DNA of 64,000 bases from Thermophilibacter gallinarum. Its GTDB lineage: Bacteria > Actinomycetota > Coriobacteriia > Coriobacteriales > Atopobiaceae. Below, piece after piece: positions 1 to 64,000 of this stretch. The notes beneath the pieces were generated by a model that saw nothing but the letters and a program-made list of their open reading frames with translations, had not been told where the DNA came from and searched no databases. The stretch lies in assembly GCF_014982725.1 (NCBI RefSeq), contig NZ_JADCJZ010000002.1, forward strand, positions 310,001-374,000, written 5' to 3'. The number at the start of each line of letters is the position of its first letter. The first letter of the stretch is position 1. A program made the position numbers and the translations under genes.

Positions 1-212
1 GTGCCGCCGAAGGCCAGGTGGTTGGGCGTCTTGAAGAGCACGAGCGCCGCGGCCGTGAGGATGAGGCCCACGTTGAGTAGGGCGAAGAACTGCGGGAAGC
101 TGTAGGCCATGCGCCGGCGCGAGAGCTTCTCGGCGCGACGCGCCTCGTCGGGCGTCATCTCCTCCGCGACCGGTTGGACGCCCTCCTCGATCTGCGCGTT
201 CTTCTCGTCCAT
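1..212 (-). CDS. YitT-like membrane protein, N-terminal part only
   Basis: The first 70 codons of a minus-strand gene run off the left edge of the window. The start ATG at 212 follows a GGAGGAG ribosome-binding site. A charged cytoplasmic head (MDEKN, EE and RR clusters) leads into a hydrophobic segment with the motif KTPNHLAFGG. The YitT family typically begins its first membrane segment this way, with a GG(T/V)SG motif next; here the sequence stops at GG. The assignment is an inference from this short piece. The head contains the GACGAGAAGAAC motif found at many gene starts in this window. Confidence 0.55.
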   Translation of the reverse strand, partial: MDEKNAQIEEGVQPVAEEMTPDEARRAEKLSRRRMAYSFPQFFALLNVGLILTAAALVLFKTPNHLAFGG

Positions 213-293
213 CGCAGCTCCTCCCGCACGAGACCACGCCCTCGCCCCGGAAGTCTAGCAGCTTGGCAGGGGCGCAGCAGCGAAAAGAGCGGG

Positions 294-713
294 CTATTCG
301 AGGCCGGCGCAATATGCCCGCGCGTCCATGCTGGGAACGGACGAGCCCGTGTAGGCGGACGCGTCTCGCGTGACGATGGCCTCGGCGCCCAAGAGCTCGG
401 CCGTGGCTCGCACGACGCCGTCCTCAAGGTCCGGCTCGTCGGAGGCGAAGGCCGTATCGAGCACCGGAACTGTGAGCTCGGCAACCTCCATGAGCGAGCG
501 GAAGTCACTGAGCCGAGCGCGAACGAGCCCCTCATCGCGATAGTGGCGGCAGAGGATGTAGTAGGCGTCCTTTATGCTCGCCGCAAGAATGACCGGTGTC
601 TTATCCTCCGACGAGAGCAGGGTCTCAAGCAGGTCAACGGCGTCGCGGTGCCGCTCGCGCGTCGCACTGAGGTAGTCGAGGATGATGTTGGTGTCGAGCA
701 CGACCCTAGCCAA
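294..713 (-). CDS. PIN-domain toxin (VapC-like ribonuclease)
   Basis: 139 residues, the usual size of a PIN-domain toxin. The N-terminus (VVLDTNIILDYL) carries the first conserved acidic residue, Asp7, and further acidic residues expected for the metal-binding pocket lie at about Asp98 (DLEDGVV) and Asp117 (IVTRD). VapC-type toxins are Mg-dependent endoribonucleases, often cutting tRNA or rRNA. The gene overlaps the upstream antitoxin gene by 8 bp, the usual coupling for type II modules. The substrate cannot be read from the sequence. Confidence 0.88.
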   Translation of the reverse strand: MARVVLDTNIILDYLSATRERHRDAVDLLETLLSSEDKTPVILAASIKDAYYILCRHYRDEGLVRARLSDFRSLMEVAELTVPVLDTAFASDEPDLEDGVVRATAELLGAEAIVTRDASAYTGSSVPSMDARAYCAGLE

Positions 714-993
714 AGCGCCTCACCCGCTCCTCGTCGAGAAGCTCGCGGTCGGAGACCGCAGCATCCCAGGCGGGCTCGCCCGCTGCGTCCCGCTCGATGG
801 ACGCCGTGAGCGCATGAAGACGCTCGAGGCGCGCGCGACGATCGGCGGCCTCGGAATCCGCCGGATGGATGACCACCCACGGCCGGTTGTTCTTGAGCAC
901 CACAAGGTTGGCCCCAAGCTCGTTGACCCGCGCGGTCAGCTCGCTGAACCGGTTCTTTGCCTCGCGCACCCCCACCGCATCAAGCTGTGCCAT
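706..993 (-). CDS. Phd/YefM-like antitoxin of the VapBC-type pair
   Basis: 95 residues. The N-terminus (AVGVREAKNRFSELTARV) matches the Phd/YefM DNA-binding fold, and the C-terminal half is charged and probably wraps the toxin. It comes first in the operon and overlaps the PIN toxin by 8 bp. Antitoxins of this class repress their own promoter, and a pair of 13-bp direct repeats lies just upstream. It is a Phd-type partner rather than an AbrB-type VapB, a common mix in PIN modules. Confidence 0.85.
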   Translation of the reverse strand: MAQLDAVGVREAKNRFSELTARVNELGANLVVLKNNRPWVVIHPADSEAADRRARLERLHALTASIERDAAGEPAWDAAVSDRELLDEERVRRFG

Positions 994-1006
994 GGCGTCC
1001 CCCTCT

Positions 1007-1039
1007 CAACGTAGCCACAGTATACCCAATGTAGCCACA
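1007..1039 (-). promoter_or_regulatory. Putative autoregulatory operator/promoter of the antitoxin-toxin pair
   Basis: Two near-identical 13-bp direct repeats, CAACGTAGCCACA (1007-1019) and CAATGTAGCCACA (1027-1039), are exactly 20 bp apart, about two helical turns. A minus-strand -10-like TATACT (1019-1024) lies between them, 25 bp before the antitoxin start. This fits an antitoxin-toxin complex binding cooperatively over its own promoter. Binding is inferred. Confidence 0.6.
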
Positions 1040-1080
1040 ATCAAGCACCCACCGAGGAAGGGGCAACCGAGAAGTACGGG

Positions 1081-1186
1081 CGGGCACGCGGCGCGACCCC
1101 CTGAGGACCGCCGCGAGTTCTTGCCGAGCGCCCTTCTCGGCAAGCTGTCTGAGCGCCGGACCTCAGGGGGTCGTGCCGCGTGCCCC
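1081..1186 (-). repeat. Conserved-core hairpin element, copy A (after gatB)
   Basis: The arms 1082-1106 and 1161-1185 are complementary over 25 bp with one G-T pair. They enclose a 54-nt core (1107-1160) that, read on the minus strand, begins TCCGGCGCTCAGACAG and contains a 9-bp inner stem (CTTGCCGAG/CTCGGCAAG) with loop AAGGGCG. The core matches the copy at 25509-25562 with only two differences, although the arms are unrelated. It starts 7 bp after the gatB stop codon and is in the sense of gatB. Confidence 0.85.
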
Positions 1187-1192
1187 GGGCCC

Positions 1193-2697
1193 CTACGACT
1201 CGAGCCGCTCCGCCAGCATCTTGTTGAAGGCCTTGGGGTTGCCGGAGCCCTTGGCAGCCTTCATGCACTGGCCCACGAGGAACCCGAGCACCTTCTTGTT
1301 GCCGTCGCGGTACTGCTGGACCTGGTCCGTGCAGCGGCCGAGCACCTCGTCCACGATGGCGCCGAGCGCGCCCTCGTCGGTGGACTGGCGCATGCCGTGG
1401 GCATCCACGTAGGCGGCCGGGTCCTCGCCGGCGCCGTTGACCGCGTCGAGTACCTCGCGCGCCTGGGCAAACGTGATCGCGTCCTCGGCGAGAAGCGCCG
1501 AGAGGCTCGCGACCTGCGCCGGCGTGAGGGCGTCGTAGCTGGGGACGAGGTTCACCATGACCTTGGCCACGGTCTCCACGTTCTTCTCGCCCGCCGCGGT
1601 CAGCGTCTCCTCGAAGAAGGCCGCGACCGCCGGGTCGCCCGCGAGCTGGGCAGCGTCGGCGTGCTTGAGGCCGAAGTCGGCCATGTAGCGGTCGCGCTTG
1701 GCGTCCGGCAGCTCCGGGATGCGCGCGCGGCAGCGGTCGACGAACTCGTCCGTGAGGTCGAAGGGCGCGAGATCCGGGTCCGGGAAGAGGCGGTAGTCGT
1801 CCGCGGTCTCCTTGACGCGCATGACCACGGTGCGCCGGCGGCTCGGCTCCCAGTGGCGCGTCTCCTGGTAGACGATGCCGCCCTCCTCAAGCACCTCGGC
1901 CTGGCGGCAGATCTCGTACTCGAGCGCGTCGTGCAGGCTCTTGAACGAGTTGATGTTCTTCATCTCGGTCTTGGTGCCAAACTTAGTCTCGCCGCGGCGT
2001 CGCAGCGAGATGTTGCCGTCGCAGCGCATCGAGCCGCTCTCGAGCGAGCAGTCGGAGATGCCGAGCGTGAGGAAGGTCTGGCGCAGCTTCTCCATGAAGA
2101 GGCGCGCCTCCTCGGGCGTGCGCAGGTCGGGCTCGGTGACGAGCTCGATCAGCGGCGTGCCGCAGCGGTTGTAGTCGATGAGGGACTCGGTGGCCGCGGT
2201 GATGCGACCCTCCTCGCCGCCCACGTGCACCATCTTGGCGGCGTCCTCCTCCATGTGGATGCGCAGGATCCGGATGGGCGCCACGTAGCCGCCGTCGGCG
2301 TCCTTCTCGACCGTGTCGTCCGGGCGCTCCTTGGCGCCGGCGCCGGAGACCTCCAGGTCCAGGTGGCCGTGCATGCAGAACGCCACGGGACCCTGCGTGG
2401 TCTGGAAGTTCTTGGCCATGTCCGGGTAGAAGTAGTGCTTCCGGTAGAACATGGAGTGGCGCATGATCTCGCAGTTGGTGGCCAGGCCCGCCATGACGAT
2501 CGACTCGATGGCCTTCTCGTTGGGCACGGGCAGTGCGCCCGGCATGCCCAGGCAGACGGGGCAGACGTTGGTGTTGGGCTCGTCGTCGTGGGAGAGGCGG
2601 CAGTTGCAGAACATCTTGGTCTCGAGCGTGGTGAGCTCGGTGTGGACCTCAAGGCCGATCACGGCCTCCCAGTCCTTGAGGACCTCGGCGAGCTTCT

Positions 2698-2701
<4 letters not shown>
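1193..2701 (-). CDS. gatB: Aspartyl/glutamyl-tRNA amidotransferase subunit B
   Basis: 502 residues, slightly longer than the ~480 typical of GatB. It starts near KDWEAVIGLEVHTEL, the signature of the GatB/GatE cradle domain, and ends in a helical GatB/YqeY tail (PKAFNKMLAERLES). With GatA and GatC it converts Glu-tRNA(Gln), and often Asp-tRNA(Asn), to the amidated forms. GatB binds the tRNA and carries the kinase activity. It overlaps gatA by 4 bp as the last gene of gatCAB. A hairpin element follows 7 bp after the stop. Confidence 0.97.
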
Positions 2702-4199
<1,498 letters not shown>

Positions 4200-4200
<1 letters not shown>

Positions 4201-4517
4201 CAGCGGTCACCCCCCTGGTCGCCGAGGATGGACGGCACACGGAAGCTGCGGTCGCGGGACGCGCCGGCGTTGGACAGCGCCACGTCCACGCTCAGGTGGC
4301 GCACCTCCTCGTCCGGCACGTCGTCGGCCATCACGTTGGAGAGGTCGCCGATGGGGTGGAACGTGGGCTCCACGCCCTCGAGGTCGTACTGGCGGATGGG
4401 CTCGAGCAGGTCAATCGCGCTGTTCATGTACGCGGTCATCTCGTCGAGCTCCTCGGGCGTGAGCGCGATGCGCGCGTAGTCCGCGATGCCCGCGACGTCT
4501 TCTCTGGTAAGGGGCAT
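4200..4517 (-). CDS. gatC: Aspartyl/glutamyl-tRNA amidotransferase subunit C
   Basis: 105 residues with the GatC pattern: an N-terminal helix (LTREDVAGIADYARIALTPEE), then a long loop with FHPIGDLSNVMADDVP that wraps GatA and GatB. It stabilises the heterotrimer. ATG at 4517 follows AGGAGG. It is the first gene of gatCAB, with a candidate promoter just upstream. Confidence 0.96.
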
Positions 4518-4543
4518 GGGTCCTCCTATCTACACTGCGCACC

Positions 4544-4572
4544 ATTCTACGACAGGGCGCGCCGCCGAGAAG
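4544..4572 (-). promoter_or_regulatory. Candidate gatCAB promoter
   Basis: On the minus strand, TAGAAT (4544-4549) lies 27 bp before the gatC start and resembles a -10 box. Seventeen bases further upstream is CTTCTC (4567-4572), part of the recurring GTTCTTCTCG motif, where a -35 box would be. The -35 match to TTGACA is poor, so this could be an activator site instead. Confidence 0.4.
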
Positions 4573-4685
4573 AACCGTGTCGCAGCCTTGCAACCTTACG
4601 AAAGCGAAAGCAAGCAGTAAGCCGCATCGATGGCTCCCGCGTGCCCCGCCTGCGAGGATTGGGCCAGCAACCGAAGGAGGTCACC

Positions 4686-4781
4686 ATGAACAAGCTCGTC
4701 TTCATCGCACTCGTGGTCATCGCCGGCCTGGCCGTCATCCTCGACGACGGACGCGTCCGCCCGCGCCGCCACCGCCACTAG
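4686..4781 (+). CDS. 31-residue small membrane protein
   Basis: A short ORF behind a strong GAAGGAGGTCACC ribosome-binding site. The product starts MNKLVFIALVVIAGLAVIL, a single hydrophobic helix, and ends in an Arg/His-rich tail (RVRPRRHRH). The shape is that of a one-pass membrane microprotein. I do not recognise a family. Its stop codon overlaps that of the convergent transporter gene by 4 bp (CTAG, 4778-4781). The main support is the ribosome-binding site and the membrane-helix pattern; no homologue is claimed. Confidence 0.55.
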   Translation: MNKLVFIALVVIAGLAVILDDGRVRPRRHRH

Positions 4782-5758
4782 CGAGCGCCCGGGTCGCGCG
4801 GGCCCCGCCCGTCACCGCGGGCCCGCCGCAGCCGACGCAGCAGGCTGCCGAACCCGGCGGCGAGCACCTGCTGGAAGAGCGTCCCTATGACCACCGGGAA
4901 CATCACCTCGCCGGGGAAGTACTCCCCCGCGATCACGGCGCCGGCGGAGATGTTGCGCATCCCCACGAGATAGGTCATCGAGACCTCCTGCTCGTGCGAC
5001 AGGCGCAGCGTCCGCGCGGCGAGAAGCCCGAGCGCGTAGCCGCACGCCGCGAAGGCGCCGATGAACGCGGCCACCGCCACGAGCGTGGGCGTGAGGCCGC
5101 GCACGTAGGGGGCCACGCCCGTGGAGTTGGTCAGGATCACCGCCACGAGCGCGAGCTTCGCCGCCGGGGCGATGACCGGCGAGAGCTCGCGCGCCGCCCG
5201 GCCGCGCGTGAGGTCGTTGGCCAGCGTGCCCGCAAGGGCCGGCAGCGCGATGGAGCCCACCATCTCCCCCATCATCCGCGCGGCGTCGACCTCGACCGTC
5301 TGGCCGAGGAGCGCGTGCAGGGTGAGCGGGATCGTGAAGGGGGCCGCGACCGTCGAGACGAGGATCGTGGCCAGCGAGAGCGCCGGGTCGCCGCCGAGCA
5401 TGTTGGTCCACATGGCAGACACCACGGCGACGGGCACGCAGTACTCGAGCACGATCCCGCACACGAGGTTGGGGTCGGACCCGAAGAGCGCCAGGGCGAG
5501 CGCGCAGGCAACGCACGGCATGGCCGCCACGGTGAGCGCCAGCGAGACGAGCATCGGCGCCGGGTGGCGCAGCGTGCGCCCGAGGTTGCCGAAGGTGTTG
5601 GAGAGCGCGCTCTGGAACGTCATGAACGCGAAGAGCAGCGTCACGAGCGGGCGCATGACGCCGATCTGGGGAAACAGCACGCCCAGGACGACGCAGGCCG
5701 GCGAGATGATGGCCATGTGGCTGCCGATGAGGCCGCCGAGCCGCTTCCACGCGTCCAT
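4778..5758 (-). CDS. Bile acid:sodium symporter (BASS) family transporter
   Basis: 326 residues from the ATG at 5758 (the frame extends upstream but without support), which follows a GGGGGT ribosome-binding site. About nine to ten hydrophobic segments are visible. The BASS hallmarks are GIVLEYCVPVAVVSAMW in the middle and GMRNISAGAVIAGEYFP near the C-terminus. BASS proteins couple Na+ to uptake of organic anions such as bile acids, pantothenate or keto acids; the substrate cannot be assigned. It converges on the small membrane protein with overlapping stops. Confidence 0.82.
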   Translation of the reverse strand: MDAWKRLGGLIGSHMAIISPACVVLGVLFPQIGVMRPLVTLLFAFMTFQSALSNTFGNLGRTLRHPAPMLVSLALTVAAMPCVACALALALFGSDPNLVCGIVLEYCVPVAVVSAMWTNMLGGDPALSLATILVSTVAAPFTIPLTLHALLGQTVEVDAARMMGEMVGSIALPALAGTLANDLTRGRAARELSPVIAPAAKLALVAVILTNSTGVAPYVRGLTPTLVAVAAFIGAFAACGYALGLLAARTLRLSHEQEVSMTYLVGMRNISAGAVIAGEYFPGEVMFPVVIGTLFQQVLAAGFGSLLRRLRRARGDGRGPRDPGAR

Positions 5759-5889
5759 TCCCGAGACCCCCTTCCGCCGCGACCCATGGTACTTCTCGCC
5801 GGACGGCGCCGGGCGGCTCCGTAACGCGGCGGAAAACCCGCCCGCTGGGCTATGCTGGTGGGGAACGGAGTCGTCCCCCGGAGGCACCC

Positions 5890-6714
5890 ATGACAGACGC
5901 TCGCGACATACGGCTTCTTGCCTTTGACCTCGACGGCACCTTCCTCATGCCCGACAAGTCCGTCTCGCCGCGGGCGAGAAGGGCCGTGCTCGCGCTGCGC
6001 GAGCGCGGGATCGAGCCCGTCCCCACGACCGGGCGCATCTACCAGACGCTCTTCGACCGCGTGCTCGGCATGCACGGCTTCCGCTACGCGATCGCGGCCA
6101 ACGGGGCGGTGGTGCTCGACGTGGAGCGCCGTCACTTCTACGTCCACGAGGTCGTCGACGCGGGCGTCGCCGCGGAGCTCGTGCGCGCGCTCGAGCGCCC
6201 CGGGGTCGTGACCTACACCTGCCTCGACGACGCGACGGGCACGCGCCTGGGCTCCAGCGTAAGCGAGGAGGACTACCTGCGCGTGCGCGGTGACGCCCCC
6301 TGGAGCGAGGACCTCGTCGAGAACGTCCCCGACGTCGTGGCCGGCTCCGGCTGCGGCGTGCTCAAGGTGGGCGCCCACTTCGTCGACCCCTGGCGCTACG
6401 ACGACTTCGCGCCGCTCGCGGAGCGCTTCGACCTGGAGCCGGCGGCGTCGGCGACCGGCAACGCCGAGTTCGGCCCGCGCGACGTGACCAAGGCGACGGG
6501 GCTTCTCGCCCTCTGCGACGCCATCGGGCTCGACCCCGGGCACGTCTGCGCCATCGGCGACGCGGGCAACGACTCCGACCTGCTGCGGACGGCCGGCCTG
6601 GGCGTGGCCATGGGCAACGCGAGCGACGAGGCGCGCGCCGCGGCGGACCTCGTCGCGCCTCGCAACGACGAGGACGGCTTCGCGCGGTTCGTCGAGGACG
6701 TCCTGCTCGCGTGA
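5890..6714 (+). CDS. Cof-type HAD-family phosphatase
   Basis: 274 residues. Motif I, FDLDGTF, places the nucleophile at Asp13 and the acid/base at Asp15. The C-terminal GDAGNDSDLL motif near residue 220 binds Mg2+. A cap domain inserted between them makes it a Cof/type IIB HAD, whose members dephosphorylate sugar phosphates, pyridoxal phosphate or flavin intermediates. The start follows GGAGG. The substrate is not predictable from sequence. Confidence 0.93.
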   Translation: MTDARDIRLLAFDLDGTFLMPDKSVSPRARRAVLALRERGIEPVPTTGRIYQTLFDRVLGMHGFRYAIAANGAVVLDVERRHFYVHEVVDAGVAAELVRALERPGVVTYTCLDDATGTRLGSSVSEEDYLRVRGDAPWSEDLVENVPDVVAGSGCGVLKVGAHFVDPWRYDDFAPLAERFDLEPAASATGNAEFGPRDVTKATGLLALCDAIGLDPGHVCAIGDAGNDSDLLRTAGLGVAMGNASDEARAAADLVAPRNDEDGFARFVEDVLLA

Positions 6715-6913
6715 CGGCGGCGGCCCGCGCGCACCGATGACTGACGGCTTCTGCGCACCGCGGCGGCCCGCTTGCCCCCGCGGGCGGGAAAACTTGTCAC
6801 TCAAGCTGGAGCCGGCGACTGCCGCAGGCGACCGCCGCAGGCGATCGCCGGCACTAAAATGCCCCCGGGCAAGTAGGAATTATATCGACCGCGAGGTTTT
6901 TCTCGCCTGCGGC

Positions 6914-6941
6914 TTGTCTTTAATTCCCCACTCATTACTAT
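6914..6941 (+). promoter_or_regulatory. Candidate suf operon promoter
   Basis: In an AT-rich patch of the 280-bp gap before sufC, TTGTCT (6914-6919) and TACTAT (6936-6941) are separated by 16 bp, a plausible sigma-70 pair ending 53 bp before the sufC ATG. The gap also holds a GC-rich dyad near 6790-6830 with GCCGCAGGCGA repeated twice. An Rrf2-type operator could overlap this patch, but I cannot define one. Confidence 0.4.
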
Positions 6942-6994
6942 GAATTAGGCAAATGAGCGCGCGGGCCGCACGCCCGCGAGACGAAAGGCACAAC

Positions 6995-7801
6995 ATGGCA
7001 TCTCAGCTGCTCAACGTGAGCTCGCTTTCCGCGGGCACCGAGGACAAGCCCATCCTGCACGGCGTCGACCTGGCCGTGGGCACCGGCGAGTGTCACGTCC
7101 TCATGGGTCCCAACGGCGCCGGCAAGTCCACGCTCGGCCACGTCATCATGGGCGACCCCGCCTACCGCGTGACCTCCGGGCGCATCGAGTTCGACGGCAC
7201 GGACGTCACCGAGCTCTCCGCCGACAAGCGCTCGCTCGCCGGCATCTTCCTCTCCTACCAGGCACCCGTGGAGGTGCCCGGCGTGCCGCTCTACAGCTTC
7301 CTGCGCTCGATCTGCCAGATGCGCCCGGAGCTCAAGACCACCGCGCGCAAGTTCCGCGAGCGCGTGGGCGCCATCGCCGACCAGCTGGAGCTCGACCAGG
7401 GCTTCCTCATGCGCGAGCTCAACGTGGGCTTCTCCGGCGGCGAGAAGAAGAAGATCGAGATGCTCCAGCTCCTTTTGCTCCAGCCCAAGCTGGCCATCCT
7501 CGACGAGACCGACTCGGGCCTGGACGTGGACGCGCTGGGCATCGTCTCCCGCGGCATCCAGGCCTACCGCGAGCAGGTGGGCGGCGCGCTCATCGTGATC
7601 ACGCACAACACGCGCATCCTCGAGCGCCTGGAGGTCGACCGCACCCACGTCATGGTCCACGGCCGCATGGTGGCCGAGGGCCCGGCCGACCTCATCGCCG
7701 ACATCGACAGGAACGGCTTCGAGCGCTTCGAGCGCGCGGGCGAGAAGGACGAGGCATGCGCCGAGTGTCCGGGATGCCCCATGGTCGGTGATGCCGAGTG
7801 A
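6995..7801 (+). CDS. sufC: Fe-S assembly ATPase SufC
   Basis: 268 residues from the ATG at 6995, preferred over an upstream in-frame ATG at 6953 because GAAAGG precedes it and the protein then begins like other SufC proteins. Walker A is GPNGAGKST (38-46), the signature is FSGGEKKK and Walker B is AILDETDSGLD. SufC is the cytosolic ATPase of the SufBCD scaffold that builds Fe-S clusters. The first gene of sufCBDSU; its stop overlaps the sufB start by 4 bp. Confidence 0.97.
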   Translation: MASQLLNVSSLSAGTEDKPILHGVDLAVGTGECHVLMGPNGAGKSTLGHVIMGDPAYRVTSGRIEFDGTDVTELSADKRSLAGIFLSYQAPVEVPGVPLYSFLRSICQMRPELKTTARKFRERVGAIADQLELDQGFLMRELNVGFSGGEKKKIEMLQLLLLQPKLAILDETDSGLDVDALGIVSRGIQAYREQVGGALIVITHNTRILERLEVDRTHVMVHGRMVAEGPADLIADIDRNGFERFERAGEKDEACAECPGCPMVGDAE

Positions 7802-9219
7802 GCGAGGAGCGCCGCCGCACCGAGGTCGCCGACGTCGATCGCTCCCTCTACGACTTCACAAAGTCCGAGGAGGGCTACGAGCGCTACGACGACGGCCTGA
7901 CGCCGGAGATCGTCCGCGCAATCTCCGCCAAGAAGGACGAGCCGGAGTGGATGCTCGAGATGCGCCTGCGCGCGCTCGACCTCTACCACGCGCGCGAGAT
8001 GGCGCCGAACTGGGGCCCGAGCATTGCAGGCCTGGACCTGGACCACATCTCCACGTACGTCTCGCCCAAGACCAAGCAGGCCAAGAGCTGGGACGACGTC
8101 CCCGAGGACATCAAGGACACCTTCGAGCGCCTGGGCATCCCCGAGGCGGAGCGCGAGAGCCTCGCCGGCGTGGGCGCCCAGTACGACTCCGAGATCGTCT
8201 ACCACAACATGCGCGAGGAGGTGGCCGAGCAGGGCGTCATCTACACCACGATCGAGGACGCCCTCCACGACCCGAAGTGGGAGCCGGTGGTGCACGAGTA
8301 CTTCGGCACGCTGATCCCGCCCACCGACCACAAGTTCGCGGCACTGCACTACGCCGTCTGGAGCGGCGGCTCCTTCGTCTACGTGCCCGCCGGCGTGACG
8401 CTGCCCTACCCGCTGCAGAGCTACTTCCGCCTCAACGCCGCGGGCGCGGGCCAGTTCGAGCACACGCTCATCATCGTCGAGCCCGGCGCCGACCTGCACT
8501 TCATCGAGGGCTGCTCCGCACCCAAGTACTACGAGGCCAACCTCCACGCGGGAGCGGTGGAGCTCTTCGTGAAGGACGGCGCGCGCCTGCGCTACTCCAC
8601 GATCGAGAACTGGTCCAAGAACATGTACAACCTCAACACCAAGCGCGCCACGATCGGCGCCGACGCCAAGATGGAGTGGGTCTCCGGCTCCTTCGGCAGC
8701 CACGTGAGCTACCTCTACCCCACCACGATCATGGTGGGCGACCGCGGCACCTGCGAGTTCACCGGCATCACCTTCGCCGGCGCCACGCAGGACCTGGACA
8801 CCGGCTGCAAGGTAATCATGAACGGCGCGGACACCACGGCGTCCGTCTCCACGAAGTCCATCTCCAAGGACGGCGGCGTGAACACGTTCCGCAGCTCCGT
8901 GGTGATCGGCCGGCACGCGGACCGCGCGCGGTGCAGCGTGAGCTGCCAGAGCCTCATGCTCGACGACATCTCCCGCTCCGACACCATCCCCGCGATGGAC
9001 GTGCGCAACGCCACCGCGCAGGTGGGCCACGAGGCAACGATCGGCCGCATCTCGGACGACACGGTGCTCTACCTCATGAGCCGCGGCTGCTCCGAGGCCG
9101 AGGCGCGCACGCTCGTGGTCAACGGCTTTGCCAACCCCGTCTCCAAGGAGCTCCCGATGGAGTACGCCGTGGAGATGAACAACCTCATCAAGCTCGAGAT
9201 GGAAGGGGCGATCGGATGA
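7798..9219 (+). CDS. sufB: Fe-S scaffold subunit SufB
   Basis: 473 residues starting at a GTG that overlaps the sufC stop. The family regions are clear: PTDHKFAALHYAVWSGGSFVYVP, a beta-helix core with the Cys-containing FIEGCSAPKYYEANLHAG, and the C-terminal DDTVLYLMSRGCSEAEA. SufB with SufD and SufC forms the scaffold on which nascent clusters assemble. Length is typical. It overlaps sufD at both ATG options near 9216. Confidence 0.97.
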   Translation: MSEERRRTEVADVDRSLYDFTKSEEGYERYDDGLTPEIVRAISAKKDEPEWMLEMRLRALDLYHAREMAPNWGPSIAGLDLDHISTYVSPKTKQAKSWDDVPEDIKDTFERLGIPEAERESLAGVGAQYDSEIVYHNMREEVAEQGVIYTTIEDALHDPKWEPVVHEYFGTLIPPTDHKFAALHYAVWSGGSFVYVPAGVTLPYPLQSYFRLNAAGAGQFEHTLIIVEPGADLHFIEGCSAPKYYEANLHAGAVELFVKDGARLRYSTIENWSKNMYNLNTKRATIGADAKMEWVSGSFGSHVSYLYPTTIMVGDRGTCEFTGITFAGATQDLDTGCKVIMNGADTTASVSTKSISKDGGVNTFRSSVVIGRHADRARCSVSCQSLMLDDISRSDTIPAMDVRNATAQVGHEATIGRISDDTVLYLMSRGCSEAEARTLVVNGFANPVSKELPMEYAVEMNNLIKLEMEGAIG

Positions 9220-10319
9220 TGGCCGAGAAGAACGGCGCACTCGCTGCCGACGCCGCGGGCGCCGCGTCCGAGATCACCCTCGAGCGCGTCAACGTTGCCC
9301 CCGCGCAGACGTGGAACCGCCTGCGCACGAACGACATCACGCTCACGGTGCCCGCGCGCAGCCGAAAGGGCGACGTGTACTTCTCGCTGCCGCGCCTCTT
9401 CGAGGGCGTGGAGTGCGGCATGGGTCGCGAGGTCAGCGACTGGGTGGAGTCCCAGGCGGCCGACGCACGCTACGTAGAGGTCCCGCGCGGCGAGAGGCGC
9501 GAGGAGCCGATCGTGGTCGCCGTTGGCGCGGGCGACGTCGCCGACACCGGCGTGATGGTCCGTGCCGGCGCTGAGGTCACCATCGTCGTGGCCGCGGGCG
9601 CGGGCGAGAAGGACGGCGAGGCCGGCACGTCCGCGTCACTCCTGCGCATCATCGCCGAGGCCGGCGCGCGCGTCCACCTGCACGAGTACGCGGCCGTGGG
9701 CGCCGCCCAGCAGCACCTCGAGAGCGTGGGCATCTCCGCGGCGCGCGACGCCCGCGTGGACGTGCACCAGTACCTGCTCGGCGGCGGCACCGTCGCGCTG
9801 GGCTTTGCCTGCGACCTCGCCGGTGAGCGTGCCCGCGTCGACCTGGGCTGCCGCTATCACGCGGCCGGCACCGAGGTCCTGGACATCAACGAGGTCGTGC
9901 GCCAGCGCGGTCGCAAGACGCGCTCCGAGCTCTCCTACAACGGCGTGCTCGAGGACGCCGCGCACAAGGGCCTGCGCACCACGATCGACCTCATCCACGG
10001 CGCAAAGGGCGCGCAGGGCAACGAAGCCGAGACCGTGCTCGTGCTGGGCGACGACGTCGTCAACAAGACGCTGCCCACGATCCTCTGCGACGAGGACGAC
10101 GTCGCCGGCAACCACGGCGCCACGATCGGCTCCGTGAGCCCCGAGCAGCTGGCCTACCTCGCCGACCGCGGCCTCTCCCGCGAAGACGCCGAGCAGCTCT
10201 TCGTGCGCGCCCTCTACGAGGACGCCCTCATGCACGCCCCCTGCGACGAGGCCTGCGCCGTCGTGGAGGCGGGCGCCGTGCAAAAGGGACAGGCACTTTT
10301 GCACACCGAGGAGGCGTGA
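9216..10319 (+). CDS. sufD: Fe-S scaffold subunit SufD
   Basis: 367 residues from ATG 9216 (a second ATG follows at 9219). The N-terminus is variable (MMAEKN), while the C-terminal half has the SufB/SufD beta-helix pattern, including SYNGVLEDAAHKG and a NHGATIGSVSPEQLAYLADRGLS segment containing the conserved His. It partners SufB in the SufBC2D complex. It overlaps sufB and sufS by 4 bp. The MAEKN start is encoded by the GCCGAGAAGAAC motif seen at unrelated gene starts here. Confidence 0.95.
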   Translation: MMAEKNGALAADAAGAASEITLERVNVAPAQTWNRLRTNDITLTVPARSRKGDVYFSLPRLFEGVECGMGREVSDWVESQAADARYVEVPRGERREEPIVVAVGAGDVADTGVMVRAGAEVTIVVAAGAGEKDGEAGTSASLLRIIAEAGARVHLHEYAAVGAAQQHLESVGISAARDARVDVHQYLLGGGTVALGFACDLAGERARVDLGCRYHAAGTEVLDINEVVRQRGRKTRSELSYNGVLEDAAHKGLRTTIDLIHGAKGAQGNEAETVLVLGDDVVNKTLPTILCDEDDVAGNHGATIGSVSPEQLAYLADRGLSREDAEQLFVRALYEDALMHAPCDEACAVVEAGAVQKGQALLHTEEA

Positions 10320-11557
10320 TGGTCGACATTCGACAGAACCCGTACCGCGCGGACTTCCCGCTGCTGGCCGGCCACCCCGAGATCGCGTTTCTCGACAGCG
10401 CGGCCACCGCGCAGCGCCCCGCCTGCACCCTCGACGCCCAGCGCCGCTTCTACGAGACCATGAACGCCAACCCGCTGCGCGGCCTCTACAGCCTCTCCGT
10501 GGCGGCCACCGCGGCCATCGCCGACGTCCGCGCACAGGTCGCCTCCCTCATCGGCGCGCCCGACGCGCGCGACGTGGTCTTCACGCGCAACACGAGCGAG
10601 AGCCTGAACCTCGTGGCCAAGTCCTTCTCGCCCTGCGTCCTGGGCCCCGGCGACGAGGTGGCCATCACCATCATGGAGCACCACTCCAACCTCATCCCGT
10701 GGCAGGAGGCCTGTCGAGCGGCCGGCGCGCGTCTCGTCTACCTCTACCCCGAGAAGGACGGCACGCTCGCGGAGGCGGAGATCGCCGAGAAGGTCGGGCC
10801 GCGCACCAAGATCGTCTCCGCCGCGCACGTCTCCAACGTCATGGGCTGCGAGCTGCCCGTTCGGAGTCTTGCGGACGCCGCGCACGCCGTGGGCGCCGTG
10901 ATGGTCGTCGACGCCGCGCAGTCCGTCCCGCACCTGCGCGTGAACGTGGACGAGCTGGGCGCGGACTTCCTCGCGTTCTCCGGCCACAAGGCCCTGGGCC
11001 CGATGGGCGTGGGCGTGCTCTGGGGCCGCCACGAGCTCCTGGAGGCCATGCCGCCGATGCTCACCGGCGGCGAGATGATCGACTCCGTGCGCGAGCAGGA
11101 CGCCACGTGGGCGCCCGTGCCAGAGAAGTTCGAGGCCGGCACGCAGGACGCCGCCGGCATCTACGCCACCGGCGCCGCGCTTACTTACCTCACGCAGACG
11201 GTGGGTCTGCCCGCGGTGGCCGAGCGCGAGGCCGCGCTCGTGGCCTACGCCTTCGAGCGCCTGGCTGAGCTGGATTTCGTCGACCTTATCGGCAGCGCCG
11301 ACCCCGCACGCCACCACGGCGTCATCAGCTTCAACGTCCGTGGCGTCCACCCGCACGACGTGGCGAGCATCCTCGACGCCTCCGGCGTGTGCGTCCGCGC
11401 CGGCCACCACTGCGCGCAGCCGCTGCTCGCGTGGCTCGGGGTGGAGAACCTCGCCTGCTGCCGCGCGAGCCTCGCGTTCTACAACGACGCCGCCGACGTG
11501 GACCGCCTCGTCGACGGCCTGAGCCAGGTCTGGGGGATCTTCCATGGCAGTGACTGA
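10316..11557 (+). CDS. sufS: Cysteine desulfurase SufS
   Basis: 413 residues, a group II cysteine desulfurase. The PLP lysine is Lys225 in SGHKALGP, and the persulfide-forming cysteine is Cys366 in RAGHHCAQP. It takes sulfur from cysteine and hands it to SufU. It overlaps sufD by 4 bp and sufU by 14 bp. Confidence 0.97.
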   Translation: MMVDIRQNPYRADFPLLAGHPEIAFLDSAATAQRPACTLDAQRRFYETMNANPLRGLYSLSVAATAAIADVRAQVASLIGAPDARDVVFTRNTSESLNLVAKSFSPCVLGPGDEVAITIMEHHSNLIPWQEACRAAGARLVYLYPEKDGTLAEAEIAEKVGPRTKIVSAAHVSNVMGCELPVRSLADAAHAVGAVMVVDAAQSVPHLRVNVDELGADFLAFSGHKALGPMGVGVLWGRHELLEAMPPMLTGGEMIDSVREQDATWAPVPEKFEAGTQDAAGIYATGAALTYLTQTVGLPAVAEREAALVAYAFERLAELDFVDLIGSADPARHHGVISFNVRGVHPHDVASILDASGVCVRAGHHCAQPLLAWLGVENLACCRASLAFYNDAADVDRLVDGLSQVWGIFHGSD

Positions 11558-11978
11558 CCTCTACAACGCGGCCTTCATGGACCACGTCTCGCACCCCGAC
11601 TACAAGTACCAGCTGGAGGACGCCGACTGCAGCCACGAGGGCGTGAACCCCTCCTGTGGCGACGAGCTCACGTTCTCCGTGAAGTTCGCCGACGACGGCA
11701 CGATCGAGGAGGCGGCGTTCACCGGCCACGGCTGCGCCATCTCCCAGGCGAGCGCCGACATAATGAGCGACCTCATGATCGACAAGACGCCGGAGGAGGC
11801 ACGTGAGCTCTGCGCCCTCTTCATGCGCATGGTCCGCGGCGAGGAGACCGACGAGGATGCGCTCGAGGCGCTCGAGGACGGCGTGCTCCTGCGCGACATC
11901 GCGCACATGCCGGCGCGCGTGAAGTGCGCCGAGCTGGCTTGGCGCACGCTCGACGAGATGCTCGAGGCGCGGGGATAG
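11544..11978 (+). CDS. sufU: Sulfur-transfer protein SufU
   Basis: 144 residues with the SufU metal-site pattern: Cys38-Gly-Asp40, Cys64 (GHGCAIS) and Cys128 (ARVKCAE). SufU proteins bind Zn and accept persulfide from SufS. The spacing between the second and third cysteines includes the 18-20 residue insertion that separates SufU from IscU. It begins inside the 3' end of sufS. Confidence 0.95.
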   Translation: MAVTDLYNAAFMDHVSHPDYKYQLEDADCSHEGVNPSCGDELTFSVKFADDGTIEEAAFTGHGCAISQASADIMSDLMIDKTPEEARELCALFMRMVRGEETDEDALEALEDGVLLRDIAHMPARVKCAELAWRTLDEMLEARG

Positions 11979-11980
11979 CC

Positions 11981-12430
11981 ATGGCCGGCATGTTCTCGAC
12001 CAAGGGAATGTACGCGCTGCGCGCGATGGCGGACCTCGCCGCGCACGACGGGTGGGTCTCGCTCGGCGACGTGGCGCGCCGCCAGCACATCTCGCGCAAG
12101 TACCTCGAGCAGGTCATCTCCCTCATGCACAAGGCCGGCTACGTGGAGAGCCAGCGCGGCAAGGGCGGCGGCTACAAGCTCACGCGACCGGCGGACCAGT
12201 ACACCCTCGGCGAGCTCCTGCGCGCCGCGGAGGGATCGCTCGCGCCCGTGAGCTGCCTCGACTGCAGGAGCGACGAGCTCTGCCCGCAGGTGGGAACCTG
12301 CCCCACCGTAAGCGTCTGGCGCGACCTCGGCCGCGTGACGGCCGGCTACCTGGACTCCAAGACCCTCGCCGACCTCGTGCGCGCCCCGGACGACGGCGAG
12401 GACGCGCCCTGCACCGCACGCCCGATGTAG
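11981..12430 (+). CDS. Rrf2-family Fe-S-type transcriptional regulator
   Basis: 149 residues starting 2 bp after the sufU stop. An N-terminal winged helix (ALRAMADLA, HISRKYLEQVISLMHKAGYV, KGGGYKLTR) is followed by a cysteine loop, Cys92, Cys95, Cys101 and Cys107, able to hold a cluster. Such regulators (IscR/SufR-like) repress Fe-S assembly operons when clusters are plentiful. The position at the 3' end of the operon is unusual, since the regulator is more often first. Autoregulation of the suf operon is the likely role, inferred from linkage. Confidence 0.92.
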   Translation: MAGMFSTKGMYALRAMADLAAHDGWVSLGDVARRQHISRKYLEQVISLMHKAGYVESQRGKGGGYKLTRPADQYTLGELLRAAEGSLAPVSCLDCRSDELCPQVGTCPTVSVWRDLGRVTAGYLDSKTLADLVRAPDDGEDAPCTARPM

Positions 12431-12477
12431 CGCAGGACGAGAAGGACCTGCGGCCGCACGTTCTTCCCGCCCATTGC

Positions 12478-12560
12478 CGAGCGCTCTCGCATATGTCGGA
12501 GTTCCAACGGTGTTTTCCCAGTTAGGGCCCTCCGAACTTTGACATATGCGAGAGCGCTCG
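12478..12560. repeat. Inverted repeat with 27-bp arms between convergent genes
   Basis: Arms 12478-12504 and 12534-12560 match over 27 bp except for two G-T pairs and share the core GCTCTCGCATATGTC. A 29-bp AT-richer centre separates them. It lies between the convergent 3' ends of the Rrf2 gene and fba. There is no T-run after either arm, so it is not a standard intrinsic terminator. I saw no second copy in the window. Confidence 0.75.
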
Positions 12561-12583
12561 CGGCAGCAATGCCGCCCGCGGAC

Positions 12584-12623
12584 AGAAAGACGCCCGGCCC
12601 CGCACGCTGCGGGACCGGGCGTC
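12584..12623 (-). terminator. Intrinsic terminator-like hairpin after fba
   Basis: A GC-rich stem, 12589-12623, pairs GACGCCCGG...CCGGGCGTC over about 16 bp with one mismatch and a 3-nt loop. On the minus strand it is followed by a short T-rich TTTCTG. It sits 34 bp after the fba stop codon. Confidence 0.6.
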
Positions 12624-12656
12624 GGCGTTGCCTATGCGGCGCGCGCGATCTTCTCG

Positions 12657-13529
12657 CTACGCCCAGCCCTTGCCCGTGGAGCCGAACTCCTCGATGAGCT
12701 CCTTGGTGCGGGCGGTGATGGCCTCGCGGCCGCCCTTGAGGAGCTTGCGCGGGTCGTAGCCCTTGCCGTCCAGGTCCTTGCCGGCCTCGATGTACTTGCG
12801 GATGGCCTCGGCGAAGACGAGCTGGAGGTCGGTGTTGACGTTGATCTTGCAGATGCCGAGGGAGATGGCCTTCTGGATCTGGTCAACGGGGATGCCGGTG
12901 CCGCCGTGGAGGACGAGCGGCAGGTCGCCCACGGCCTCCTTGATGGCCTTGAGCTGGTCGAAGGACAGGCCCTCCCAGTTCTCGGGGTAGATGCCGTGGA
13001 TGTTGCCGATGCCGCAGGCGAGGAAGTCGACGCCCAGGTCGGCGATGGCCTTGCACTGCGCGGGGTCGGCGAGCTCGCCCTTGGCGGTGATGCCGTCCTC
13101 GGTGCCGCCGATGCCGCCGACCTCGGCCTCGATGGAGATGCCCTTGCTGTGGGCGAGCTTCACGAGCTCGGCCGTGTGCTCGAGGTTGATGTCAAAGCTG
13201 GCCTCGTGCGAGCCGTCGTACATGACGGAGGTGAAGCCGGCCTCGATGCACTTGAAGACGTCCTCGTAGGTGCCGTGGTCGAGGTGCAGGGCGACGGGGA
13301 CGGTGATGCCCTTGTCCTCGACGAGGCCCTTCACCAGGTCGGCGACGACCTTGTAGCTGGTCTGCCACTTGGCGGCGCCGGCGGAGCACTGGATGATGAC
13401 CGGGGACTGGAGCTCCTCGGCGGCGTCGAGGATCGCGGACGCCCACTCGAGGTTGTTGGTGTTGAAGGCGCCCACGGCGTAGTGGCCCTTCTCGGCGGCC
13501 TTGAGCATGGCAGTAGCGTTGACGAGCAT
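12657..13529 (-). CDS. fba: Class II fructose-bisphosphate aldolase
   Basis: 290 residues from the ATG at 13529, which follows GGAGGT. The frame is open far upstream, but that is a GC-driven extension. Class II features include ALHLDHGTYED (Zn-binding His and catalytic Asp), SVMYDGSH, EAEVGGIGG and VLHGGTGIP. The enzyme splits fructose-1,6-bisphosphate into DHAP and glyceraldehyde-3-phosphate; related tagatose-bisphosphate aldolases look similar. It stands alone, with a terminator hairpin downstream. A TAAAAT -10-like box lies about 55 bp before the start on the minus strand. Confidence 0.92.
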   Translation of the reverse strand: MLVNATAMLKAAEKGHYAVGAFNTNNLEWASAILDAAEELQSPVIIQCSAGAAKWQTSYKVVADLVKGLVEDKGITVPVALHLDHGTYEDVFKCIEAGFTSVMYDGSHEASFDINLEHTAELVKLAHSKGISIEAEVGGIGGTEDGITAKGELADPAQCKAIADLGVDFLACGIGNIHGIYPENWEGLSFDQLKAIKEAVGDLPLVLHGGTGIPVDQIQKAISLGICKINVNTDLQLVFAEAIRKYIEAGKDLDGKGYDPRKLLKGGREAITARTKELIEEFGSTGKGWA

Positions 13530-13727
13530 GTTGACCTCCATACGTTGCGTAAAACACGGAAGGACAGAACCATAGACCATTTTACCCCCACGGCAGCCGG
13601 GGCGAGCGCAGCAGGTGCGGCTTTTTCGATCGGCTTGTAAGGTCTTCGTGTCCTTTTGGGCCAAGCGGCACGTCAGGGGCGTCGGCGGGTACGGTTGAGT
13701 CGTGGAATCGTTCACGGAAGGAGCCTC

Positions 13728-14528
13728 ATGGCCGAGAAGAACCAGCGCGCCGACGGCGTTCTCGGGGACTTCTCCCTCTCCCAGCTGCTCGCGACGGCGC
13801 TCGCCGCCGCGACCTCCTTTGCCCTCTCGACGCAGATCGGCGTCGCCGGGTCGATCATCGGCGCCGTCGTCGGCGCCGTCGCCTCCGCGGTGGCCACGCA
13901 GGTCTACCGCAACATACTCCGCTCCTCCGCCGAGAAGATCCGCGCGCTCGGGTCCGACGCCGCGGACGAGACCCGCGTCGCAGGCTCCGTGTCCGGCCGG
14001 GCCCAGGTCGAGGAGGTCGCGCCGTCCGGCACCCCGATCGCCCCGGCCGAGGTGCGCGACGCCGCCCGGGAGCGGCGGCAGGCCCTCGTGCGAAGGCGCG
14101 TGGCGCTCGCGGCCACCGCGGCGGGCGTCGTCGCCGTGCTGGCCTACGCGCTCGTGGTGAGCCTGGCGACGCAGGGCGGCGGCATCGGCACCAAGCCGCA
14201 GCTCGCGGAGCCGGTCGTCGAGGAGCAGACGCCCGAGGCGCCCGCTGGGCCGGCGTCGGAGGAGTCCGACACGAAGCCCGAGGAGGGCGACGCGGCGCAG
14301 GACGACCCCGCAGACGACGCCGCGACGACGCCCGCCCCGTCCGAACCCGGCGGGGACGAGTCCGCGCCCTCCCCGGACGGCGATACCACGGGCTCGCAGG
14401 ACGGCACCGGAGCGGACGCCGACGCCGGCGATGAGGGCTCGGGCGAGACCGGCCAGCTCCCCGACGAGGGCGCCTCCCCGTCGAATCCGGGGTCGATCGA
14501 AGGCGGCGCCGAGACGCCCGAGCGATAG
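13728..14528 (+). CDS. Membrane protein with acidic Pro/Asp/Glu-rich tail
   Basis: 266 residues from ATG 13728 behind GGAAGGAG. Residues about 18-65 hold one or two hydrophobic glycine/alanine helices (STQIGVAGSIIGAVVGAVAS). A positively charged linker and a third helix at about 125-145 follow. The last 120 residues are low-complexity and rich in Asp, Glu, Pro, Ser and Gly, probably outside the cell. No family recognised and no enzyme motif seen. The MAEKN start carries the recurring GAGAAGAAC motif. Confidence 0.8.
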   Translation: MAEKNQRADGVLGDFSLSQLLATALAAATSFALSTQIGVAGSIIGAVVGAVASAVATQVYRNILRSSAEKIRALGSDAADETRVAGSVSGRAQVEEVAPSGTPIAPAEVRDAARERRQALVRRRVALAATAAGVVAVLAYALVVSLATQGGGIGTKPQLAEPVVEEQTPEAPAGPASEESDTKPEEGDAAQDDPADDAATTPAPSEPGGDESAPSPDGDTTGSQDGTGADADAGDEGSGETGQLPDEGASPSNPGSIEGGAETPER

Positions 14529-14538
14529 CCGCGACGCC

Positions 14539-14568
14539 CTTCTCGCCCGCCGCGCAAGTGGGTAGAAT
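14539..14568 (+). promoter_or_regulatory. Candidate promoter of the M18 aminopeptidase
   Basis: TAGAAT (14563-14568) lies 32 bp before the ATG. CTTCTCGCC (14539-14547) begins 18 bp further upstream of it, where a -35 box would be. The same CTTCTCGCCCGCCG string precedes a -10-like box before the scaffold gene at 59893. Confidence 0.4.
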
Positions 14569-14600
14569 CGTCTGCGGCACACCATCGAGAAGGGAGTCAC

Positions 14601-16007
14601 ATGGAACGTCCCAACGCCTGGAAGGGCTACACCCCCGAGCAGCTCGACGAGCTGCACTACCTCTGCGAGGGCTACAAGGCCTTCATCTCCGACAACAAGA
14701 CCGAGCGCGAGTGCTGCGCCGCCTCCGTGGCCATGGCCGAGGAGGCCGGCTACGTGAGCCTGCAGAGCCGCGTCGAGGCCGGCGAGCCCCTCAAGCCCGG
14801 CGACAAGGTCTACGCCGTCAACCGCGGCAAGAGCCTCATGCTGCTGCACCTGGGCACCGAGCCGCTCGAGCGCGGCGTCAACATCCTCGGCGCGCACATC
14901 GACTCACCGCGCCTGGACGTCAAGCAGGACCCCGTGGAGGAGAAGAACGAGATCGTCACGCTGGACACGCACTACTACGGCGGCGTCAAGAAGTACCAGT
15001 GGGTCACGATCCCGCTGGCCATCCACGGCGTCGTGGCCAAGAAGGACGGCAGCGTCGTGAACGTGGTGATCGGCGAGGACGAGGACGACCCCGTCTTCTG
15101 CATCTCCGACCTGCTCATCCACCTCTCCGGCCAGCAGATGGGCAAGAAGGCCTCCGAGGTCATCGAGGGCGAGATGCTGGACGTGCTGGTGGGCAACCGC
15201 CCCGTCGTGATCGAGGAGGGCGCCGAGAAGGACGAGGACGCGGAGAAGTCCCCAGTCAAGGCCGGCGTGCTCGCCATCCTGCGCGAGCAGCTCGGCATCG
15301 AGGAGGAGGACCTGCTCTCCGCCGAGCTCGAGGTCGTGCCCGCTGGCGCGGCCCGCGACCTGGGCCTGGACCGCTCGATGATCCTGGGCTACGGCCAGGA
15401 CGACCGTTCCTGCGCCTACACGAGCCTCGTGGCGCAGCTCGACGCCGAGGCGCCCGCGCGCACGGCCGTGTGCCTGCTCGTGGACAAGGAGGAGATCGGC
15501 TCGGTGGGTGCCACCGGCATGACGAGCCACTTCTTCGAGGACACGATGGCCGAGGTGCTGGAGCTTTCCGGCCAGAGCGGCCCGCTCGCGCTGCGCCGCT
15601 GCCTCGCGGCCTCCAACATGCTCTCGAGCGACGTCTCGGCCGGCTTCGACCCCACGTTCGCGAGCGTCTTCGAGCCGAAGAACTCCGCGTACCTGGGCCA
15701 CGGCCTCACGTTCAACAAGTACACGGGCAGCCGCGGAAAGTCCGGCTCCAACGACGCCGACGCCGAGTACGTGGCCACCATCCGCCGCGTGATGGACGAG
15801 GGCGGCGTGCACTTCCAGACCGCCGAGCTCGGCAAGGTCGACGCGGGCGGCGGCGGCACGATCGCCTACATCCTCGCCACCTACGGCATGAACGTGATCG
15901 ACTGCGGCGTGCCCGTGCTCTCCATGCACGCGCCGTGGGAGGCCACGAGCAAGGCCGACGTCTACGAGGCCTATCGCGGCTACCGCGAGTTCCTCAAGCT
16001 CGCGTAG
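14601..16007 (+). CDS. M18-family aminopeptidase
   Basis: 468 residues. The M18 (aspartyl aminopeptidase) metal-site segments are present: LGAHIDSPRLD (first His and Asp), DKEEIGSVGATG (catalytic Glu pair) and CGVPVLSMHAPWE near the C-terminus (last His). These cytosolic dinuclear-zinc enzymes remove N-terminal, often acidic, residues from peptides. It has its own putative promoter and a strong hairpin 24 bp after the stop. Confidence 0.93.
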   Translation: MERPNAWKGYTPEQLDELHYLCEGYKAFISDNKTERECCAASVAMAEEAGYVSLQSRVEAGEPLKPGDKVYAVNRGKSLMLLHLGTEPLERGVNILGAHIDSPRLDVKQDPVEEKNEIVTLDTHYYGGVKKYQWVTIPLAIHGVVAKKDGSVVNVVIGEDEDDPVFCISDLLIHLSGQQMGKKASEVIEGEMLDVLVGNRPVVIEEGAEKDEDAEKSPVKAGVLAILREQLGIEEEDLLSAELEVVPAGAARDLGLDRSMILGYGQDDRSCAYTSLVAQLDAEAPARTAVCLLVDKEEIGSVGATGMTSHFFEDTMAEVLELSGQSGPLALRRCLAASNMLSSDVSAGFDPTFASVFEPKNSAYLGHGLTFNKYTGSRGKSGSNDADAEYVATIRRVMDEGGVHFQTAELGKVDAGGGGTIAYILATYGMNVIDCGVPVLSMHAPWEATSKADVYEAYRGYREFLKLA

Positions 16008-16030
16008 GCGACAATCTCACCTGCGAGGGA

Positions 16031-16100
16031 GCCGCCCCTCCGACCTGCACGCAGAACTGCGCTTCGCGGAAGATTCTGCTTAGCAGGTCGGAGGGGCGGC
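16031..16100 (+). terminator. Nested hairpin after the M18 aminopeptidase
   Basis: Arms 16031-16048 and 16083-16100 are perfectly complementary over 18 bp. The 34-nt interior folds again (GCAGAA/TTCTGC). This is the same stem-within-stem design as the conserved-core hairpins, but the core is different. It lies 24 bp after the stop codon and has no T-run, so its role in termination is inferred. Confidence 0.6.
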
Positions 16101-16139
16101 CTCTTGCTGCTCGTAGGCCAGACTGTTAGCCGCGGATGC

Positions 16140-16326
16140 GCAAAACCGTCGTTCGTGCAACATGACGGGCCCTCGAGACATCAAAACGTGCGCTCGTGTA
16201 GCGTAGTTTCTCGCAAAAAACGCTCTCCCGACTGTCGGGTATCGAGAAACCGCAGGAAAGAATATATCTCTTTTAACCGAATACGCTCTTTCGGCAAAAT
16301 GTACGCTACACGAGAGCGACTTTTGG
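16140..16326. repeat. Inverted unit array III (CAAAAC/CGTG family)
   Basis: Two forward units start with CAAAAC at 16141 and 16182, 41 bp apart. One reverse unit lies at 16299-16326. The shared pattern is CAAAA, then a CG-rich dyad around CTCGTG, then a (G)TA/CAT end. Between them are nested hairpins (GTTTCTCG/CGAGAAAC and CCCGA/TCGGG). The unit family is the same as at 52394-52620. The array fills the gap between the convergent M18 and thiZ 3' ends, and nothing coding is seen there. Confidence 0.75.
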
Positions 16327-16379
16327 TTTTCGAATCGCCGGCTTGTAGCACGAGCGGCACTTCTGCCCAGGAGGCGGTC

Positions 16380-17258
16380 CTAGCCGAGAAGGGCCATGAC
16401 CTCTCGCTTGGCGGCGAGGTACTGGTCGGTGAGCTCGAAGTTCTCGGACGCTACCCGCTCCACGGTCACGATGCCCGCCACGTGGCTGGGCTCGCCGGCC
16501 GCCGGCGCGCCCGCGAGCACGTAGATCCGGCTCGCCATGGAGACGGCCTCGTCCACGTCATGCGTGATCACGAGCGCGGAGAGCCCGAGCTCGGCCGCCA
16601 CGTCCACGAACCAGCGGCGCACGTCCGTGCGCGTGAGGGCGTCGAGCGCCGAGAAGGGCTCGTCCAAGAGCGTCACGTCCGCGCCCATGAGGTAGGTGCG
16701 CAGGAACGCCGCGCGCTGCCTCATGCCGCCAGAGAGCTCGCTCGGCCACTTCTGCTCGCAGCCCGCGAGACCGAAGCGCTCGAAGAGGGGCGCCGCCTTG
16801 GCACGCGCATCGACCTTCCCCATGCCCGCGAGCACGAGCGGCAGGCACACGTTGTCGATGATTCGGCGGCTCGGGAGCAGCAGGTCCTTCTGAAGCATGT
16901 AGCTGACGCGCCCCGGCCGGCCGGTCACGTCCTCACCGTGCAGGAGGACGCGGCCGGCCAAGGGGGTCGTCAGGCCGGCGAGGGCGTGCAGGATCGTGGT
17001 CTTGCCGCAGCCGGAGCGGCCCACGAGGCAGCAGACCTCACCGGGCGCCACGTCCACGGTGACATCCGCCACGACGATGTGCTCGCCGTCCCAGGAGAGC
17101 GTGAGACCGCGCGCCTCGAGCGCGGGAACTCCCGTCCCACCGGGGAGGCGAGAAGATCCGGCGCTCAGACAGTCCTCGCCGCATAAGGGCGATGCGGCTG
17201 CGGAACTCGCGGCGGACCTTCTCGCCTCCCCTGCCACGTTCTTCTCGCCAGCCGTCAT
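16380..17258 (-). CDS. ABC transporter ATPase for a thiamine precursor
   Basis: 292 residues. Walker A GRSGCGKT (80-87), signature LSGGMRQR and Walker B VTLLDEP. It belongs to the nitrate/taurine/HMP-type importer ATPases and is ThiZ-like by context: last gene of a TPP-riboswitch operon, 3 bp after the substrate-binding protein. The first ~47 residues form an unusual Ser/Ala/Gly-rich head; residues about 10-39 are encoded by a palindromic element (17142-17231). The ATG at 17258 is kept because it has GGAG upstream and couples to the preceding stop. Confidence 0.9.
   Translation of the reverse strand: MTAGEKNVAGEARRSAASSAAASPLCGEDCLSAGSSRLPGGTGVPALEARGLTLSWDGEHIVVADVTVDVAPGEVCCLVGRSGCGKTTILHALAGLTTPLAGRVLLHGEDVTGRPGRVSYMLQKDLLLPSRRIIDNVCLPLVLAGMGKVDARAKAAPLFERFGLAGCEQKWPSELSGGMRQRAAFLRTYLMGADVTLLDEPFSALDALTRTDVRRWFVDVAAELGLSALVITHDVDEAVSMASRIYVLAGAPAAGEPSHVAGIVTVERVASENFELTDQYLAAKREVMALLG
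17142..17231 (+). repeat. Conserved-core hairpin element, copy B (inside thiZ-like gene)
   Basis: Arms 17142-17155 and 17218-17231 are perfectly complementary over 14 bp and share nothing with the arms of other copies. The core (17157-17216) begins TCCGGCGCTCAGACAG and ends AACTCGCGGCGGA, as in the other copies. Its inner stem differs (GCCGCAT/ATGCGGC) but the loop AAGGGCG is the same as in copy A. It lies within the N-terminal coding region of the ATPase gene, in frame and antisense to it. Confidence 0.85.
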
Positions 17259-17261
17259 GCG

Positions 17262-18299
17262 CTACTCCAGGTAGGAGAGGTCGTAGCCGGCGTTGACGTC
17301 GATCTGGTTGGCCAGCAGCTGGTTGTCGTTCAGCCAGCCGTAGAAGGCGGCCCAGCGGTCGGGGTCGATGACGCCCCAGCCCTCGGCATCGGCGACGTAC
17401 TGGTCGGCGAGGTAGGTCTGGCTCTGGTGGACGAGCGCGGAGTCGAGCTCGGGCACCTGGGCGCAGAGGATGTCCGCGGCGGCGTCAGGGTTCTCGACGG
17501 CGTACTCGTAGCCCTTCTTGACCGCGCGCAGGAAGGCCTTCACGACCTCGGGGTTCTCCTTCGCGAAGTCGTCGTTGGCGGCGATGACCGGGGTGTAGTA
17601 GTCAAAGACCGGGTCGACCGAGATGAAGCTGAAGTAGTTGACGTCCACGTCCTGGACGATCGCGTTCTGGACGGCCCATGCCTCGTAGACCCACACGGTG
17701 TCGTACATGTTGGCACGCAGGCCCGCCACGTCATCGTCGGTCTCGTAGGGGACGAGCTCGACGTTGTCCCAGTTGCCGCCGTCGGCCTCGACGCACTGCT
17801 TGACCGTGGCCTGCTCGACGGGCATGTTCCAGGTGGCGTAGGTGTGACCCTCCATGGCGGCCGGGTGCGTGATGCCGTCCTCGGCGCGGCTCATGATGCC
17901 GGAGGTGTTGTGCTGGATGACGGCGGCCACCGCGGAGTAGGGCATGGGCTGGTCGGAGGCCAGGTTGTTGGCGATGTAGTCCTGGTAGGAGATGCCGAGG
18001 TTGGCCCCGCCGGCGCCGATCAGCGCGTCCGCGCCGTCCTCGGGCGGCTGGACGATCTCCACCTCGAGGCCCTCGTCGGCAAAGTAGCCCTGGTCGAGAG
18101 CCACGTAGAGGCCGGTGTGGTTGGTGTTGGGCGTGTAGTCCAGGACGAAGGAGACCTTGGTCTTCTCGCCGCCCTCGGCATCGTCCGCCGCGGGCTGCTC
18201 GGCGGTGCCGGTGCCCCCGCACGCGGCGAGCGCGGTCGTGGCGGCGGCGCCGCCGGCGACGGCGAGGAACTGGCGGCGGTTGAGGTTCTTATCGGTCAT
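17262..18299 (-). CDS. Thiamine-precursor substrate-binding lipoprotein (NMT1/THI5-like)
   Basis: 345 residues. The N-terminus carries a twin-arginine motif (NRRQFLAV) and a lipobox LAAC with Cys27, so it is probably a Tat- or Sec-exported lipoprotein. The mature part begins KVSFVLDYTPNTNHTGLYVALDQGYF, the NMT1/THI5 signature of HMP or formylaminopyrimidine binding proteins. It feeds the permease encoded just upstream (11-bp overlap) and the ATPase downstream. The ligand is inferred from the riboswitch. Confidence 0.92.
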   Translation of the reverse strand: MTDKNLNRRQFLAVAGGAAATTALAACGGTGTAEQPAADDAEGGEKTKVSFVLDYTPNTNHTGLYVALDQGYFADEGLEVEIVQPPEDGADALIGAGGANLGISYQDYIANNLASDQPMPYSAVAAVIQHNTSGIMSRAEDGITHPAAMEGHTYATWNMPVEQATVKQCVEADGGNWDNVELVPYETDDDVAGLRANMYDTVWVYEAWAVQNAIVQDVDVNYFSFISVDPVFDYYTPVIAANDDFAKENPEVVKAFLRAVKKGYEYAVENPDAAADILCAQVPELDSALVHQSQTYLADQYVADAEGWGVIDPDRWAAFYGWLNDNQLLANQIDVNAGYDLSYLE

Positions 18300-19068
18300 G
18301 GTAGTTCCCTTCTGCCCTCTTCCAGGGCATGCATACGCGCTGGGCGAGCTCCACGAGCTTCATGAGTCCCAGCGACAGGGCCGTGATGACGATGATCGAC
18401 GCAAAGAGCCGATCGTAGGAGAAGGACTTGCGCACGCGCGTCATGTAGACGCCGAGGCCCACGTTTCCGCCGAGCCACTCGGCGATGACGGCGCCGACGA
18501 TGGCGTAGGTCGCGGAGATGCGCAGGCCGGAGAAGAACTGGTCGGCTGCGGCAGGCAGCTTTGCGTACCAGAAGATCTGCCAGCGTGACGCGTTCATCGT
18601 GCGCATGAGGTCGATGGCGTCAGGGTCCACCGAGCGGAAGCCCGAGACGAGCGAGACCGTGATCGGGAAGAACGTGGAGAGGATGACGAGCACGATCTTG
18701 GGCAGGGCCCCGTAGCCGAGCCACAGCACCAGAAGCGGCGCGATGGCGACGGTGGGGATGGTCTGCGAGACGGTCATGAGCGGCTCGAAGGCCAGATAGA
18801 ACGTCTCGAAGCGGTCCATCAGCACCGCGAAGACGAAGCCGAGCGCCACGCCCAGCGCGAGGCCGGCCGCGGCCTCCCCCAGCGTGACCACGCAGTGCCC
18901 GGCGATGAGCGGCGCGTCCTCCACGAGGGCGGCCACCACCTGCACTGGCGTGGGCAAGAGGAAGTTGGGGATCGCGCCCAGGTCCACGAGGAGCTCCCAG
19001 ACCACGAGCAGCGCGACGAGGGCCGCGAGCGGCACGCCCACGCGACGGGCTTTGCTCGGTGCGGACAC
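18289..19068 (-). CDS. ABC transporter permease for a thiamine precursor
   Basis: 259 residues with about six membrane helices and the binding-protein-dependent permease EAA loop (APLLVLWLGYGALPKIVLVIL). It matches the SsuC/ThiX-type permeases that pair with NMT1-like binding proteins. It lies between the thiamine-binding protein gene (1-bp gap) and the lipoprotein gene (overlap). Confidence 0.92.
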   Translation of the reverse strand: MSAPSKARRVGVPLAALVALLVVWELLVDLGAIPNFLLPTPVQVVAALVEDAPLIAGHCVVTLGEAAAGLALGVALGFVFAVLMDRFETFYLAFEPLMTVSQTIPTVAIAPLLVLWLGYGALPKIVLVILSTFFPITVSLVSGFRSVDPDAIDLMRTMNASRWQIFWYAKLPAAADQFFSGLRISATYAIVGAVIAEWLGGNVGLGVYMTRVRKSFSYDRLFASIIVITALSLGLMKLVELAQRVCMPWKRAEGNYHDR

Positions 19069-19069
19069 G

Positions 19070-19408
19070 CTATGCCGCCTCGACGCTCTTCTCGGCGAAC
19101 TCGGGGTCGCCGGGGTGGTACTTGCCGACCTTGCGGTCCGTGGACATGACGTCGCCGTCGGGGCGGTAGTTGATCTTGGCGTAGCACATCATGTGCCTGC
19201 ACCCCGCCTTGGCGCCCACGAGCTGGCAGTTCTTGAGGATCTCCATGCAGGTCTCGTAGTCGCCCTCGATCGCCGTCTCGAACGGGCCGACGAAGTAGTC
19301 GACCCCCGTCGAGTCGATGTAGGCGATGACGGCATCCACCGCGTCGCACGTGGCGTCGTCGGTGGTGGCGTCCATGGGCAGGAACTGAATCGCAACCGAG
19401 CAGTTCAC
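19070..19408 (-). CDS. MTH1187/YkoF-like thiamine-binding protein
   Basis: 112 residues from a GTG at 19408 that follows GGAAGGGAGGG; an upstream ATG would place the ribosome-binding site inside the gene. The sequence (CSVAIQFLPMDA, YIDSTGVDYFVGPFETAIEGDYETCMEIL) matches the small thiamine-binding MTH1187/YkoF fold. It may deliver or sense the pyrimidine or thiamine imported by the adjacent ABC system. It is the first gene after the TPP riboswitch. Confidence 0.85.
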   Translation of the reverse strand: MNCSVAIQFLPMDATTDDATCDAVDAVIAYIDSTGVDYFVGPFETAIEGDYETCMEILKNCQLVGAKAGCRHMMCYAKINYRPDGDVMSTDRKVGKYHPGDPEFAEKSVEAA

Positions 19409-19422
19409 GCGCCCTCCCTTCC

Positions 19423-19441
19423 GGGTGCCCCAAGGCACCCC
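19423..19441 (-). promoter_or_regulatory. Hairpin before the ribosome-binding site in the TPP leader
   Basis: GGGTGCC and GGCACCC form a 7-bp stem with a 4-nt loop, ending just before GGAAGGGAGGG. There is no T-run, so the switch probably works on translation or by long-range pairing rather than by intrinsic termination. This is inferred from position. Confidence 0.4.
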
Positions 19442-19480
19442 GTCTCCCGTAGGTGCCTCGTTGCCTTGCGCGCGAAGCTC

Positions 19481-19568
19481 TTCCCTACGCCGGCATTACC
19501 CGGATCAGGTTCCTGGGTCAGGGCCGCGATCCTGGGCCCAATCTCAGCCGGCGTGCGCCAGCCCCCCG
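19481..19568 (-). ncRNA. TPP riboswitch (THI element)
   Basis: On the minus strand the classic blocks appear in order: GGGGGC at the 5' side, GCTGAGAT with GGGCCC, then CCTGATCCGGGTAATGCCGG and the closing CGTAGGGAA. These are the pyrimidine- and pyrophosphate-sensing helices of the thiamine pyrophosphate aptamer. It lies 73 bp before the thiamine-binding protein gene and controls the four-gene importer operon. A TACACT -10-like box (19581-19586) lies 13 bp before its 5' end. Confidence 0.95.
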
Positions 19569-19580
19569 TTGTCGTAAGGT

Positions 19581-19608
19581 AGTGTAGCACGCGCGCGGGC
19601 GAGAAGAA
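19581..19608 (-). promoter_or_regulatory. Candidate promoter of the thiamine-uptake operon
   Basis: Minus-strand TACACT (19581-19586) is preceded 16 bp upstream by TTCTTC (19603-19608), part of the recurring GTTCTTCTCGCC motif. Transcription from here would start almost exactly at the 5' end of the TPP aptamer. The same motif, read on the other strand, lies next to the ribosome-binding site of the divergent gene at 19619. Confidence 0.4.
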
Positions 19609-19618
19609 CGGAGGCTGC

Positions 19619-20215
19619 GTGACCGGAAGGACGCATCTGGCCGTGGGGGCGGCCACGGCGATGCTGGCGGCGGGCCCCGCCGTGGGCCTCACGGGCCTTG
19701 CGGTCGCGGCCGCCGGGGGCGCCGCCGGTGCCGTCCTGCCGGACCTCGACGTGCGCGATACGGCACATCCGTGGCGGGAGCGGCTCACGCGCGCCGGGGC
19801 CGCGGCGCTGCTCGTCGGCGCACTGGTCTTCGACGTTGCGAACGGCGCCTCCTTCGCACGGGAGGCGATGGCGCGCGGGGTCGGCATGCTCGCGCTCGGG
19901 GCGGTCGGGTTCGTCGCCCTTGCCTGCGCGGCACGGCTCTCAGCGCACCGGTCCTTCTCGCACTCGCTCCTGGCGCTCGTCGGGTTTGCCGCGGCGACCT
20001 ACCTGGTCTGCCCGCCGCTCGCGCCCTCCGTGGCGCTCGGGTTTGCCACGCACCTCGCCCTCGACGCGCTCACCTACCGGGGTCTGCGCCTGTTCTGGCC
20101 GCTCGGGCACAGCTTCAGCGCTCGTCTCTGCAAGACGGGTGGCGTCGCGGACGCGTGCTGCCTCGTCGCGGCGCTTCTGACCTGCGCTCTCGTGGGCTGG
20201 CTCGCCCTCTCGTGA
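19619..20215 (+). CDS. YdjM-like membrane-bound metal-dependent hydrolase
   Basis: 198 residues from a GTG behind GGAGG. It shows the YdjM (LexA-binding inner-membrane) pattern: TGRTHLAVGAATA, VLPDLDVRDT, RLSAHRSFSHSLLAL and GFATHLALDALTYRGLRLFWPL, with conserved His and Asp residues that probably bind metal. Four to five membrane helices. Members are linked to membrane lipid or DNA-damage responses, but the reaction is unknown. Confidence 0.85.
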   Translation: MTGRTHLAVGAATAMLAAGPAVGLTGLAVAAAGGAAGAVLPDLDVRDTAHPWRERLTRAGAAALLVGALVFDVANGASFAREAMARGVGMLALGAVGFVALACAARLSAHRSFSHSLLALVGFAAATYLVCPPLAPSVALGFATHLALDALTYRGLRLFWPLGHSFSARLCKTGGVADACCLVAALLTCALVGWLALS

Positions 20216-20248
20216 GCCCCTCTCGAGGGCAGGCACGCCCTTCTCCCA

Positions 20249-20352
20249 GGGTATGTACACAGTTGTGAATTTGATATCTGGTCATAGTTTGTATTGCCGC
20301 AGGTAGAGGTCCTGGCGAGAAGAACATCTAACTTCAAACTGTGTACACACCC
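20249..20352. repeat. MITE-like ~104-bp inverted-repeat element, copy 1
   Basis: Imperfect terminal inverted repeats of about 27 bp, starting GGGTATGTACACAGTTG at 20249 and ending in the complement of GGGTGTGTACACAGTTTG at 20352. The AT-rich ends contrast with the GC-rich surroundings. A second copy of almost equal length lies at 57645-57747 with a different centre. No ORF. It fills the gap between two convergent genes and contains a GGCGAGAAGAAC motif. Confidence 0.7.
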
Positions 20353-20367
20353 TCAAAAGGCGCCTGA

Positions 20368-20820
20368 CTAACCCTCCGTCGGCACGCCGAGCTCGCGGCA
20401 GAGAATCTCCGCGGCGGCGCCGGCCGCGATGGCGCAGTTCTCCTGACAGTGGGCCACGCGCTCGGCGCTCCCCCACTCCATGCTGCGTGTGAGCACGCGG
20501 CAGCACGGCGTGCGGTGCCCCGTTCCCTCACAGAAGGCGTCGTGCAGCTCGGCCGCGAGCGGCTTGGTGCGCTCCTTGGTCTGCATCATGAGGCCGAGAA
20601 ACGCCACGCCGCCGGCGAGCGCGCCGCAGATGCAGCCCGACCCGCCGACGCCCGCGCCCATGCCGGCACCCGCGGCGACCACCGCGCGCGGGAAGTCGGG
20701 CTCGAAGGCGTCCCAGAGCGCCGCGATCACGGACTCGCCGCAGTTCATGTGGTCCGGGCCGGGCCGATTGTTGGCCCGTGCCGCCGCGCGCACGGACTCG
20801 ATGCTCACCTTGTCTCGCAT
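20368..20820 (-). CDS. C_GCAxxG_C_C family redox protein
   Basis: 150 residues. The family motif is visible as Cys27 (NCGES), then GCICGALAGG at 62-71, then Cys97, Cys106-107 and a C-terminal Cys125/Cys129. These small cysteine-rich proteins are thought to bind a metal or carry a redox disulfide; some occur near molybdopterin or selenate systems. The GCA triplet is replaced by GCICGA, with an extra Cys65. Function is not established. Confidence 0.88.
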   Translation of the reverse strand: MRDKVSIESVRAAARANNRPGPDHMNCGESVIAALWDAFEPDFPRAVVAAGAGMGAGVGGSGCICGALAGGVAFLGLMMQTKERTKPLAAELHDAFCEGTGHRTPCCRVLTRSMEWGSAERVAHCQENCAIAAGAAAEILCRELGVPTEG

Positions 20821-20846
20821 GGGTCTCCCGTCAGCCGAGGGGCGGC

Positions 20847-21392
20847 CTACTCCTCGTCGTCGTCCTCGGGCTCTTCCTTCTTGGGCTTGCGGGAGCGCTG
20901 CTCGACCTCCTCGGCGGTGAGGACGTCCTCGATGCGCAGGTTGACGCCCGCGACCTCCAGGCCCGTCATACCCGTGACCTGCTTGACCACGGCGCGCTTG
21001 ACGTCCTCGAAGACCTGCGGCGCGTACGCGCCGTACTCGATGAGCACGGAGATGTTCACGCGCACGGCGCTCTCGGGGGTCACCTCGACAGAGACGCCCT
21101 TGGTGGAGTCGCTCGCGCCGAAGGCGTCCTGGACGCGGTTGAACCAGCTCCCCTTCATGCCCACGACGCCCGGCACATCGCGCATCGCGATGGCGACGAT
21201 CTTCTCGATGACGCCGTTGGAGAAGGTCAGGGAGTCCTCGGAGTCCACGTCCTCGTCGTCGGGCAGGGCCTCGATGTCGGTGGGCTCGTCTCCCGTGGCG
21301 ACGATCGTGGTCGGCTCGTCGGAGACGGCCACGACGGCCTCGGTCTTCTCGACGTCCTCGGAGAGGGTCTTCTCGTCGTCGGTCTTGCTCAT
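20847..21392 (-). CDS. Asp23/Gls24 family envelope stress protein
   Basis: 181 residues from ATG 21392 behind AAGGAG. An acidic N-terminal tail precedes the Asp23 domain (LTFSNGVIEKIVAIAMRDVPGVVGMKG, then VSVEVTPESAVRVNISVLIEYG), and a charged tail ends it. Asp23 proteins form membrane-associated assemblies anchored by AmaP and respond to cell-wall or alkaline stress. Downstream of DUF2273 and AmaP in the same operon. Confidence 0.92.
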   Translation of the reverse strand: MSKTDDEKTLSEDVEKTEAVVAVSDEPTTIVATGDEPTDIEALPDDEDVDSEDSLTFSNGVIEKIVAIAMRDVPGVVGMKGSWFNRVQDAFGASDSTKGVSVEVTPESAVRVNISVLIEYGAYAPQVFEDVKRAVVKQVTGMTGLEVAGVNLRIEDVLTAEEVEQRSRKPKKEEPEDDDEE

Positions 21393-21443
21393 GTCCACTC
21401 CTTGCTGCCGGGGCGCATGCCCGAGGGCCAAAGTCCGAAGCCG

Positions 21444-21803
21444 CTAGTTACGTGAAAAGATCCGCCGGAGCAGGTCCACGATCCTGGAGTCTCCGTCGAG
21501 CGCCTGGCCGACGGCCACGCCCGCGACCACGAGCACCACGATCACGAGGGCCTTGAACAGGCCGAGCACCAGGAACAGGATCGCCACGACGAACCCGAGG
21601 ACGCCGCCCCAGAAGGCGTGCTCGTGACCCGGGAAGGTGCGGCGCACCCAGGCGAGGAACCGGGCGGAGCCGTCGCGAACGGCCTCGCCGACGGTGTAGG
21701 AGCCGTCATCGGCGGGAGCCGGGGCGCCCTCGGGGCGCTCGGACGCGGGACGGGGCCGCTCCTCGGTCTCGATCTTGGCGCGGGGTGTCTTCTCGTCAGC
21801 CAT
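21444..21803 (-). CDS. DUF2273 membrane protein of the Asp23 cluster
   Basis: 119 residues. A charged Pro/Ala-rich N-terminus is followed by two close helices (HAFWGGVLGFVVAILFLVLGLFKALVIVVLVVAGVAVGQALDG), the DUF2273 signature. The family is nearly always encoded between AmaP and Asp23 genes and probably helps anchor Asp23. Three bp separate it from amaP. Confidence 0.88.
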   Translation of the reverse strand: MADEKTPRAKIETEERPRPASERPEGAPAPADDGSYTVGEAVRDGSARFLAWVRRTFPGHEHAFWGGVLGFVVAILFLVLGLFKALVIVVLVVAGVAVGQALDGDSRIVDLLRRIFSRN

Positions 21804-21806
21804 CGC

Positions 21807-22463
21807 CTACGCCTCCTTCTCTGCGTCGCGCGCCGGTCCCATGGAGACCGTGATCTCGCTCGTGGGGTCTGCGGCCTGCTCGGGGGCGGGCTCCGCGGAC
21901 CTCGGGGCCTCCTCGGCCGCCGTGGTCTCGTCCGGCTCGGAGAGCGTCACGGCCTCGGGCTCCACGAACTCGAGGCTCACGTCCTCGACGGTGTCGCCGC
22001 AGACGGCGGCCAGGCCGTCGATAAGCTCGGCATGCAGCTCGGCGCCCTTGAGCACCACGTCGACGGTCCTGCGCGGAAGCACTCGGACGTGCACGCGCAC
22101 GTGGCCGCGGGGCTTGGCGTCGACGCGCACGCGCGCGGCGGTGCAGGTGCCGTCGGCCTCCACGATGTGGGAGGCCTGCGCGGCGATGGCGTCGCGCGTG
22201 ACGGAGATGACGCCGCCGTCGACCGTGGCGACCTCGACGGTGCGCACCTTGCGGCCCGCGAAGAGGGCGCGCACGAGCAGCACGAGCAGGCCCAGGGCGC
22301 TCACCGCAAGGCAGATCAGGACGGCGAGCGCGTACGGCTCCAGGTAGAGCAGGGCCGACGCGGCCGCGGTCCACGGGCCGTACCACGTGAGGAACAGCGC
22401 CGCGAGCACGAAGAGGTCCGCGAGCACGAAGATGACCGTGCAGAGACGCTTGAGTCCGCGCAT
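21807..22463 (-). CDS. amaP: Alkaline shock response membrane anchor protein AmaP
   Basis: 218 residues from ATG 22463 behind GGAGG. Two N-terminal membrane helices (VIFVLADLFVLAALFL and ALAVLICLAVSALGLLVLLV) lead to an Asp23-like domain (VDGGVISVTRDAIAAQ, VRVDAKPRGHVRVHVRVLP) and an acidic tail. AmaP tethers Asp23 to the membrane. The gene symbol is based on architecture and neighbourhood. Confidence 0.82.
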   Translation of the reverse strand: MRGLKRLCTVIFVLADLFVLAALFLTWYGPWTAAASALLYLEPYALAVLICLAVSALGLLVLLVRALFAGRKVRTVEVATVDGGVISVTRDAIAAQASHIVEADGTCTAARVRVDAKPRGHVRVHVRVLPRRTVDVVLKGAELHAELIDGLAAVCGDTVEDVSLEFVEPEAVTLSEPDETTAAEEAPRSAEPAPEQAADPTSEITVSMGPARDAEKEA

Positions 22464-22475
22464 GTGTGCCTCCAA

Positions 22476-23903
22476 TCAGGCGCCGCTTCGGCGACGCGTC
22501 TCGGCGCCCGAAGCCCGGCGCCTCTCCCTAGGATACCCCTTCGCCGCCTGACGCCGCCCACGGCCCAGGAAGAATCGGCCGAAGGCCAGCCCCAGCAGCG
22601 CCGAGGCGAGCGACCCCAGGAGGATGGCGCACTTCGCGGCGATGGCGTCGGCGGGGTCGGCGAAGGCCAGGCCCGTGATCAGGATGGACATCGTAAAGCC
22701 CACGCCGCCCATGAGGCCCACCGTGACGACCTGGGCGCGGCCCATCCCCCGGGGCAGGCGCGCGAAGCCCATGCGCACGAGGAGCATCGTCACGAGGATG
22801 ATGCCGACGGGCTTGCCCACCACGGCGCCGAGGAACACGCCGTGCGCGACCGGGCTCGCCAGGACGGAGCCGATGTTGGCGCCCACGAGGTGCAGCTCGG
22901 CGTTGACGAAGGCGAACAGCGGGAGCACGCAGAAGTTCACCACGACCGAGACGTAGCGCTCCATGCGCTGGAGCGGCGGCGTCACGTGGTGCATGACGCG
23001 CTCGACGCGCGCCGCCGACTCGGTGAAGTCGTGCTGGCCGAGGACGTGGTGCTCGTCGTCGTAGGAGTCGTCGAGGTCGTGCGCCCGCCGCGCGAGCCAT
23101 CCGCCGAGCTCGGAGAGGCGCACGTCAGAGCGGCTCGGCAGCGCGAAGGCGAGGATGACGCCCGCGAGCGTGGCATGGATGCCCGAGTTGAACATGCACG
23201 CCCACAGCACCAGGCCCACGGCCACGTACGGCGCGCTCGAGTAGACGCGCGCCCGGTTGAGCGCGACGAGCAGCCCCGTGAACGCGAGCGACGCCGCGCA
23301 CCAGGGCAGGTTGGGCGTCTGCCCGTAGAACAGAGCGATCACCACGATCGCGAGGATGTCGTCGGCGATGGCGAGCGTCTGGAAGAAGACCTTGGCCTCG
23401 GAGGAGACGCGGTCGCCCAGCAGCGACACGACGCCCAGGGCGAAGGCGATGTCGGTGGCGATGGGGACCGCCCATCCGCTCGGCTCCCCGCCCTCGATGA
23501 GGTTGACGGCGAGATAGATCAGGGCGGGCACGCAGACGCCGCCCACCGCGGCGAGCATGGGCAGCGCCGCCTGGCGGGGGCGCCTCAGCTGCCCCACCGT
23601 CATCTCGTACTTGAGCTCGATACCCACGAGCAGGAAGAACACCGCCATCAGGAAGTCGTTGACGAACTGCTCCACGGTGAGCGACACCGAGAGGCGGCCG
23701 ACGCCCACCGAGAGCGGAAGGGCGAGCACGTGCTCGACCCCCTCGCAGAGCGGTGAGTTGGCGACGAGCAGGGCGAGAAGGGCCGCGCCCACCATGACCG
23801 CGGCGGCGACCGTCCCGTTGCCGGTCACCTCGGCGAGCATGCCGCGCCGCTCGAGGCGCCGCACGACCGCCGGCTCATCGAAGATGCCGCCGGCACGCGT
23901 CAC
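22476..23903 (-). CDS. nhaA: Na+/H+ antiporter NhaA
   Basis: 475 residues, slightly longer than the E. coli protein because of a central loop and a basic tail. The family core is present: MAVFFLLVGIELKYEM, PIATDIAFALGVVSLLG (ion-path Asp) and LAIADDILAIVVIALFY with the paired Asp of the Na+/Li+ site. It exchanges internal sodium for protons. Its start overlaps the stop of the DUF1836 gene by 4 bp. Confidence 0.95.
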   Translation of the reverse strand: MTRAGGIFDEPAVVRRLERRGMLAEVTGNGTVAAAVMVGAALLALLVANSPLCEGVEHVLALPLSVGVGRLSVSLTVEQFVNDFLMAVFFLLVGIELKYEMTVGQLRRPRQAALPMLAAVGGVCVPALIYLAVNLIEGGEPSGWAVPIATDIAFALGVVSLLGDRVSSEAKVFFQTLAIADDILAIVVIALFYGQTPNLPWCAASLAFTGLLVALNRARVYSSAPYVAVGLVLWACMFNSGIHATLAGVILAFALPSRSDVRLSELGGWLARRAHDLDDSYDDEHHVLGQHDFTESAARVERVMHHVTPPLQRMERYVSVVVNFCVLPLFAFVNAELHLVGANIGSVLASPVAHGVFLGAVVGKPVGIILVTMLLVRMGFARLPRGMGRAQVVTVGLMGGVGFTMSILITGLAFADPADAIAAKCAILLGSLASALLGLAFGRFFLGRGRRQAAKGYPRERRRASGAETRRRSGA

Positions 23904-24505
23904 GACCGCGCCCCCGCGTCGGCGAGAAGAAGCGTCTGCTCCACGTAGACCCTCGTGGCGAGGGAGGCCACGGCGGCCTCGATCAGATGCTCGAGCTCGG
24001 GGTCGAGGCCCTTGTCGGCCGTGTCGAGAAGACCGGGGTCGGACTCACGCAGCACCTCGAGGCGCTCCGCGTTGGCAAAGCAGGCGGCGAGCGAGCGCTC
24101 GAGCAGCTCACAGGCGGCGTCGTAGAGCCAGGCGAGGTCGGCGCCCGAGGCGTAGATGCGCTCCATGAGCTGCTTGACCTGCGCGATGGAGAAGACGCGC
24201 TTGAACGCGCAGACAAAGAGCAGCGATGCCAGGTGGCGGCGGGTGTAGCGCTTCTTGCGCGGCGCCGGGATGACCCCCTGCTTGACGTAGTTGTTGACCA
24301 TCGAGCCGGTCACGACGGCGTCGCCGGGGACCTGCATGAACTCGAGCTCCTGCGTCACGAGCGTGAGCACCTGGTCGAGATAGAGCTCGATGCGGGGCAT
24401 CTCGCCGATGCGGGTGATGTGCAGCGCGCCCATGCGCTCGGCGAGCGCGCGCCGTGCGTCCGCGTCCGCGCGCGGGACCGCGATGATCTTGTCCTTGTCG
24501 CCCAT
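23900..24505 (-). CDS. DUF1836 MerR-like putative regulator
   Basis: 201 residues. The segment LELEFMQVPG...TGSMVNNYVKQGVIPAPRKKRYTRRHLASLLFVCAFKRVFSIAQVKQLM has the layout of a MerR-type winged helix, as in DUF1836 proteins. The C-terminal helices are predicted to dimerise. It is translationally coupled to nhaA, so it may regulate antiporter expression or respond to the same stress; that is inference. Confidence 0.85.
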   Translation of the reverse strand: MGDKDKIIAVPRADADARRALAERMGALHITRIGEMPRIELYLDQVLTLVTQELEFMQVPGDAVVTGSMVNNYVKQGVIPAPRKKRYTRRHLASLLFVCAFKRVFSIAQVKQLMERIYASGADLAWLYDAACELLERSLAACFANAERLEVLRESDPGLLDTADKGLDPELEHLIEAAVASLATRVYVEQTLLLADAGARS

Positions 24506-24529
24506 GTGCCGCTCCTGTGCAGTTACCGA

Positions 24530-24560
24530 AAAACGGTCAATCTAGTATTGAATACCACGT
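24530..24560. promoter_or_regulatory. AT-rich divergent regulatory region with small dyad
   Basis: Between the divergent DUF1836 and degV genes, GTATTGAATAC (24545-24555) is a perfect 5+1+5 dyad and ACCG-AAAAA-CGGT flanks it. TTACCG and TATTGA are spaced 17 bp on the plus strand. A MerR-like autoregulator could bind here; support is positional only. Confidence 0.3.
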
Positions 24561-24619
24561 TGCGGGGCACTACGCTCCCATCATAGCGAACGTCACGCTC
24601 GACACTCCTTGGGGGTCCC

Positions 24620-25477
24620 ATGAACGACCAGCGAATCGCCGTAATCACCGACTCGGGCACGGACACGCCCGCGGACTTCGTCGCGGAGCACGACGTGCGC
24701 GTCATCCCGCTGCGCATCAACTACTCCGACGGCTCGAGCTACGAGAACGGCATCGACATCACGACCGAGGACGTGGTGAGGCGCTTTGACGAGGAGATCC
24801 CCACCACGTCGCTGCCCTCCCCCATGAAGATCCAGCAGACCTTCGAGCTGGCCAGGCGTGATGGCTACGCGGGCGCCGTCGTGGTGACCATCTCCTCCGG
24901 CCTCTCCGCCACCCACGAGACGGTGAGCATGGTCGCGCGCCAGATGGAGGACTTCCCCGTCGTCGTTGTGGACACCAAGAGCATCGGCGTGGCCGCCGGC
25001 ATGGTCGTCATGGAGGCGGTGCGCCAGGTCGAGGCGGGCATGCCGCTCGAGCGCCTGGGCAGCGTGCTCACGGCGGTGAGCGAGCGCGTGCGCGTGTACT
25101 TCTCGGTGCAGAAGCTCGACTTCCTGCGCAAGGGCGGCCGCATCAGCGAGGCCGTCTACCGCGTGGGCTCCGTCCTCAACATCAAGCCCGTGCTCACCTG
25201 TGACGAGCGCGAGGGCAAGTACGTGATCGAGAAGAAGCCGCGCGGCTGGCAGAAAGCCCTCAAGACCCAGGTCGAGCTCGTCGCGGCACAGGCGGAGCGC
25301 TGGGACAAGGTGCGGCTCGCCGTCTGCACCTACGACCCGAGCCTGCGCGGGGAGCTCGAGGCGCGGCTGCGCGAGCGCGTGACCAATGCCGTCGAACTCA
25401 TCAGCTGCGGCATCTCCGCCGACCTGCTCGTGCACACGGGACCCACCCTCGTCGGCATGGCGGTCATGGGCATGTAA
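24620..25477 (+). CDS. DegV family fatty-acid-binding protein
   Basis: 285 residues. It starts with IAVITDSGTDTP, the DegV N-terminal motif, followed by TSLPSP, ISSGLSATHETV and RKGGRISEA, which line the lipid-binding cleft. DegV/FakB proteins bind fatty acids, and those with a FakA partner present them for phosphorylation. No fakA gene is in the window. A conserved-core hairpin follows 12 bp after the stop. Confidence 0.93.
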   Translation: MNDQRIAVITDSGTDTPADFVAEHDVRVIPLRINYSDGSSYENGIDITTEDVVRRFDEEIPTTSLPSPMKIQQTFELARRDGYAGAVVVTISSGLSATHETVSMVARQMEDFPVVVVDTKSIGVAAGMVVMEAVRQVEAGMPLERLGSVLTAVSERVRVYFSVQKLDFLRKGGRISEAVYRVGSVLNIKPVLTCDEREGKYVIEKKPRGWQKALKTQVELVAAQAERWDKVRLAVCTYDPSLRGELEARLRERVTNAVELISCGISADLLVHTGPTLVGMAVMGM

Positions 25478-25489
25478 CTCCATCTGTCC

Positions 25490-25581
25490 GGAGCGCGCGG
25501 GACAAACATCCGGCGCTCAGACAGCTTGCCGAGAAGAGCGCTCGGCAAGAACTCGCGGCGGACGTTTGTACCGCGCGCCCC
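25490..25581 (+). repeat. Conserved-core hairpin element, copy C (after degV)
   Basis: Arms 25490-25507 and 25564-25581 are complementary over 18 bp with two mismatches. The 54-nt core (25509-25562) differs from copy A at two positions only, including the loop (AAGAGCG versus AAGGGCG). It is in the sense of degV and fills the gap between degV and the convergent MTA/SAH nucleosidase gene. Confidence 0.85.
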
Positions 25582-25591
25582 TGCCCTGCCG

Positions 25592-26293
25592 CTACAGCGA
25601 GGCGACCATGTGGGCGACGATCTGGGCGCAGTGGTGGGCGGCGGCCTGCTCGAACTGGGCGTAGGTGATCGTCTGGCCCTCGGCTCCGGGCTTGTCGGAG
25701 ATGGCGCGCACCACGGCGAAGGGCACGCCGTTCAAGGTTGCCACCTGGGCGATCGCGGCGCCCTCCATCTCGCAGCACGTCGCGCCGAACATGGAGAGGA
25801 TGCGCGCGCGGTCCTCCTCGGCGGAGATGAACTGGTCGCCTGAGGCCACGCGGCCGGCGACGGCGCGGACCTCGGGCGCCACGGCGGCGGCCGTCGAGAG
25901 CGCGACCTCGCGCATGCGGGCGTCGGCGACGAACTCGACGCGCTCGCGGCCGGGGATGAGGCCGGGCGCGTAGCCGAGCGGCGCGAGGGAGAAGTCGTGC
26001 TGGACGCAGTCGGTAGCCACGACGAGGTCGCCCACGTCGAGCCCCTCCGGGTCGAGCGAGCCGGCGATGCCGGTGTTGATCAGGTGCGTGACGTGGAAGC
26101 GGTCGACGAGCGCCTGGGCGCAGACGCCGGCGTTGACCTTGCCGATGCCGCACTTGACGACCACGACGTCCTTCTCGCCGAGGCGCCCCTCGTAGAAGTC
26201 CATGCCCACGGCCGAGGTGACCTCCTGGTCGAAGAGGCGCACGCGCAGGAGCTCGACCTCCACGTCCATGGCCCCGATGATGCCGATCCTCAT
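25592..26293 (-). CDS. mtnN: 5'-methylthioadenosine/S-adenosylhomocysteine nucleosidase
   Basis: 233 residues of the PNP/UDP phosphorylase superfamily. Motifs include IGIIGAMDVEVELL, LINTGIAGSLDP, ATCCEMEGAAIAQVA (ribose-binding Met-Glu) and VRAISDKPG with the catalytic Asp. It removes adenine from SAH and MTA. It lies 9 bp downstream of luxS, giving the two enzymes of the S-ribosylhomocysteine route side by side. Confidence 0.96.
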   Translation of the reverse strand: MRIGIIGAMDVEVELLRVRLFDQEVTSAVGMDFYEGRLGEKDVVVVKCGIGKVNAGVCAQALVDRFHVTHLINTGIAGSLDPEGLDVGDLVVATDCVQHDFSLAPLGYAPGLIPGRERVEFVADARMREVALSTAAAVAPEVRAVAGRVASGDQFISAEEDRARILSMFGATCCEMEGAAIAQVATLNGVPFAVVRAISDKPGAEGQTITYAQFEQAAAHHCAQIVAHMVASL

Positions 26294-26302
26294 GCGGTCC
26301 CC

Positions 26303-26791
26303 CTAGCTCTCGGGATAGAAGAGGTGCTCTTCGTCGATGTGCGCGAGCGTCCGCTCCACGTAGCGGCGCGCCCACCACTTGGCCATGGCGAGGTCCGAGT
26401 CGTGCCAGTTGCCGCAGTCGCGCGGCTCGGCCCCGGGAATCGGTCCCTCGAAGTCGCGGACGAACTCGAAGGCCGAGCGCACGAGCGGCGCCACCTCGGC
26501 GGACGTGAGCTCGCCGAACATGACCAGGTAGAAGCCCGTGCGACAGCCCATCGGCCCGAAGTAGACCACGCGGTCGCGCCAGGCGGGGTCGTTGCGCAGG
26601 TACGTTGCCCCCAGGTGCTCGACGGCGTGCATGACGGCCGTGTCCATGACCGGCTCCCGGTTGGGTGCCGTCACGCGCAGGTCGAAGGTCGTCACGACGC
26701 AGCCCGTGTCAGGGTCGCGGTCCACGCGGGACACGTAGACGCCCGGCTCCAGGGCCAGGTGGTTGACGGTGAAGCTCGCGATCTTGTCCAT
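26303..26791 (-). CDS. luxS: S-ribosylhomocysteine lyase LuxS
   Basis: 162 residues from ATG 26791. The metal site is intact: His55-xx-Glu58-His59 (HAVEH) and Cys126 (DCGNWH), with the catalytic Cys83 (GPMGCRTGF). It cleaves S-ribosylhomocysteine to homocysteine and DPD, the autoinducer-2 precursor. It is followed by mtnN. A GGCGAGAAGAAC motif sits in its 5' leader, 23 bp before the start. Confidence 0.97.
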   Translation of the reverse strand: MDKIASFTVNHLALEPGVYVSRVDRDPDTGCVVTTFDLRVTAPNREPVMDTAVMHAVEHLGATYLRNDPAWRDRVVYFGPMGCRTGFYLVMFGELTSAEVAPLVRSAFEFVRDFEGPIPGAEPRDCGNWHDSDLAMAKWWARRYVERTLAHIDEEHLFYPES

Positions 26792-26870
26792 GGGGCCTCC
26801 CTGAGACACGGTTCTTCTCGCCCCACAGTGTAGCGGGTCTGATCGTCGACAGGACGCTCGGAACATAACG

Positions 26871-26903
26871 CGCCCCTCTCGCTGAGGGGTGGCGAGAGGG
26901 GCG
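26871..26903 (-). terminator. Perfect 12-bp hairpin after the surface phosphoesterase gene
   Basis: CGCCCCTCTCGC (26871-26882) pairs perfectly with 26892-26903 around a 9-nt loop. It lies 24 bp after the stop of the large phosphoesterase gene and between it and the luxS upstream region. The following bases are only mildly T-rich. Confidence 0.55.
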
Positions 26904-26926
26904 CGCGGGGAGAGCTGCCTGTGGGA

Positions 26927-29539
26927 CTACTCCCCGAGATCACCCCTCATGCGGGCTCCGACGCCCGCGGCGAGAGCGGCGCCGCCGAGCGCGGTTGCGA
27001 GGACCGCGGCCGCGGCGTTGGTGGGATCGTCGGTCTTGGGCAGGCTGCCGTTGCCGCCGCTGTCGTCGTTGCCGCTCTGGCCGGCATTGCCGGAGTTGCC
27101 GCCCTGGGCCGGCTTGCTCTTCTCGACCGCCTCGATGGCGGAGGCGAGGTCGGCCCGAGCGTCGGCGACCTGGGCCTCGGTCGCGTTGGGGTCGCTCATG
27201 AGACGCAGCGCCGCGGCGAGGGCCGCGTAGTATCGGTCGAGCGCCGCCCGCGAGGCGCCGGCGAGCTCGAGGTCCTCCGCCTGGTCGATGACCTCCTGCA
27301 GCTCCGACTTGTCCACGACGTCCTCGTCCCCGCCGGGATCGCTGGGCAGGGTCGCCGTCGCGTCGAGCGAGAAGTCGTGGTCCGTCGCGACGCTGTCGTC
27401 GTGGGCGAGCGTGCCGAGAGCGTTCTGCGCGAGCGCGGGGACCGGCTGGCCGAAGAGGGAGAGGTCGGCGAGCAGACCCGCGAGCGTGGTGCCAAGGTCG
27501 ACGCCCAGCGTGCCCGTGAGCATGTCGAGAAGGTCCTGGACGTTCTCCGCCATGCCCGCGACGGCGCTGACCGCAAGCCCGCTCAAGCCGTTGTCGGTCT
27601 TGACGAGCAGGGAGGTGAGGTCGAGGGAGAGGCCCGTCGTGAGGTCGGTGAGCGTCGCGTCGGAAAGGCCTGAGTTGACACCGGAGGCGACGATAGTCGA
27701 GAGCAGGGCCGGCGTGCCCTCGATGGCGGTCTCCACCCACCCCTCGGTCTTCTCGTCACCCATGAGGTGGGCCTGGTAGCAGAAGTCGACGAGGTCGAGC
27801 AGGCTGTGGGGCGCCTCGTCCACCGGGGACTCGATGAGGGTCCTCACCAGCATGTCGACGATGGAGAGGAGCCTCTGCTGCCCGTCCTCGGAGAGCGCGT
27901 CGGCATCGACCTCCGCATAGAGCTTCTCGAGGAACGCGGAGAGCGAGTCGGCCGTGATGGCGACGAGCGGCTCCGCGTCCGAGGCCTCGATGGCACGAGA
28001 GGAGAACGCCCTGACGATCTCTCGCTCGAGATCGGGATCCAGGGAGAGACTGACCTCCTGCGCGTCGCCCGTGTCCTTGTAGCGCCACGCCTCTATGCGC
28101 TGGGACGCGGGATTGTAATAGATGCTCAAGTCAATGGTAATGATGAGGACCTTGACGGAAACCTTGAAGCCGCTGGCGATGTCCTGCGGAAGGATGCCCG
28201 TGACGAGACCCCACAGCGCCGCGTTGAGGCTCTCCTCGGTCACGCCGGCAAAGGAGTCGCCGCCGAGCGAGGGCAGCAGGCTCGCGAGGATGCCCTTGAT
28301 GCCCAAGGGCGCGTACTGCGCGAGCAGCGGCTGCACGAACATCCCGCCGAGCATGGTCTGGACGGAGTCCACGGTGAGCGTGCGCTCCTTGCCGTAGGCG
28401 GTGATGCCGGCGGTGGTGGCCAGGCCGCACTCGTCGAGCGTCACGTCGCCCAGGTCGTGCGAGTCAACCGTCAGCGTGCACGCGAGCTTCTCGCCCCTCT
28501 GCGCGAACTCGAGGGAGCCCATGCGCATGCGGGACGGGTAGGTCACGAGCGATCCGGTCTCGATGTCGTAGATGGTGTTCTCGCTGTAGGTGGCCGCCGC
28601 GATGTCGTTGGCGTGCATGTGACCGGTGAAGACGGCGGAGATGCCGGCCTCAGCGTAGGCCTTGGCCACGGCCTCGTAGTCGTCCACGAGGTACTCGCCA
28701 AAGATGACAGGCTCGTAGCCGAAGTGCGGGACGATGCCGTGGTGCTGGAAGGCGACGACCACGTCACCGGCGGCGCGCGCCTCGCGGGCCTGGTCGCAGA
28801 CCCAGGCGAGAAGGTCGGCGGGGACGTGGCCGCTCGTCTCCTGCGCGAGCGTTCCGTCCTCGGCGGCGACGTTGTACTTGCACGTGTCCACGGCGATCAG
28901 CGTGAGGCCGGGACAGGGGTGGGCGACGTAGCTGAGGCTGCCGTCCGCGGTGCCGTCGGCGTCGTAGACGACCGTGTCCGTGTAGCCGCACTCGGCCCAG
29001 AGGGACTTGTAGGTCATAGGGTCGGTGCGCTCGGCGTCCACGGAGCTGCCACCGGAGAAGTCCTTGCCATGGTGGTTGTTGAGGTCGTGATTGCCGTTGA
29101 TCACGTAGAACTGCGTGTCGACGCCGGCATCGGCGAGCTGCTGCCTGGCGGCGGCAAAGCGGTCGCGCACCCACTCGTGACAGACGCGCTCGCCGTCCTT
29201 GGTGAGGTCACCGGGAACGAGGACCATGTCCGGCTTGGCGGCCACGACGTCGGCGAGCGCCTTGTCCAGGATGTCCGAGCTCTCGCGGAACATCTTGCGG
29301 TCGGAGTTCTCAGCCGTCGTGTAGTCGGGGCAGTCGCTCCAGAGGTCCGGCGAGAAGAGGTGGACGTCGCTCATGACGGCAAACGTGAACTTCTCGGGAT
29401 AGCTCGTCCCGTCCTCGGCGGCGCGGGCGGTCTCGGGGCCAGATGCCGCGATGGCGGTGGCCCCTCCCATGGCTATGGACAGCTTCAGGAAGCTGCGGCG
29501 AGAAACGCCCCCATCCAGACGAGTGGTTCCCCTGGGCAT
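26927..29539 (-). CDS. Tat-exported, LPxTG-anchored metallophosphoesterase
   Basis: 870 residues. A twin-arginine signal (SRRSFLKLS, residues 13-21) ends near ARAAEDG. The calcineurin-like phosphoesterase domain spans about residues 50-380 with SDVH (57-60), GDLTKDG, NGNHD and GHMH metal motifs. Several hundred helical residues with no recognised domain follow, then a linker and LPKTD (833-837) with a hydrophobic segment and basic end, a sortase signal. A folded metalloenzyme exported by Tat and fixed to the wall is an uncommon pairing. The substrate is unknown. Confidence 0.9.
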   Translation of the reverse strand: MPRGTTRLDGGVSRRSFLKLSIAMGGATAIAASGPETARAAEDGTSYPEKFTFAVMSDVHLFSPDLWSDCPDYTTAENSDRKMFRESSDILDKALADVVAAKPDMVLVPGDLTKDGERVCHEWVRDRFAAARQQLADAGVDTQFYVINGNHDLNNHHGKDFSGGSSVDAERTDPMTYKSLWAECGYTDTVVYDADGTADGSLSYVAHPCPGLTLIAVDTCKYNVAAEDGTLAQETSGHVPADLLAWVCDQAREARAAGDVVVAFQHHGIVPHFGYEPVIFGEYLVDDYEAVAKAYAEAGISAVFTGHMHANDIAAATYSENTIYDIETGSLVTYPSRMRMGSLEFAQRGEKLACTLTVDSHDLGDVTLDECGLATTAGITAYGKERTLTVDSVQTMLGGMFVQPLLAQYAPLGIKGILASLLPSLGGDSFAGVTEESLNAALWGLVTGILPQDIASGFKVSVKVLIITIDLSIYYNPASQRIEAWRYKDTGDAQEVSLSLDPDLEREIVRAFSSRAIEASDAEPLVAITADSLSAFLEKLYAEVDADALSEDGQQRLLSIVDMLVRTLIESPVDEAPHSLLDLVDFCYQAHLMGDEKTEGWVETAIEGTPALLSTIVASGVNSGLSDATLTDLTTGLSLDLTSLLVKTDNGLSGLAVSAVAGMAENVQDLLDMLTGTLGVDLGTTLAGLLADLSLFGQPVPALAQNALGTLAHDDSVATDHDFSLDATATLPSDPGGDEDVVDKSELQEVIDQAEDLELAGASRAALDRYYAALAAALRLMSDPNATEAQVADARADLASAIEAVEKSKPAQGGNSGNAGQSGNDDSGGNGSLPKTDDPTNAAAAVLATALGGAALAAGVGARMRGDLGE

Positions 29540-29691
29540 ACGGACTCCTCTCTCGACGTCTGCGGACGATCCGGCAGACGGGTTTCACCAGAGAGGGACA
29601 CTACGCCCCGAACAACAGGGAACGGTAAGGCACCCGCATCGATTTGCGGCGTGCTTTCGTAAGGCGGGGCAAGCGCTCCGTCAAAGGGCAG

Positions 29692-30456
29692 CTACAGCGC
29701 GCTCGCAAGCCAGGGCCTGCCGGAGAGAGCGCGCGCCAGGTGGTCCTGGGCCGTGGAGAAGACCACGTCGGGCTTCACGTGCAGGCGCACCTCCCCCTGC
29801 GTGCCGTAGGCGGTAAACGCCGTGAAGATCACGTCCGTCTCGAACGCGGGGTCGAGAAGGCCGGCGAGCTCGCGCGCCGCCAGCTCGCAGCACTCGTCCG
29901 CCACGGCGTTCAGGTCGGCACCCGGCACCACGGAGATGGGCACGCCGCAGTAGCCGGCGCTCCAGTCGGTGATGCGCGTGAGGGCGGTCTTGGAGAGCAC
30001 CGAGTTGGGGATGACCTCCTCCGCGCCGCCCCGCATGCGGACCGTGGTGCTGCGCCACGTGACGTCGGTGACCTCGCCCGTCACGTCGCCGACGGAGATG
30101 AGGTCGCCGGGCTGGACCGCCTTGCTCAGCATGAGGCTGATGCCGCCGATGATGTTCGAGATCGTGTCCTGCATGCCCAGCGAGACCGCGATGGACACCA
30201 CGCCGAGGGCGGCGACGAAGCCCGCGGGGTCCACGCCGAAGACGGGCCGCATGACGCTGAGCAGGGCGAGCGCCCAGATGACGGCTCGCACGATATTGAT
30301 GAAGAGCGATGCGCTCGGCAGGTTGGAGGCGTCGAGCACCCTGTGCATGAGGCGCACCACCACGCGCTGGATCACGAGCGCTATGGCCACCGCCACGACG
30401 AGCGTGACGCCCTTGTCGAGCCAGCCTCCCAGGTCGATGCCGATGAGGTGCTCCAT
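29692..30456 (-). CDS. MscS-family mechanosensitive channel
   Basis: 254 residues. Three N-terminal helices end in the pore-lining TM3 pattern (AALGVVSIAVSLGMQDTISNIIGGISLM), followed by the MscS beta domain (VQPGDLISVGDVTGEVTDVTWRSTTVRMRGGAEEVIPNSVLSK). These channels open under membrane tension to release solutes. The protein is shorter than E. coli MscS at the C-terminus. The 152-bp gap upstream holds no clear signal. Confidence 0.93.
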   Translation of the reverse strand: MEHLIGIDLGGWLDKGVTLVVAVAIALVIQRVVVRLMHRVLDASNLPSASLFINIVRAVIWALALLSVMRPVFGVDPAGFVAALGVVSIAVSLGMQDTISNIIGGISLMLSKAVQPGDLISVGDVTGEVTDVTWRSTTVRMRGGAEEVIPNSVLSKTALTRITDWSAGYCGVPISVVPGADLNAVADECCELAARELAGLLDPAFETDVIFTAFTAYGTQGEVRLHVKPDVVFSTAQDHLARALSGRPWLASAL

Positions 30457-30474
30457 CGTTATTCCTCTCGTTCG

Positions 30475-31764
30475 CTACCCGGCCGCAGTGCAGTACTCGC
30501 TCAGTATTCCCAGACGCGGCGCCATGTCCTCGACGAGGTCCTCGGCAACGTAGGGGGTAGAGGCGAGCACTGTCCCAAACGCTCCCTCGCCCGCGCGGCG
30601 AATGCCGTCTGCCAGCCCCTCGACGAGCGGAGTCGCCAGACGGCGGAGCGCTGAATCCCTAACGCCAAGCTCGCGAGCGAGCGCACGGAAGCTGTCGGCA
30701 TCCACCTCGTCGATCGTCGGCGCTCCACCGATGCGCATGGCGAGCCTTCGCGGATGGTTCGGGAAGTACGTGGTGCTCACGACGTCATACGCCGGAGCAA
30801 GGCTAACGTGTGCCCCACCATCACGCGCAGGGCGCTCATGTAGGATCGCGTAATTCTTGAGATGCGCGTCGCAGTTTCCCACCAGAAACGCGAGGCACAC
30901 CATCTGAGCGAGCGACGCCACGTCGCGAGCGGGACTGACGCTCCGCCTCCGGAGCAGCTCCGCCATGGCACGGACGCTCCCTCCCTCGAGCTCGGCGTAC
31001 TTGGAGCCACCCGTGATGCCCATCGCCTGCGCCATGTCCTCCTGATGGAGTCTGCCGACCACGAGGCGCTCCCCCGCAGTCGAGACGCGTCTGTCGAACC
31101 TCTCGATGGCGAGCACGGGGTTGCCGACGTCGAGCAGGGCGGTCTGGGCGACCGCCATCCCGCAGAACGCGGCGGCGGACATGCAGAGGTACTCGACCTC
31201 GGGCAGGTCGCGCAGATGGCTCGTCTTGAGGATGTGCGTGCTCGCCGAGAGGCCCATGGGACGAAGCCAGCCCTCGTCGATGGGCATCCCGCGCATATGT
31301 GCCAGGGCGGTCTTGGACTGGGTCCCGGCGAGCGAGAGGCGTGTCGTAACGTTCTCCCGCGCGGTCTGCGAATCGCCCAGAAACATCCCTCTCAACTCGT
31401 CATCGCCAAGGGACGCATACCCCTCGTCGGCCCTTGCGGCCAGACAGGGGTCATCGCAGACGAGCACGTCTCCGACGCACTCCCTCCCACAGATGACGAG
31501 CAGGCTCAGCCAGTCCTCCTCGGAGAGCGCGAGCTCCGAGGCGAGGGTGGCTCGCGCCTGCCCCTCGGCGAGGAGACCCTCGAAATAGGGACGTGCCTCG
31601 ACGACGTCGAACGCCCCCTCCCCCAGGGGGAGCGAGAGCGACAGCGGCGCGGCGTCGGCACGGGCAAGATAGCCAGGGTCATATGAGAAGGAGCCTGACT
31701 CCTCGAGGACACCGACAAGAACCGGGGACAGCCGGGCGAGCCTGTAGACGTAATGGCCCGGCAT
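30475..31764 (-). CDS. HipA-family serine/threonine kinase toxin
   Basis: 429 residues from ATG 31764 behind GGAG. An N-terminal HipA domain (SFSYDPGYL, PLSLSLPLGEGAF, PYFEGLLAEG) precedes the kinase part with STHILKTSH, FCGMAVA, ERFDR, HQEDMAQAMG and FLVGNCDAHLKNYAIL, the catalytic loop, then LAPAYDVVST. HipA kinases phosphorylate proteins such as GltX and induce dormancy. The gene starts 1 bp after its HipB-like partner ends. Confidence 0.93.
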   Translation of the reverse strand: MPGHYVYRLARLSPVLVGVLEESGSFSYDPGYLARADAAPLSLSLPLGEGAFDVVEARPYFEGLLAEGQARATLASELALSEEDWLSLLVICGRECVGDVLVCDDPCLAARADEGYASLGDDELRGMFLGDSQTARENVTTRLSLAGTQSKTALAHMRGMPIDEGWLRPMGLSASTHILKTSHLRDLPEVEYLCMSAAAFCGMAVAQTALLDVGNPVLAIERFDRRVSTAGERLVVGRLHQEDMAQAMGITGGSKYAELEGGSVRAMAELLRRRSVSPARDVASLAQMVCLAFLVGNCDAHLKNYAILHERPARDGGAHVSLAPAYDVVSTTYFPNHPRRLAMRIGGAPTIDEVDADSFRALARELGVRDSALRRLATPLVEGLADGIRRAGEGAFGTVLASTPYVAEDLVEDMAPRLGILSEYCTAAG

Positions 31765-31765
31765 T

Positions 31766-31987
31766 TCAGCTCCTCGGCTCCGCAACGAGGTCGATTCCGA
31801 GCATGGTCAGGACATTCAGCGCCTTCCCCAGCTCGGCACTCTCCTTGCCGTTCTCAAGCTGGGAGAGGAACGTGACGCCCACGCCTGAAAGACCCGCGAG
31901 ATCAGCCTGGGTGATTCCCTGCCTCCTCCGCTCGGATCGAATCAGGGCCGCCAGATCGCCGACGCTTCCCACCTGGATCATGTTCAC
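31766..31987 (-). CDS. HipB-like antitoxin (HTH_XRE)
   Basis: 73 residues with a Cro/C1-type helix-turn-helix: LAALIRSERRRQGITQADLAGLSGVGVTFLSQLENGK. HipB neutralises HipA and represses the pair. It is the first gene of the operon, with three phased operator-like sites upstream. The length matches short HipB proteins. Confidence 0.92.
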   Translation of the reverse strand: MNMIQVGSVGDLAALIRSERRRQGITQADLAGLSGVGVTFLSQLENGKESAELGKALNVLTMLGIDLVAEPRS

Positions 31988-31993
31988 CTCAGC

Positions 31994-32086
31994 TTACGCG
32001 TTCGCAACGATTATCCATTTTGAGAGCGTATTATATGCGTTCGCATAAATCAATCGTCTCATGAACACTACTTATGCGAACGCGAA
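31994..32086 (-). promoter_or_regulatory. Three phased operator-like sites before hipBA
   Basis: TTACGCGTTCGCAA (31994-32007), the dyad TATGCGTTCGCATA (32034-32047) and TATGCGAACGCGAA (32073-32086) share the core GCGTTCGC or its complement. Their centres are 40 and 39 bp apart, close to four helical turns. The last lies just beyond the pcrA stop codon. This fits cooperative HipB binding with looping or wrapping. Confidence 0.75.
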
Positions 32087-32099
32087 AGTCAAAACGCTC

Positions 32100-34571
32100 C
32101 TATCCCTCGATCTTCACCAGCGGAGCGAAGCCCTTGAGCAGCTTCTTCGTCTTGCCGGTGCGCGTGAACTTGACCTCGATCGTGTCGCCGGAGGCGGCGA
32201 TGACCACGCCCGGCCCGAAGGTCTTGTGCGAGACGTGGTCGCCGGCGGCAAAGCTCGCCGCGGCGCGCGCCGGGTCGGGTCGCGGCCCGGTCGGGACCGG
32301 GCGGGACGCCCCACCGCCCGTGGAGCGCGTGCGCGAGCCGAAGACGTGCCCGCCGTAGACGTCCGAGCCGCGGCCGCTGCCGAACGTGCCGTGGCGGTCG
32401 CCGCGCTTCTCCCAGCCCACGCCGGCAAAGCCCGAGGAGCCCACGCCGGTGCGCTCGACGTCCGCCTCGGGGATCTCGCGCAGGAAGCGGCTCGGCGGGT
32501 TGGCGGCAACGGAGCCGAAGGTGCGCCGCGTGGCGGCATGGGTGAGGTAGAGCCGCCTGCGGGCGCGCGTGATGGCCACGTACGCCAGGCGCCGCTCCTC
32601 CTCCACGCTCGCCTCGTCGCTCTCGTAGGAGGCGTGCGGGAAGATGCCCTCCTCCATGCCAGCGACGAAGACCACCGGGAACTCGAGGCCCTTGGCCGAG
32701 TGGATCGTCATCATCGTGACGGCGTGCGTCTGGCCGGCGAGCGAGTCGAGGTCGGAGCGCAGGGCGAGCCACTCGATGAGCGCCGGCAGCTTCTCGGACG
32801 CCACGGGAGGTCTAGGCGGAGCAGGCTCCGGGGCGACGTCCCCAGAGGGCGACTCGCCTTGGCGAGCGAGCGAAGCGAGCGCGGAGCCCGTCGGGGACGT
32901 CGCCACGGAGCCGGACGACTCGAGGGCCCCCGCCGCACGGAGCTGCGCGAGGCTCTCGAGCGTCTCCACCGCGTCGTGGGTCTCGTCGAACTCGGCGGCG
33001 ACGCCGAGGAACTCCTTGATGTTCTCGATGCGGCCGTCCGCCTCCACGCTGTGCTCGGCCTCGAGGGCGCGGACGAGGCCGGAGCGGTCCACGATCGCGT
33101 CCACGACGTCGACGAGCTCGCCGGTGAAGTGGCGCGCGGCCTCGATCGTGCCGGTGAACTCCGCGAGCGCCGAGCGCACCTTGGCGCCAAGCAGGCTCTC
33201 CTCGGCGATCGCCATCTGGCACGCCGAGAAGAACGAGATGCCCTCCCCCGCCGCCAGCTCGCGAATCTTGGCGATGGACGTGGTGCCGATGCCGCGGCGC
33301 GGGGTGTTGACCACGCGCAGCGCCGAGACGTCGTCGTCGGGGTTCACCACGAGCTTGAGGTAGGCCATGACGTCGCGAACCTCGGCGCGGTCGAAGAAGC
33401 GCGTGCCGCCCACGATCTTGTACGGGACGCCCGCACGCAGGAACATGTCCTCGAGCACGCGCGACTGCGCGTTGGTGCGGTAGAAGACGGCCATGTCGTC
33501 GTAGCTCGTGCCGCCGTCATGGAGCTTCTCGATCTCCGAGCCGATCCAGCGGCCCTCGTCCCGCTCGTCAGCCGCCTGGAACACCTTGATCTTCTCGCCG
33601 TCCCCGGCGTCGGTGAACAGGCGCTTGGGCTTGCGGCGTGAGTTGTTGGCCACCACGGCATTGGCGGCGGCCAGGATGTGGCCTGTGGAGCGGTAGTTCT
33701 GCTCGAGGCGCACCACGCGGGCGTCCGGATAGTCCTTCTCGAAGTCCAGGATGTTCTGGATGTCCGCGCCGCGCCAGCTGTAGATCGACTGGTCGTCGTC
33801 GCCCACGACCATGAGGTTGCGATAGCGCGCGGCCAGCAGGTTGGTGATCGCGTACTGGACGTGGTTGGTGTCCTGGTACTCGTCCACGCTGATCTGACGG
33901 AAGCGGTCCTGGTAGCGCTCCAGGACCTCAGGGCGCCTGGAGAGCAGCTCGAAGGTCTTGACCAGCAGGTCGTCGAAGTCCATCGCGTTGGCGCGGGCAA
34001 GGCGGCGGTCCAGCTCGCGGTAGACGCGCGCGGCGGCGCGGTCCGCGGGGCTGGCGGAGCTCGCCATCTCGTCGGGGCCCACCAGGGCGTTCTTGGCCGC
34101 GGAGATCTTGGCGCGGACGGAGTTGAGCGGGTAGGACTTCTGGTCGATGTCCAGGTCGGCCATGATCGCCTTCACCAGGCGGCGCGAGTCGTCGTCATCG
34201 TAGATCGTGAAGTTGGGCCGATAGCCCACGAGCTCGCCGTCCTCGCGCAGGATGCGCACGCACATGGCGTGGAAGGTGCAGACCCACATGCCGCGCGTGC
34301 CGTACGGGAGCAGGGCACCCAGGCGCTCGCGCATCTCGGCGGCGGCCTTGTTGGTGAACGTGATGGCCAGGACCTGCCAGGGCCTCACGCCCTCGTCGGC
34401 GATCATGTGCGCGATGCGGTACGTGAGCACCCGCGTCTTGCCCGAGCCCGCACCCGCGAGCACGAGCAGCGGGCCGCGCGTGCACTCCACGGCCTCGCGC
34501 TGGGCCGGGTTGAGGCCCTCCAGATCCACGGTGGGCGTCTGGCTGAACAGGGACTGCTGGTCGATCGTCAT
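32100..34571 (-). CDS. pcrA: ATP-dependent DNA helicase PcrA/UvrD
   Basis: 823 residues. Motif I AGAGSGKT (39-46), motif II VDEYQDTN, motif III with GDDDQSIYSWRGA, motif V TIHSAKGLEFPVVF and motif VI YVAITRARRRLYL. An SF1A helicase that unwinds DNA in repair and removes RecA or stalled polymerases. Residues about 553-584, in a loop of domain 2B, are encoded by a palindromic insert (32822-32914) and read Ser/Gly/Pro-rich. The C-terminal PcrA tail binding RNA polymerase is recognisable (HKTFGPGVV). Confidence 0.95.
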   Translation of the reverse strand: MTIDQQSLFSQTPTVDLEGLNPAQREAVECTRGPLLVLAGAGSGKTRVLTYRIAHMIADEGVRPWQVLAITFTNKAAAEMRERLGALLPYGTRGMWVCTFHAMCVRILREDGELVGYRPNFTIYDDDDSRRLVKAIMADLDIDQKSYPLNSVRAKISAAKNALVGPDEMASSASPADRAAARVYRELDRRLARANAMDFDDLLVKTFELLSRRPEVLERYQDRFRQISVDEYQDTNHVQYAITNLLAARYRNLMVVGDDDQSIYSWRGADIQNILDFEKDYPDARVVRLEQNYRSTGHILAAANAVVANNSRRKPKRLFTDAGDGEKIKVFQAADERDEGRWIGSEIEKLHDGGTSYDDMAVFYRTNAQSRVLEDMFLRAGVPYKIVGGTRFFDRAEVRDVMAYLKLVVNPDDDVSALRVVNTPRRGIGTTSIAKIRELAAGEGISFFSACQMAIAEESLLGAKVRSALAEFTGTIEAARHFTGELVDVVDAIVDRSGLVRALEAEHSVEADGRIENIKEFLGVAAEFDETHDAVETLESLAQLRAAGALESSGSVATSPTGSALASLARQGESPSGDVAPEPAPPRPPVASEKLPALIEWLALRSDLDSLAGQTHAVTMMTIHSAKGLEFPVVFVAGMEEGIFPHASYESDEASVEEERRLAYVAITRARRRLYLTHAATRRTFGSVAANPPSRFLREIPEADVERTGVGSSGFAGVGWEKRGDRHGTFGSGRGSDVYGGHVFGSRTRSTGGGASRPVPTGPRPDPARAAASFAAGDHVSHKTFGPGVVIAASGDTIEVKFTRTGKTKKLLKGFAPLVKIEG
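32822..32914. repeat. Palindromic insert inside pcrA (second hairpin family)
   Basis: Arms 32822-32843 and 32893-32914 are complementary over 22 bp with two mismatches. The 49-nt core holds GGCGACT, an inner hairpin CTCGCC/GGCGAG and GAGCGAAGCGA. GGCGACT and GAGCGAAGCGA recur, on the other strand, in the leuA-leuC hairpin at 55639-55720. The reading frame of pcrA passes through, adding about 31 residues to a variable loop. Confidence 0.75.
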
Positions 34572-34692
34572 GCCTCGGGGTTCCTCTCGTCGTCGTCTGC
34601 CCTACGAGTGTAGCGGCAAGCCTGGACGCAAAACAGGCGCGGGCGAGAAGAACATCGGGGCACGACGTCCGGGCGGCGCGGCCTTCGCACGC

Positions 34693-34924
34693 GTCCCGGA
34701 ATCGGCGGGGTTCCCCGGTCGGAGCGATGGCGCGTCCCAGAAATTAGGAGGTTCCCCGGCCGCGCCTCGCCCGGGCGCGCGAACACCGGCGATTCCCGGA
34801 CACAATAGCCTCGCAAGCGGAGAAGGTCGCCGATTCCGGGACACGTCACCCGCCCGACTGCGGAACGTCGCCGATTCCGGGACGCACTTCTCGCCAAGGC
34901 GCGGAAGGCCGCCAAAAACGGGAC
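34693..34924. repeat. Inverted unit array I (GTCGCCGATTCCGGGAC family)
   Basis: Two reverse units (GGAATC cores at 34698 and 34739) are followed by four forward units (cores at 34791, 34832, 34873 and about 34914). Consecutive units in each arm are exactly 41 bp apart. The unit consensus is GAAGGTCGCCGATTCCGGGAC, with unrelated 19-20 bp spacers. A period of 41 is not a multiple of 3, which argues against a coding origin. It occupies most of the 381-bp gap between pcrA and the alpha/beta hydrolase; no gene is seen there. Confidence 0.85.
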
Positions 34925-34952
34925 GCCGAGAAGAACGCCGGCCCGAAGGCCC

Positions 34953-36206
34953 CTACGCCCAGCGGCCCACGAACGCGCCGACGGCCTCCCAGTAGCGGTC
35001 GGGGTCGGCGAAGACCGCACAGCAGTGGCCGGCGGACGGGATCTTGACCAGCTCGTGGCCCTCGCCCTCCGCGGCGCCGCCGGCGGCGGCGGACAGCGCG
35101 TCGGCCATGTGCGCGGGCACGACCTTGTCGTCCTCGCCCTGGAGCAGGAGCACCGGCGCCGCGGAGCGCGCGATCGCCTCCGCGGGCGAGACCTTGGCGA
35201 TGTCATAGCCGCCGCGCCTCAGCCTGAGGAGCAGGCGCGCGAGGTCCACGATCGGGTGCGCCGGCATCGGCGGCGTGCCGAGTGACCCCGAGCTCACGAC
35301 GCCGACGGCCGTGTTCCAGAAGTCGTCGTAGGCGGAGTCCGCCACACAGGCGCGCACCTGCCCCGGCAGGTCCTCCTCGCCGCAGGCCAGGATGGCCGCC
35401 GCGGCGCCCATGGAGATGCCGGCGAGCGTGACGCGCGCGCCCTCGCCCGCGCGGTCCGCGACCCAGCGGCACCACGCCACGAGGTCGCGCCGGTCGAGCC
35501 AGCCCGCGCCCACCCAGGCGCCGTCGCTCTCGCCGTGCGCGCGCAGGTCGACGAGGAGCAGGTTGAAGCCCAGCTCCGCGTAGCGGCGGGCGTAGGTGAG
35601 GCCGGCGCGCCAGGTGTCGTTGTAGCCGTGGGCGAAGACGAGCCAGCGGTCGGAGTCGGGGTTGCACGCGATGGCGCGGCCCACGAGGCGCGTGCCGTCG
35701 TCGGAGGCGCACTCGACGCGCTCGACCGGGCACGGGAGCGCCTGGATCCACTCCCAGGTGCGGTGCGCCTCGTCGGCACGGTTCCACTCGATCTTCTCGC
35801 GCTCCTGGTCGAAGAGTCCCGGGCACATGTCGCGCACGCGCTGGTCGCCCCCGCCGCCCAGGTACGGGCCGAGCTCCTCGCCGCTCGCGTCGCGGCGCGG
35901 GCCCAGCACCTGCGGCAGGGCGCGGCACACCAGGACGACCACCGCAATGGCGGGGGCAAGGCCGAACAGGCAGAAGAGCACGCCGACCGCGGGCGAGCCC
36001 AGGAAGAAGCACCCCACGCCCATGGCGACCATGACGAGCGCGAAGCCGAGCGGCGCGAACGCCTTCGACCAGAGGGGGACGTCGCGCTTGGGGGCGTTGA
36101 GCTCCTCCATGAGGTGCGGGGTGGGCACGCCCTCGCGGGTCCTGCGCCCCTCGAAGTACGAGAAGAACCTCACTCCCCTGCTCTCCTTCTTCTTGTCAGC
36201 CTCCAT
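34953..36206 (-). CDS. Membrane-anchored alpha/beta hydrolase
   Basis: 417 residues from ATG 36206 behind GGGAGG. Two helices at about 55-100 anchor the protein. The hydrolase domain follows with LVFAHGYNDTW (oxyanion region), the nucleophile elbow GISMGAA, LLQGEDDKVVP (catalytic Asp) and a late SAGHCCAV (catalytic His). The layout is that of YqkD/BAAT-like esterases. The substrate is unknown. It lies between array I and the D,D-carboxypeptidase gene. Confidence 0.9.
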   Translation of the reverse strand: MEADKKKESRGVRFFSYFEGRRTREGVPTPHLMEELNAPKRDVPLWSKAFAPLGFALVMVAMGVGCFFLGSPAVGVLFCLFGLAPAIAVVVLVCRALPQVLGPRRDASGEELGPYLGGGGDQRVRDMCPGLFDQEREKIEWNRADEAHRTWEWIQALPCPVERVECASDDGTRLVGRAIACNPDSDRWLVFAHGYNDTWRAGLTYARRYAELGFNLLLVDLRAHGESDGAWVGAGWLDRRDLVAWCRWVADRAGEGARVTLAGISMGAAAAILACGEEDLPGQVRACVADSAYDDFWNTAVGVVSSGSLGTPPMPAHPIVDLARLLLRLRRGGYDIAKVSPAEAIARSAAPVLLLQGEDDKVVPAHMADALSAAAGGAAEGEGHELVKIPSAGHCCAVFADPDRYWEAVGAFVGRWA

Positions 36207-36312
36207 GCGTTGCCTCCCGTCGTGCGTCCATATGGGCACGAGTATAGCGAGAAACGCGGCGGCGGCCGCCTACGGCGCGGCGAGCAGCGCCTCGCAGCCC
36301 GCGAGCACGTCG

Positions 36313-37767
36313 CTATCGGCGCAGGTGGCTCCCGCCGGGGCGGCGCCGCGAGCCGTCCCGCGCCCTGGTCGGGGGCGTGCTCAGGCGCGTGCGGCTCGGG
36401 GCCTGCGCGACGCCGCGGCGATAGCCGGACGGGGCGACGCGCCTACGGGCGCGCCGGGCGCGAGAGCGGGCGGAGGCGATCAGGCCGATCACCACGAACA
36501 CGACGACGAGGCAGGCCACCGCGATGACCGCGTGCAGCACGTCGGACGTGAGCCACCAGACGACGAAGCTCGGGATGGAGAGGCCCATGGCGGACGCCGC
36601 GGCCGCCGTGACGGTGCCCAGGTCGCGCTCGCCGAGGGAGACGGCCATCGTGCCGAGCTCCTGTCCCTGCGCGAGCGGCGCCTGGAAGGCCTCGGACCAC
36701 GAGGGGGAAAGCGTCAGGTCGGAGAGCTCGGTCTCGACCGGGACCGTGGCGGTTATCGCCGAGGCGGCGGACACGTCGACCTTCTCGCCGTCGCTCGAGA
36801 GGGTCACCTCGGCAGACCCCAGCGCGTCGCCCACGCTCACGACCTCGCCGGTCTTCCACGCGCCGAAGCCCCACTCGAGCAGGTTATACATGTCGTAGAA
36901 GTTCTCGGTTGCCTCGGTCGTGTAGCCCGTGTAGGGGACGCCCAGCACCACCGCGACGAGCGTCCTGCCGTCGCGCTGGGCCGCGGTGATGAGGCACCGG
37001 CCGGCCTCGGTGGTGGTGCCCGTCTTGCTCGCGATGACCGTGTCGCCCAGGTAGACGGGACCGTCCGGGTCGGCCAGGTGGTCCGTGGTCTCCAGGGTGC
37101 GGGCGGGGTTCTCGCTCGTGGCGGGCAGGTCCCAGGTGGCGCTTCCCGCGATCTCCACGAACTCGGGGAGGGAGAGCGCCTCCTCGAAGATGGTCACGAG
37201 GTCGCGCGCCGTGGTGTAGTGGTCGTCGTCATGCAGGCCGCAGGGGTTGACGAAGTGCGTGTTCTCGCAGCCCAGCTCGGCGGCCTTCTCGTTCATCAGG
37301 TCGACGAAGGCGCCCCAGTCGCCGCCGCCCACGTAGCGGGCGAGCACGTACGCGGCGTCGTTGCCGGAGGGGAGCAGCAGGCAGGCGAGCAGGTCGCGCA
37401 CGCTGAGCGTCTCGCCCAGCTTGAGGTCGGCGACCGAGCTGTCCCAGGTGAGTTCGTCGAAGTCCGACTCCTCGACGGTCACCTCGGCGTCGAGGTCGGC
37501 GTTCTCCAGCACCACGATCGCGGTCATGACCTTGGTGATGGACGCCGGGTAGCAGCGCTCGTCGGCGTCCCGCTCGAACAGGGTCGTGTCCGTCTCGAGC
37601 TCGACCACGAGGGCGCGCGGCGAGGTGATCGAGGGGGGCTCGGCCGCGGAGTAGGCGCCCTCCTCCGCCAGCGCCGCGACCGGGAGGGCAGCCGCCGCGC
37701 CCACGAGGGCGAGGACGCAAGCGAGAAGGACCGCGAGCGCTCGGGCGCGCGAGGACGTGGCTTTCAA
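36313..37767 (-). CDS. D-alanyl-D-alanine carboxypeptidase (PBP5/6 type, S11)
   Basis: 484 residues from a TTG at 37767 behind GGGGGT. A longer frame reaches into uppP but would make no sense. A signal peptide (LAVLLACVLALVGAAAALPVAALA) precedes the S11 motifs SITK (76-79), SGN (134-136) and KTG (248-250). A C-terminal membrane helix (VLHAVIAVACLVVVFVVIGLI) is followed by a basic tail. It trims peptidoglycan pentapeptides. The neighbour uppP recycles the lipid carrier of the same pathway. Confidence 0.92.
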   Translation of the reverse strand: MKATSSRARALAVLLACVLALVGAAAALPVAALAEEGAYSAAEPPSITSPRALVVELETDTTLFERDADERCYPASITKVMTAIVVLENADLDAEVTVEESDFDELTWDSSVADLKLGETLSVRDLLACLLLPSGNDAAYVLARYVGGGDWGAFVDLMNEKAAELGCENTHFVNPCGLHDDDHYTTARDLVTIFEEALSLPEFVEIAGSATWDLPATSENPARTLETTDHLADPDGPVYLGDTVIASKTGTTTEAGRCLITAAQRDGRTLVAVVLGVPYTGYTTEATENFYDMYNLLEWGFGAWKTGEVVSVGDALGSAEVTLSSDGEKVDVSAASAITATVPVETELSDLTLSPSWSEAFQAPLAQGQELGTMAVSLGERDLGTVTAAAASAMGLSIPSFVVWWLTSDVLHAVIAVACLVVVFVVIGLIASARSRARRARRRVAPSGYRRGVAQAPSRTRLSTPPTRARDGSRRRPGGSHLRR

Positions 37768-37777
37768 CTCAGACCCC

Positions 37778-38695
37778 CTATCGGACCAGCGCGAACCAGG
37801 CGATGACGGCCACGCCGAGGACGATGCGATACCAGCCGAACGGCTTGAAGTCGTGCTTGCGGACGAACGCCATGAGGAAGCGGATGACCGCGAGCGAGAC
37901 GAGGAAGGCGACGAGGCAGCCCACCCCGAGGACAGCCGCCTCGGTCCCGCTGAACATGTTGCCCGCGAGGAAGTACTTGGCCAGACGCAGCGCGCTCGCG
38001 CCGAACATGACGGGGATGGCAAGGAAGAACGTGAACTCGGCGACCACGGTGCGCGAGCAGCCGAGCAGGAGGCCACCGATGATCGTGGAACCCGAGCGGG
38101 AGGTTCCGGGCACGATGGAGAGCACCTGGAAGAGGCCGATGCCGATCGCCGTCTTCCAGTCAAGGCCCTCGAGCGTCCGGACGCGCGCGCCGGCATCGGC
38201 GAGCTCGGAGCGCGTGGGGGCATCGCCGAGGTCGGGCGTCGAGAAGTGCTTCCCGGTGGAGACGAGGGCGGAGGCGCGACGCTCGCGCACGGTCTCGATC
38301 ACGATGAAGGCGATGCCGTAGACGATCAGCGCCGCCGCAATCACGAACGGGCTTCCGAGGTTGGCCTCCATCCAGTCGTCGATGGGGATGCCGATGACGG
38401 CCGCCGGGACGCAGGCGACGATCGTCTTGGCCCAGAGCGACCAGGTGTCGCGCTTCTCGCCCGCGCTCTTGCTCGGGGAGAAGGGGTTCAACCTGTGGAA
38501 GAACATCGCGCAGACGGCGAGGATCGCGCCGAGCTGGATGACGACGAGGAACATGTTCCAGAAGTCCTCGGAGACGTCCATGGTGAGGAACTGGTTGAGC
38601 AGCAGCATGTGTCCCGTCGAGGAGATGGGGAGCCACTCCGTGACGCCCTCGACGACGCCGTACACCGCGGCCTTTGCGAGCTCTATGGGGTCCAT
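37778..38695 (-). CDS. uppP: Undecaprenyl-diphosphatase UppP (BacA)
   Basis: 305 residues from ATG 38695 behind GGGAGG. The two catalytic signatures are present: GVVEGVTEWLPISSTGH near the N-terminus and VPGTSRSGSTI in the middle, within seven to eight membrane helices. It dephosphorylates undecaprenyl pyrophosphate so the carrier can be reused in wall synthesis. Ten bp separate it from the D,D-carboxypeptidase gene. Confidence 0.96.
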   Translation of the reverse strand: MDPIELAKAAVYGVVEGVTEWLPISSTGHMLLLNQFLTMDVSEDFWNMFLVVIQLGAILAVCAMFFHRLNPFSPSKSAGEKRDTWSLWAKTIVACVPAAVIGIPIDDWMEANLGSPFVIAAALIVYGIAFIVIETVRERRASALVSTGKHFSTPDLGDAPTRSELADAGARVRTLEGLDWKTAIGIGLFQVLSIVPGTSRSGSTIIGGLLLGCSRTVVAEFTFFLAIPVMFGASALRLAKYFLAGNMFSGTEAAVLGVGCLVAFLVSLAVIRFLMAFVRKHDFKPFGWYRIVLGVAVIAWFALVR

Positions 38696-38862
38696 TGCCC
38701 TCCCTTTCAGCGACAGCGCTCCTATGGTCGCGCAACCGGCGGGCTCGTGGCACCCCGCCACCGAAATTCTACGCCGTTGGGCGGGTCGCCCGGCACGCTC
38801 CTCCGGTCGAAGGGAATAAGTGATGCAGCCCTCTAGACGGCCCAAAGCGGAAGGGAGTCACC

Positions 38863-39324
38863 ATGGCCGATACCACCGTTTCCTATCAGGACCTCGGCTA
38901 CGACAGGATCTTCGTCTCCCTCGACGGCTCGGACGAGCAGGACAAGGTGCTCGACCGCGCCATCGTCATGGCGGCGAACGACGAGGCGGAGCTCTACATC
39001 GGGCACGTGATCGACTCGACGGCGCTCGAGGCCGCCGGGACGTTCCCCGTGGACATCGTGCCCACCCTCGAGCAGACCTTCCGCGACTCGATCGCCGAGA
39101 AGGTCAAGGCGGCGGAGGCCATGCCGGGGATCAAGAAGGTCGAGGTGATCGTCCGCTCCGGCCGCATCCGCGAGACCCTGAAGGACGAGATGCTCGACGT
39201 CATCAAGCCTGACCTCGTGATCTGCGGCGCGCGCGGGCTCTCCTCGATCAAGTACGCCATCCTCGGCTCCATATCCACCTTCCTCACGCGCAACACGGAC
39301 TGCGACACGCTCATCATCAAGTAG
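38863..39324 (+). CDS. Universal stress protein (UspA family)
   Basis: 153 residues. YDRIFVSLDGSDEQDKVLDRAI begins the Usp fold, and LVICGARGLSSIKYAILGSISTFLTRN matches the ATP-binding G-x2-G-x9-G(S/T) pattern closely, with an Ala-Arg substitution in the first part. Such proteins accumulate on starvation or stress. A strong stem-loop follows. Confidence 0.92.
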   Translation: MADTTVSYQDLGYDRIFVSLDGSDEQDKVLDRAIVMAANDEAELYIGHVIDSTALEAAGTFPVDIVPTLEQTFRDSIAEKVKAAEAMPGIKKVEVIVRSGRIRETLKDEMLDVIKPDLVICGARGLSSIKYAILGSISTFLTRNTDCDTLIIK

Positions 39325-39347
39325 CGCCCACTCCAGACCTCGGGACC

Positions 39348-39374
39348 GGCCCCGTCGCCCCATGCGGCGGGGCC
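39348..39374 (+). terminator. Stem-loop after the universal stress gene
   Basis: GGCCCCGTCGC (39348-39358) pairs with GCGGCGGGGCC (39364-39374) over 11 bp with one G-T pair and a 5-nt loop. It lies 23 bp after the stop codon. There is no T-run. Confidence 0.5.
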
Positions 39375-39503
39375 GTCGCTGTGCCCGCGATTCGAACGAC
39401 TCGTGTAGGAACGGTGAGATTTGGCGTCAGACGGTAAAATGGACTCCGTTTGTTTGCACGCATCACCAATTCGAACGGTGACCGAACAGAAGGATTGCCC
39501 CAA

Positions 39504-40586
39504 GTGACGTCAGCCAAACAGTGGAAGGCCGGCTACCCCCTCGTCGCGGCGATCGTGGCCCTGGGCTGCGCGCTCTGCCTGGTAGTCGCCCGTCCGAGCA
39601 CGGCGGCCGCAGACGACCTGAGCGATCTCAGCGCCATCCAGCAGGAGATCCAGGAGCACAACGCCGACTACAAGGAGGCGCAGGAGCAGGTTGACGAGCT
39701 CCAGGCGCAGATCGACGAGAACCAGGCCCGCATCGACGAGCTCGAGGCCGAGCTGCCGGAGGTGAGGGAGCAGGCGGCGGCGTCCATGCGCACCCTCTAC
39801 AAGATGCAGCAGGGGTCCGGCGGGCTCGTGGACCTGCTCCTGTCCGCGGACACCTTCTACGACCTCCTCTCCACGGTCCAGTACCTCGACATCATCCAGG
39901 CGTCCAACACCGACGCCATCAACGAGCTTCTCGCCCTCGAGGACGAGCTCGAGCTCGCGCGCGTCAGCCTGAACTCGCAGATGCAGGAGGCCGAGGAGCG
40001 TCGCGAGGAGGCCGAGGACGCCCTCGACGAGGCCAAGGCGGCCCGTGACGAGCTCGAGGCCAAGATCGCCGCGCAGCAGGCAGCCGAGGAGGCGGCGCGC
40101 AAGGCCGCCATCGAGGCCGCCAAAAAGGAGGACGGGAAGACCTTCACCACTGAGTCGGGTGGCAGCGCCACGGTCGAGACCCCCTCGAACGACAACGGCC
40201 CCGGCTCCGTCAGCCCCGGCTCCGACAAGGACGCCTTCGTCTCCGAGTGGGCGCCGCGCATCGACGCCTACCTCGCCGGGTCCCCGCTCTCCGGCCAGGG
40301 CAAGACGTTCGCAGAGGCCGCCTTCGAGTACAACGTCGACCCGCGCTTCTCGCCCGCCATCTCCATGGTCGAGAGCACGCAGGGCCGCTACTGCTTCAAG
40401 CCGCACAACGCCTGGGGCTGGGGCAGCTCCAGCTGGAGCAGCTGGGAGGAGGCCATCTGGGCGCACGTCCAGGGCCTCTCCATCGGCTACGGCGGCCGCC
40501 TCACCGTCGCCGGCGCCAAGAAGTACTGCCCGCCCAACTGGCAGTACTGGTACTCCACGGTCGCCTCTGAGATGAGCAAGATCTAG
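39504..40586 (+). CDS. Secreted coiled-coil protein with lysozyme/glucosaminidase-like domain
   Basis: 360 residues from a GTG at 39504 behind AGAAGGA. A signal peptide (YPLVAAIVALGCALCLVVARPSTAAA) leads to a long coiled coil rich in Glu, Gln and Ala (residues about 35-215) like the FtsX-linked or RipC/CwlO hydrolase N-termini. A Ser/Gly/Pro linker follows. The C-terminal domain (FAEAAFEYNVDPRFSPAISMVESTQGRYCFKPHNAWGWG) resembles glucosaminidase or transglycosylase-like lysozyme folds with a candidate catalytic Glu. It is probably a peptidoglycan hydrolase. Confidence 0.85.
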   Translation: MTSAKQWKAGYPLVAAIVALGCALCLVVARPSTAAADDLSDLSAIQQEIQEHNADYKEAQEQVDELQAQIDENQARIDELEAELPEVREQAAASMRTLYKMQQGSGGLVDLLLSADTFYDLLSTVQYLDIIQASNTDAINELLALEDELELARVSLNSQMQEAEERREEAEDALDEAKAARDELEAKIAAQQAAEEAARKAAIEAAKKEDGKTFTTESGGSATVETPSNDNGPGSVSPGSDKDAFVSEWAPRIDAYLAGSPLSGQGKTFAEAAFEYNVDPRFSPAISMVESTQGRYCFKPHNAWGWGSSSWSSWEEAIWAHVQGLSIGYGGRLTVAGAKKYCPPNWQYWYSTVASEMSKI

Positions 40587-40603
40587 GCCGGCCGCCGTAC
40601 GGC

Positions 40604-40753
40604 GGGTTAAAACCAAGCTCGTCCCCGTTCTTCTCGCCCACTGGGTTAATAATTCCGGCTCGTCCCCCTCCCAGAATGCCTTCCGAGGGGGACGAGCCGG
40701 TATTTCTAACCCGATCGGCCGGTCAGAGGGGGACGAACCGGTATTTCTAACCC
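40604..40753. repeat. Inverted unit array V (GGGTTA...CTCGTCCCC family)
   Basis: Two forward units begin GGGTTA at 40604 and 40643 (39 bp apart; the first lacks two bases) and two reverse units end TAACCC at 40712 and 40753 (41 bp apart). The unit runs from GGGTTA through CCGGCTCGTCCCC. Forward and reverse units are nearly exact complements, so the whole 150 bp can fold back. It fills the gap between two convergent genes. A GTTCTTCTCGCC motif lies between the first two units. Confidence 0.85.
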
Positions 40754-40767
40754 GAGCACCCCGCGCG

Positions 40768-41673
40768 CTACGCCGTGAGGTACACCATGACGATGATCAG
40801 CACGAAGCCCACGATCTCCGCGGGCGAGAAGGGCGTGGCGAGCCACACGACCGAGGCGATGGTGGCTGTGACCGGCTCGATGGTGCCGAGCAGGCTCGCC
40901 CGCATGGAGCCGGCGTCCTTCACGCCCTGCAGGTAGAGCGCGTAGGCGCCGAAGGTGCCCACCACAACGCACAGCGCGAGCACGCCGACGGCCAGCCCGT
41001 CGAGGGCGGGCATGTGCTCCCAGGGCCGGTAGACGAGCGAGAGCGCCAGCCCCGAGAACAGGAACGCCAGCCCGTTCACGGTGAAGTTGCCCCAGCGCGC
41101 CATGGGCGCGGCGGGCAGGATCGATAGGCAGGCCGCCGCGACCGCGCAGCCGAGCCCCCAGGCCAGGCCCTCCGGCGGAAGGCTGAGCTGCCCGGGGTTG
41201 CCGCCCGTGGCGACGAGGTAGGTGCCGAGAAGCGCGAGCGCGACGCCCAGCAGCTCGCGCCGACGGGGCGTCCGGCGCATCCTCAGGCACACGTACGCCA
41301 GGACGAGCACCATGCCCAGGCTCTGCATGATCGTCGCCGTGGCGGAGTTGGTCCAGTCGATCGCCTCGAGGTAGGCGACCTGGGAGAAGAGGATCGCGGC
41401 GAAGCTCACGCCCAGGATGGAGAGCAGGGCGCGCGGGCTCCGCCACACGCCGACGAGCTGCTCGCGCCCGCGCGCCGTCATCGCCGCCGCGGCGAGGAAG
41501 AGCCAGCAGGCGGTGAGCTCGCGCAGGCAGACCAGCCAGAGCGGGTCGATCGCGTAGGCGTCCATGAGCCACTTCGAGACGGTGCCGTTGAGGCCCCAGA
41601 ACGTGCCTCCCACCAGCGTCGCCACGATGCCGCGGCGGATGCGCCGCCTCTGCTCGTCGTTCTTCTCGCCCAC
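40768..41673 (-). CDS. EamA-family (DMT) transporter
   Basis: 301 residues from a GTG at 41673 behind GGGGG. About ten hydrophobic helices form two EamA repeats (VATLVGGTFWGLNGTVSKWLM and GLAWGLGCAVAAACLSILPAAP), and the second ends SLLGTIEPVTATIASVVWLATPFSPAEIVGFVLI, the typical DMT signature. A drug/metabolite exporter with unknown substrate. The MGEKN start encodes the GGCGAGAAGAAC motif. Confidence 0.9.
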   Translation of the reverse strand: MGEKNDEQRRRIRRGIVATLVGGTFWGLNGTVSKWLMDAYAIDPLWLVCLRELTACWLFLAAAAMTARGREQLVGVWRSPRALLSILGVSFAAILFSQVAYLEAIDWTNSATATIMQSLGMVLVLAYVCLRMRRTPRRRELLGVALALLGTYLVATGGNPGQLSLPPEGLAWGLGCAVAAACLSILPAAPMARWGNFTVNGLAFLFSGLALSLVYRPWEHMPALDGLAVGVLALCVVVGTFGAYALYLQGVKDAGSMRASLLGTIEPVTATIASVVWLATPFSPAEIVGFVLIIVMVYLTA

Positions 41674-41765
41674 GCGCCCCCCTGTCTCGCACAACGGTCG
41701 ATAGCCTACCACGGACCGCCTGCGCTATGCTCGACCTTGTGAGAATCGCGTCCAGGGAGAAGAAC

Positions 41766-44687
41766 ATGGCCGAGAAGAACTTCATCGAGCCGCGCGGCGA
41801 GCTCGCCGTGGGCACCGCCCATGCCGGGTTCGTCGTCACGTCCGTCGAGCCGATCCCCGAGCTCTCGGGCTGCGCCTACGTCATGCGCCACGAGGCCACC
41901 GGCGCCCGCGCGCTCTGGCTTGCCTGCGCGGACGTCAACAAGGCCTTCGCGATCAGCTTCAAGACGCCCCCGGCCGACGACACCGGCGTCTTCCACATCC
42001 TGGAGCACTCGGTGCTCTGCGGCTCGGACCGCTACCCGGTGAAGGAGCCCTTCGTCAACCTGCTCAAGACGAGCATGCAGACGTTCCTGAACGCCATGAC
42101 GTTCCCCGACAAGACCATGTACCCCGTGGCCTCCACCAACACCGCCGACCTCGAGAACCTCATGGGCGTCTACCTGGACGCCGTGCTGCACCCCGCGATC
42201 TGGCACCGCCCGCGCATCTTCGAGCAGGAGGGCTGGCACCTGGAGGCCGACGAGGACGGGGCGCTCAGCTACAACGGCGTGGTCCTAAACGAGATGAAGG
42301 GCGCGCTCTCCGACCCAGACGACGTGCTCTACCAGGCCCTCACGCGCGCGCTCTTCCCGGACACCTGCTACCGCCACGAGTCGGGCGGCAACCCGCGCGC
42401 CATCCCCACCCTCACCTACGAGGCGTTCCTCGACAATCACGCGCGTCACTACGCGCCGTCCAACGCCTACGTCTTCCTCTACGGCGACCTGGACGTGGAC
42501 CGCGAGCTCGCCCTCGTGGACGAGGCGCTGCGCGGCGCGGCCGAGCGCGGTGCGGGCGCGCCCAACCCGCTCGCACTCCAGGCGCCCGTGCACCCCGAGC
42601 GCACGGAGGTGCGCATGGCGACGGCGCCGGGCAACGCCGAGATCGGCCTCTCGTACGTGATCGGGACCGCCGCCGACCGCACCCGCGTGCTGGCCGCGGA
42701 CGTCCTGCTCGACGCCCTCTGCGGGTCCAACGAGTCCCCCCTCAAGCGGCGCGTCCTGGACGCGGGCCTCGCCGACGACTTCTCCGCCATGCTGGTCGAC
42801 GGCGTCCTGCAGCCGCAGGTCATGTTCACGCTCAAGGGGCTGCGCGAGGGCGCGGGCGAGAGGTTCCGCGCGCTCGTGGAGTCCACCTGCGCCGAGCTCG
42901 CCGAGGGCGGCATCCCCCGCGACAAGCTCGAGGCGTCGCTCGCCCAGGCGGAGTTCAACCTGCGCGAGGGCGACTGGGGCGGCTACCCCGACGGCGTGGC
43001 GCTCGCCATCCAGTCGATGTCGAGCTGGCTCTACGACGACGGACGCCCGGTCGACTACCTCCGCTACGAGGACGCGCTCGCCGAGCTCAAGCGCGGCCTT
43101 GACGAGGGGCTCTTCGAGCGGCTGCTGCGCGAGGTGGTCTGCGAGAGCGCCCACTGCGCCGAGGTCGAACTCGTGCCCGTGGCCGGGGGCGACGCCGACG
43201 AGGAGGCCGCCGAGCTCGCCCGCCTGCGCGAGGGCATGGACGAGAAGGACCTCGAGGCCGTGCGCGCCGAGGTCGACGCCCTGCGCGCGGAGCAGGAGGC
43301 GCCCGACACGCCGGAGGCGCTCGCGACGCTGCCGGTGCTCAGGGTCTCCGACATCGGGCCGGCGCCGGCCGAGCCGGCCCCCGTGGACGCGGAGGCTCCC
43401 CTGCCCTGCGTGGGTCATGAGCTCGACACCCACGGGATCGACTACGTCTACCACTACTTCGACCTGCGCTGCCTCGAGTTCGACGACCTTCCCTACGCCG
43501 GGCTGCTCTCCGACCTGCTCGGCCGCCTGGCCACGACCCGTCGCAGCGCCTCCGAGCTGGACACCCTCGTGGAGACGAACCTCGGCGGGCTCGACTTCTT
43601 CGTCGAGACCTACACGCGCGACGACGACCTCTCCTTCGCCGCCCCCACGCTCGTGGTGGGCGCCTCGGCGCTCGCCGAGAAGGCCGACGCGCTCTGCGAC
43701 CTCCCGCACGAGGTCTGGGGCGAGACGGACTTCACCGACCTCGCCCGCGTCCGCGACATCCTGACGCAGCGCCGCGTCGCGCTCGAGCAGTACTACGTGA
43801 GCTCGGGCCACTCGGCGGCGCTCGGCCGCACGAGCACGTACTTCTCGGCCGCCGCGCGCGCCTCGGGCGCCATGGGCGGCGTCGACTACTACCTCTTCCT
43901 GCGCGAGCTGCTTGAGCACTGGGACGAGCGCTCCGGCGGGCTGACGGGTCGCCTCTCCTCGCTGTGCGCACGCATCTTCACCGCGGGGAACGTCACCGTG
44001 AGCTTCACGGGCCCCGCGTCCGAGCGCGCCCGGTTCTGGGAGCGCGGGGGCACGCTCGCCCTCCCGGCAGCCGACGTCGCCCAGCGCCTCGTCATCCCGG
44101 CACGCGGTGCGCGGCGCGAGGCCTTCGTCATCCCCTCCGACGTCGCCTACGTCGCACAGGGCTTTGGCCCCTCCGCGGCGGACGCCGGGACCGTCGGCGC
44201 CTGGCAGGTCGCCACGCGCGCCCTCTCCTTTGACTACCTCTGGAACGAGGTGCGCGTGAAGGGCGGTGCCTACGGCGTGGGCTTCAAGCGCTCGACCGAG
44301 GGGCTCCGGCAGTTCTGGTCGTACCGCGACCCGTCCGTCGACGCGACGCTCGCGCGCTACGACGCCGCGGCGGCGTGGCTGGCCGACTGGGACGGCACCC
44401 CGGCGGAGCTGGACGGCTACATCGTTGCCACGGTCGCGTCCCACGATGCGCCCGTGAAGCCCCGGCAGCTCGCCCGGCGCCAGGACGTGGCCCGATTCTG
44501 CGCCCGCCCCGCGGGCTGGCGCGACGAGGTGCGCGCCCAGGAGCTCTCCGTCACGGCCGACGACGTGCGCGCCCTCGCCGCGGCGCTCGCCGACGAGGGG
44601 GCGGCGCGGGGCGTCTGCGTCTTCGGCGGCCGCGGCGCCGTCGAGGCCTGCGGCGTCGACTTCGACTCGGTGACCGAGCTCAGCTAG
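41766..44687 (+). CDS. M16C presequence-type metalloprotease
   Basis: 973 residues from ATG 41766, chosen over an ATG 39 bp upstream because AGGGAG precedes it. The inverted zinc motif HILEH spans 77-81 (GVFHILEHSVLCGSDRYPVKEPF), with a further ligand in VVLNEMKGA. The M16C_assoc linker lies in the middle and two more inactive repeats follow, giving the clamshell of PreP/CymA-type oligopeptidases. It probably degrades peptides in the cytosol. The start (MAEKN) and leader both carry GAGAAGAAC. Confidence 0.94.
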   Translation: MAEKNFIEPRGELAVGTAHAGFVVTSVEPIPELSGCAYVMRHEATGARALWLACADVNKAFAISFKTPPADDTGVFHILEHSVLCGSDRYPVKEPFVNLLKTSMQTFLNAMTFPDKTMYPVASTNTADLENLMGVYLDAVLHPAIWHRPRIFEQEGWHLEADEDGALSYNGVVLNEMKGALSDPDDVLYQALTRALFPDTCYRHESGGNPRAIPTLTYEAFLDNHARHYAPSNAYVFLYGDLDVDRELALVDEALRGAAERGAGAPNPLALQAPVHPERTEVRMATAPGNAEIGLSYVIGTAADRTRVLAADVLLDALCGSNESPLKRRVLDAGLADDFSAMLVDGVLQPQVMFTLKGLREGAGERFRALVESTCAELAEGGIPRDKLEASLAQAEFNLREGDWGGYPDGVALAIQSMSSWLYDDGRPVDYLRYEDALAELKRGLDEGLFERLLREVVCESAHCAEVELVPVAGGDADEEAAELARLREGMDEKDLEAVRAEVDALRAEQEAPDTPEALATLPVLRVSDIGPAPAEPAPVDAEAPLPCVGHELDTHGIDYVYHYFDLRCLEFDDLPYAGLLSDLLGRLATTRRSASELDTLVETNLGGLDFFVETYTRDDDLSFAAPTLVVGASALAEKADALCDLPHEVWGETDFTDLARVRDILTQRRVALEQYYVSSGHSAALGRTSTYFSAAARASGAMGGVDYYLFLRELLEHWDERSGGLTGRLSSLCARIFTAGNVTVSFTGPASERARFWERGGTLALPAADVAQRLVIPARGARREAFVIPSDVAYVAQGFGPSAADAGTVGAWQVATRALSFDYLWNEVRVKGGAYGVGFKRSTEGLRQFWSYRDPSVDATLARYDAAAAWLADWDGTPAELDGYIVATVASHDAPVKPRQLARRQDVARFCARPAGWRDEVRAQELSVTADDVRALAAALADEGAARGVCVFGGRGAVEACGVDFDSVTELS

Positions 44688-44693
44688 CAGGCC

Positions 44694-44966
44694 GTCCCGG
44701 AATCGCCGGGGTTCTCGGGTTCGTCGCCCTTCTCGTCCCGGAATCGCCGGAGTTCCCGTGCCCGCCGCTCTTCTCATCCAAGAATCCGGGAGGTTCCCCG
44801 GACCGGGGCCGCGCCGACGGGGGAAGGTCGCCGATTCCCGGACAGAGGCGCGCCCGAGGGCGAGAAGGTCGCCGATTCCGGGACGCAACGACCGCGGCGG
44901 AGGGGAACGTCGCCGAATCCGGGACGGCAGCCCGCCCGCAGGCGGGAACCCCGGCGATTCCCAGAC
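44694..44966. repeat. Inverted unit array II (same family as array I)
   Basis: Three reverse units (GGAATC-type cores at 44699, 44740 and 44781) and four forward units (cores at 44833, 44874, 44915 and 44956) all step by exactly 41 bp. Unit consensus GAAGGTCGCCGATTCCGGGAC as in array I. Spacers are GC-rich and unrelated. It fills the whole gap between the convergent M16C protease and nitroreductase genes; no gene is present. Confidence 0.88.
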
Positions 44967-44981
44967 GCAACCGACCCGCCC

Positions 44982-45569
44982 CTAGACGAGCAGGTCCTCC
45001 ACGGCGAGCTTGGGCACATGGTGCACGCCGTCGGCGTCGCGCCAGTAGGTGATGCCGCGCTCGGTGGTGGCGGGTTCGAGGACCACCCGCTCGTCGGGCG
45101 CGGGATAGCCGAGCGCGCAGAGGACGAGCGGCTCGAGGCCCTTCTCAGCGAGGCCGAGGGCCGGACCGAGCTCGGCGTCGAAGCTCGCGACCATGCAGCC
45201 CACGAGCCCGGCGGCCCGCGCGGCGAGCATGACGGTCTGGGCGGCGATCCCCGCGTCCTGGTTGACCATGGCGTTCGCGCGGGCGCCCTCGGGGCCGGCT
45301 ATGGTCACGTAGCCCGTGGGCCGCTCGCCCTCGGCCGGGCCGTCCCAGTCCTTGAGCAGGGCCGCCCAGCGGTGGTGGGACTCGACCAGCAGGGCCTCGG
45401 GTCCGACGCTCAGGTGGAAGCGGAGTCGCTGCCGGTTGTTGGCCGAGGGCGCCACCCGGGCGGCCCCCACGAGCGCCTCGAGCTGCTCGCGCGTGACGGG
45501 CCGCGCCTCGTCGAAGCGGCGATACGTCCGCGAGGCGGCGACGAGCTCGACGAACTCCCTCTGGTCCAT
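44982..45569 (-). CDS. Nitroreductase-family protein
   Basis: 195 residues from ATG 45569. The FMN-binding start ASRTYRRFDEARPVTREQLEALVGAARVAPSANNRQRLRF is clear, followed by MVNQDAGIAAQTVMLAARAAGLVGCM and a C-terminal GYPAPDERV. It uses NAD(P)H and FMN to reduce nitro compounds, quinones or enoates; the substrate is unknown. It follows the aminotransferase gene by 10 bp on the same strand, so both may be co-transcribed. Confidence 0.92.
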   Translation of the reverse strand: MDQREFVELVAASRTYRRFDEARPVTREQLEALVGAARVAPSANNRQRLRFHLSVGPEALLVESHHRWAALLKDWDGPAEGERPTGYVTIAGPEGARANAMVNQDAGIAAQTVMLAARAAGLVGCMVASFDAELGPALGLAEKGLEPLVLCALGYPAPDERVVLEPATTERGITYWRDADGVHHVPKLAVEDLLV

Positions 45570-45579
45570 GGCTTCCCCC

Positions 45580-46740
45580 CTACACTCCGGCGGCATCGAT
45601 GGCCGCGACGACCTCGCGAAGCTGCGCGGGCGGCAGCACGAGCGCCATGCGCACGTAGCCCTCGCCCGACGGCCCGAAGCTCGACCCCGGCGTCACGATG
45701 ACGCCGGCGCGCTCCATGAGCTCGAGCGCGAAGGCGGCCGAGTCCGTGCGGCCGCCCGGGATGCGCGCCCACACGAACATGGACCCGTGCGCGTTGGGCC
45801 GCTCCCAGCCGATCTCCTCGAGCCCGTCGCAGAGGGCATCGCGGCGCTCCTGGTAGAGCCTGCGCTGGCGCTCGACCTGGTCGCGCGGGCCGGTGAGCGC
45901 CGCGATGGCGACGTCCTGCTCGGGGTAGAACATGCCGAAGTCGATCTGGCCGCGCAGCTTTCGCGCAGCGGCCACCACGTCCGGCCGGCCCACGAGGAAG
46001 GACAGGCGCGCGCCCGTCACGTTGAAGGACTTGGAGAGCGAGAGGAACTCGACGCCCACGTCGAGCGCCCCGGGGTACGAGAGGAACGAGCCGCCCGCAG
46101 GCCCGTCGAAGACGATGTCGGAGTAGGCGTTGTCGTGGATGACGATGAGGTCGTGCTCGCGCGCGAAGGCGATGACCTCCTCGTAGACCTCCGGCGTCCC
46201 CACCGACCCCACGGGGTTGGCGGGAAGCGAGACGATCAGGTACCTCGCGGCGTCGGCCACCTCGTCGCTCACGTCCGCGAGATGCGGCAGGAAGCCGTGC
46301 TCGGCAGTGAGGCGGTAGTAGTGGGGGCGGGCGCCGGCGAGCAGCGTCGCGTTCTGGAAGACGGGGTAGCACGGGTCGGGCACGAGCGCCACGTCGCCCG
46401 GGTCGCAGAGCGCCGAGCACACGTGGACGAGGCCCTCCTGGGTGCCACGGCAGCTCATCACCATGTCGCGCGTGATCCCCGCGACGCCGTAGCGGCTCTC
46501 GTAGTAGGCGCAGACGGCGTCGAGGAGCTCGTCCTTGTCGTGGAGCGAGTACTTCCAGTTGCCCGGGTCCGCGGCGCTCGCGCGCAGGGCCTCGATGACG
46601 TGCGCCGGCGGCTCGAAGTCGGGCGTCCCCACCGAGAGGTCAAAGACCCTGCGCCCCGCCGCCTCCAGCTCGCGCCGACGTGCGTTGAGCACCGCGAACA
46701 CCTCGTCGCCGAACAGGTCCAGCCGCTTCGAGAACTCCAT
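45580..46740 (-). CDS. Class I/II PLP aminotransferase
   Basis: 386 residues from ATG 46740 behind GGGAGG. SVGTPDFEPP, CRGTQEGL, PDPCYPVF, LPANPVG, HDNAYSDIVFDG and LSLSKSFNVTGARLSF (PLP lysine in SLSKS) follow the fold-type I order. The sequence resembles LL-diaminopimelate or aspartate/alanine aminotransferases of the AlaT/DapL kind. The amino donor cannot be assigned with confidence. Confidence 0.92.
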   Translation of the reverse strand: MEFSKRLDLFGDEVFAVLNARRRELEAAGRRVFDLSVGTPDFEPPAHVIEALRASAADPGNWKYSLHDKDELLDAVCAYYESRYGVAGITRDMVMSCRGTQEGLVHVCSALCDPGDVALVPDPCYPVFQNATLLAGARPHYYRLTAEHGFLPHLADVSDEVADAARYLIVSLPANPVGSVGTPEVYEEVIAFAREHDLIVIHDNAYSDIVFDGPAGGSFLSYPGALDVGVEFLSLSKSFNVTGARLSFLVGRPDVVAAARKLRGQIDFGMFYPEQDVAIAALTGPRDQVERQRRLYQERRDALCDGLEEIGWERPNAHGSMFVWARIPGGRTDSAAFALELMERAGVIVTPGSSFGPSGEGYVRMALVLPPAQLREVVAAIDAAGV

Positions 46741-47041
46741 CTCACCCTCCCGTCGTCCTTCTCGCTCCCACTGTAGCCCAACGGGGCGCCTCCCCCGGCG
46801 CGCCGCTCGCGGACGTTTCAGAGCGTTCACGGATGACTCCTCCATAGGTTAAAGAAATGCTTTTTCCAGACGCATTTTCCTCACCTGCGCGGATATGACT
46901 TATCGACAGCATTGAGCAGGTTCTCAACAATATGTTGTGTCTTTTCACGGCCTCAACCACAACTCGTTGTGGCATAGTAGTCTCTGCACGCAAAAAAGCA
47001 CCCGCCGCGGACCGCGGCGAGCACCACGAGGAGAGGTCGAC
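46741..47041 (+). promoter_or_regulatory. nrdD upstream region with a pair of NrdR boxes
   Basis: Within this 301-bp gap, CAACAATATGTTGTGT (46925-46940) and CCACAACTCGTTGTGG (46957-46972) are 16-bp palindromes starting 32 bp apart, about three helical turns. This matches the paired NrdR boxes found before ribonucleotide reductase genes. NrdR represses when dATP is high. The rest of the gap is AT-rich, with no gene. The nrdR gene is not in the window. Confidence 0.8.
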
Positions 47042-49264
47042 ATGAAGATTATCAAGCGCAACGGCTCAGAGGTCGCCTTCGACATCTCGAAGATCGAGAA
47101 CGCCATCCGCGCGGCCAACGCCGAGGTGCCCGCCAGCGAGCGCCTCACCGAGCGCGAGATCAAGTTCGCCTCCCTCAACGTCACCGACGAGTGCATGGAG
47201 GCCGGCCACACCGTCACCGTCGAGGAGGTCCAGGACCTCGTCGAGGACCAGCTCATGGGCCTGCACCACTTCGAGGTCGCCCGCAAGTACATCATCTACC
47301 GCTACGTGCAGAACCAGAAGCGCCACAAGAACACGACCGACGACAAGATCCTCGCCCTCATCGAGTGCAACAACGAGGAGGTCAAGCAGGAGAACTCCAA
47401 CAAGAACCCCACGGTCGTCTCCGTCCAGCGCGACTACATGGCCGGCGAGGTCTCCAAGGACCTCACGATGCGCGAGCTGCTCCCCGCCGAGGTCGTGGAG
47501 GCCCACAACGAGGGCATCATCCACTTCCACGACTCGGACTACTTCGCCCAGCACATGCACAACTGCGACCTCGTGAACCTCGAGGACATGCTGCAGAACG
47601 GCACGGTGATCTCCGGCACGCTCATCGAGCGCCCGCACAGCTTCTCCACCGCCTGCAACATCGCCACGCAGATCATCGCCCAGGTGGCCTCCTGCCAGTA
47701 CGGCGGCCAGTCCATCTCGCTCACGCACCTCGCGCCGTTCGTCGACGTCTCGCGCCAGAAGATCCGCCGTCAGGTGGAGGCCGAGATGGAGGCCATCGAC
47801 GCCCACCCCGGCGAGGAGAAGATCTCCGAGATCGTCGAGAAGCGCGTCCGCGAGGAGATCGCCCGCGGCGTCCAGACCATCCAGTACCAGGTCGTCACCC
47901 TCATGACCACCAACGGCCAGGCGCCGTTCATCACGGTCTTCATGTACCTCAACGAGGCCAAGAACGAGCGCGAGAAGGCCGACCTGGCCATGTGCATCGA
48001 GGAGATGCTCAAGCAGCGCTACGAGGGCGTCAAGAACGAGGAGGGCGTCTGGATTACGCCCGCCTTCCCGAAGCTCATCTACGTGCTCGAGGAGGACAAC
48101 GTCCGCGAGGGCACCCCGTACTTCTACCTCACCAAGCTCGCGGCCAAGTGCACGGCCAAGCGCATGGTGCCGGACTACATCTCCGAGAAGAAGATGAAGG
48201 AGTACAAGCTCTCCAAGGGCGAGACCGAGGGCAACGGCGACTGCTACACCTGCATGGGCTGCCGCTCCTTCCTCACCCCGGACCGCTCGGGCAACGGCTT
48301 TGACAACGTGGCCAACGCCGGCAACTGGGAGCCCGGCAAGCCCAAGTACTACGGCCGCTTCAACCAGGGCGTCGTGACCATCAACCTCGTGGACGTGGCG
48401 CTCTCCGCCCACCACGACATGGACGAGTTCTGGAAGATCTTCGACGAGCGCCTGGAGCTCTGCCACCGCGCCCTGCGCTGCCGCCACGAGCGCCTGCTCG
48501 GCACCACCTCGGACGCCGCGCCGATCCTGTGGCAGTACGGCGCCCTCGCGCGCCTCAAGAAGGGCGAGAAGATCGACAAGCTGCTCTACGGCGGCTACTC
48601 CACGATCTCGCTCGGCTACGCGGGCCTCTACGAGTGCGTCAAGGCCATGACCGGCCACAGCCACACCGACGAGGAGGCCACGCCGTTCGCGCTCGCCGTC
48701 ATGCAGCGCATGAACGACAAGTGCGCCGAGTGGAAGGCCGCGGAGAACATCGACTACTCGCTCTACGGCACGCCGCTCGAGTCCACCACCTACAAGTTCG
48801 CCAAGTGCCTCCAGCGCCGCTTTGGCATCATCCCGGGCATCACGGACAAGGGCTACATCACCAACAGCTACCACGTCCACGTGACCGAGGAGATCGACGC
48901 CTTCACCAAGCTGCGCTTCGAGTCCGAGTTCCAGCGCCTCTCCCCCGGCGGGGCCATCTCCTACGTGGAGGTGCCGGACATGCAGGACAACCTCGAGGCC
49001 GTCATCTCCGTCATGCAGTACATCTACGACCACATCATGTACGCCGAGCTCAACACCAAGAGCGACTACTGCCAGGTGTGCGGCTACGACGGTGAGATCC
49101 AGATTGTCGAGGACGACGGCAAGCTCGTCTGGGAGTGCCCGCACTGCGGGAACCGCGACCAGTCCAAGATGAACGTCGCGCGCCGCACCTGCGGCTACAT
49201 CGGCACCCAGTTCTGGAACCAGGGCCGCACCGAGGAGATCAAGGACCGCGTGCTGCACCTGTAA
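47042..49264 (+). CDS. nrdD: Anaerobic ribonucleoside-triphosphate reductase (class III)
   Basis: 740 residues from ATG 47042 behind GAGGAGAGG. An ATP-cone (residues 1-90) carries allosteric control. The catalytic core has NGDCYTCMGCRSF. A CQVCG...CPHCG zinc site lies near residue 675-700, and the glycyl radical is Gly718 in RRTCGYIG. It makes dNTPs without oxygen and needs NrdG. Paired NrdR boxes lie upstream, and a conserved-core hairpin begins 11 bp after its stop. Confidence 0.97.
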   Translation: MKIIKRNGSEVAFDISKIENAIRAANAEVPASERLTEREIKFASLNVTDECMEAGHTVTVEEVQDLVEDQLMGLHHFEVARKYIIYRYVQNQKRHKNTTDDKILALIECNNEEVKQENSNKNPTVVSVQRDYMAGEVSKDLTMRELLPAEVVEAHNEGIIHFHDSDYFAQHMHNCDLVNLEDMLQNGTVISGTLIERPHSFSTACNIATQIIAQVASCQYGGQSISLTHLAPFVDVSRQKIRRQVEAEMEAIDAHPGEEKISEIVEKRVREEIARGVQTIQYQVVTLMTTNGQAPFITVFMYLNEAKNEREKADLAMCIEEMLKQRYEGVKNEEGVWITPAFPKLIYVLEEDNVREGTPYFYLTKLAAKCTAKRMVPDYISEKKMKEYKLSKGETEGNGDCYTCMGCRSFLTPDRSGNGFDNVANAGNWEPGKPKYYGRFNQGVVTINLVDVALSAHHDMDEFWKIFDERLELCHRALRCRHERLLGTTSDAAPILWQYGALARLKKGEKIDKLLYGGYSTISLGYAGLYECVKAMTGHSHTDEEATPFALAVMQRMNDKCAEWKAAENIDYSLYGTPLESTTYKFAKCLQRRFGIIPGITDKGYITNSYHVHVTEEIDAFTKLRFESEFQRLSPGGAISYVEVPDMQDNLEAVISVMQYIYDHIMYAELNTKSDYCQVCGYDGEIQIVEDDGKLVWECPHCGNRDQSKMNVARRTCGYIGTQFWNQGRTEEIKDRVLHL

Positions 49265-49275
49265 CGGCTTCGGCG

Positions 49276-49365
49276 CGGACCCCAGGCGATGAGGTCCGGC
49301 GCTCAGACAGCTTGCCGCACAGAACGCTGCAAGAACTCGCGGCGGACCTCATCGCCTGGGGTCCG
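49276..49365 (+). repeat. Conserved-core hairpin element, copy D (after nrdD)
   Basis: Arms 49276-49294 and 49347-49365 are perfectly complementary over 19 bp. The 52-nt core (49295-49346) begins TCCGGCGCTCAGACAG and ends AACTCGCGGCGGA. The inner stem has decayed to CTTGC/GCAAG. It starts 11 bp after the nrdD stop codon, in the sense of nrdD, and separates nrdD from nrdG. Confidence 0.85.
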
Positions 49366-49442
49366 CCGCGAGTCGTCTCGGGGTGCGGCACGCGGGCCCG
49401 GGCCCCGGTGTCGTCCCTGCGGTTCGCCTGGAGGACGCAGGG

Positions 49443-49607
49443 GCGGGGTTTTCTGGTAAGGGGCGATTTTGCGTGGTGAGGATGGGGTGCGCGGACAGAA
49501 AAGTCTGGGGTTGCGTCCGTTGAGGCGCGGTTTGGACGGATAATTACGATTGCGCGTTCTTCTCGGCATGCAAAGGCGAGGAAAACCGGTAACTTTCGAT
49601 TCTGCGT
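49443..49607 (+). repeat. Three direct repeats before nrdG
   Basis: Units of 32-33 bp at 49443-49474, 49525-49557 and 49576-49607 share GCGnGG, a CGG(T/A)TAA-like centre, CGATT and (T)GCGT. Differences fall in 4-base blocks. All point the same way. They fill the 363-bp nrdD-nrdG gap together with copy D; no gene is seen. They could be regulator sites for nrdG, but no known box matches. Confidence 0.5.
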
Positions 49608-49627
49608 TTTAGGACACGGGGCGGACA

Positions 49628-50188
49628 ATGAACTACGCGAACATCAAGTACTGCGACATCGCCAACGGGCCGGGCGTGCGCACCACGCTCTTCGTCTCCG
49701 GGTGCCGCCTGCACTGCCCCAACTGCTTCAACGAGGAGGCGTGGGACTTCGAGGCGGGCGAGCCCTTCACCGACGAGGTCGCCGAGAAGATCATGGACTC
49801 GATGGACGTCCCCTACGTGACCGGGCTCACCATCCTCGGCGGCGAGCCGATGGAGCCGGAGAACCAGCAGGGGCTCGTCGGGTTTCTCGAGGCCGTGCGC
49901 GAGCGCTTCGGGGAGACGAAGTCGATCTGGCTCTTCTCGGGCCACACGTGGGACCAGCTCGCCCCCGGCGGCGCCTGGAACCTAGGCGACGTCACGGACC
50001 GGCTGCTGGACACGCTCGACGTGCTCGTGGACGGTCCCTTCGTCCAGGACCTCCACGACATAACGCTGCGCTTCCGCGGCTCCTCCAACCAGCGCCTCAT
50101 CGACGTGCGCGCCACGCTCGAGGCGCCGGGCGACGACGTCGTCTGGTGGGAGGACGAGCCGATCTTCTCAACGCACACCATGGAGTAG
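49628..50188 (+). CDS. nrdG: Anaerobic ribonucleotide reductase activating protein
   Basis: 186 residues. The radical-SAM cysteines are Cys26, Cys30 and Cys33 (GCRLHCPNC), followed by LGGEPMEPEN. It generates the glycyl radical on NrdD using a 4Fe-4S cluster and SAM. It lies 363 bp downstream of nrdD, a long gap for this pair, filled by repeats. The ribosome-binding site is weak (GGGGCGG). Confidence 0.96.
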   Translation: MNYANIKYCDIANGPGVRTTLFVSGCRLHCPNCFNEEAWDFEAGEPFTDEVAEKIMDSMDVPYVTGLTILGGEPMEPENQQGLVGFLEAVRERFGETKSIWLFSGHTWDQLAPGGAWNLGDVTDRLLDTLDVLVDGPFVQDLHDITLRFRGSSNQRLIDVRATLEAPGDDVVWWEDEPIFSTHTME

Positions 50189-50233
50189 CCGCGACAAAAG
50201 CGCGCGTCTCCGTCACGTTCTCGCCCCTGCCCA

Positions 50234-50253
50234 CCCGCCGTCGGCGCGGCGGG
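50234..50253. terminator. GC-rich hairpin after nrdG
   Basis: CCCGCCG (50234-50240) pairs with CGGCGGG (50247-50253) around a 6-nt loop, 45 bp after the nrdG stop. No T-run follows. The rest of the gap to 50419 holds a CTTCTCGCC motif and no other clear signal. Confidence 0.35.
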
Positions 50254-50419
50254 GCGCCGCTCGCGGCCCCCAGGCTGCCGCACGCGAACTTCTCGCCGCA
50301 CGGAGCCGGCCGAGACCGGCCTCTGACCTCGGACCGCAGCGAGCCGAAAGCCAGCCGTCAGCGCACTGGAAGCCCGTCCTGATAGCCTTCTCCCTCACAC
50401 CACGTCGAAGGAGGAGCGC

Positions 50420-51118
50420 ATGACCAGAGCAAAGACCGTAGGCGACGTCCTCGACCGGGCGCGCGCACCCTACTCTCACATGAGCGACCGGGACGCCCGC
50501 CTCTTCTACTCGACCATGAACGCGCTGCTCGTCTACACCAACGAGCGGCTCCACGTGGTCGCGCCCGAGCGGCTGCGCGAGCGCCCGGGCGCGCCCTGCA
50601 TGCTCTACGAGAACGGCGGACAGGTCTCCGAGGCACTCTGGAGGAACCGCTCGCTCGTCGACGACTTCGTCCGAGACAACCCGCTCGACCTCTCGCCGCG
50701 GCAGCTCGAGATCGCCCGGCCGTGGCGCCACGCCCTGCGGGACATGTTCACCTGCGTGGACGCCAACGCCGACCGCGCCGTCTACATGAACCAGGACCGT
50801 CTCTTCGTGGTGGGCGCGTCGCAGGACCCCGCCGACGCGCACGTCCACCACATCCCGTCGCTCATGCTCCTCACGCTGCTGCCCTTCAGGGGCGGCATCC
50901 TGACGGACGGGAAGACCCTGCACCTCTCCCAGGAGCCCCAGCCCTGGGCCGTCCCCTACATAGCCGAGCAGCTGGCCGAGCTCGCGTCGAGGCGACCCGT
51001 CGCGACGGCGGCGCAGCTCCTCGCCTACACGCGCGGCATACCCGACGACGAGAACCGCGTCACCGAGCGGTTCCAGCGCGACATCGACCGCAGCTTCGCC
51101 AGCGGGGCGCTCGCGTAG
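50420..51118 (+). CDS. Conserved-looking hypothetical protein, 232 residues
   Basis: Starts at ATG behind GAAGGAGGAG. A soluble protein with no signal peptide or membrane helix. Segments such as HMSDRDARLFYSTMNALLVYTNERLHVV, MLYENGGQVSEALWRN and LPFRGGILTDGKTL look structured rather than random, and codon use matches the neighbours. No family or catalytic motif recognised. It converges on the next gene with only 17 bp between stops and could belong with nrdDG only by position. Confidence 0.75.
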   Translation: MTRAKTVGDVLDRARAPYSHMSDRDARLFYSTMNALLVYTNERLHVVAPERLRERPGAPCMLYENGGQVSEALWRNRSLVDDFVRDNPLDLSPRQLEIARPWRHALRDMFTCVDANADRAVYMNQDRLFVVGASQDPADAHVHHIPSLMLLTLLPFRGGILTDGKTLHLSQEPQPWAVPYIAEQLAELASRRPVATAAQLLAYTRGIPDDENRVTERFQRDIDRSFASGALA

Positions 51119-51135
51119 CGGGCACGGGCGGTACG

Positions 51136-52338
51136 TCAGAAGACGTGGTCCTCCAGGCGCCCGAAGGCCTCCTGCACGCGGGAGAGCGGAAGCGCGAGGT
51201 TCATGCGCAGGTGGCAGGGGCCGTGGAAGGCGCGGCCATCCTGCCAGTACACGCCCACGCGATGACCGGCGCGCAGCAGCTCGTCGATGGTGCGCCCGTT
51301 CCTCTCGCACCACTGCGAGCAGTCCAGGAAGAGCATGTAGGTGCCCTGCGGGCGGAAGACGCTCACGCCGGGGAGACGACGCTCGACGAAGTCGCAGGCC
51401 CAGTCGACGTTGCCGGCGATGACCTGGTTGAGTTCGTCCGCCCAGGCGCGCCCCTCATCCGAGTACGCGCCGACGAGCGCATGCTGCGAGAGCACGTTCA
51501 TGCTGTTGTAGTGCGTCTTCTTTCCGCGCGTGGTCACACGGTCGCGCAGGTAGTCACTGTAGATGACGTGATAGCTGCCGATGAGCCCCGCGAGGTTGAA
51601 GGTCTTGCTCGGAGCGTAGAGTGCCACCGTGCGCATGCGCGCGTCCTCGGAGACGGTCTGCGTGGGGATGTGCGTGACGCCGGGGCGCACGATGTCGGAC
51701 CAGATCTCGTCGGAGACGACGACGCAGTCGTAGGTGCGGTAGAGCTCCATGGCGCGCTCGATCTCCCAGCGCTCCCACACGCGGCCGCAGGGGTTGTGCG
51801 GCGAGCAGAAGATGGCCACGTGGATGTGCTCGTCCGCAAGGCGGCGCTCCATGTCCTCGTAGTCCATGCGCCAGACGCCCGCCTCGTCGCGCACGAGCGG
51901 AGAGTGGACGATGCGGAAGCCGTTGTCCTCGAGGCAGTGCGTGAAGCCCACGTAGGTGGGGCTGTGCACGAGGACGGGGTCGCCCGGTGCGGCGAAGGCA
52001 TGCAGGGTGGAGACCACGCCGCCGAGCACGCCGTTCTCGTAGCCGATGTGACGCGGCTCGAGGTCGGCCACGCCCTTGCGGTCGCGATGCCAGTCGATGA
52101 CGGCCTGGTAGTAGGCCTCGCTCGGCTTGAAGTAGCCGAAGGTGGGATACTGCAGGCGCTCCTGGATGGCCCGCGTGATCGAGGGGGCGACGGGGAAGCT
52201 CATGTCCGCGACCCACATGGGGATGGGGTCGAAGCCCGCGTCCGGCGCCGGGTAGCCCGAGCCCGGGGCGCCGACGGCATCAAGCGCGAGCGCGTCGTGG
52301 CCCGCACGGTCGAGGATCGTGGTGAAGTCGTAGGTCAT
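51136..52338 (-). CDS. MalY/PatB-type PLP C-S lyase
   Basis: 400 residues from ATG 52338. FDPIPMWVADMSFPVAPSI is the MalY/PatB N-terminal signature, followed by ENGVLGGV, FCSPHNPCGRVW, VVSDEIWSDIV and YAPSKTFNLAGL (PLP lysine). These enzymes release homocysteine, H2S or thiols from cystathionine and related substrates; some act as aminotransferases. It is flanked by a repeat array upstream. Confidence 0.93.
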   Translation of the reverse strand: MTYDFTTILDRAGHDALALDAVGAPGSGYPAPDAGFDPIPMWVADMSFPVAPSITRAIQERLQYPTFGYFKPSEAYYQAVIDWHRDRKGVADLEPRHIGYENGVLGGVVSTLHAFAAPGDPVLVHSPTYVGFTHCLEDNGFRIVHSPLVRDEAGVWRMDYEDMERRLADEHIHVAIFCSPHNPCGRVWERWEIERAMELYRTYDCVVVSDEIWSDIVRPGVTHIPTQTVSEDARMRTVALYAPSKTFNLAGLIGSYHVIYSDYLRDRVTTRGKKTHYNSMNVLSQHALVGAYSDEGRAWADELNQVIAGNVDWACDFVERRLPGVSVFRPQGTYMLFLDCSQWCERNGRTIDELLRAGHRVGVYWQDGRAFHGPCHLRMNLALPLSRVQEAFGRLEDHVF

Positions 52339-52393
52339 GGGCGTCCCTTCGACGGGCGGCCGCCACGGAGGGGAACGGCGGCCGGCAACCAAC

Positions 52394-52620
52394 GCAAAAC
52401 GGTCGTTCGTGCAACATTCTGCCCCTCTGGAAACCAAAACCGCCTCTCGTGCGACACCAATTTCCCCCGAGGGACCTCGATGGTTCCATATTTGTTGCGC
52501 TTTCCTGCGGAAACGCTCAGCCGGAACGGTCATGGGTCCCAAAACAGGTCCCAAAGGCGATGCACGAAAGCCTGTTTTGGTCTGGCAGCAGAAGAAATGT
52601 CGCACGAGCGACGGTTTTGC
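52394..52620. repeat. Inverted unit array IV (CAAAAC/CGTG family)
   Basis: Two forward units start with CAAAAC at 52395 and 52435 and two reverse units end with GTTTTG at 52579 and 52619; both pairs are exactly 40 bp apart. The last reads AAAACCGTCGCTCGTGCGAC on its own strand, with a GTCGC-TCGT-GCGAC hairpin. Same unit family as array III at 16140. It takes up most of the 365-bp gap between the lyase and leuB genes; no gene is present. Confidence 0.83.
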
Positions 52621-52633
52621 TGTCGAAGGGCGA

Positions 52634-52686
52634 GAGGGGCCGAGGGGGCCGGCGGCAGCCTGAGCGCCGGACCCCCTCGGCCCCTC
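52634..52686 (-). repeat. Shortened conserved-core hairpin, copy E (after leuB)
   Basis: Arms 52634-52648 and 52672-52686 are perfectly complementary over 15 bp. The core is only 23 nt; read on the minus strand it keeps TCCGGCGCTCAG and then ends in GCCGCCGG, without the inner hairpin. It lies 17 bp after the leuB stop, in the sense of leuB. Confidence 0.65.
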
Positions 52687-52703
52687 ACTTTGCGTCGTCT
52701 CGC

Positions 52704-53834
52704 CTAGCCCAGGGCCTCCACGATCTTGTCGCCCATCGCGGCGGTGCCGAGGACCTTCTCGGCCGGCGTGCTCTCGTCGGCGATGTCCCCGGTGCGCCAG
52801 CCCTCGTCGAGCACGCGCGTGACCGCGGCTGCCAGCTCGTCGGCTGCGTCGTCCATGCCGAAGCTGTAGCGCAGCATGAGCTCCACCGAGAGGATCTGCG
52901 CGATCGGGTTGGCGATGCCCTGGCCGGCGATGTCCGGCGCGGAGCCGTGGCTCGGCTCGTAGAGGGCCGTGCCGTCGCCTAGGCTCGCGGAGGCGAGCAT
53001 GCCGAGCGAGCCCGTGAGCATGGAGGCCTCGTCGGAGAGGATGTCGCCGAAGGTGTTCTCGGTCACGAGCACGTCGAACTGCGCTGGGTTGGCGATGAGC
53101 TGCATCGCCGCGTTGTCCACGTACATGTCCTCGAGGCGCACGTCGGGGTACTCGGCGGCGATGTTGTGCGCGACCTCGCGCCACATGCGGGAGGTGTCGA
53201 GCACGTTGGCCTTGTCCACGGAGTGCACCACGCCCCTGCGGCGGCGCGCCGCGTCGAAGGCCCAGCGCACTACGCGGTCGACCTCGTACTCGGAGTACTC
53301 CAGGATGTCCCGGGCGTACTCGCCGCGGGTGCCGCCCACGCCGGCGCCCTCGACGCCCATCGTGCGCTCGTGGCCGCCAAAGTAGAGGCCGCCCGTGAGC
53401 TCGCGGACGATGATCAGGTCGACGCCCGTGAGCACCTCGCGCTTGAGCGTGGAGGCGTCGATCAGCGCGTCGAACATGCGCACCGGGCGCAGGTTGAGGT
53501 AGAGGCCCAGCTCCTTGCGGATGGCGAGAAGCCCCTGCTCGGGACGGACGGCGCCCATGCGCGTGTCGGTCCACTTGGGACCGCCCACCGCAGCGAGAAG
53601 GACGGCTTCAGAGGCCTTCGCCGCCTCGAGCGTCTCGGGCGGGAGCGCCGAGACGGGGCCGCCGGCGGCCTCGGTGGCGTCGATCGCCGCGCCGCCAATC
53701 AGGTGGTCCTCGCAGACGAACTCGACGTCGTACTTCTCGCCCAGCGCCGCGAGGACCTTCTTGCCCTCGGCGATGATCTCGGGGCCGATGCCGTCACCCG
53801 GCAGCGTGCAGACGCGATAGGTCGTAGAAGCCAT
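52704..53834 (-). CDS. leuB: 3-isopropylmalate dehydrogenase
   Basis: 376 residues. LPGDGIGPEIIAEGKKVL, LLAAVGGPKWTD, VRELTGGLYFG and DILSDEASMLTGSLGMLASASLG are the beta-decarboxylating dehydrogenase motifs, with the TGG(L/I)YFG of IPMDH. It oxidises 3-isopropylmalate with NAD+ in leucine synthesis. Last gene of leuCDB, 2 bp after leuD. Confidence 0.96.
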   Translation of the reverse strand: MASTTYRVCTLPGDGIGPEIIAEGKKVLAALGEKYDVEFVCEDHLIGGAAIDATEAAGGPVSALPPETLEAAKASEAVLLAAVGGPKWTDTRMGAVRPEQGLLAIRKELGLYLNLRPVRMFDALIDASTLKREVLTGVDLIIVRELTGGLYFGGHERTMGVEGAGVGGTRGEYARDILEYSEYEVDRVVRWAFDAARRRRGVVHSVDKANVLDTSRMWREVAHNIAAEYPDVRLEDMYVDNAAMQLIANPAQFDVLVTENTFGDILSDEASMLTGSLGMLASASLGDGTALYEPSHGSAPDIAGQGIANPIAQILSVELMLRYSFGMDDAADELAAAVTRVLDEGWRTGDIADESTPAEKVLGTAAMGDKIVEALG

Positions 53835-53836
53835 GG

Positions 53837-54343
53837 TTAGTTACCGCCCTTCTCGGCCATCACGCGCTTGGTGCGCGCCACGAGGCCGCCATCGTTGATG
53901 ATCTCCTGGATGAACGGCGGGAACGGCTGCGCGTGGAAGACGGCACCCGTGGTCTCGTCGGTGATGGTGCCGGTGTCGGCGTCAACGGAGACGACGTCGC
54001 CCTCGGAGATGGCGTCGACGGCCTCCGGGCACTCGAGGATGGGCAGGCCCATGTTGATCGAGTTGCGGTAGAAGATGCGCGCGAAGCTCTTGGCGATCAC
54101 GCAGGAGACGCCGGCGGCCTTGATGGCCACGGGCGCGTGCTCGCGCGAGGAGCCGCAGCCGAAGTTCTCCTCGGCGACGACGATGTCGCCGGGCCTCACG
54201 CGGGAGACGAAGGTGGCGTCCAGATCCTCGAGGCAGTGCTTGGCTAGCTCGGCCGGGTCCGAGGTGTTGAGGTAGCGGGCCGGGATGATGACGTCGGTGT
54301 CGATGTCGCGCCCGTAGCGGAAGACGGTTCCCTTGAACTGCAT
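53837..54343 (-). CDS. leuD: 3-isopropylmalate dehydratase small subunit
   Basis: 168 residues, the short LeuD type. [19 protein letters not shown] and [20 protein letters not shown] are diagnostic (swivelling aconitase domain). It partners LeuC to isomerise isopropylmalate. It follows leuC by 15 bp. Confidence 0.96.
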
Positions 54344-54358
54344 GGCTGTCCTTTCTGA

Positions 54359-55621
54359 CTACAGGTCCGACGGCAGGGCGATGTGGCCGGCCACGGCGGA
54401 GGCGGCCGCGACGGCAGGGCTCGCCAGGTAGACCTCGGACGTGGGGTCGCCCATGCGACCGACGAAGTTGCGGTTGGTGGTGGAGACGCACCTCTCGCCG
54501 GCGGCGAGGATGCCCATGTAGCCGCCGAGGCACGGGCCGCAGGTGGGCGTGGAGACCACGCAGTGGGCGTCGATGAAGACGTCCATCAGGCCCTCGTGGA
54601 CGCACTGGAGCCAGACGGCCTGGGTCGCGGGGATCACGATGCAGCGCACGCCGTCGGCGACGGTGCGGCCGCGCAGGACCTCGGCCGCGGCGCGCATGTC
54701 CTCGATGCGGCCGTTGGTGCAGCTGCCGATGACGGCCTGGTCGATCTTGATGTGGCGGCTCTCGGAGACCGGGTGGGTGTTGGAGGGCAGGTGCGGCCAG
54801 GAGACGCAGGGCACGATGTCCGCCGCGTCGATGTGGATGACCTGCTTGTAGGTGGCGTCGGCGTCCGGATGGTACTCGACGAAGGGACGGCTCGCTCGGG
54901 CGCGCACGTACTCGCGGCACTTCTCGTCCACCTCGAAGAGGCCGGCCTTGCCGCCCGCCTCGATGGCCATGTTGGCGATCGTGAGGCGCCCCTCGACGGA
55001 GAGGTCCTCGATCGTGGAGCCCGCGAACTCCATCGCGCAGTAGAGCGCGCCGTCCACGCCGATCTTGCCGATCACGTGGAGGATGACGTCCTTGGCGCTC
55101 GCGCCCTCGGGGAGCTCGCCGTCGACGACGATGCGGATGGTCTCGGGCACCTTGAACCAGGCGCGGCCGGTGGCCATGCCCACGCCGGCGTCGGTGGAGC
55201 CCACACCGGTGGAGAAGGCGCCGATGCCGCCGTAGGTGCAGGTGTGGGAGTCCGCGCCGATCATGAGGTCGCCGGGGACCACGACGCCGCGCTCGGGGAG
55301 CAGCGCGTGCTCGATGCCCATGCAGCCCTGCTCGTAGTAGTGCGTGATCTGGTGCTCGTGGGCGAAGTCGCGCGTGACCTTGGTCTGCTCGGCGCTCTTG
55401 ATGTCCTTGTTGGGCGCGTAGTGGTCGGGCACGAGGCAGATCTTGTCCTTGTCGAAGACGCCGGCGCCGATCTCGCGCACGGTCTTGATGGCGATGGGGG
55501 CCGTGATGTCGTTGGCGAGCACGAGGTCGAGGTCGCACTCGACGAGCTGGCCGGGAACGACCTCATCGAGGCCCGCGTGGGCGGCGAGGATCTTCTCGGC
55601 CATGGTCATGGGACGTGCCAT
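54359..55621 (-). CDS. leuC: 3-isopropylmalate dehydratase large subunit
   Basis: 420 residues of the two-subunit (archaeal/actinobacterial-like) LeuC class. Aconitase-type motifs GADSHTCTYGGIGAF, IGSCTNGR and TPTCGPCLGGYMG supply the three cysteines of the 4Fe-4S cluster. It depends on Fe-S supply, here from Suf. It lies 116 bp downstream of leuA with a palindrome in the gap. Confidence 0.96.
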   Translation of the reverse strand: MARPMTMAEKILAAHAGLDEVVPGQLVECDLDLVLANDITAPIAIKTVREIGAGVFDKDKICLVPDHYAPNKDIKSAEQTKVTRDFAHEHQITHYYEQGCMGIEHALLPERGVVVPGDLMIGADSHTCTYGGIGAFSTGVGSTDAGVGMATGRAWFKVPETIRIVVDGELPEGASAKDVILHVIGKIGVDGALYCAMEFAGSTIEDLSVEGRLTIANMAIEAGGKAGLFEVDEKCREYVRARASRPFVEYHPDADATYKQVIHIDAADIVPCVSWPHLPSNTHPVSESRHIKIDQAVIGSCTNGRIEDMRAAAEVLRGRTVADGVRCIVIPATQAVWLQCVHEGLMDVFIDAHCVVSTPTCGPCLGGYMGILAAGERCVSTTNRNFVGRMGDPTSEVYLASPAVAAASAVAGHIALPSDL

Positions 55622-55638
55622 GTCTCTCCTTCCGTGGG

Positions 55639-55720
55639 GCTGGCGCGCTCCCGGGTTTCTCCCCAGCTCACTTCGCTTCGCTCAGAAGTCGCCGGGCGAG
55701 AAACCCGGCGGCGCGCCAGC
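55639..55720 (-). repeat. Palindromic element between leuA and leuC
   Basis: Arms 55639-55661 and 55698-55720 are complementary over 23 bp with one G-T pair and one mismatch. The 36-nt core, read on the minus strand, contains GGCGACT and GAGCGAAGCGA, both shared with the pcrA insert. It lies 17 bp after the leuA stop codon, in the sense of leuA, and could tune leuA versus leuCDB expression. Confidence 0.7.
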
Positions 55721-55737
55721 GGCAGGTCGATACGGGA

Positions 55738-57273
55738 CTACTTACCCTCCTTGGAGCGAGCGGTCTGGATCATGCGGTTGATGGCGTTCACGTAGGCCTT
55801 GGCGCTGGAGACGATGATGTCGTTGTCGGCGCCGCGACCGGTGTAGACCTTACCGTCCTCGGCCGTGATGCGGACCGTGACCTCGCCGATGGCGTCGATG
55901 CCGCGGGTGATGGCCTTGACGGAGAACTCCGCGAGGTCGCCGTGGACCGCCACGACCTTGTCGATCGCCTGGTAGGCGGCGTCGACGGGGCCGGTGCCGG
56001 TGGCGGCGACCACGTGGCGCACGCCCAGCTCGTCGGTAATTGTGGCCGTGGCCGTGGGGATCAGCGGGTCGCCGCAGGAGACCTGCAGCGCCTCGAGCGT
56101 GTAGACGGCCGCGACGTCGCGCTGGCGCTCCTGGACCATAGACTCGAGGTCCTCGTCGTAGACCTCCTTCTTCTGGTCCGCGATCTCGAGGAAGCGCTGG
56201 TAGACCTCGTCGAACTCGGCGTCCTCGAAGGTATAGCCCAGCTCGGCCAGGCGGTGGCGCAGCGCGGCGTGGCCGGAGCGGGCCGAGAGGATGATCTCGG
56301 AGCCGGCCGCGCCCACGTCGGCGGGGTCGATGATCTCGTAGGTGTTGCGGGCCTTGAGGACGCCGTCCTGGTGGATACCCGAGGAGTGAGCGAAGGCGTT
56401 GGCGCCGACGATGGCCTTGTTGGCCTGGACGCTCATGCCCGTGATGCGGGAGACGAGGTGGCTCGCGCGGGTGAGCTCGGTGGTCACGATGTCGGTGTGG
56501 GCGTCCAGCTCCTCGCCGTGCATCTTGATGGCCATGACGACCTCCTCGAGCGCGGTGTTGCCGGCGCGCTCGCCCAGGCCATTGATCGTGCACTCGATCT
56601 GGCGGGCGCCGTTCTTGACGCCCTGGAGGGCGAGCGCCGTGGCCATGCCGAGATCGTTGTGGGTGTGCACGGAGATGATGACGTCCTCGATGCCGATGAC
56701 GTTGTCCGCGAGGCCCTTGATGCGCCGGCCGAAGTCCTCCGGCAGCTGGTAGCCCGTGGTGTCGGGGATGTTCACGACGGTGGCGCCGGCCTTCACGACG
56801 GCCTGGATCACGCGCTCGAGGAACGCCTGGTCGGCGCGGCCGGCGTCCTCGGCGTAGAACTCGACGTCCTCGACGTACTTCTTGGCGTACTCCACGCAGT
56901 GGATAGCGCGCTCGACGCACTCGTCCTCGGTGATGCGCAGCTTGTCACGCAGGTGGGAGGGCGACACGCCGATGCCGGTGTGGATGCGCGGGCGCTTGGC
57001 CGTGACCAGCGCCTCGGCCGCGCGGTCGATGTCCTTCTCGACGGCGCGCGTGAGGCCGCAGACCACGCAGTCGTCGCCGGCGATGCGGCCGATCTCCTGC
57101 ACGGAGCGGAAGTCGCCCGGGGAGGAGATGGGGAAGCCCGCCTCGATGACGTCGACGCCCATGCGGATGAGCTGCTGGGCGATGACGAGCTTCTCCTCGG
57201 TGTTCATGGACGCGCCGGGGCTCTGCTCGCCGTCGCGCAGGGTGGTGTCAAAGATGTGGATCTTCCTGGTCAT
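55738..57273 (-). CDS. leuA: 2-isopropylmalate synthase
   Basis: 511 residues from ATG 57273. [28 protein letters not shown] (metal His pair) and [12 protein letters not shown] are catalytic motifs. The C-terminal ~130 residues form the LeuA dimer regulatory domain that binds leucine for feedback control. It starts the leucine branch from 2-ketoisovalerate. An in-frame upstream extension overlaps the leader terminator and is not used. Confidence 0.96.
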
Positions 57274-57318
57274 GCGGGTGCCTTTCTCGTTGGCCTTCAC
57301 GGGAGTCTGCTTGCTCAG

Positions 57319-57348
57319 AAAAAACGCCTCGCCCGCGAGGGGCAAGGC
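57319..57348 (-). terminator. Leucine-operon attenuator terminator
   Basis: On the minus strand, a 9-bp stem (57326-57348, GCCTTGCCC...GGGCGAGGC with one T-G pair) and 5-nt loop is followed by CG and six T residues (57319-57324). It lies between the leader peptide stop (57376) and the leuA start (57273). Confidence 0.88.
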
Positions 57349-57375
57349 TCATGCGCGCGCCAGGTGAGCGGGACC

Positions 57376-57468
57376 CTAGCGCGCGCCGGGTAGCGAGAGC
57401 AGATTGAGGGCGAGAAGGGCCAGAGCGTGCCGAGAAATGAAAGCGTCAGCTGCGGCGCGACGATCCAT
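57376..57468 (-). CDS. leuL: Leucine leader peptide (30 residues)
   Basis: ATG 57468 behind GGGGGTAGGG encodes a 30-residue peptide ending ALALLALNLLSLPGAR. Seven of residues 16-26 are leucine, using CTG, CTT, CTC and CTA. The stop codon is followed 28 bp later by the terminator hairpin with a T6 tail, then leuA. This is the layout of classical ribosome-mediated attenuation: ribosome stalling at Leu codons when Leu-tRNA is scarce prevents the terminator. Confidence 0.88.
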   Translation of the reverse strand: MDRRAAADAFISRHALALLALNLLSLPGAR

Positions 57469-57793
57469 GCCCTACCCCCTCGTGATCAGGCGCGCCCCCG
57501 ACGGGCGCGATAGTGAGGAGTTTCCCACAGTCGTTGCCGCGTGCGGGAAAAGGTTTTGCAGCTGAAACAAACGGTGCCGCGGGCGGCGGGGTGACGTTCT
57601 TCTCGCCGGGCGCGCTCCTTGCCTCTCCCCGGCCCCACCATTCCGGTGTGTACGAAGTTGAAATGTTGATTTACAAGTTAACAAGCGTTTTAGCTGCGGT
57701 TTTGCAAAAAACGGACGAGTATCATATTTTCAACTTTGTACATACCCGGATAGGGGCGATAAAGAGACGGGCCGAGGGCCGAGAAGGACTCGC
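57469..57793. other. 325-bp leader/upstream region without further gene
   Basis: Upstream of the leucine leader this stretch holds a purine-rich segment, a GTTCTTCTCGCC motif (57596-57607) and the second MITE-like element (57645-57747). A promoter for the leucine operon should lie here, but I cannot point to a convincing -35/-10 pair. Confidence 0.5.
57645..57747. repeat. MITE-like ~103-bp inverted-repeat element, copy 2
   Basis: Ends GGTGTGTACGAAGTTGAAA at 57645 and, on the other strand, GGGTATGTACAAAGTTGAAA from 57747. The terminal repeats match those of the element at 20249-20352 (consensus GGTRTGTACRMAGTTGWAA) while the centres differ. AT-rich against GC-rich surroundings. No ORF inside. 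Confidence 0.72.
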
Positions 57794-58693
57794 TCACTCC
57801 CAGGCGGCGCGGCCCATCGTGCGGAAGCGCTCGATCATCTCGCCGGTGAGGCTCGCGCGGTCGTTCGTGCGCTCGAGGGGGATCTCGTCGCGGGTGAACC
57901 AGCGGGCCTCCTTGAGCTCGAAACGGTCGACCGTGATGGCAGGGTCGCCGTCGACCTCGCACCAGAAGCCCACGAGCAGCGTGTCCGTGAAGCCCCAGGG
58001 CTGGCTCTTGTAGAAGCGCAGGTTCTTGACAGAGAGGCCCACCTCCTCCATGACCTCGCGGCGCACGGTGTCCTCGAGCGGCTCGCCGATCTCGGTGAAG
58101 CCGGCCACGAGCGCCCAGAGCGCGGTGGTGCGGCCCGCGTAGCGCGTGAGCACGATCGCGTCGTCCGTGGGGTCGTCGGCCAGGCGGGTGACGGCGCAGA
58201 TGATGCCCGGGCAGATCTTGGGGTAGACGATGTGCGCGCACTCCGGGCACACGATCTCGCGGCTCGAGGGGGCGATCTCGGTGGCGTGGCCGCAGCGCCC
58301 GCAGAAGCGGTTGTCCTGGTACCAGCGGCTGAGCTGGGAGGCCGTTGCCGCGGCAAAGAGCAGGTGCTGCGGCTCCGCGCGACGCAGCCAGTTCACCGAC
58401 TCGTAGCCAAAGCCCGCAGGCGCGGCAAGGTCCTCGTCGAAGGCCAGGAAGAAGCGGTCCTCGCCGAGCGAGAAGAGATAGGTCGCCTTTGCCGGGGCGC
58501 TCGGGTAGTCCCCCAGGCGCGGCAGCTCGACGACCTCGCCGGAGTCGCCGGCGTCCGCGTCCGAGCCACCCACGTGCGTCACGCGCGCGAGGCACTTGCC
58601 GTCGCGGAAGTGCAGCACGTAGTCCTTCTCGCCCGCCTGATGCGGCTCGAAGTGATTGTCGTAGCGATGCTCGTCGCCGAACTCCTGGATCAT
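57794..58693 (-). CDS. nudC: NAD+ diphosphatase / NAD-capped RNA decapping enzyme NudC
   Basis: 299 residues from ATG 58693 (a GTG two codons upstream is possible). A zinc ribbon Cys131, Cys134, Cys149, Cys152 precedes the Nudix box GFTEIGEPLEDTVRREVMEEVG (about 199-219) and the NudC array SQPWGFTDTLL. It cleaves NAD(H) and removes NAD caps from RNA. The downstream array residue is Gly rather than the usual Pro in SQPWPF. Confidence 0.94.
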   Translation of the reverse strand: MIQEFGDEHRYDNHFEPHQAGEKDYVLHFRDGKCLARVTHVGGSDADAGDSGEVVELPRLGDYPSAPAKATYLFSLGEDRFFLAFDEDLAAPAGFGYESVNWLRRAEPQHLLFAAATASQLSRWYQDNRFCGRCGHATEIAPSSREIVCPECAHIVYPKICPGIICAVTRLADDPTDDAIVLTRYAGRTTALWALVAGFTEIGEPLEDTVRREVMEEVGLSVKNLRFYKSQPWGFTDTLLVGFWCEVDGDPAITVDRFELKEARWFTRDEIPLERTNDRASLTGEMIERFRTMGRAAWE

Positions 58694-58767
58694 GCGCACC
58701 CCTTCCCTCGTTCGCTTGCCATACTACGTCCCCGCGCGCCGTCCGGAGGACTCGCAGCGAGAAAAAC

Positions 58768-58805
58768 GTTGGTGTGTATCGGTCTGGCCACTATAAACCG
58801 GTACA
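58768..58805. repeat. Short inverted repeat upstream of nudC
   Basis: GTGTATCGGT and ACCGGTACAC form a 10-bp dyad with one T-G pair around AT-containing bases. It lies in the gap between nudC and the DMT transporter 3' end, about 80 bp upstream of nudC. It may be a terminator of the transporter gene or an operator. Confidence 0.4.
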
Positions 58806-58840
58806 CGGGGGCGCTTCTCGGCGTCGCGGCCGAGACGAGC

Positions 58841-59773
58841 CTACTTGCCGCGGCCCATCCGCGCGCCGAGCTCGCTCACCAGCACGGCCACGAAGATCGT
58901 GCCGAAGCCGATCGCGATCCTCAACGTGACGAGCTCATGGTAGAAGACCACGCTCGCCACCACGGCAAAGACGCTCTCCAGCGAGAGCAGAAGCGACGCC
59001 TGTGCGGGCGGCACGTGCGCCTGGCCCAGGTTCTGGAACACCATGCACACGCAGGACGAGAGCAGCACGAGGTAGCCAAGCGAGAACCACGTGTCCGCCG
59101 AGGCAAAGACCTCCGGCGCCGGCGGCCGCTCCGTGACGACGGCCACGCCGAGCGCGAGCACCGCGCTCACCGCGAGCTGCACCACCGTGAGCGTCATGAC
59201 GTCGTGCGCGGACGAGAAGCGCGCCACGAGCACGATGTGCACGGCAAAGAGCACGGCCGCCACGAGCGTGAGCCAGTCGCCGCCGCTCATGATCAGGGAG
59301 AGGTCGTCGCCGAGGGCCACCAGGCCCACGCCCACGATGGCGAGAAGGGCCGCGACCACGTTGTTGCGCCCGGGCCGCTGCCGCGCGACGAGCCAGTTGA
59401 TGAACGGCGTCATCACGCAGTACGTTGCGGTGAGGAAGGCGTTGCGCCCCGGGGTGGTGTCGTCGAGCCCGATGTTCTGCACCACGAAGGCGGCGCCCGA
59501 CGCCACGCCCAGGATCGCGCCCATCGTGAGGTGGCTCACGTCCAGGTTGTCGCGCAGGGTGCGCCAGAAGAGCACGCCCACGATCACGGCCGACGCGGCG
59601 AAGCGGATGCCCATGAGCCACGCCGGCGGGATGTTGTCGAGCGTGTCCTTCATGACGACGAAGGAGCCTCCCCAAATGGCGGCGCATGCCGCGAGGGAGA
59701 GCTTCCACGCCCACGTGGGGACGGCCCGGCGGCGGGACGCGCCGGGCGCCTCGATGTTCTTCTCGTCACTCAT
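58841..59773 (-). CDS. EamA-family (DMT) transporter
   Basis: 310 residues. Two EamA repeats with about ten helices: LAACAAIWGGSFVVMKDTL at the start, and SLLLSLESVFAVVASVVFYHELVTLRIAIGFGTIFVAVL near the end. Drug/metabolite exporter of unknown substrate. Minus-strand TATAAT lies 10 bp before the ATG. The start (MSDEKN) encodes GACGAGAAGAAC. Confidence 0.9.
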   Translation of the reverse strand: MSDEKNIEAPGASRRRAVPTWAWKLSLAACAAIWGGSFVVMKDTLDNIPPAWLMGIRFAASAVIVGVLFWRTLRDNLDVSHLTMGAILGVASGAAFVVQNIGLDDTTPGRNAFLTATYCVMTPFINWLVARQRPGRNNVVAALLAIVGVGLVALGDDLSLIMSGGDWLTLVAAVLFAVHIVLVARFSSAHDVMTLTVVQLAVSAVLALGVAVVTERPPAPEVFASADTWFSLGYLVLLSSCVCMVFQNLGQAHVPPAQASLLLSLESVFAVVASVVFYHELVTLRIAIGFGTIFVAVLVSELGARMGRGK

Positions 59774-59800
59774 GGAGCGGAATTATAGCGTCGCTCTGCA

Positions 59801-59828
59801 CTTCTCGCCCGCCGTTTTGCCGTAAACT
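59801..59828 (+). promoter_or_regulatory. Candidate promoter of the scaffold-GGGtGRT operon
   Basis: TAAACT (59823-59828) is a -10-like box 64 bp before the ATG. CTTCTC of a CTTCTCGCCCGCCG string (59801-59814) ends 16 bp before it. The same string occurs before the M18 aminopeptidase -10-like box at 14563. Confidence 0.4.
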
Positions 59829-59892
59829 AGAGCCGGACTGGCAAAGGCCGGTCGCATGGCACCGACCTCAACACCACGGAGAGGAGCATTAC

Positions 59893-60627
59893 ATGCAGTA
59901 TTCCGCAGAAGTCGAGAATATGTGCCCCGTCGCCAAGGGCGCATATCACGGCCCCGCGCCCATCCCCGAGGAGGGCAAGTGGGTCCAGGCCAAGGAGATC
60001 AAGGACATCTCCGGCCTCACGCACGGCGTGGGCTGGTGCGCGCCCCAGCAGGGTGCCTGCAAGCTCACCCTTAACGTCAAGGAGGGCGTCATCGAGGAGT
60101 GCCTCGTCGAGACCCTCGGCTGCTCCGGCATGACCCACTCTGCCGCCATGGCCTCCGAGATCCTCCCGGGCAAGACCATCCTCGAGGCCCTCAACACCGA
60201 CCTCGTCTGCGACGCCATCAACGTGGCCATGCGCGAGCTGTTCCTCCAGATCGTCTACGGCCGCTCCCAGACCGCCTTCTCCGAGGACGGCCTGCCCGTC
60301 GGCGCCTCCCTCGACGACCTCGGCAAGGGCCTGCGCACGCAGGTCGGCACCATGTTCGGCACCAAGGCCAAGGGCGCCCGCTACCTCGAGCTCGCCCAGG
60401 GCTACGTCACCCGCATGGCGCTCAACGAGAACAACGAGATCGTGGCCTTCGAGTTCCTGAACCTCGGCAAGTTCACCGAGGCCCTCAAGGCCGGCAAGAC
60501 CCCCGAGGACGCCATCGCCGGCGCCATGGGCCACTACGGCCAGTGGGAGAACGCCGCCAAGTACATCGATCCGCGCACGGACGAGGAGACCCACACGGTC
60601 GCCAACGTCTTCCCCGTTCACGAGTAG
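59893..60627 (+). CDS. NifU/IscU-like Fe-S scaffold partner of the GGGtGRT protein
   Basis: 244 residues from ATG 59893 behind GAGAGGAG. Residues 40-110 follow the NifU/IscU scaffold fold with Cys49, Cys56, Cys70, Cys77 (TLGCSGMTHSAA) and Cys106; the rest is specific to this subfamily. It is encoded 18 bp before the GGGtGRT gene, an arrangement known from genome annotation. A cluster- or metal-carrying role is inferred; what it delivers is unknown. Codon use is strongly biased to C-ending codons, suggesting high expression. Confidence 0.85.
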   Translation: MQYSAEVENMCPVAKGAYHGPAPIPEEGKWVQAKEIKDISGLTHGVGWCAPQQGACKLTLNVKEGVIEECLVETLGCSGMTHSAAMASEILPGKTILEALNTDLVCDAINVAMRELFLQIVYGRSQTAFSEDGLPVGASLDDLGKGLRTQVGTMFGTKAKGARYLELAQGYVTRMALNENNEIVAFEFLNLGKFTEALKAGKTPEDAIAGAMGHYGQWENAAKYIDPRTDEETHTVANVFPVHE

Positions 60628-60645
60628 AAAGGGAGGGAAAACCAA

Positions 60646-61650
60646 ATGGCAGTTTCGTTTGAGGGCTATGAGCGCCGCATCGACAAGATCAACAAGGTGC
60701 TCGCTGAGAACGGCATCTCCTCCCTCGAGGAGGCCGAGCAGATCTGCCTCGACAAGGGCGTGAATCCGCGCGAGATCGTCGAGGGCGTCCAGTCCATCGC
60801 GTTCGAGAACGCCAAGTGGGCCTACGTCTGCGGCTGCGCCATCGCCATCAAGAAGGGCGCCAAGAGCGCCTCTGAGGCCGCCGCCATGATCGGCGAGGGC
60901 CTCCAGGCCTTCTGCGTCCCCGGCTCCGTCGCCGAGGACCGCAAGGTCGGCAAGGGTCACGGTGACCTGGGCGCCATGCTCCTCGGTGACGACACCGAGT
61001 GCTTCGCGTTCCTGGCCGGCCACGAGTCCTTCGCCGCCGCCGAGGGCGCCATCGGCATCGCGCTCAACGCCAACAAGGCCCGCAAGAAGCCGCTGCGCGT
61101 CATCCTGAACGGCCTCGGCAAGGACGCCGCCCAGATCATCGCCCGCATCAACGGCTTCACCTACGTGAAGACCCAGTTCGACTACTTCACCGGCGAGCTC
61201 AACATCGTCGAGAAGATCCCGTACTCCGATGGCCCGCGCGCCGAGGTCAACTGCTACGGCGCCGACGACGTCCGCGAGGGCGTTGCCATCATGTGGCACG
61301 AGAACGTCGACATCTCCATCACCGGCAACTCCACCAACCCGACGCGCTTCCAGCACCCGGTTGCCGGCACCTACTTCAAGGAGCGCGTGCTCGCCGGCAA
61401 GAAGTACTTCTCCGTCGCCTCCGGCGGCGGCACCGGCCGCACCCTGCACCCGGACAACATGGCCGCCGGCCCCGCCTCCTACGGCATGACCGACACCATG
61501 GGCCGCATGCACTCCAGCGCCCAGTTCGCCGGCTCCTCCTCGGTGCCCGCGCACGTCGACATGATGGGCCTCATCGGCATGGGCAACAACCCCATGGTCG
61601 GTGCGACCGTCGCCTGCGCCGTTGCCGTCAACGCCGCCCTGAACGAGTAG
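60646..61650 (+). CDS. GGGtGRT family protein of unknown function
   Basis: 334 residues. The family-naming motif GGGTGRT is at 260-266 (VASGGGTGRTLHPDN). Other striking segments are WAYVCGCAIAIKKG (Cys62, Cys64), KGHGDLGAMLLGDDTECFAFLAGHESFAAAEGAIGIAL and HVDMMGLIGMGNNPMVGATVA. A soluble, Gly/Ala-rich, probably alpha/beta protein with no known fold that I can name. Coupled to the Fe-S scaffold-like gene. Highly biased codon use implies abundant protein. Confidence 0.88.
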   Translation: MAVSFEGYERRIDKINKVLAENGISSLEEAEQICLDKGVNPREIVEGVQSIAFENAKWAYVCGCAIAIKKGAKSASEAAAMIGEGLQAFCVPGSVAEDRKVGKGHGDLGAMLLGDDTECFAFLAGHESFAAAEGAIGIALNANKARKKPLRVILNGLGKDAAQIIARINGFTYVKTQFDYFTGELNIVEKIPYSDGPRAEVNCYGADDVREGVAIMWHENVDISITGNSTNPTRFQHPVAGTYFKERVLAGKKYFSVASGGGTGRTLHPDNMAAGPASYGMTDTMGRMHSSAQFAGSSSVPAHVDMMGLIGMGNNPMVGATVACAVAVNAALNE

Positions 61651-61827
61651 CGTACGCGCCAGCGTCTTGGCTGTGGGCCGTCACCCCCGGGTGGCGGCCC
61701 GCTTTCTGTGTCGGTCGCGAGAAGGACGGGCGCACGACGCAATTCGGCGAACGGCGCGGCGGGGCGGAACGGTTGTGGTAGAGTGCCCGCTGTTAAGGGT
61801 TCTCGCCGTCATTGGGAGGATGCGAAC

Positions 61828-62271
61828 ATGGCTGCCACCGACCTCGACCTCGCCCGCGCCCTGCTGATCGCCAACAGGGACGCCACACTCGTCGCCGTCC
61901 GCGACGACGAGGTGATCATCTGCACCGAGCGGGGCATCAAGCCGCTGCTCGCCTGGGTGCGCGAGGGTCGCGATCTCACGGGCTTCTCGGTGGCCGACAA
62001 GGTCGTGGGCAAGGCGCCCGCGCTGCTCTACGCCGTGCTCGGGCCCGACGCGGTCTTCTCGCCCGTCATGTCCTGGACCGGCCGCGCCGTGCTGCTCGCC
62101 GCGAGCATCGCCACGAGCTACGACACGCTCGTACCGCACATCCAGAACCGCGCCAACGACGGCCAGTGCCCGATGGACGCCTCCGTCGAGGGCGTCTGGG
62201 AGCCCTACGAGGCCGTCCGCGTGCTCGCCGAGCGCGCCCGCACGCTCCTTGCCGGGCCGCAGCCCGCCTAG
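61828..62271 (+). CDS. DUF1893 (cytidine-deaminase-like fold) protein
   Basis: 147 residues from ATG 61828 behind GGGAGGA. ALLIANRDATLVAVRDDEVIICTERGIKPLLAWVREG and GFSVADKVVGKAPALLYAVLGPDAVFSPVMSWTGRAVL match DUF1893, predicted to resemble cytidine deaminases but lacking the zinc-binding signature. CPMDASVEGVWEPYEAV ends the domain. Function unknown. Nine bp before the MFS gene, probably the same transcript. Confidence 0.85.
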   Translation: MAATDLDLARALLIANRDATLVAVRDDEVIICTERGIKPLLAWVREGRDLTGFSVADKVVGKAPALLYAVLGPDAVFSPVMSWTGRAVLLAASIATSYDTLVPHIQNRANDGQCPMDASVEGVWEPYEAVRVLAERARTLLAGPQPA

Positions 62272-62280
62272 CGACGCCCG

Positions 62281-63555
62281 ATGCCCCTCCTTAAGAGCCT
62301 GAGGTCGCTCTCGCCCATGGCGAAGCGCCTCGTCCTGATGCGCCTCTTCATCTACCTCGGCGTCCAGTGCTGCTACTTCATCGGCATCGTGGGCACGCTC
62401 ACGTATGCCATGAACGGGGGCGTGGGTGACAACGTCCTCGGGATCGCCGTGCTCAACGGATGCATGATCGGCGGCTCGCTCGTGGGCGGACCGCTGCTCG
62501 ACCGCATCGGGCCGCGGCGCTACTTCGCGCTCGTGGTGGCCGCGCTCGTCACGTCCGCGCTCACGTTCCAGGTGCTCGCCGCCTCGGTCGCGGGGGTGCT
62601 CCTCGGCGCGGCGCTCTTCGGCGTCGCCTGGGGGTTCGGCGACATGGTCGCCAAGGCCTTCCCCTCCTACCTCACCGACGACCCCGCCGAGCTCAAGAAC
62701 ATCAACTCCGTCGTGTTCACGGTGTCCAACGCCGCCATCGTCGTGGGTCCCGTCCTCGGGGGCGCGCTCGCCGCATCCGTCTCCACGCACGCGGTCTTCC
62801 TGCTGCTCGCGGTCTGCGCGCTCGCCTCGCTCGTACCGGCCACGGGCTTCCGGCCCCTCCGCGAGCCGCGGCGCAGCGAGCCGCGCGGCGAGGGTCCTGA
62901 CCGCTCGGCCCTCTTCGCCGGCTTCTCGACCGTCTTCGCGGTGCCGGCGCTCGCCCTGCTGTTCTGGAGCTGCTTCGCCGCGTTCTTCGGGTACGGCGCC
63001 TTCGACCCGCTCGAGTCGCTCTACTACCGCGACGTCCTGGGCGTCGGCGTGGAGTGGATGGGGTGGCTCTCGTCCGCGGCGGGCCTCGGCGGCATCGTGG
63101 GGGCGCTGCTGGTGCTGCGCATCCCCGCGCGCCACGTGAACGTGCGGACGCTCCTCGCGGTGCTCGCCTCCGAGGGCGTCTTCGCCCTCGTCTACGTCGG
63201 GACGTCCTCCGTGGCGGTGGCGTGCGCGGGCCAGGTCCTTCTCGGCGTGGCCTTTGGCGCCCTCATGCCGCTGCTCACCACCCTCACGCAGATGCACGCG
63301 CCCCTGGAGACCCTCGGCAGCGTGAACGCGGTGATGTCGCTGGGCAACAACGCCGCCGGCGTGCTGCCGCTCTTCTGCGCGCCTGCCCTGGCCCGCATCC
63401 TGGGCGTCCAGGGGACGCTGGTCGCCGCGAGCGCGCTCGTCTTCCTCATGCCGCTCGCGGTGGGGGCGATCAGGCGGCACCAGATCGCGACGCTCGTCGC
63501 CGAGGAGCGTGCCGCCGAGAAGAAAGGGGCCACTCCCCGCTCAGACGAGGAGTAG
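62281..63555 (+). CDS. Major facilitator superfamily transporter
   Basis: 424 residues with about twelve membrane helices. The loop GGPLLDRIGPRRYFAL is the MFS motif A, and SVNAVMSLGNNAAGVLPLF lies in the second half. It is probably an efflux protein; the substrate is unknown. It follows DUF1893 by 9 bp and converges on the PspA gene with 29 bp between stops. Confidence 0.9.
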   Translation: MPLLKSLRSLSPMAKRLVLMRLFIYLGVQCCYFIGIVGTLTYAMNGGVGDNVLGIAVLNGCMIGGSLVGGPLLDRIGPRRYFALVVAALVTSALTFQVLAASVAGVLLGAALFGVAWGFGDMVAKAFPSYLTDDPAELKNINSVVFTVSNAAIVVGPVLGGALAASVSTHAVFLLLAVCALASLVPATGFRPLREPRRSEPRGEGPDRSALFAGFSTVFAVPALALLFWSCFAAFFGYGAFDPLESLYYRDVLGVGVEWMGWLSSAAGLGGIVGALLVLRIPARHVNVRTLLAVLASEGVFALVYVGTSSVAVACAGQVLLGVAFGALMPLLTTLTQMHAPLETLGSVNAVMSLGNNAAGVLPLFCAPALARILGVQGTLVAASALVFLMPLAVGAIRRHQIATLVAEERAAEKKGATPRSDEE

Positions 63556-63584
63556 CCCCTGATTCCAGGCGCTCTGACGAGGCG

Positions 63585-64000
63585 CTACAGACCCATGTCA
63601 GCCTTCAGCTTGGCGAGTGCGTCGTCCACGGCGGCGTCGTCGGCCGCGTCGGCGTACTTGGCCTCGAGGGCGGCCGCGTCGTCGGCGGGCTTCTCGTTCA
63701 GCTCGGCCATGGCGTCGGCGGTGTCCAGCTCACGGTCGACCTTGGCCTCCATGCGGTTGAACGCCTCGATGACGCTCTCGGCCTTGTCGGAGCCGGAGGT
63801 GAAGCCGCCCACCATCTCCTGCGTGCGGGCCACGGCGGCCTTGGCCTTGATCGTCTCGCGACGAGCCTTGAGGTCCTCGATGTCGCTCACGAGCTTGTCG
63901 TGCATCTGACGCATCTTGTCCGCGTTGGCGTGCGCGGCCTCAGCGGCCTTGGCGAGCTCGGCGCCCGTGGCGTCGAGCTTCTGCTTCTTGGCCAGGAAGA
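63585..64000 (-). CDS. PspA/IM30 family protein, C-terminal part
   Basis: The last ~138 residues of a minus-strand gene whose start lies beyond the right edge. The sequence is a charged coiled coil (FLAKKQKLDATGAELAKAAE, then MRQMHDKLVSDIEDLKARRETIKAKAAVA) ending in AMAELNEKPADDAAALEAKYADAADDAAVDDALAKLKADMGL, the PspA/IM30 pattern. These proteins coat stressed membranes as ESCRT-III-like polymers. Confidence 0.85.
   Translation of the reverse strand, partial: FLAKKQKLDATGAELAKAAEAAHANADKMRQMHDKLVSDIEDLKARRETIKAKAAVARTQEMVGGFTSGSDKAESVIEAFNRMEAKVDRELDTADAMAELNEKPADDAAALEAKYADAADDAAVDDALAKLKADMGL

Follow-up and report, generated by a model that had tools for sequence, protein, structure and literature searches.

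A palindrome family with a fixed core and site-specific arms behind genes of Thermophilibacter and other bacteria: a probable mobile DNA element

The window, that is, the whole stretch of 64,000 nucleotides analysed here, belongs to the 1.85 Mb, GC-rich genome of Thermophilibacter gallinarum (G000; order Coriobacteriales). It carries five related palindromes (A to E), several of which stand behind housekeeping genes (gatB, nrdD, leuB), together with further inverted repeats of other design. Gene names in the window (gatB, nrdD, leuB and others) were assigned from the translated sequence. The family to which copies A to E belong is referred to as core1.

1081..1186, minus strand: copy A, core1 palindrome with 25-bp arms and one mismatch, directly behind gatB (1193-2701, minus strand), its core in sense to gatB
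1108..1160, minus strand: conserved core of copy A, complement of TCCGGCGCTCAGACAG ... AACTCGCGGCGG
16031..16100, no strand assigned: core2 palindrome, of a second core family ACGCAGAACTGCGCTTCGCGGAAGATTCTGCTTA, with arms GCCGCCCCTCCGACCTGC; absent from the first-pass annotation
17142..17231, plus strand: copy B, core1 palindrome with inner stem of type TCCTCG/CTGCGG; arms of 14 bp perfect plus further pairs
25490..25581, plus strand: copy C, core1 palindrome between convergent DegV-like (24620-25477, plus strand) and MTA/SAH nucleosidase-like (25592-26293, minus strand) genes
49276..49365, plus strand: copy D, core1 palindrome whose 24-bp arms pair perfectly, starting some 12 nt past the stop codon of nrdD
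52634..52686, minus strand: copy E, core1 cut down to its TCCGGCGCTCAG half within a perfect 15-bp palindrome, 17 nt past the end of leuB (52704-53834, minus strand)
55639-55720, 12478-12560, 34689-34846, 40643-40712 and 57645-57746: additional long inverted repeats, nearly perfect and with different centres

The word TCCGGCGCTCAG or its complement occurs at all five loci (17157, 25509 and 49295 on the plus strand; 1149 and 52660 on the minus strand), the chance expectation for such a 12-mer being about 0.01-0.03 per 64 kb, and AACTCGCGGCGG is also found at four of them (17204, 25550 and 49334, plus strand; 1108, minus strand). The first-pass annotation had described five hairpins with a common core, and these loci are real; copies A to D are indeed alike, while copy E is better regarded as a truncated derivative (27 bits). 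Each copy is laid out as an outer arm, TCCGGCGCTCAGACAG, an inner hairpin, AACTCGCGGCGGA and the complement of the outer arm. The same annotation had put the shared core at 52-60 nt, and its two ends are kept, but the inner stem, which falls into a few recurring types, varies and covaries too, so that the strictly invariant part shrinks to GGCGCTCAGACAG / AACTCGCG only. The bipartite core may be written as CTC[A/G]G[A/G]CAG, inner hairpin, AACTCG, set within near-perfect arms of some 20-30 bp that are private to each site, and its minimal form as C-TC[A/G]G[A/G]CAG, variable inner hairpin, AACTC-G, with GGCG/GCGGCG as the usual extension. The proposal that the outer arms differ from site to site and are nevertheless self-complementary also stands (25 bp with one mismatch, 14, 24 and 15 bp). 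Arm cells are paired in 92.4% of cases, against 63.6% after shuffling and 39-44% after sliding, and 20 pairs carry double changes. The window has 17 inverted repeats whose arms reach 14 bp or more, against 1, 0 and 1 in three shuffled windows.

Copy B is not intergenic: it lies within codons 9-39 of an open frame (16380-17258, minus strand) for a putative ABC-transporter ATPase. At the orthologous site the relatives G006 and G017 have an element with other arms, in either orientation, and these elements, read by eye from the sequence, are likewise free of stop codons. Copy C folds like the others, with few interruptions in its arms. The flank of copy D (49366-49380) reads CCGCGAGTC, the start of an opposite-strand core, and is likely to be the remnant of a facing partner.

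The core2 family (CACGCAGGACTGCGCTTCGCGGAAGATCCTGCTTAGC) has private arms too (L239, L246, L247, L249, L251, L255-L259); its orientation differs between L243 and L252, and it replaces core1 at the gatB site of several species. The word CGAGAAG, which recurs in the arms of many palindromes, occurs 128 times on the two strands of the window, against 6.7 predicted from base composition, and CGAGAAGAACG occurs 11 times against 0.02 predicted; CGAGAAG looks like a Chi-like or DNA-uptake-like signature word. In the Omnitrophota genome OFTM55 another hairpin comes about 50 nt after most core1 copies (L061, L070, L083, L086, L100 and others); its loop, CATCGAG, is conserved and its stems are private, and a GTTTCGTTAT...ATAACGAAAC palindrome often comes next. 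This is a similar design around a different centre.

A covariance model built from 46 diverse copies finds 28 copies in the window's genome, about 25 of them strong. Of the 31 genomes of the genus, 28 have the strict pattern, which none of 29 other genomes tested contains; named relatives that carry the motif are Olsenella and Thermophilibacter (family Atopobiaceae), and across Coriobacteriales the model matches in 71 of 150 genomes and 30 of 77 genera. One model match, L352, lies inside a coding region and was discarded as a false positive. The first-pass annotation had placed the layout in Coriobacteriia, and a restriction to that class proved wrong: when about 85,000 species genomes were scanned with a pattern, the matches listed were mostly from Olsenella relatives, followed by Omnitrophota, one Eisenbacteria and one rumen Clostridiales. 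Outside Coriobacteriales, five genomes hold 56, 23, 12, 6 and 5 copies, and 3 were also counted; the 56 belong to a single Omnitrophota genome, and distribution in that phylum is patchy (14/193 genomes). The core is nearly unchanged between phyla, although beyond the genus it varies as CTC[A/G]G[A/G]CAG ... AACTCGC, and in the Clostridiales copies it has shrunk to C-TCAGACAG ... AACTC-G. No core match was found in the viral contigs and the phage and plasmid records searched, and there is thus no sign of phage or plasmid carriage. The open-access literature on Olsenella and Coriobacteriia yielded no described repeat of such design.

Most copies lie 6-20 nt from a stop codon, a position that fits an intrinsic terminator; T tracts flank the Clostridiales copies, and none stand beside the GC-rich copies of the window. 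Facing pairs are frequent and always run plus then minus, mostly 60-100 nt apart and in some cases up to about 400. The idea that copies are invariably in sense to the upstream gene was rejected, since antisense copies exist, and the bias when counted by gene is 24 clusters with sense copies only, 6 with antisense only and 3 with both. GC skew, used to seek a replication-strand bias, is weak and noisy in the window's genome.

Comparison of orthologous sites reveals how the arms change. At the nrdD site, compared in ten species, they differ by matched transversions, by blocks and in length (CCCCAGGCGATGAGG, CCCCAGGAGCTGAGG, CCCCGGGAACGAGG and CCCCCGAAAGGCGAGG are examples, each with its complement), and arms conserved in sequence without compensation, an outcome that the first-pass annotation had held to speak against its reading, were not what homologous sites displayed. 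The close relatives G006 and G017, whose flanks are mostly 88-98% identical, differ in several ways: at L338 a block of about 16 bp is replaced in both arms while the ends and the core are retained; at L333 the core is flipped between homologous arms; at L344 the core is flipped and the arms are different; at L329/337, L340, L348 and L350 an inverted stretch includes facing copies or neighbouring palindromes; and L335 is a chimera with arms from two alleles. At the gatB site, species have core1, core2 or neither core nor arms (G004, G015, G027), and by eye the core1 species G000, G018 and G001 and the core2 species G005 and G003 seem to have homologous arms around unrelated cores. G017 lacks core and arms at L342, and at L349 it lacks the core and has a short palindrome only (GGCGCC-CCCAC-GGCGCC). 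The cleanest empty sites have neither arm in the flank, which implies that the arms arrive or vanish together with the core, and no target-site duplication was seen at the empty and filled sites compared. The species compared are too distant for insertion and deletion to be separated at any single site; deletion accounts for some absences, and gain is also favoured, by the copy numbers, by the patchiness among phyla and by the presence of one copy inside a coding frame.

The first-pass annotation had suggested a structured RNA, in present terms a 3' UTR element in which a protein binds the conserved internal loop (UCRGRCAG/AACUC) and selection on the RNA helix makes the arms covary. Very strong arm covariation, a core nearly constant over phyla, the location just behind stop codons with its sense bias, and vertical persistence at nrdD in ten species, all of them sense, speak for such an RNA. 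Covariation alone cannot separate selection on RNA from copying of DNA, and two further tests were therefore used, namely whether G.U is more frequent than A.C, as it should be in an RNA helix, and how the same site compares between species. In 135 copies from the genus about 98% of the arm pairs beyond position 8 are Watson-Crick, and the mismatches there include 13 G.U and 11 A.C, so that at a distance from the core edge there is no preference for either strand; at position 8 itself A.C or C.A occurs in 34 of 118 arms and G.U never, a pattern that fits no model considered. Also contrary to an RNA are the cores that differ in orientation among species at one site (L333, L344), the antisense copies behind several genes, the presence in other species of core2 at the same site within apparently the same arms, and copy B within a coding frame. 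The window has no Rfam match at the gathering score, let alone the exact match to a known family that would have spoken against a new one, and a permissive search returned only sub-threshold matches that track long hairpins. A kink-turn was dropped on inspection, there being no tandem G.A pairs. A structured RNA is not the best reading and seems unlikely as the primary explanation. The part of the proposal that survives is a possible transcribed role, which the 24:6 sense bias allows; that bias is not required of a purely DNA-level element, counts against a DNA-only account and, with the A.C pairs at position 8, is the strongest fact left unexplained.

If the family is DNA, the question arises of what moves it and what the arms are. 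On one view, core1 is of REP/REPIN type and would owe its movement to a RAYT (Y1 HUH) transposase, an enzyme that would recognise, in single-stranded DNA, the inner hairpin together with the RRCAG tag next to it. The habits are REP-like (intergenic, behind genes, in facing dimers, with several families per genome and mismatched hairpins), Y1_Tnp is commoner in carriers (51/71 versus 35/79, p = 0.0009, uncorrected for phylogeny), and other palindromes, which contain a GACAG motif, stand beside RAYT genes. Against this, core1 flanks none of the 27 RAYT-like genes checked (20 in Coriobacteriales, 7 in Omnitrophota), which have other palindromes or none; Y1_Tnp is absent from G005 (16 copies), G020, G026, G177 (23 copies) and G178; G000 has just a fragment, a truncated RAYT-like frame of 128 aa (G000:C2:479406-479639); the foot of the hairpin has no GTAG/CGTC tag; and G.T pairs, common in REPs (PMC3733652), are not so in core1 arms. 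RAYT as the mobiliser, which we consider doubtful, was accordingly set aside as a lead and not a finding, with 27 fetched loci lacking core1 and some many-copy genomes lacking the gene; no mobilising enzyme emerged from these loci. Beside the RAYT genes L309-L328 of Coriobacteriales there are often palindromes that contain a GGGGACAG or TGAGACAGTT motif and whose arms vary in part. Alternatively, the core might parasitise ready-made intrinsic terminators, inserting into the loop of an existing hairpin so that the arms are simply the target. The T-flanked hairpins of the Clostridiales copies, the homologous look of the gatB arms around different cores and the short palindrome of the coreless species at L349 would suit this idea, but coreless sites mostly lack the arms as well (G004, G015 and G027 at gatB; G017 at L342) and copy B sits in a coding frame, all of which makes it improbable. 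Integron attC sites were also dropped on inspection: their conserved boxes lie at the outer ends, elsewhere than in core1 elements.

The best explanation, and in our judgement a probable one, is that core1 is a mobile DNA palindrome resembling REP elements, fixed at its centre and with private arms that template switching keeps matched. The family is multicopy, occurs in several phyla, is present or absent at orthologous sites and often forms facing pairs, and its two arms change jointly, whether in blocks, in length or where the core or an entire facing pair has been flipped. During replication the nascent strand would be copied from the other arm by a template switch between the inverted repeats, and this would keep the arms matched and account for their purely Watson-Crick pairing, for the matched indels and for inversion of the spacer. 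Switching of this kind is reported to render the arms uniform and turn the spacer around (PMC8604942), and a single event is reported to be enough to create a perfect stem (PMC8794818). Matched multi-base arm changes and spacer inversion are both seen here between close relatives (L338; L333; L329/337, L340, L348, L350). Interspecies recombination can also swap whole alleles and so mimic part of the block changes. The first-pass annotation had offered, as its second possibility, that flanking DNA is copied in inverted orientation on insertion; DNA copying from arm to arm is supported by the Watson-Crick-only arms, the matched changes of block and length and the inversion of the core, whereas copying at insertion is not, as the flanks of the cleanest empty sites contain neither arm.

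Such strong hairpins would be tolerated because SbcCD appears to be missing. SbcD (model TIGR00619) had no match in any of 10 genomes of the genus, G000 included, while the same model matches 13 of 14 control genomes; across the order the association of SbcD absence with high copy number is weak (2/29 versus 29/121, p = 0.04, uncorrected for phylogeny). SbcD is present in many other members of Coriobacteriales. In the 1.92 Mb of the G017 genome there are 272 near-perfect inverted repeats whose arms reach 16 bp or more; 35 of them lie on its contig C2 (299 kb), and a shuffled C2 has none. The strong hairpins may in turn act as bidirectional terminators, and a transcribed role on top of the DNA-level one, as bidirectional terminator or RNA-binding site, is possible. 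As in REP-type elements, the conservation of the core hints at a trans-acting protein that recognises it.

It can be suggested, tentatively, that core1 represents a previously undescribed class of selfish DNA, in which a short core spreads between phyla and gains fresh perfect inverted arms at each new site by replication template switching, the family thus being recognisable by its centre and having no fixed ends. Should the spreading enzyme be found, a new kind of mobile element would be defined. Covariation as strong as this is commonly accepted as proof that an RNA is functional, and core1 provides a natural case where strong helix covariation appears to come from DNA replication, with internal controls in the lack of G.U preference, the flipped cores and the swapped cores. 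The family also supplies dozens of comparable sites per genome at which arm homogenisation and spacer inversion can be measured, and a test of whether loss of SbcCD lets palindromes flourish.

Among known systems, REP, REPIN and BIME elements (PMC3733652, PMC3116915) are like core1 in being small palindromes behind genes, in facing pairs, with several families per genome, some copies in genes and a patchy distribution over phyla. Core1 shares the multicopy, intergenic, post-gene and facing-dimer character of REP/REPINs and does not flank a RAYT in the 27 loci, several carriers being without Y1_Tnp. REP stems are 6-13 bp long and part of the family consensus (PMC3733652), whereas core1 arms are 20-30 bp and private to each site; core1 differs further in that its conserved part is central, there is no GTAG/CGTC tag, G.T is not favoured and no RAYT is flanked by it. 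Rickettsia palindromic elements and bacterial MITE-like repeats (PMC10969869) are likewise short mobile palindromes that may sit in frame in genes, and some (Correia) invert, but MITEs have conserved terminal inverted repeats and target-site duplications, whereas the outer ends of core1 differ everywhere and empty and filled sites display no duplication. The double-hairpin or repetitive hairpin-forming elements of sponge mitochondria (PMC2800124) are also short mobile hairpins scattered between genes; they are organellar and have no shared core, and the likeness is an analogy only. Template-switch hairpins and quasipalindrome correction (PMC8604942, PMC8794818) share with core1 the matched multi-base arm changes and the inversion of the spacer; template switching is known as a mutational process at unrelated sites, whereas core1, on which it seems to be at work, is a dispersed family whose spacer is conserved.
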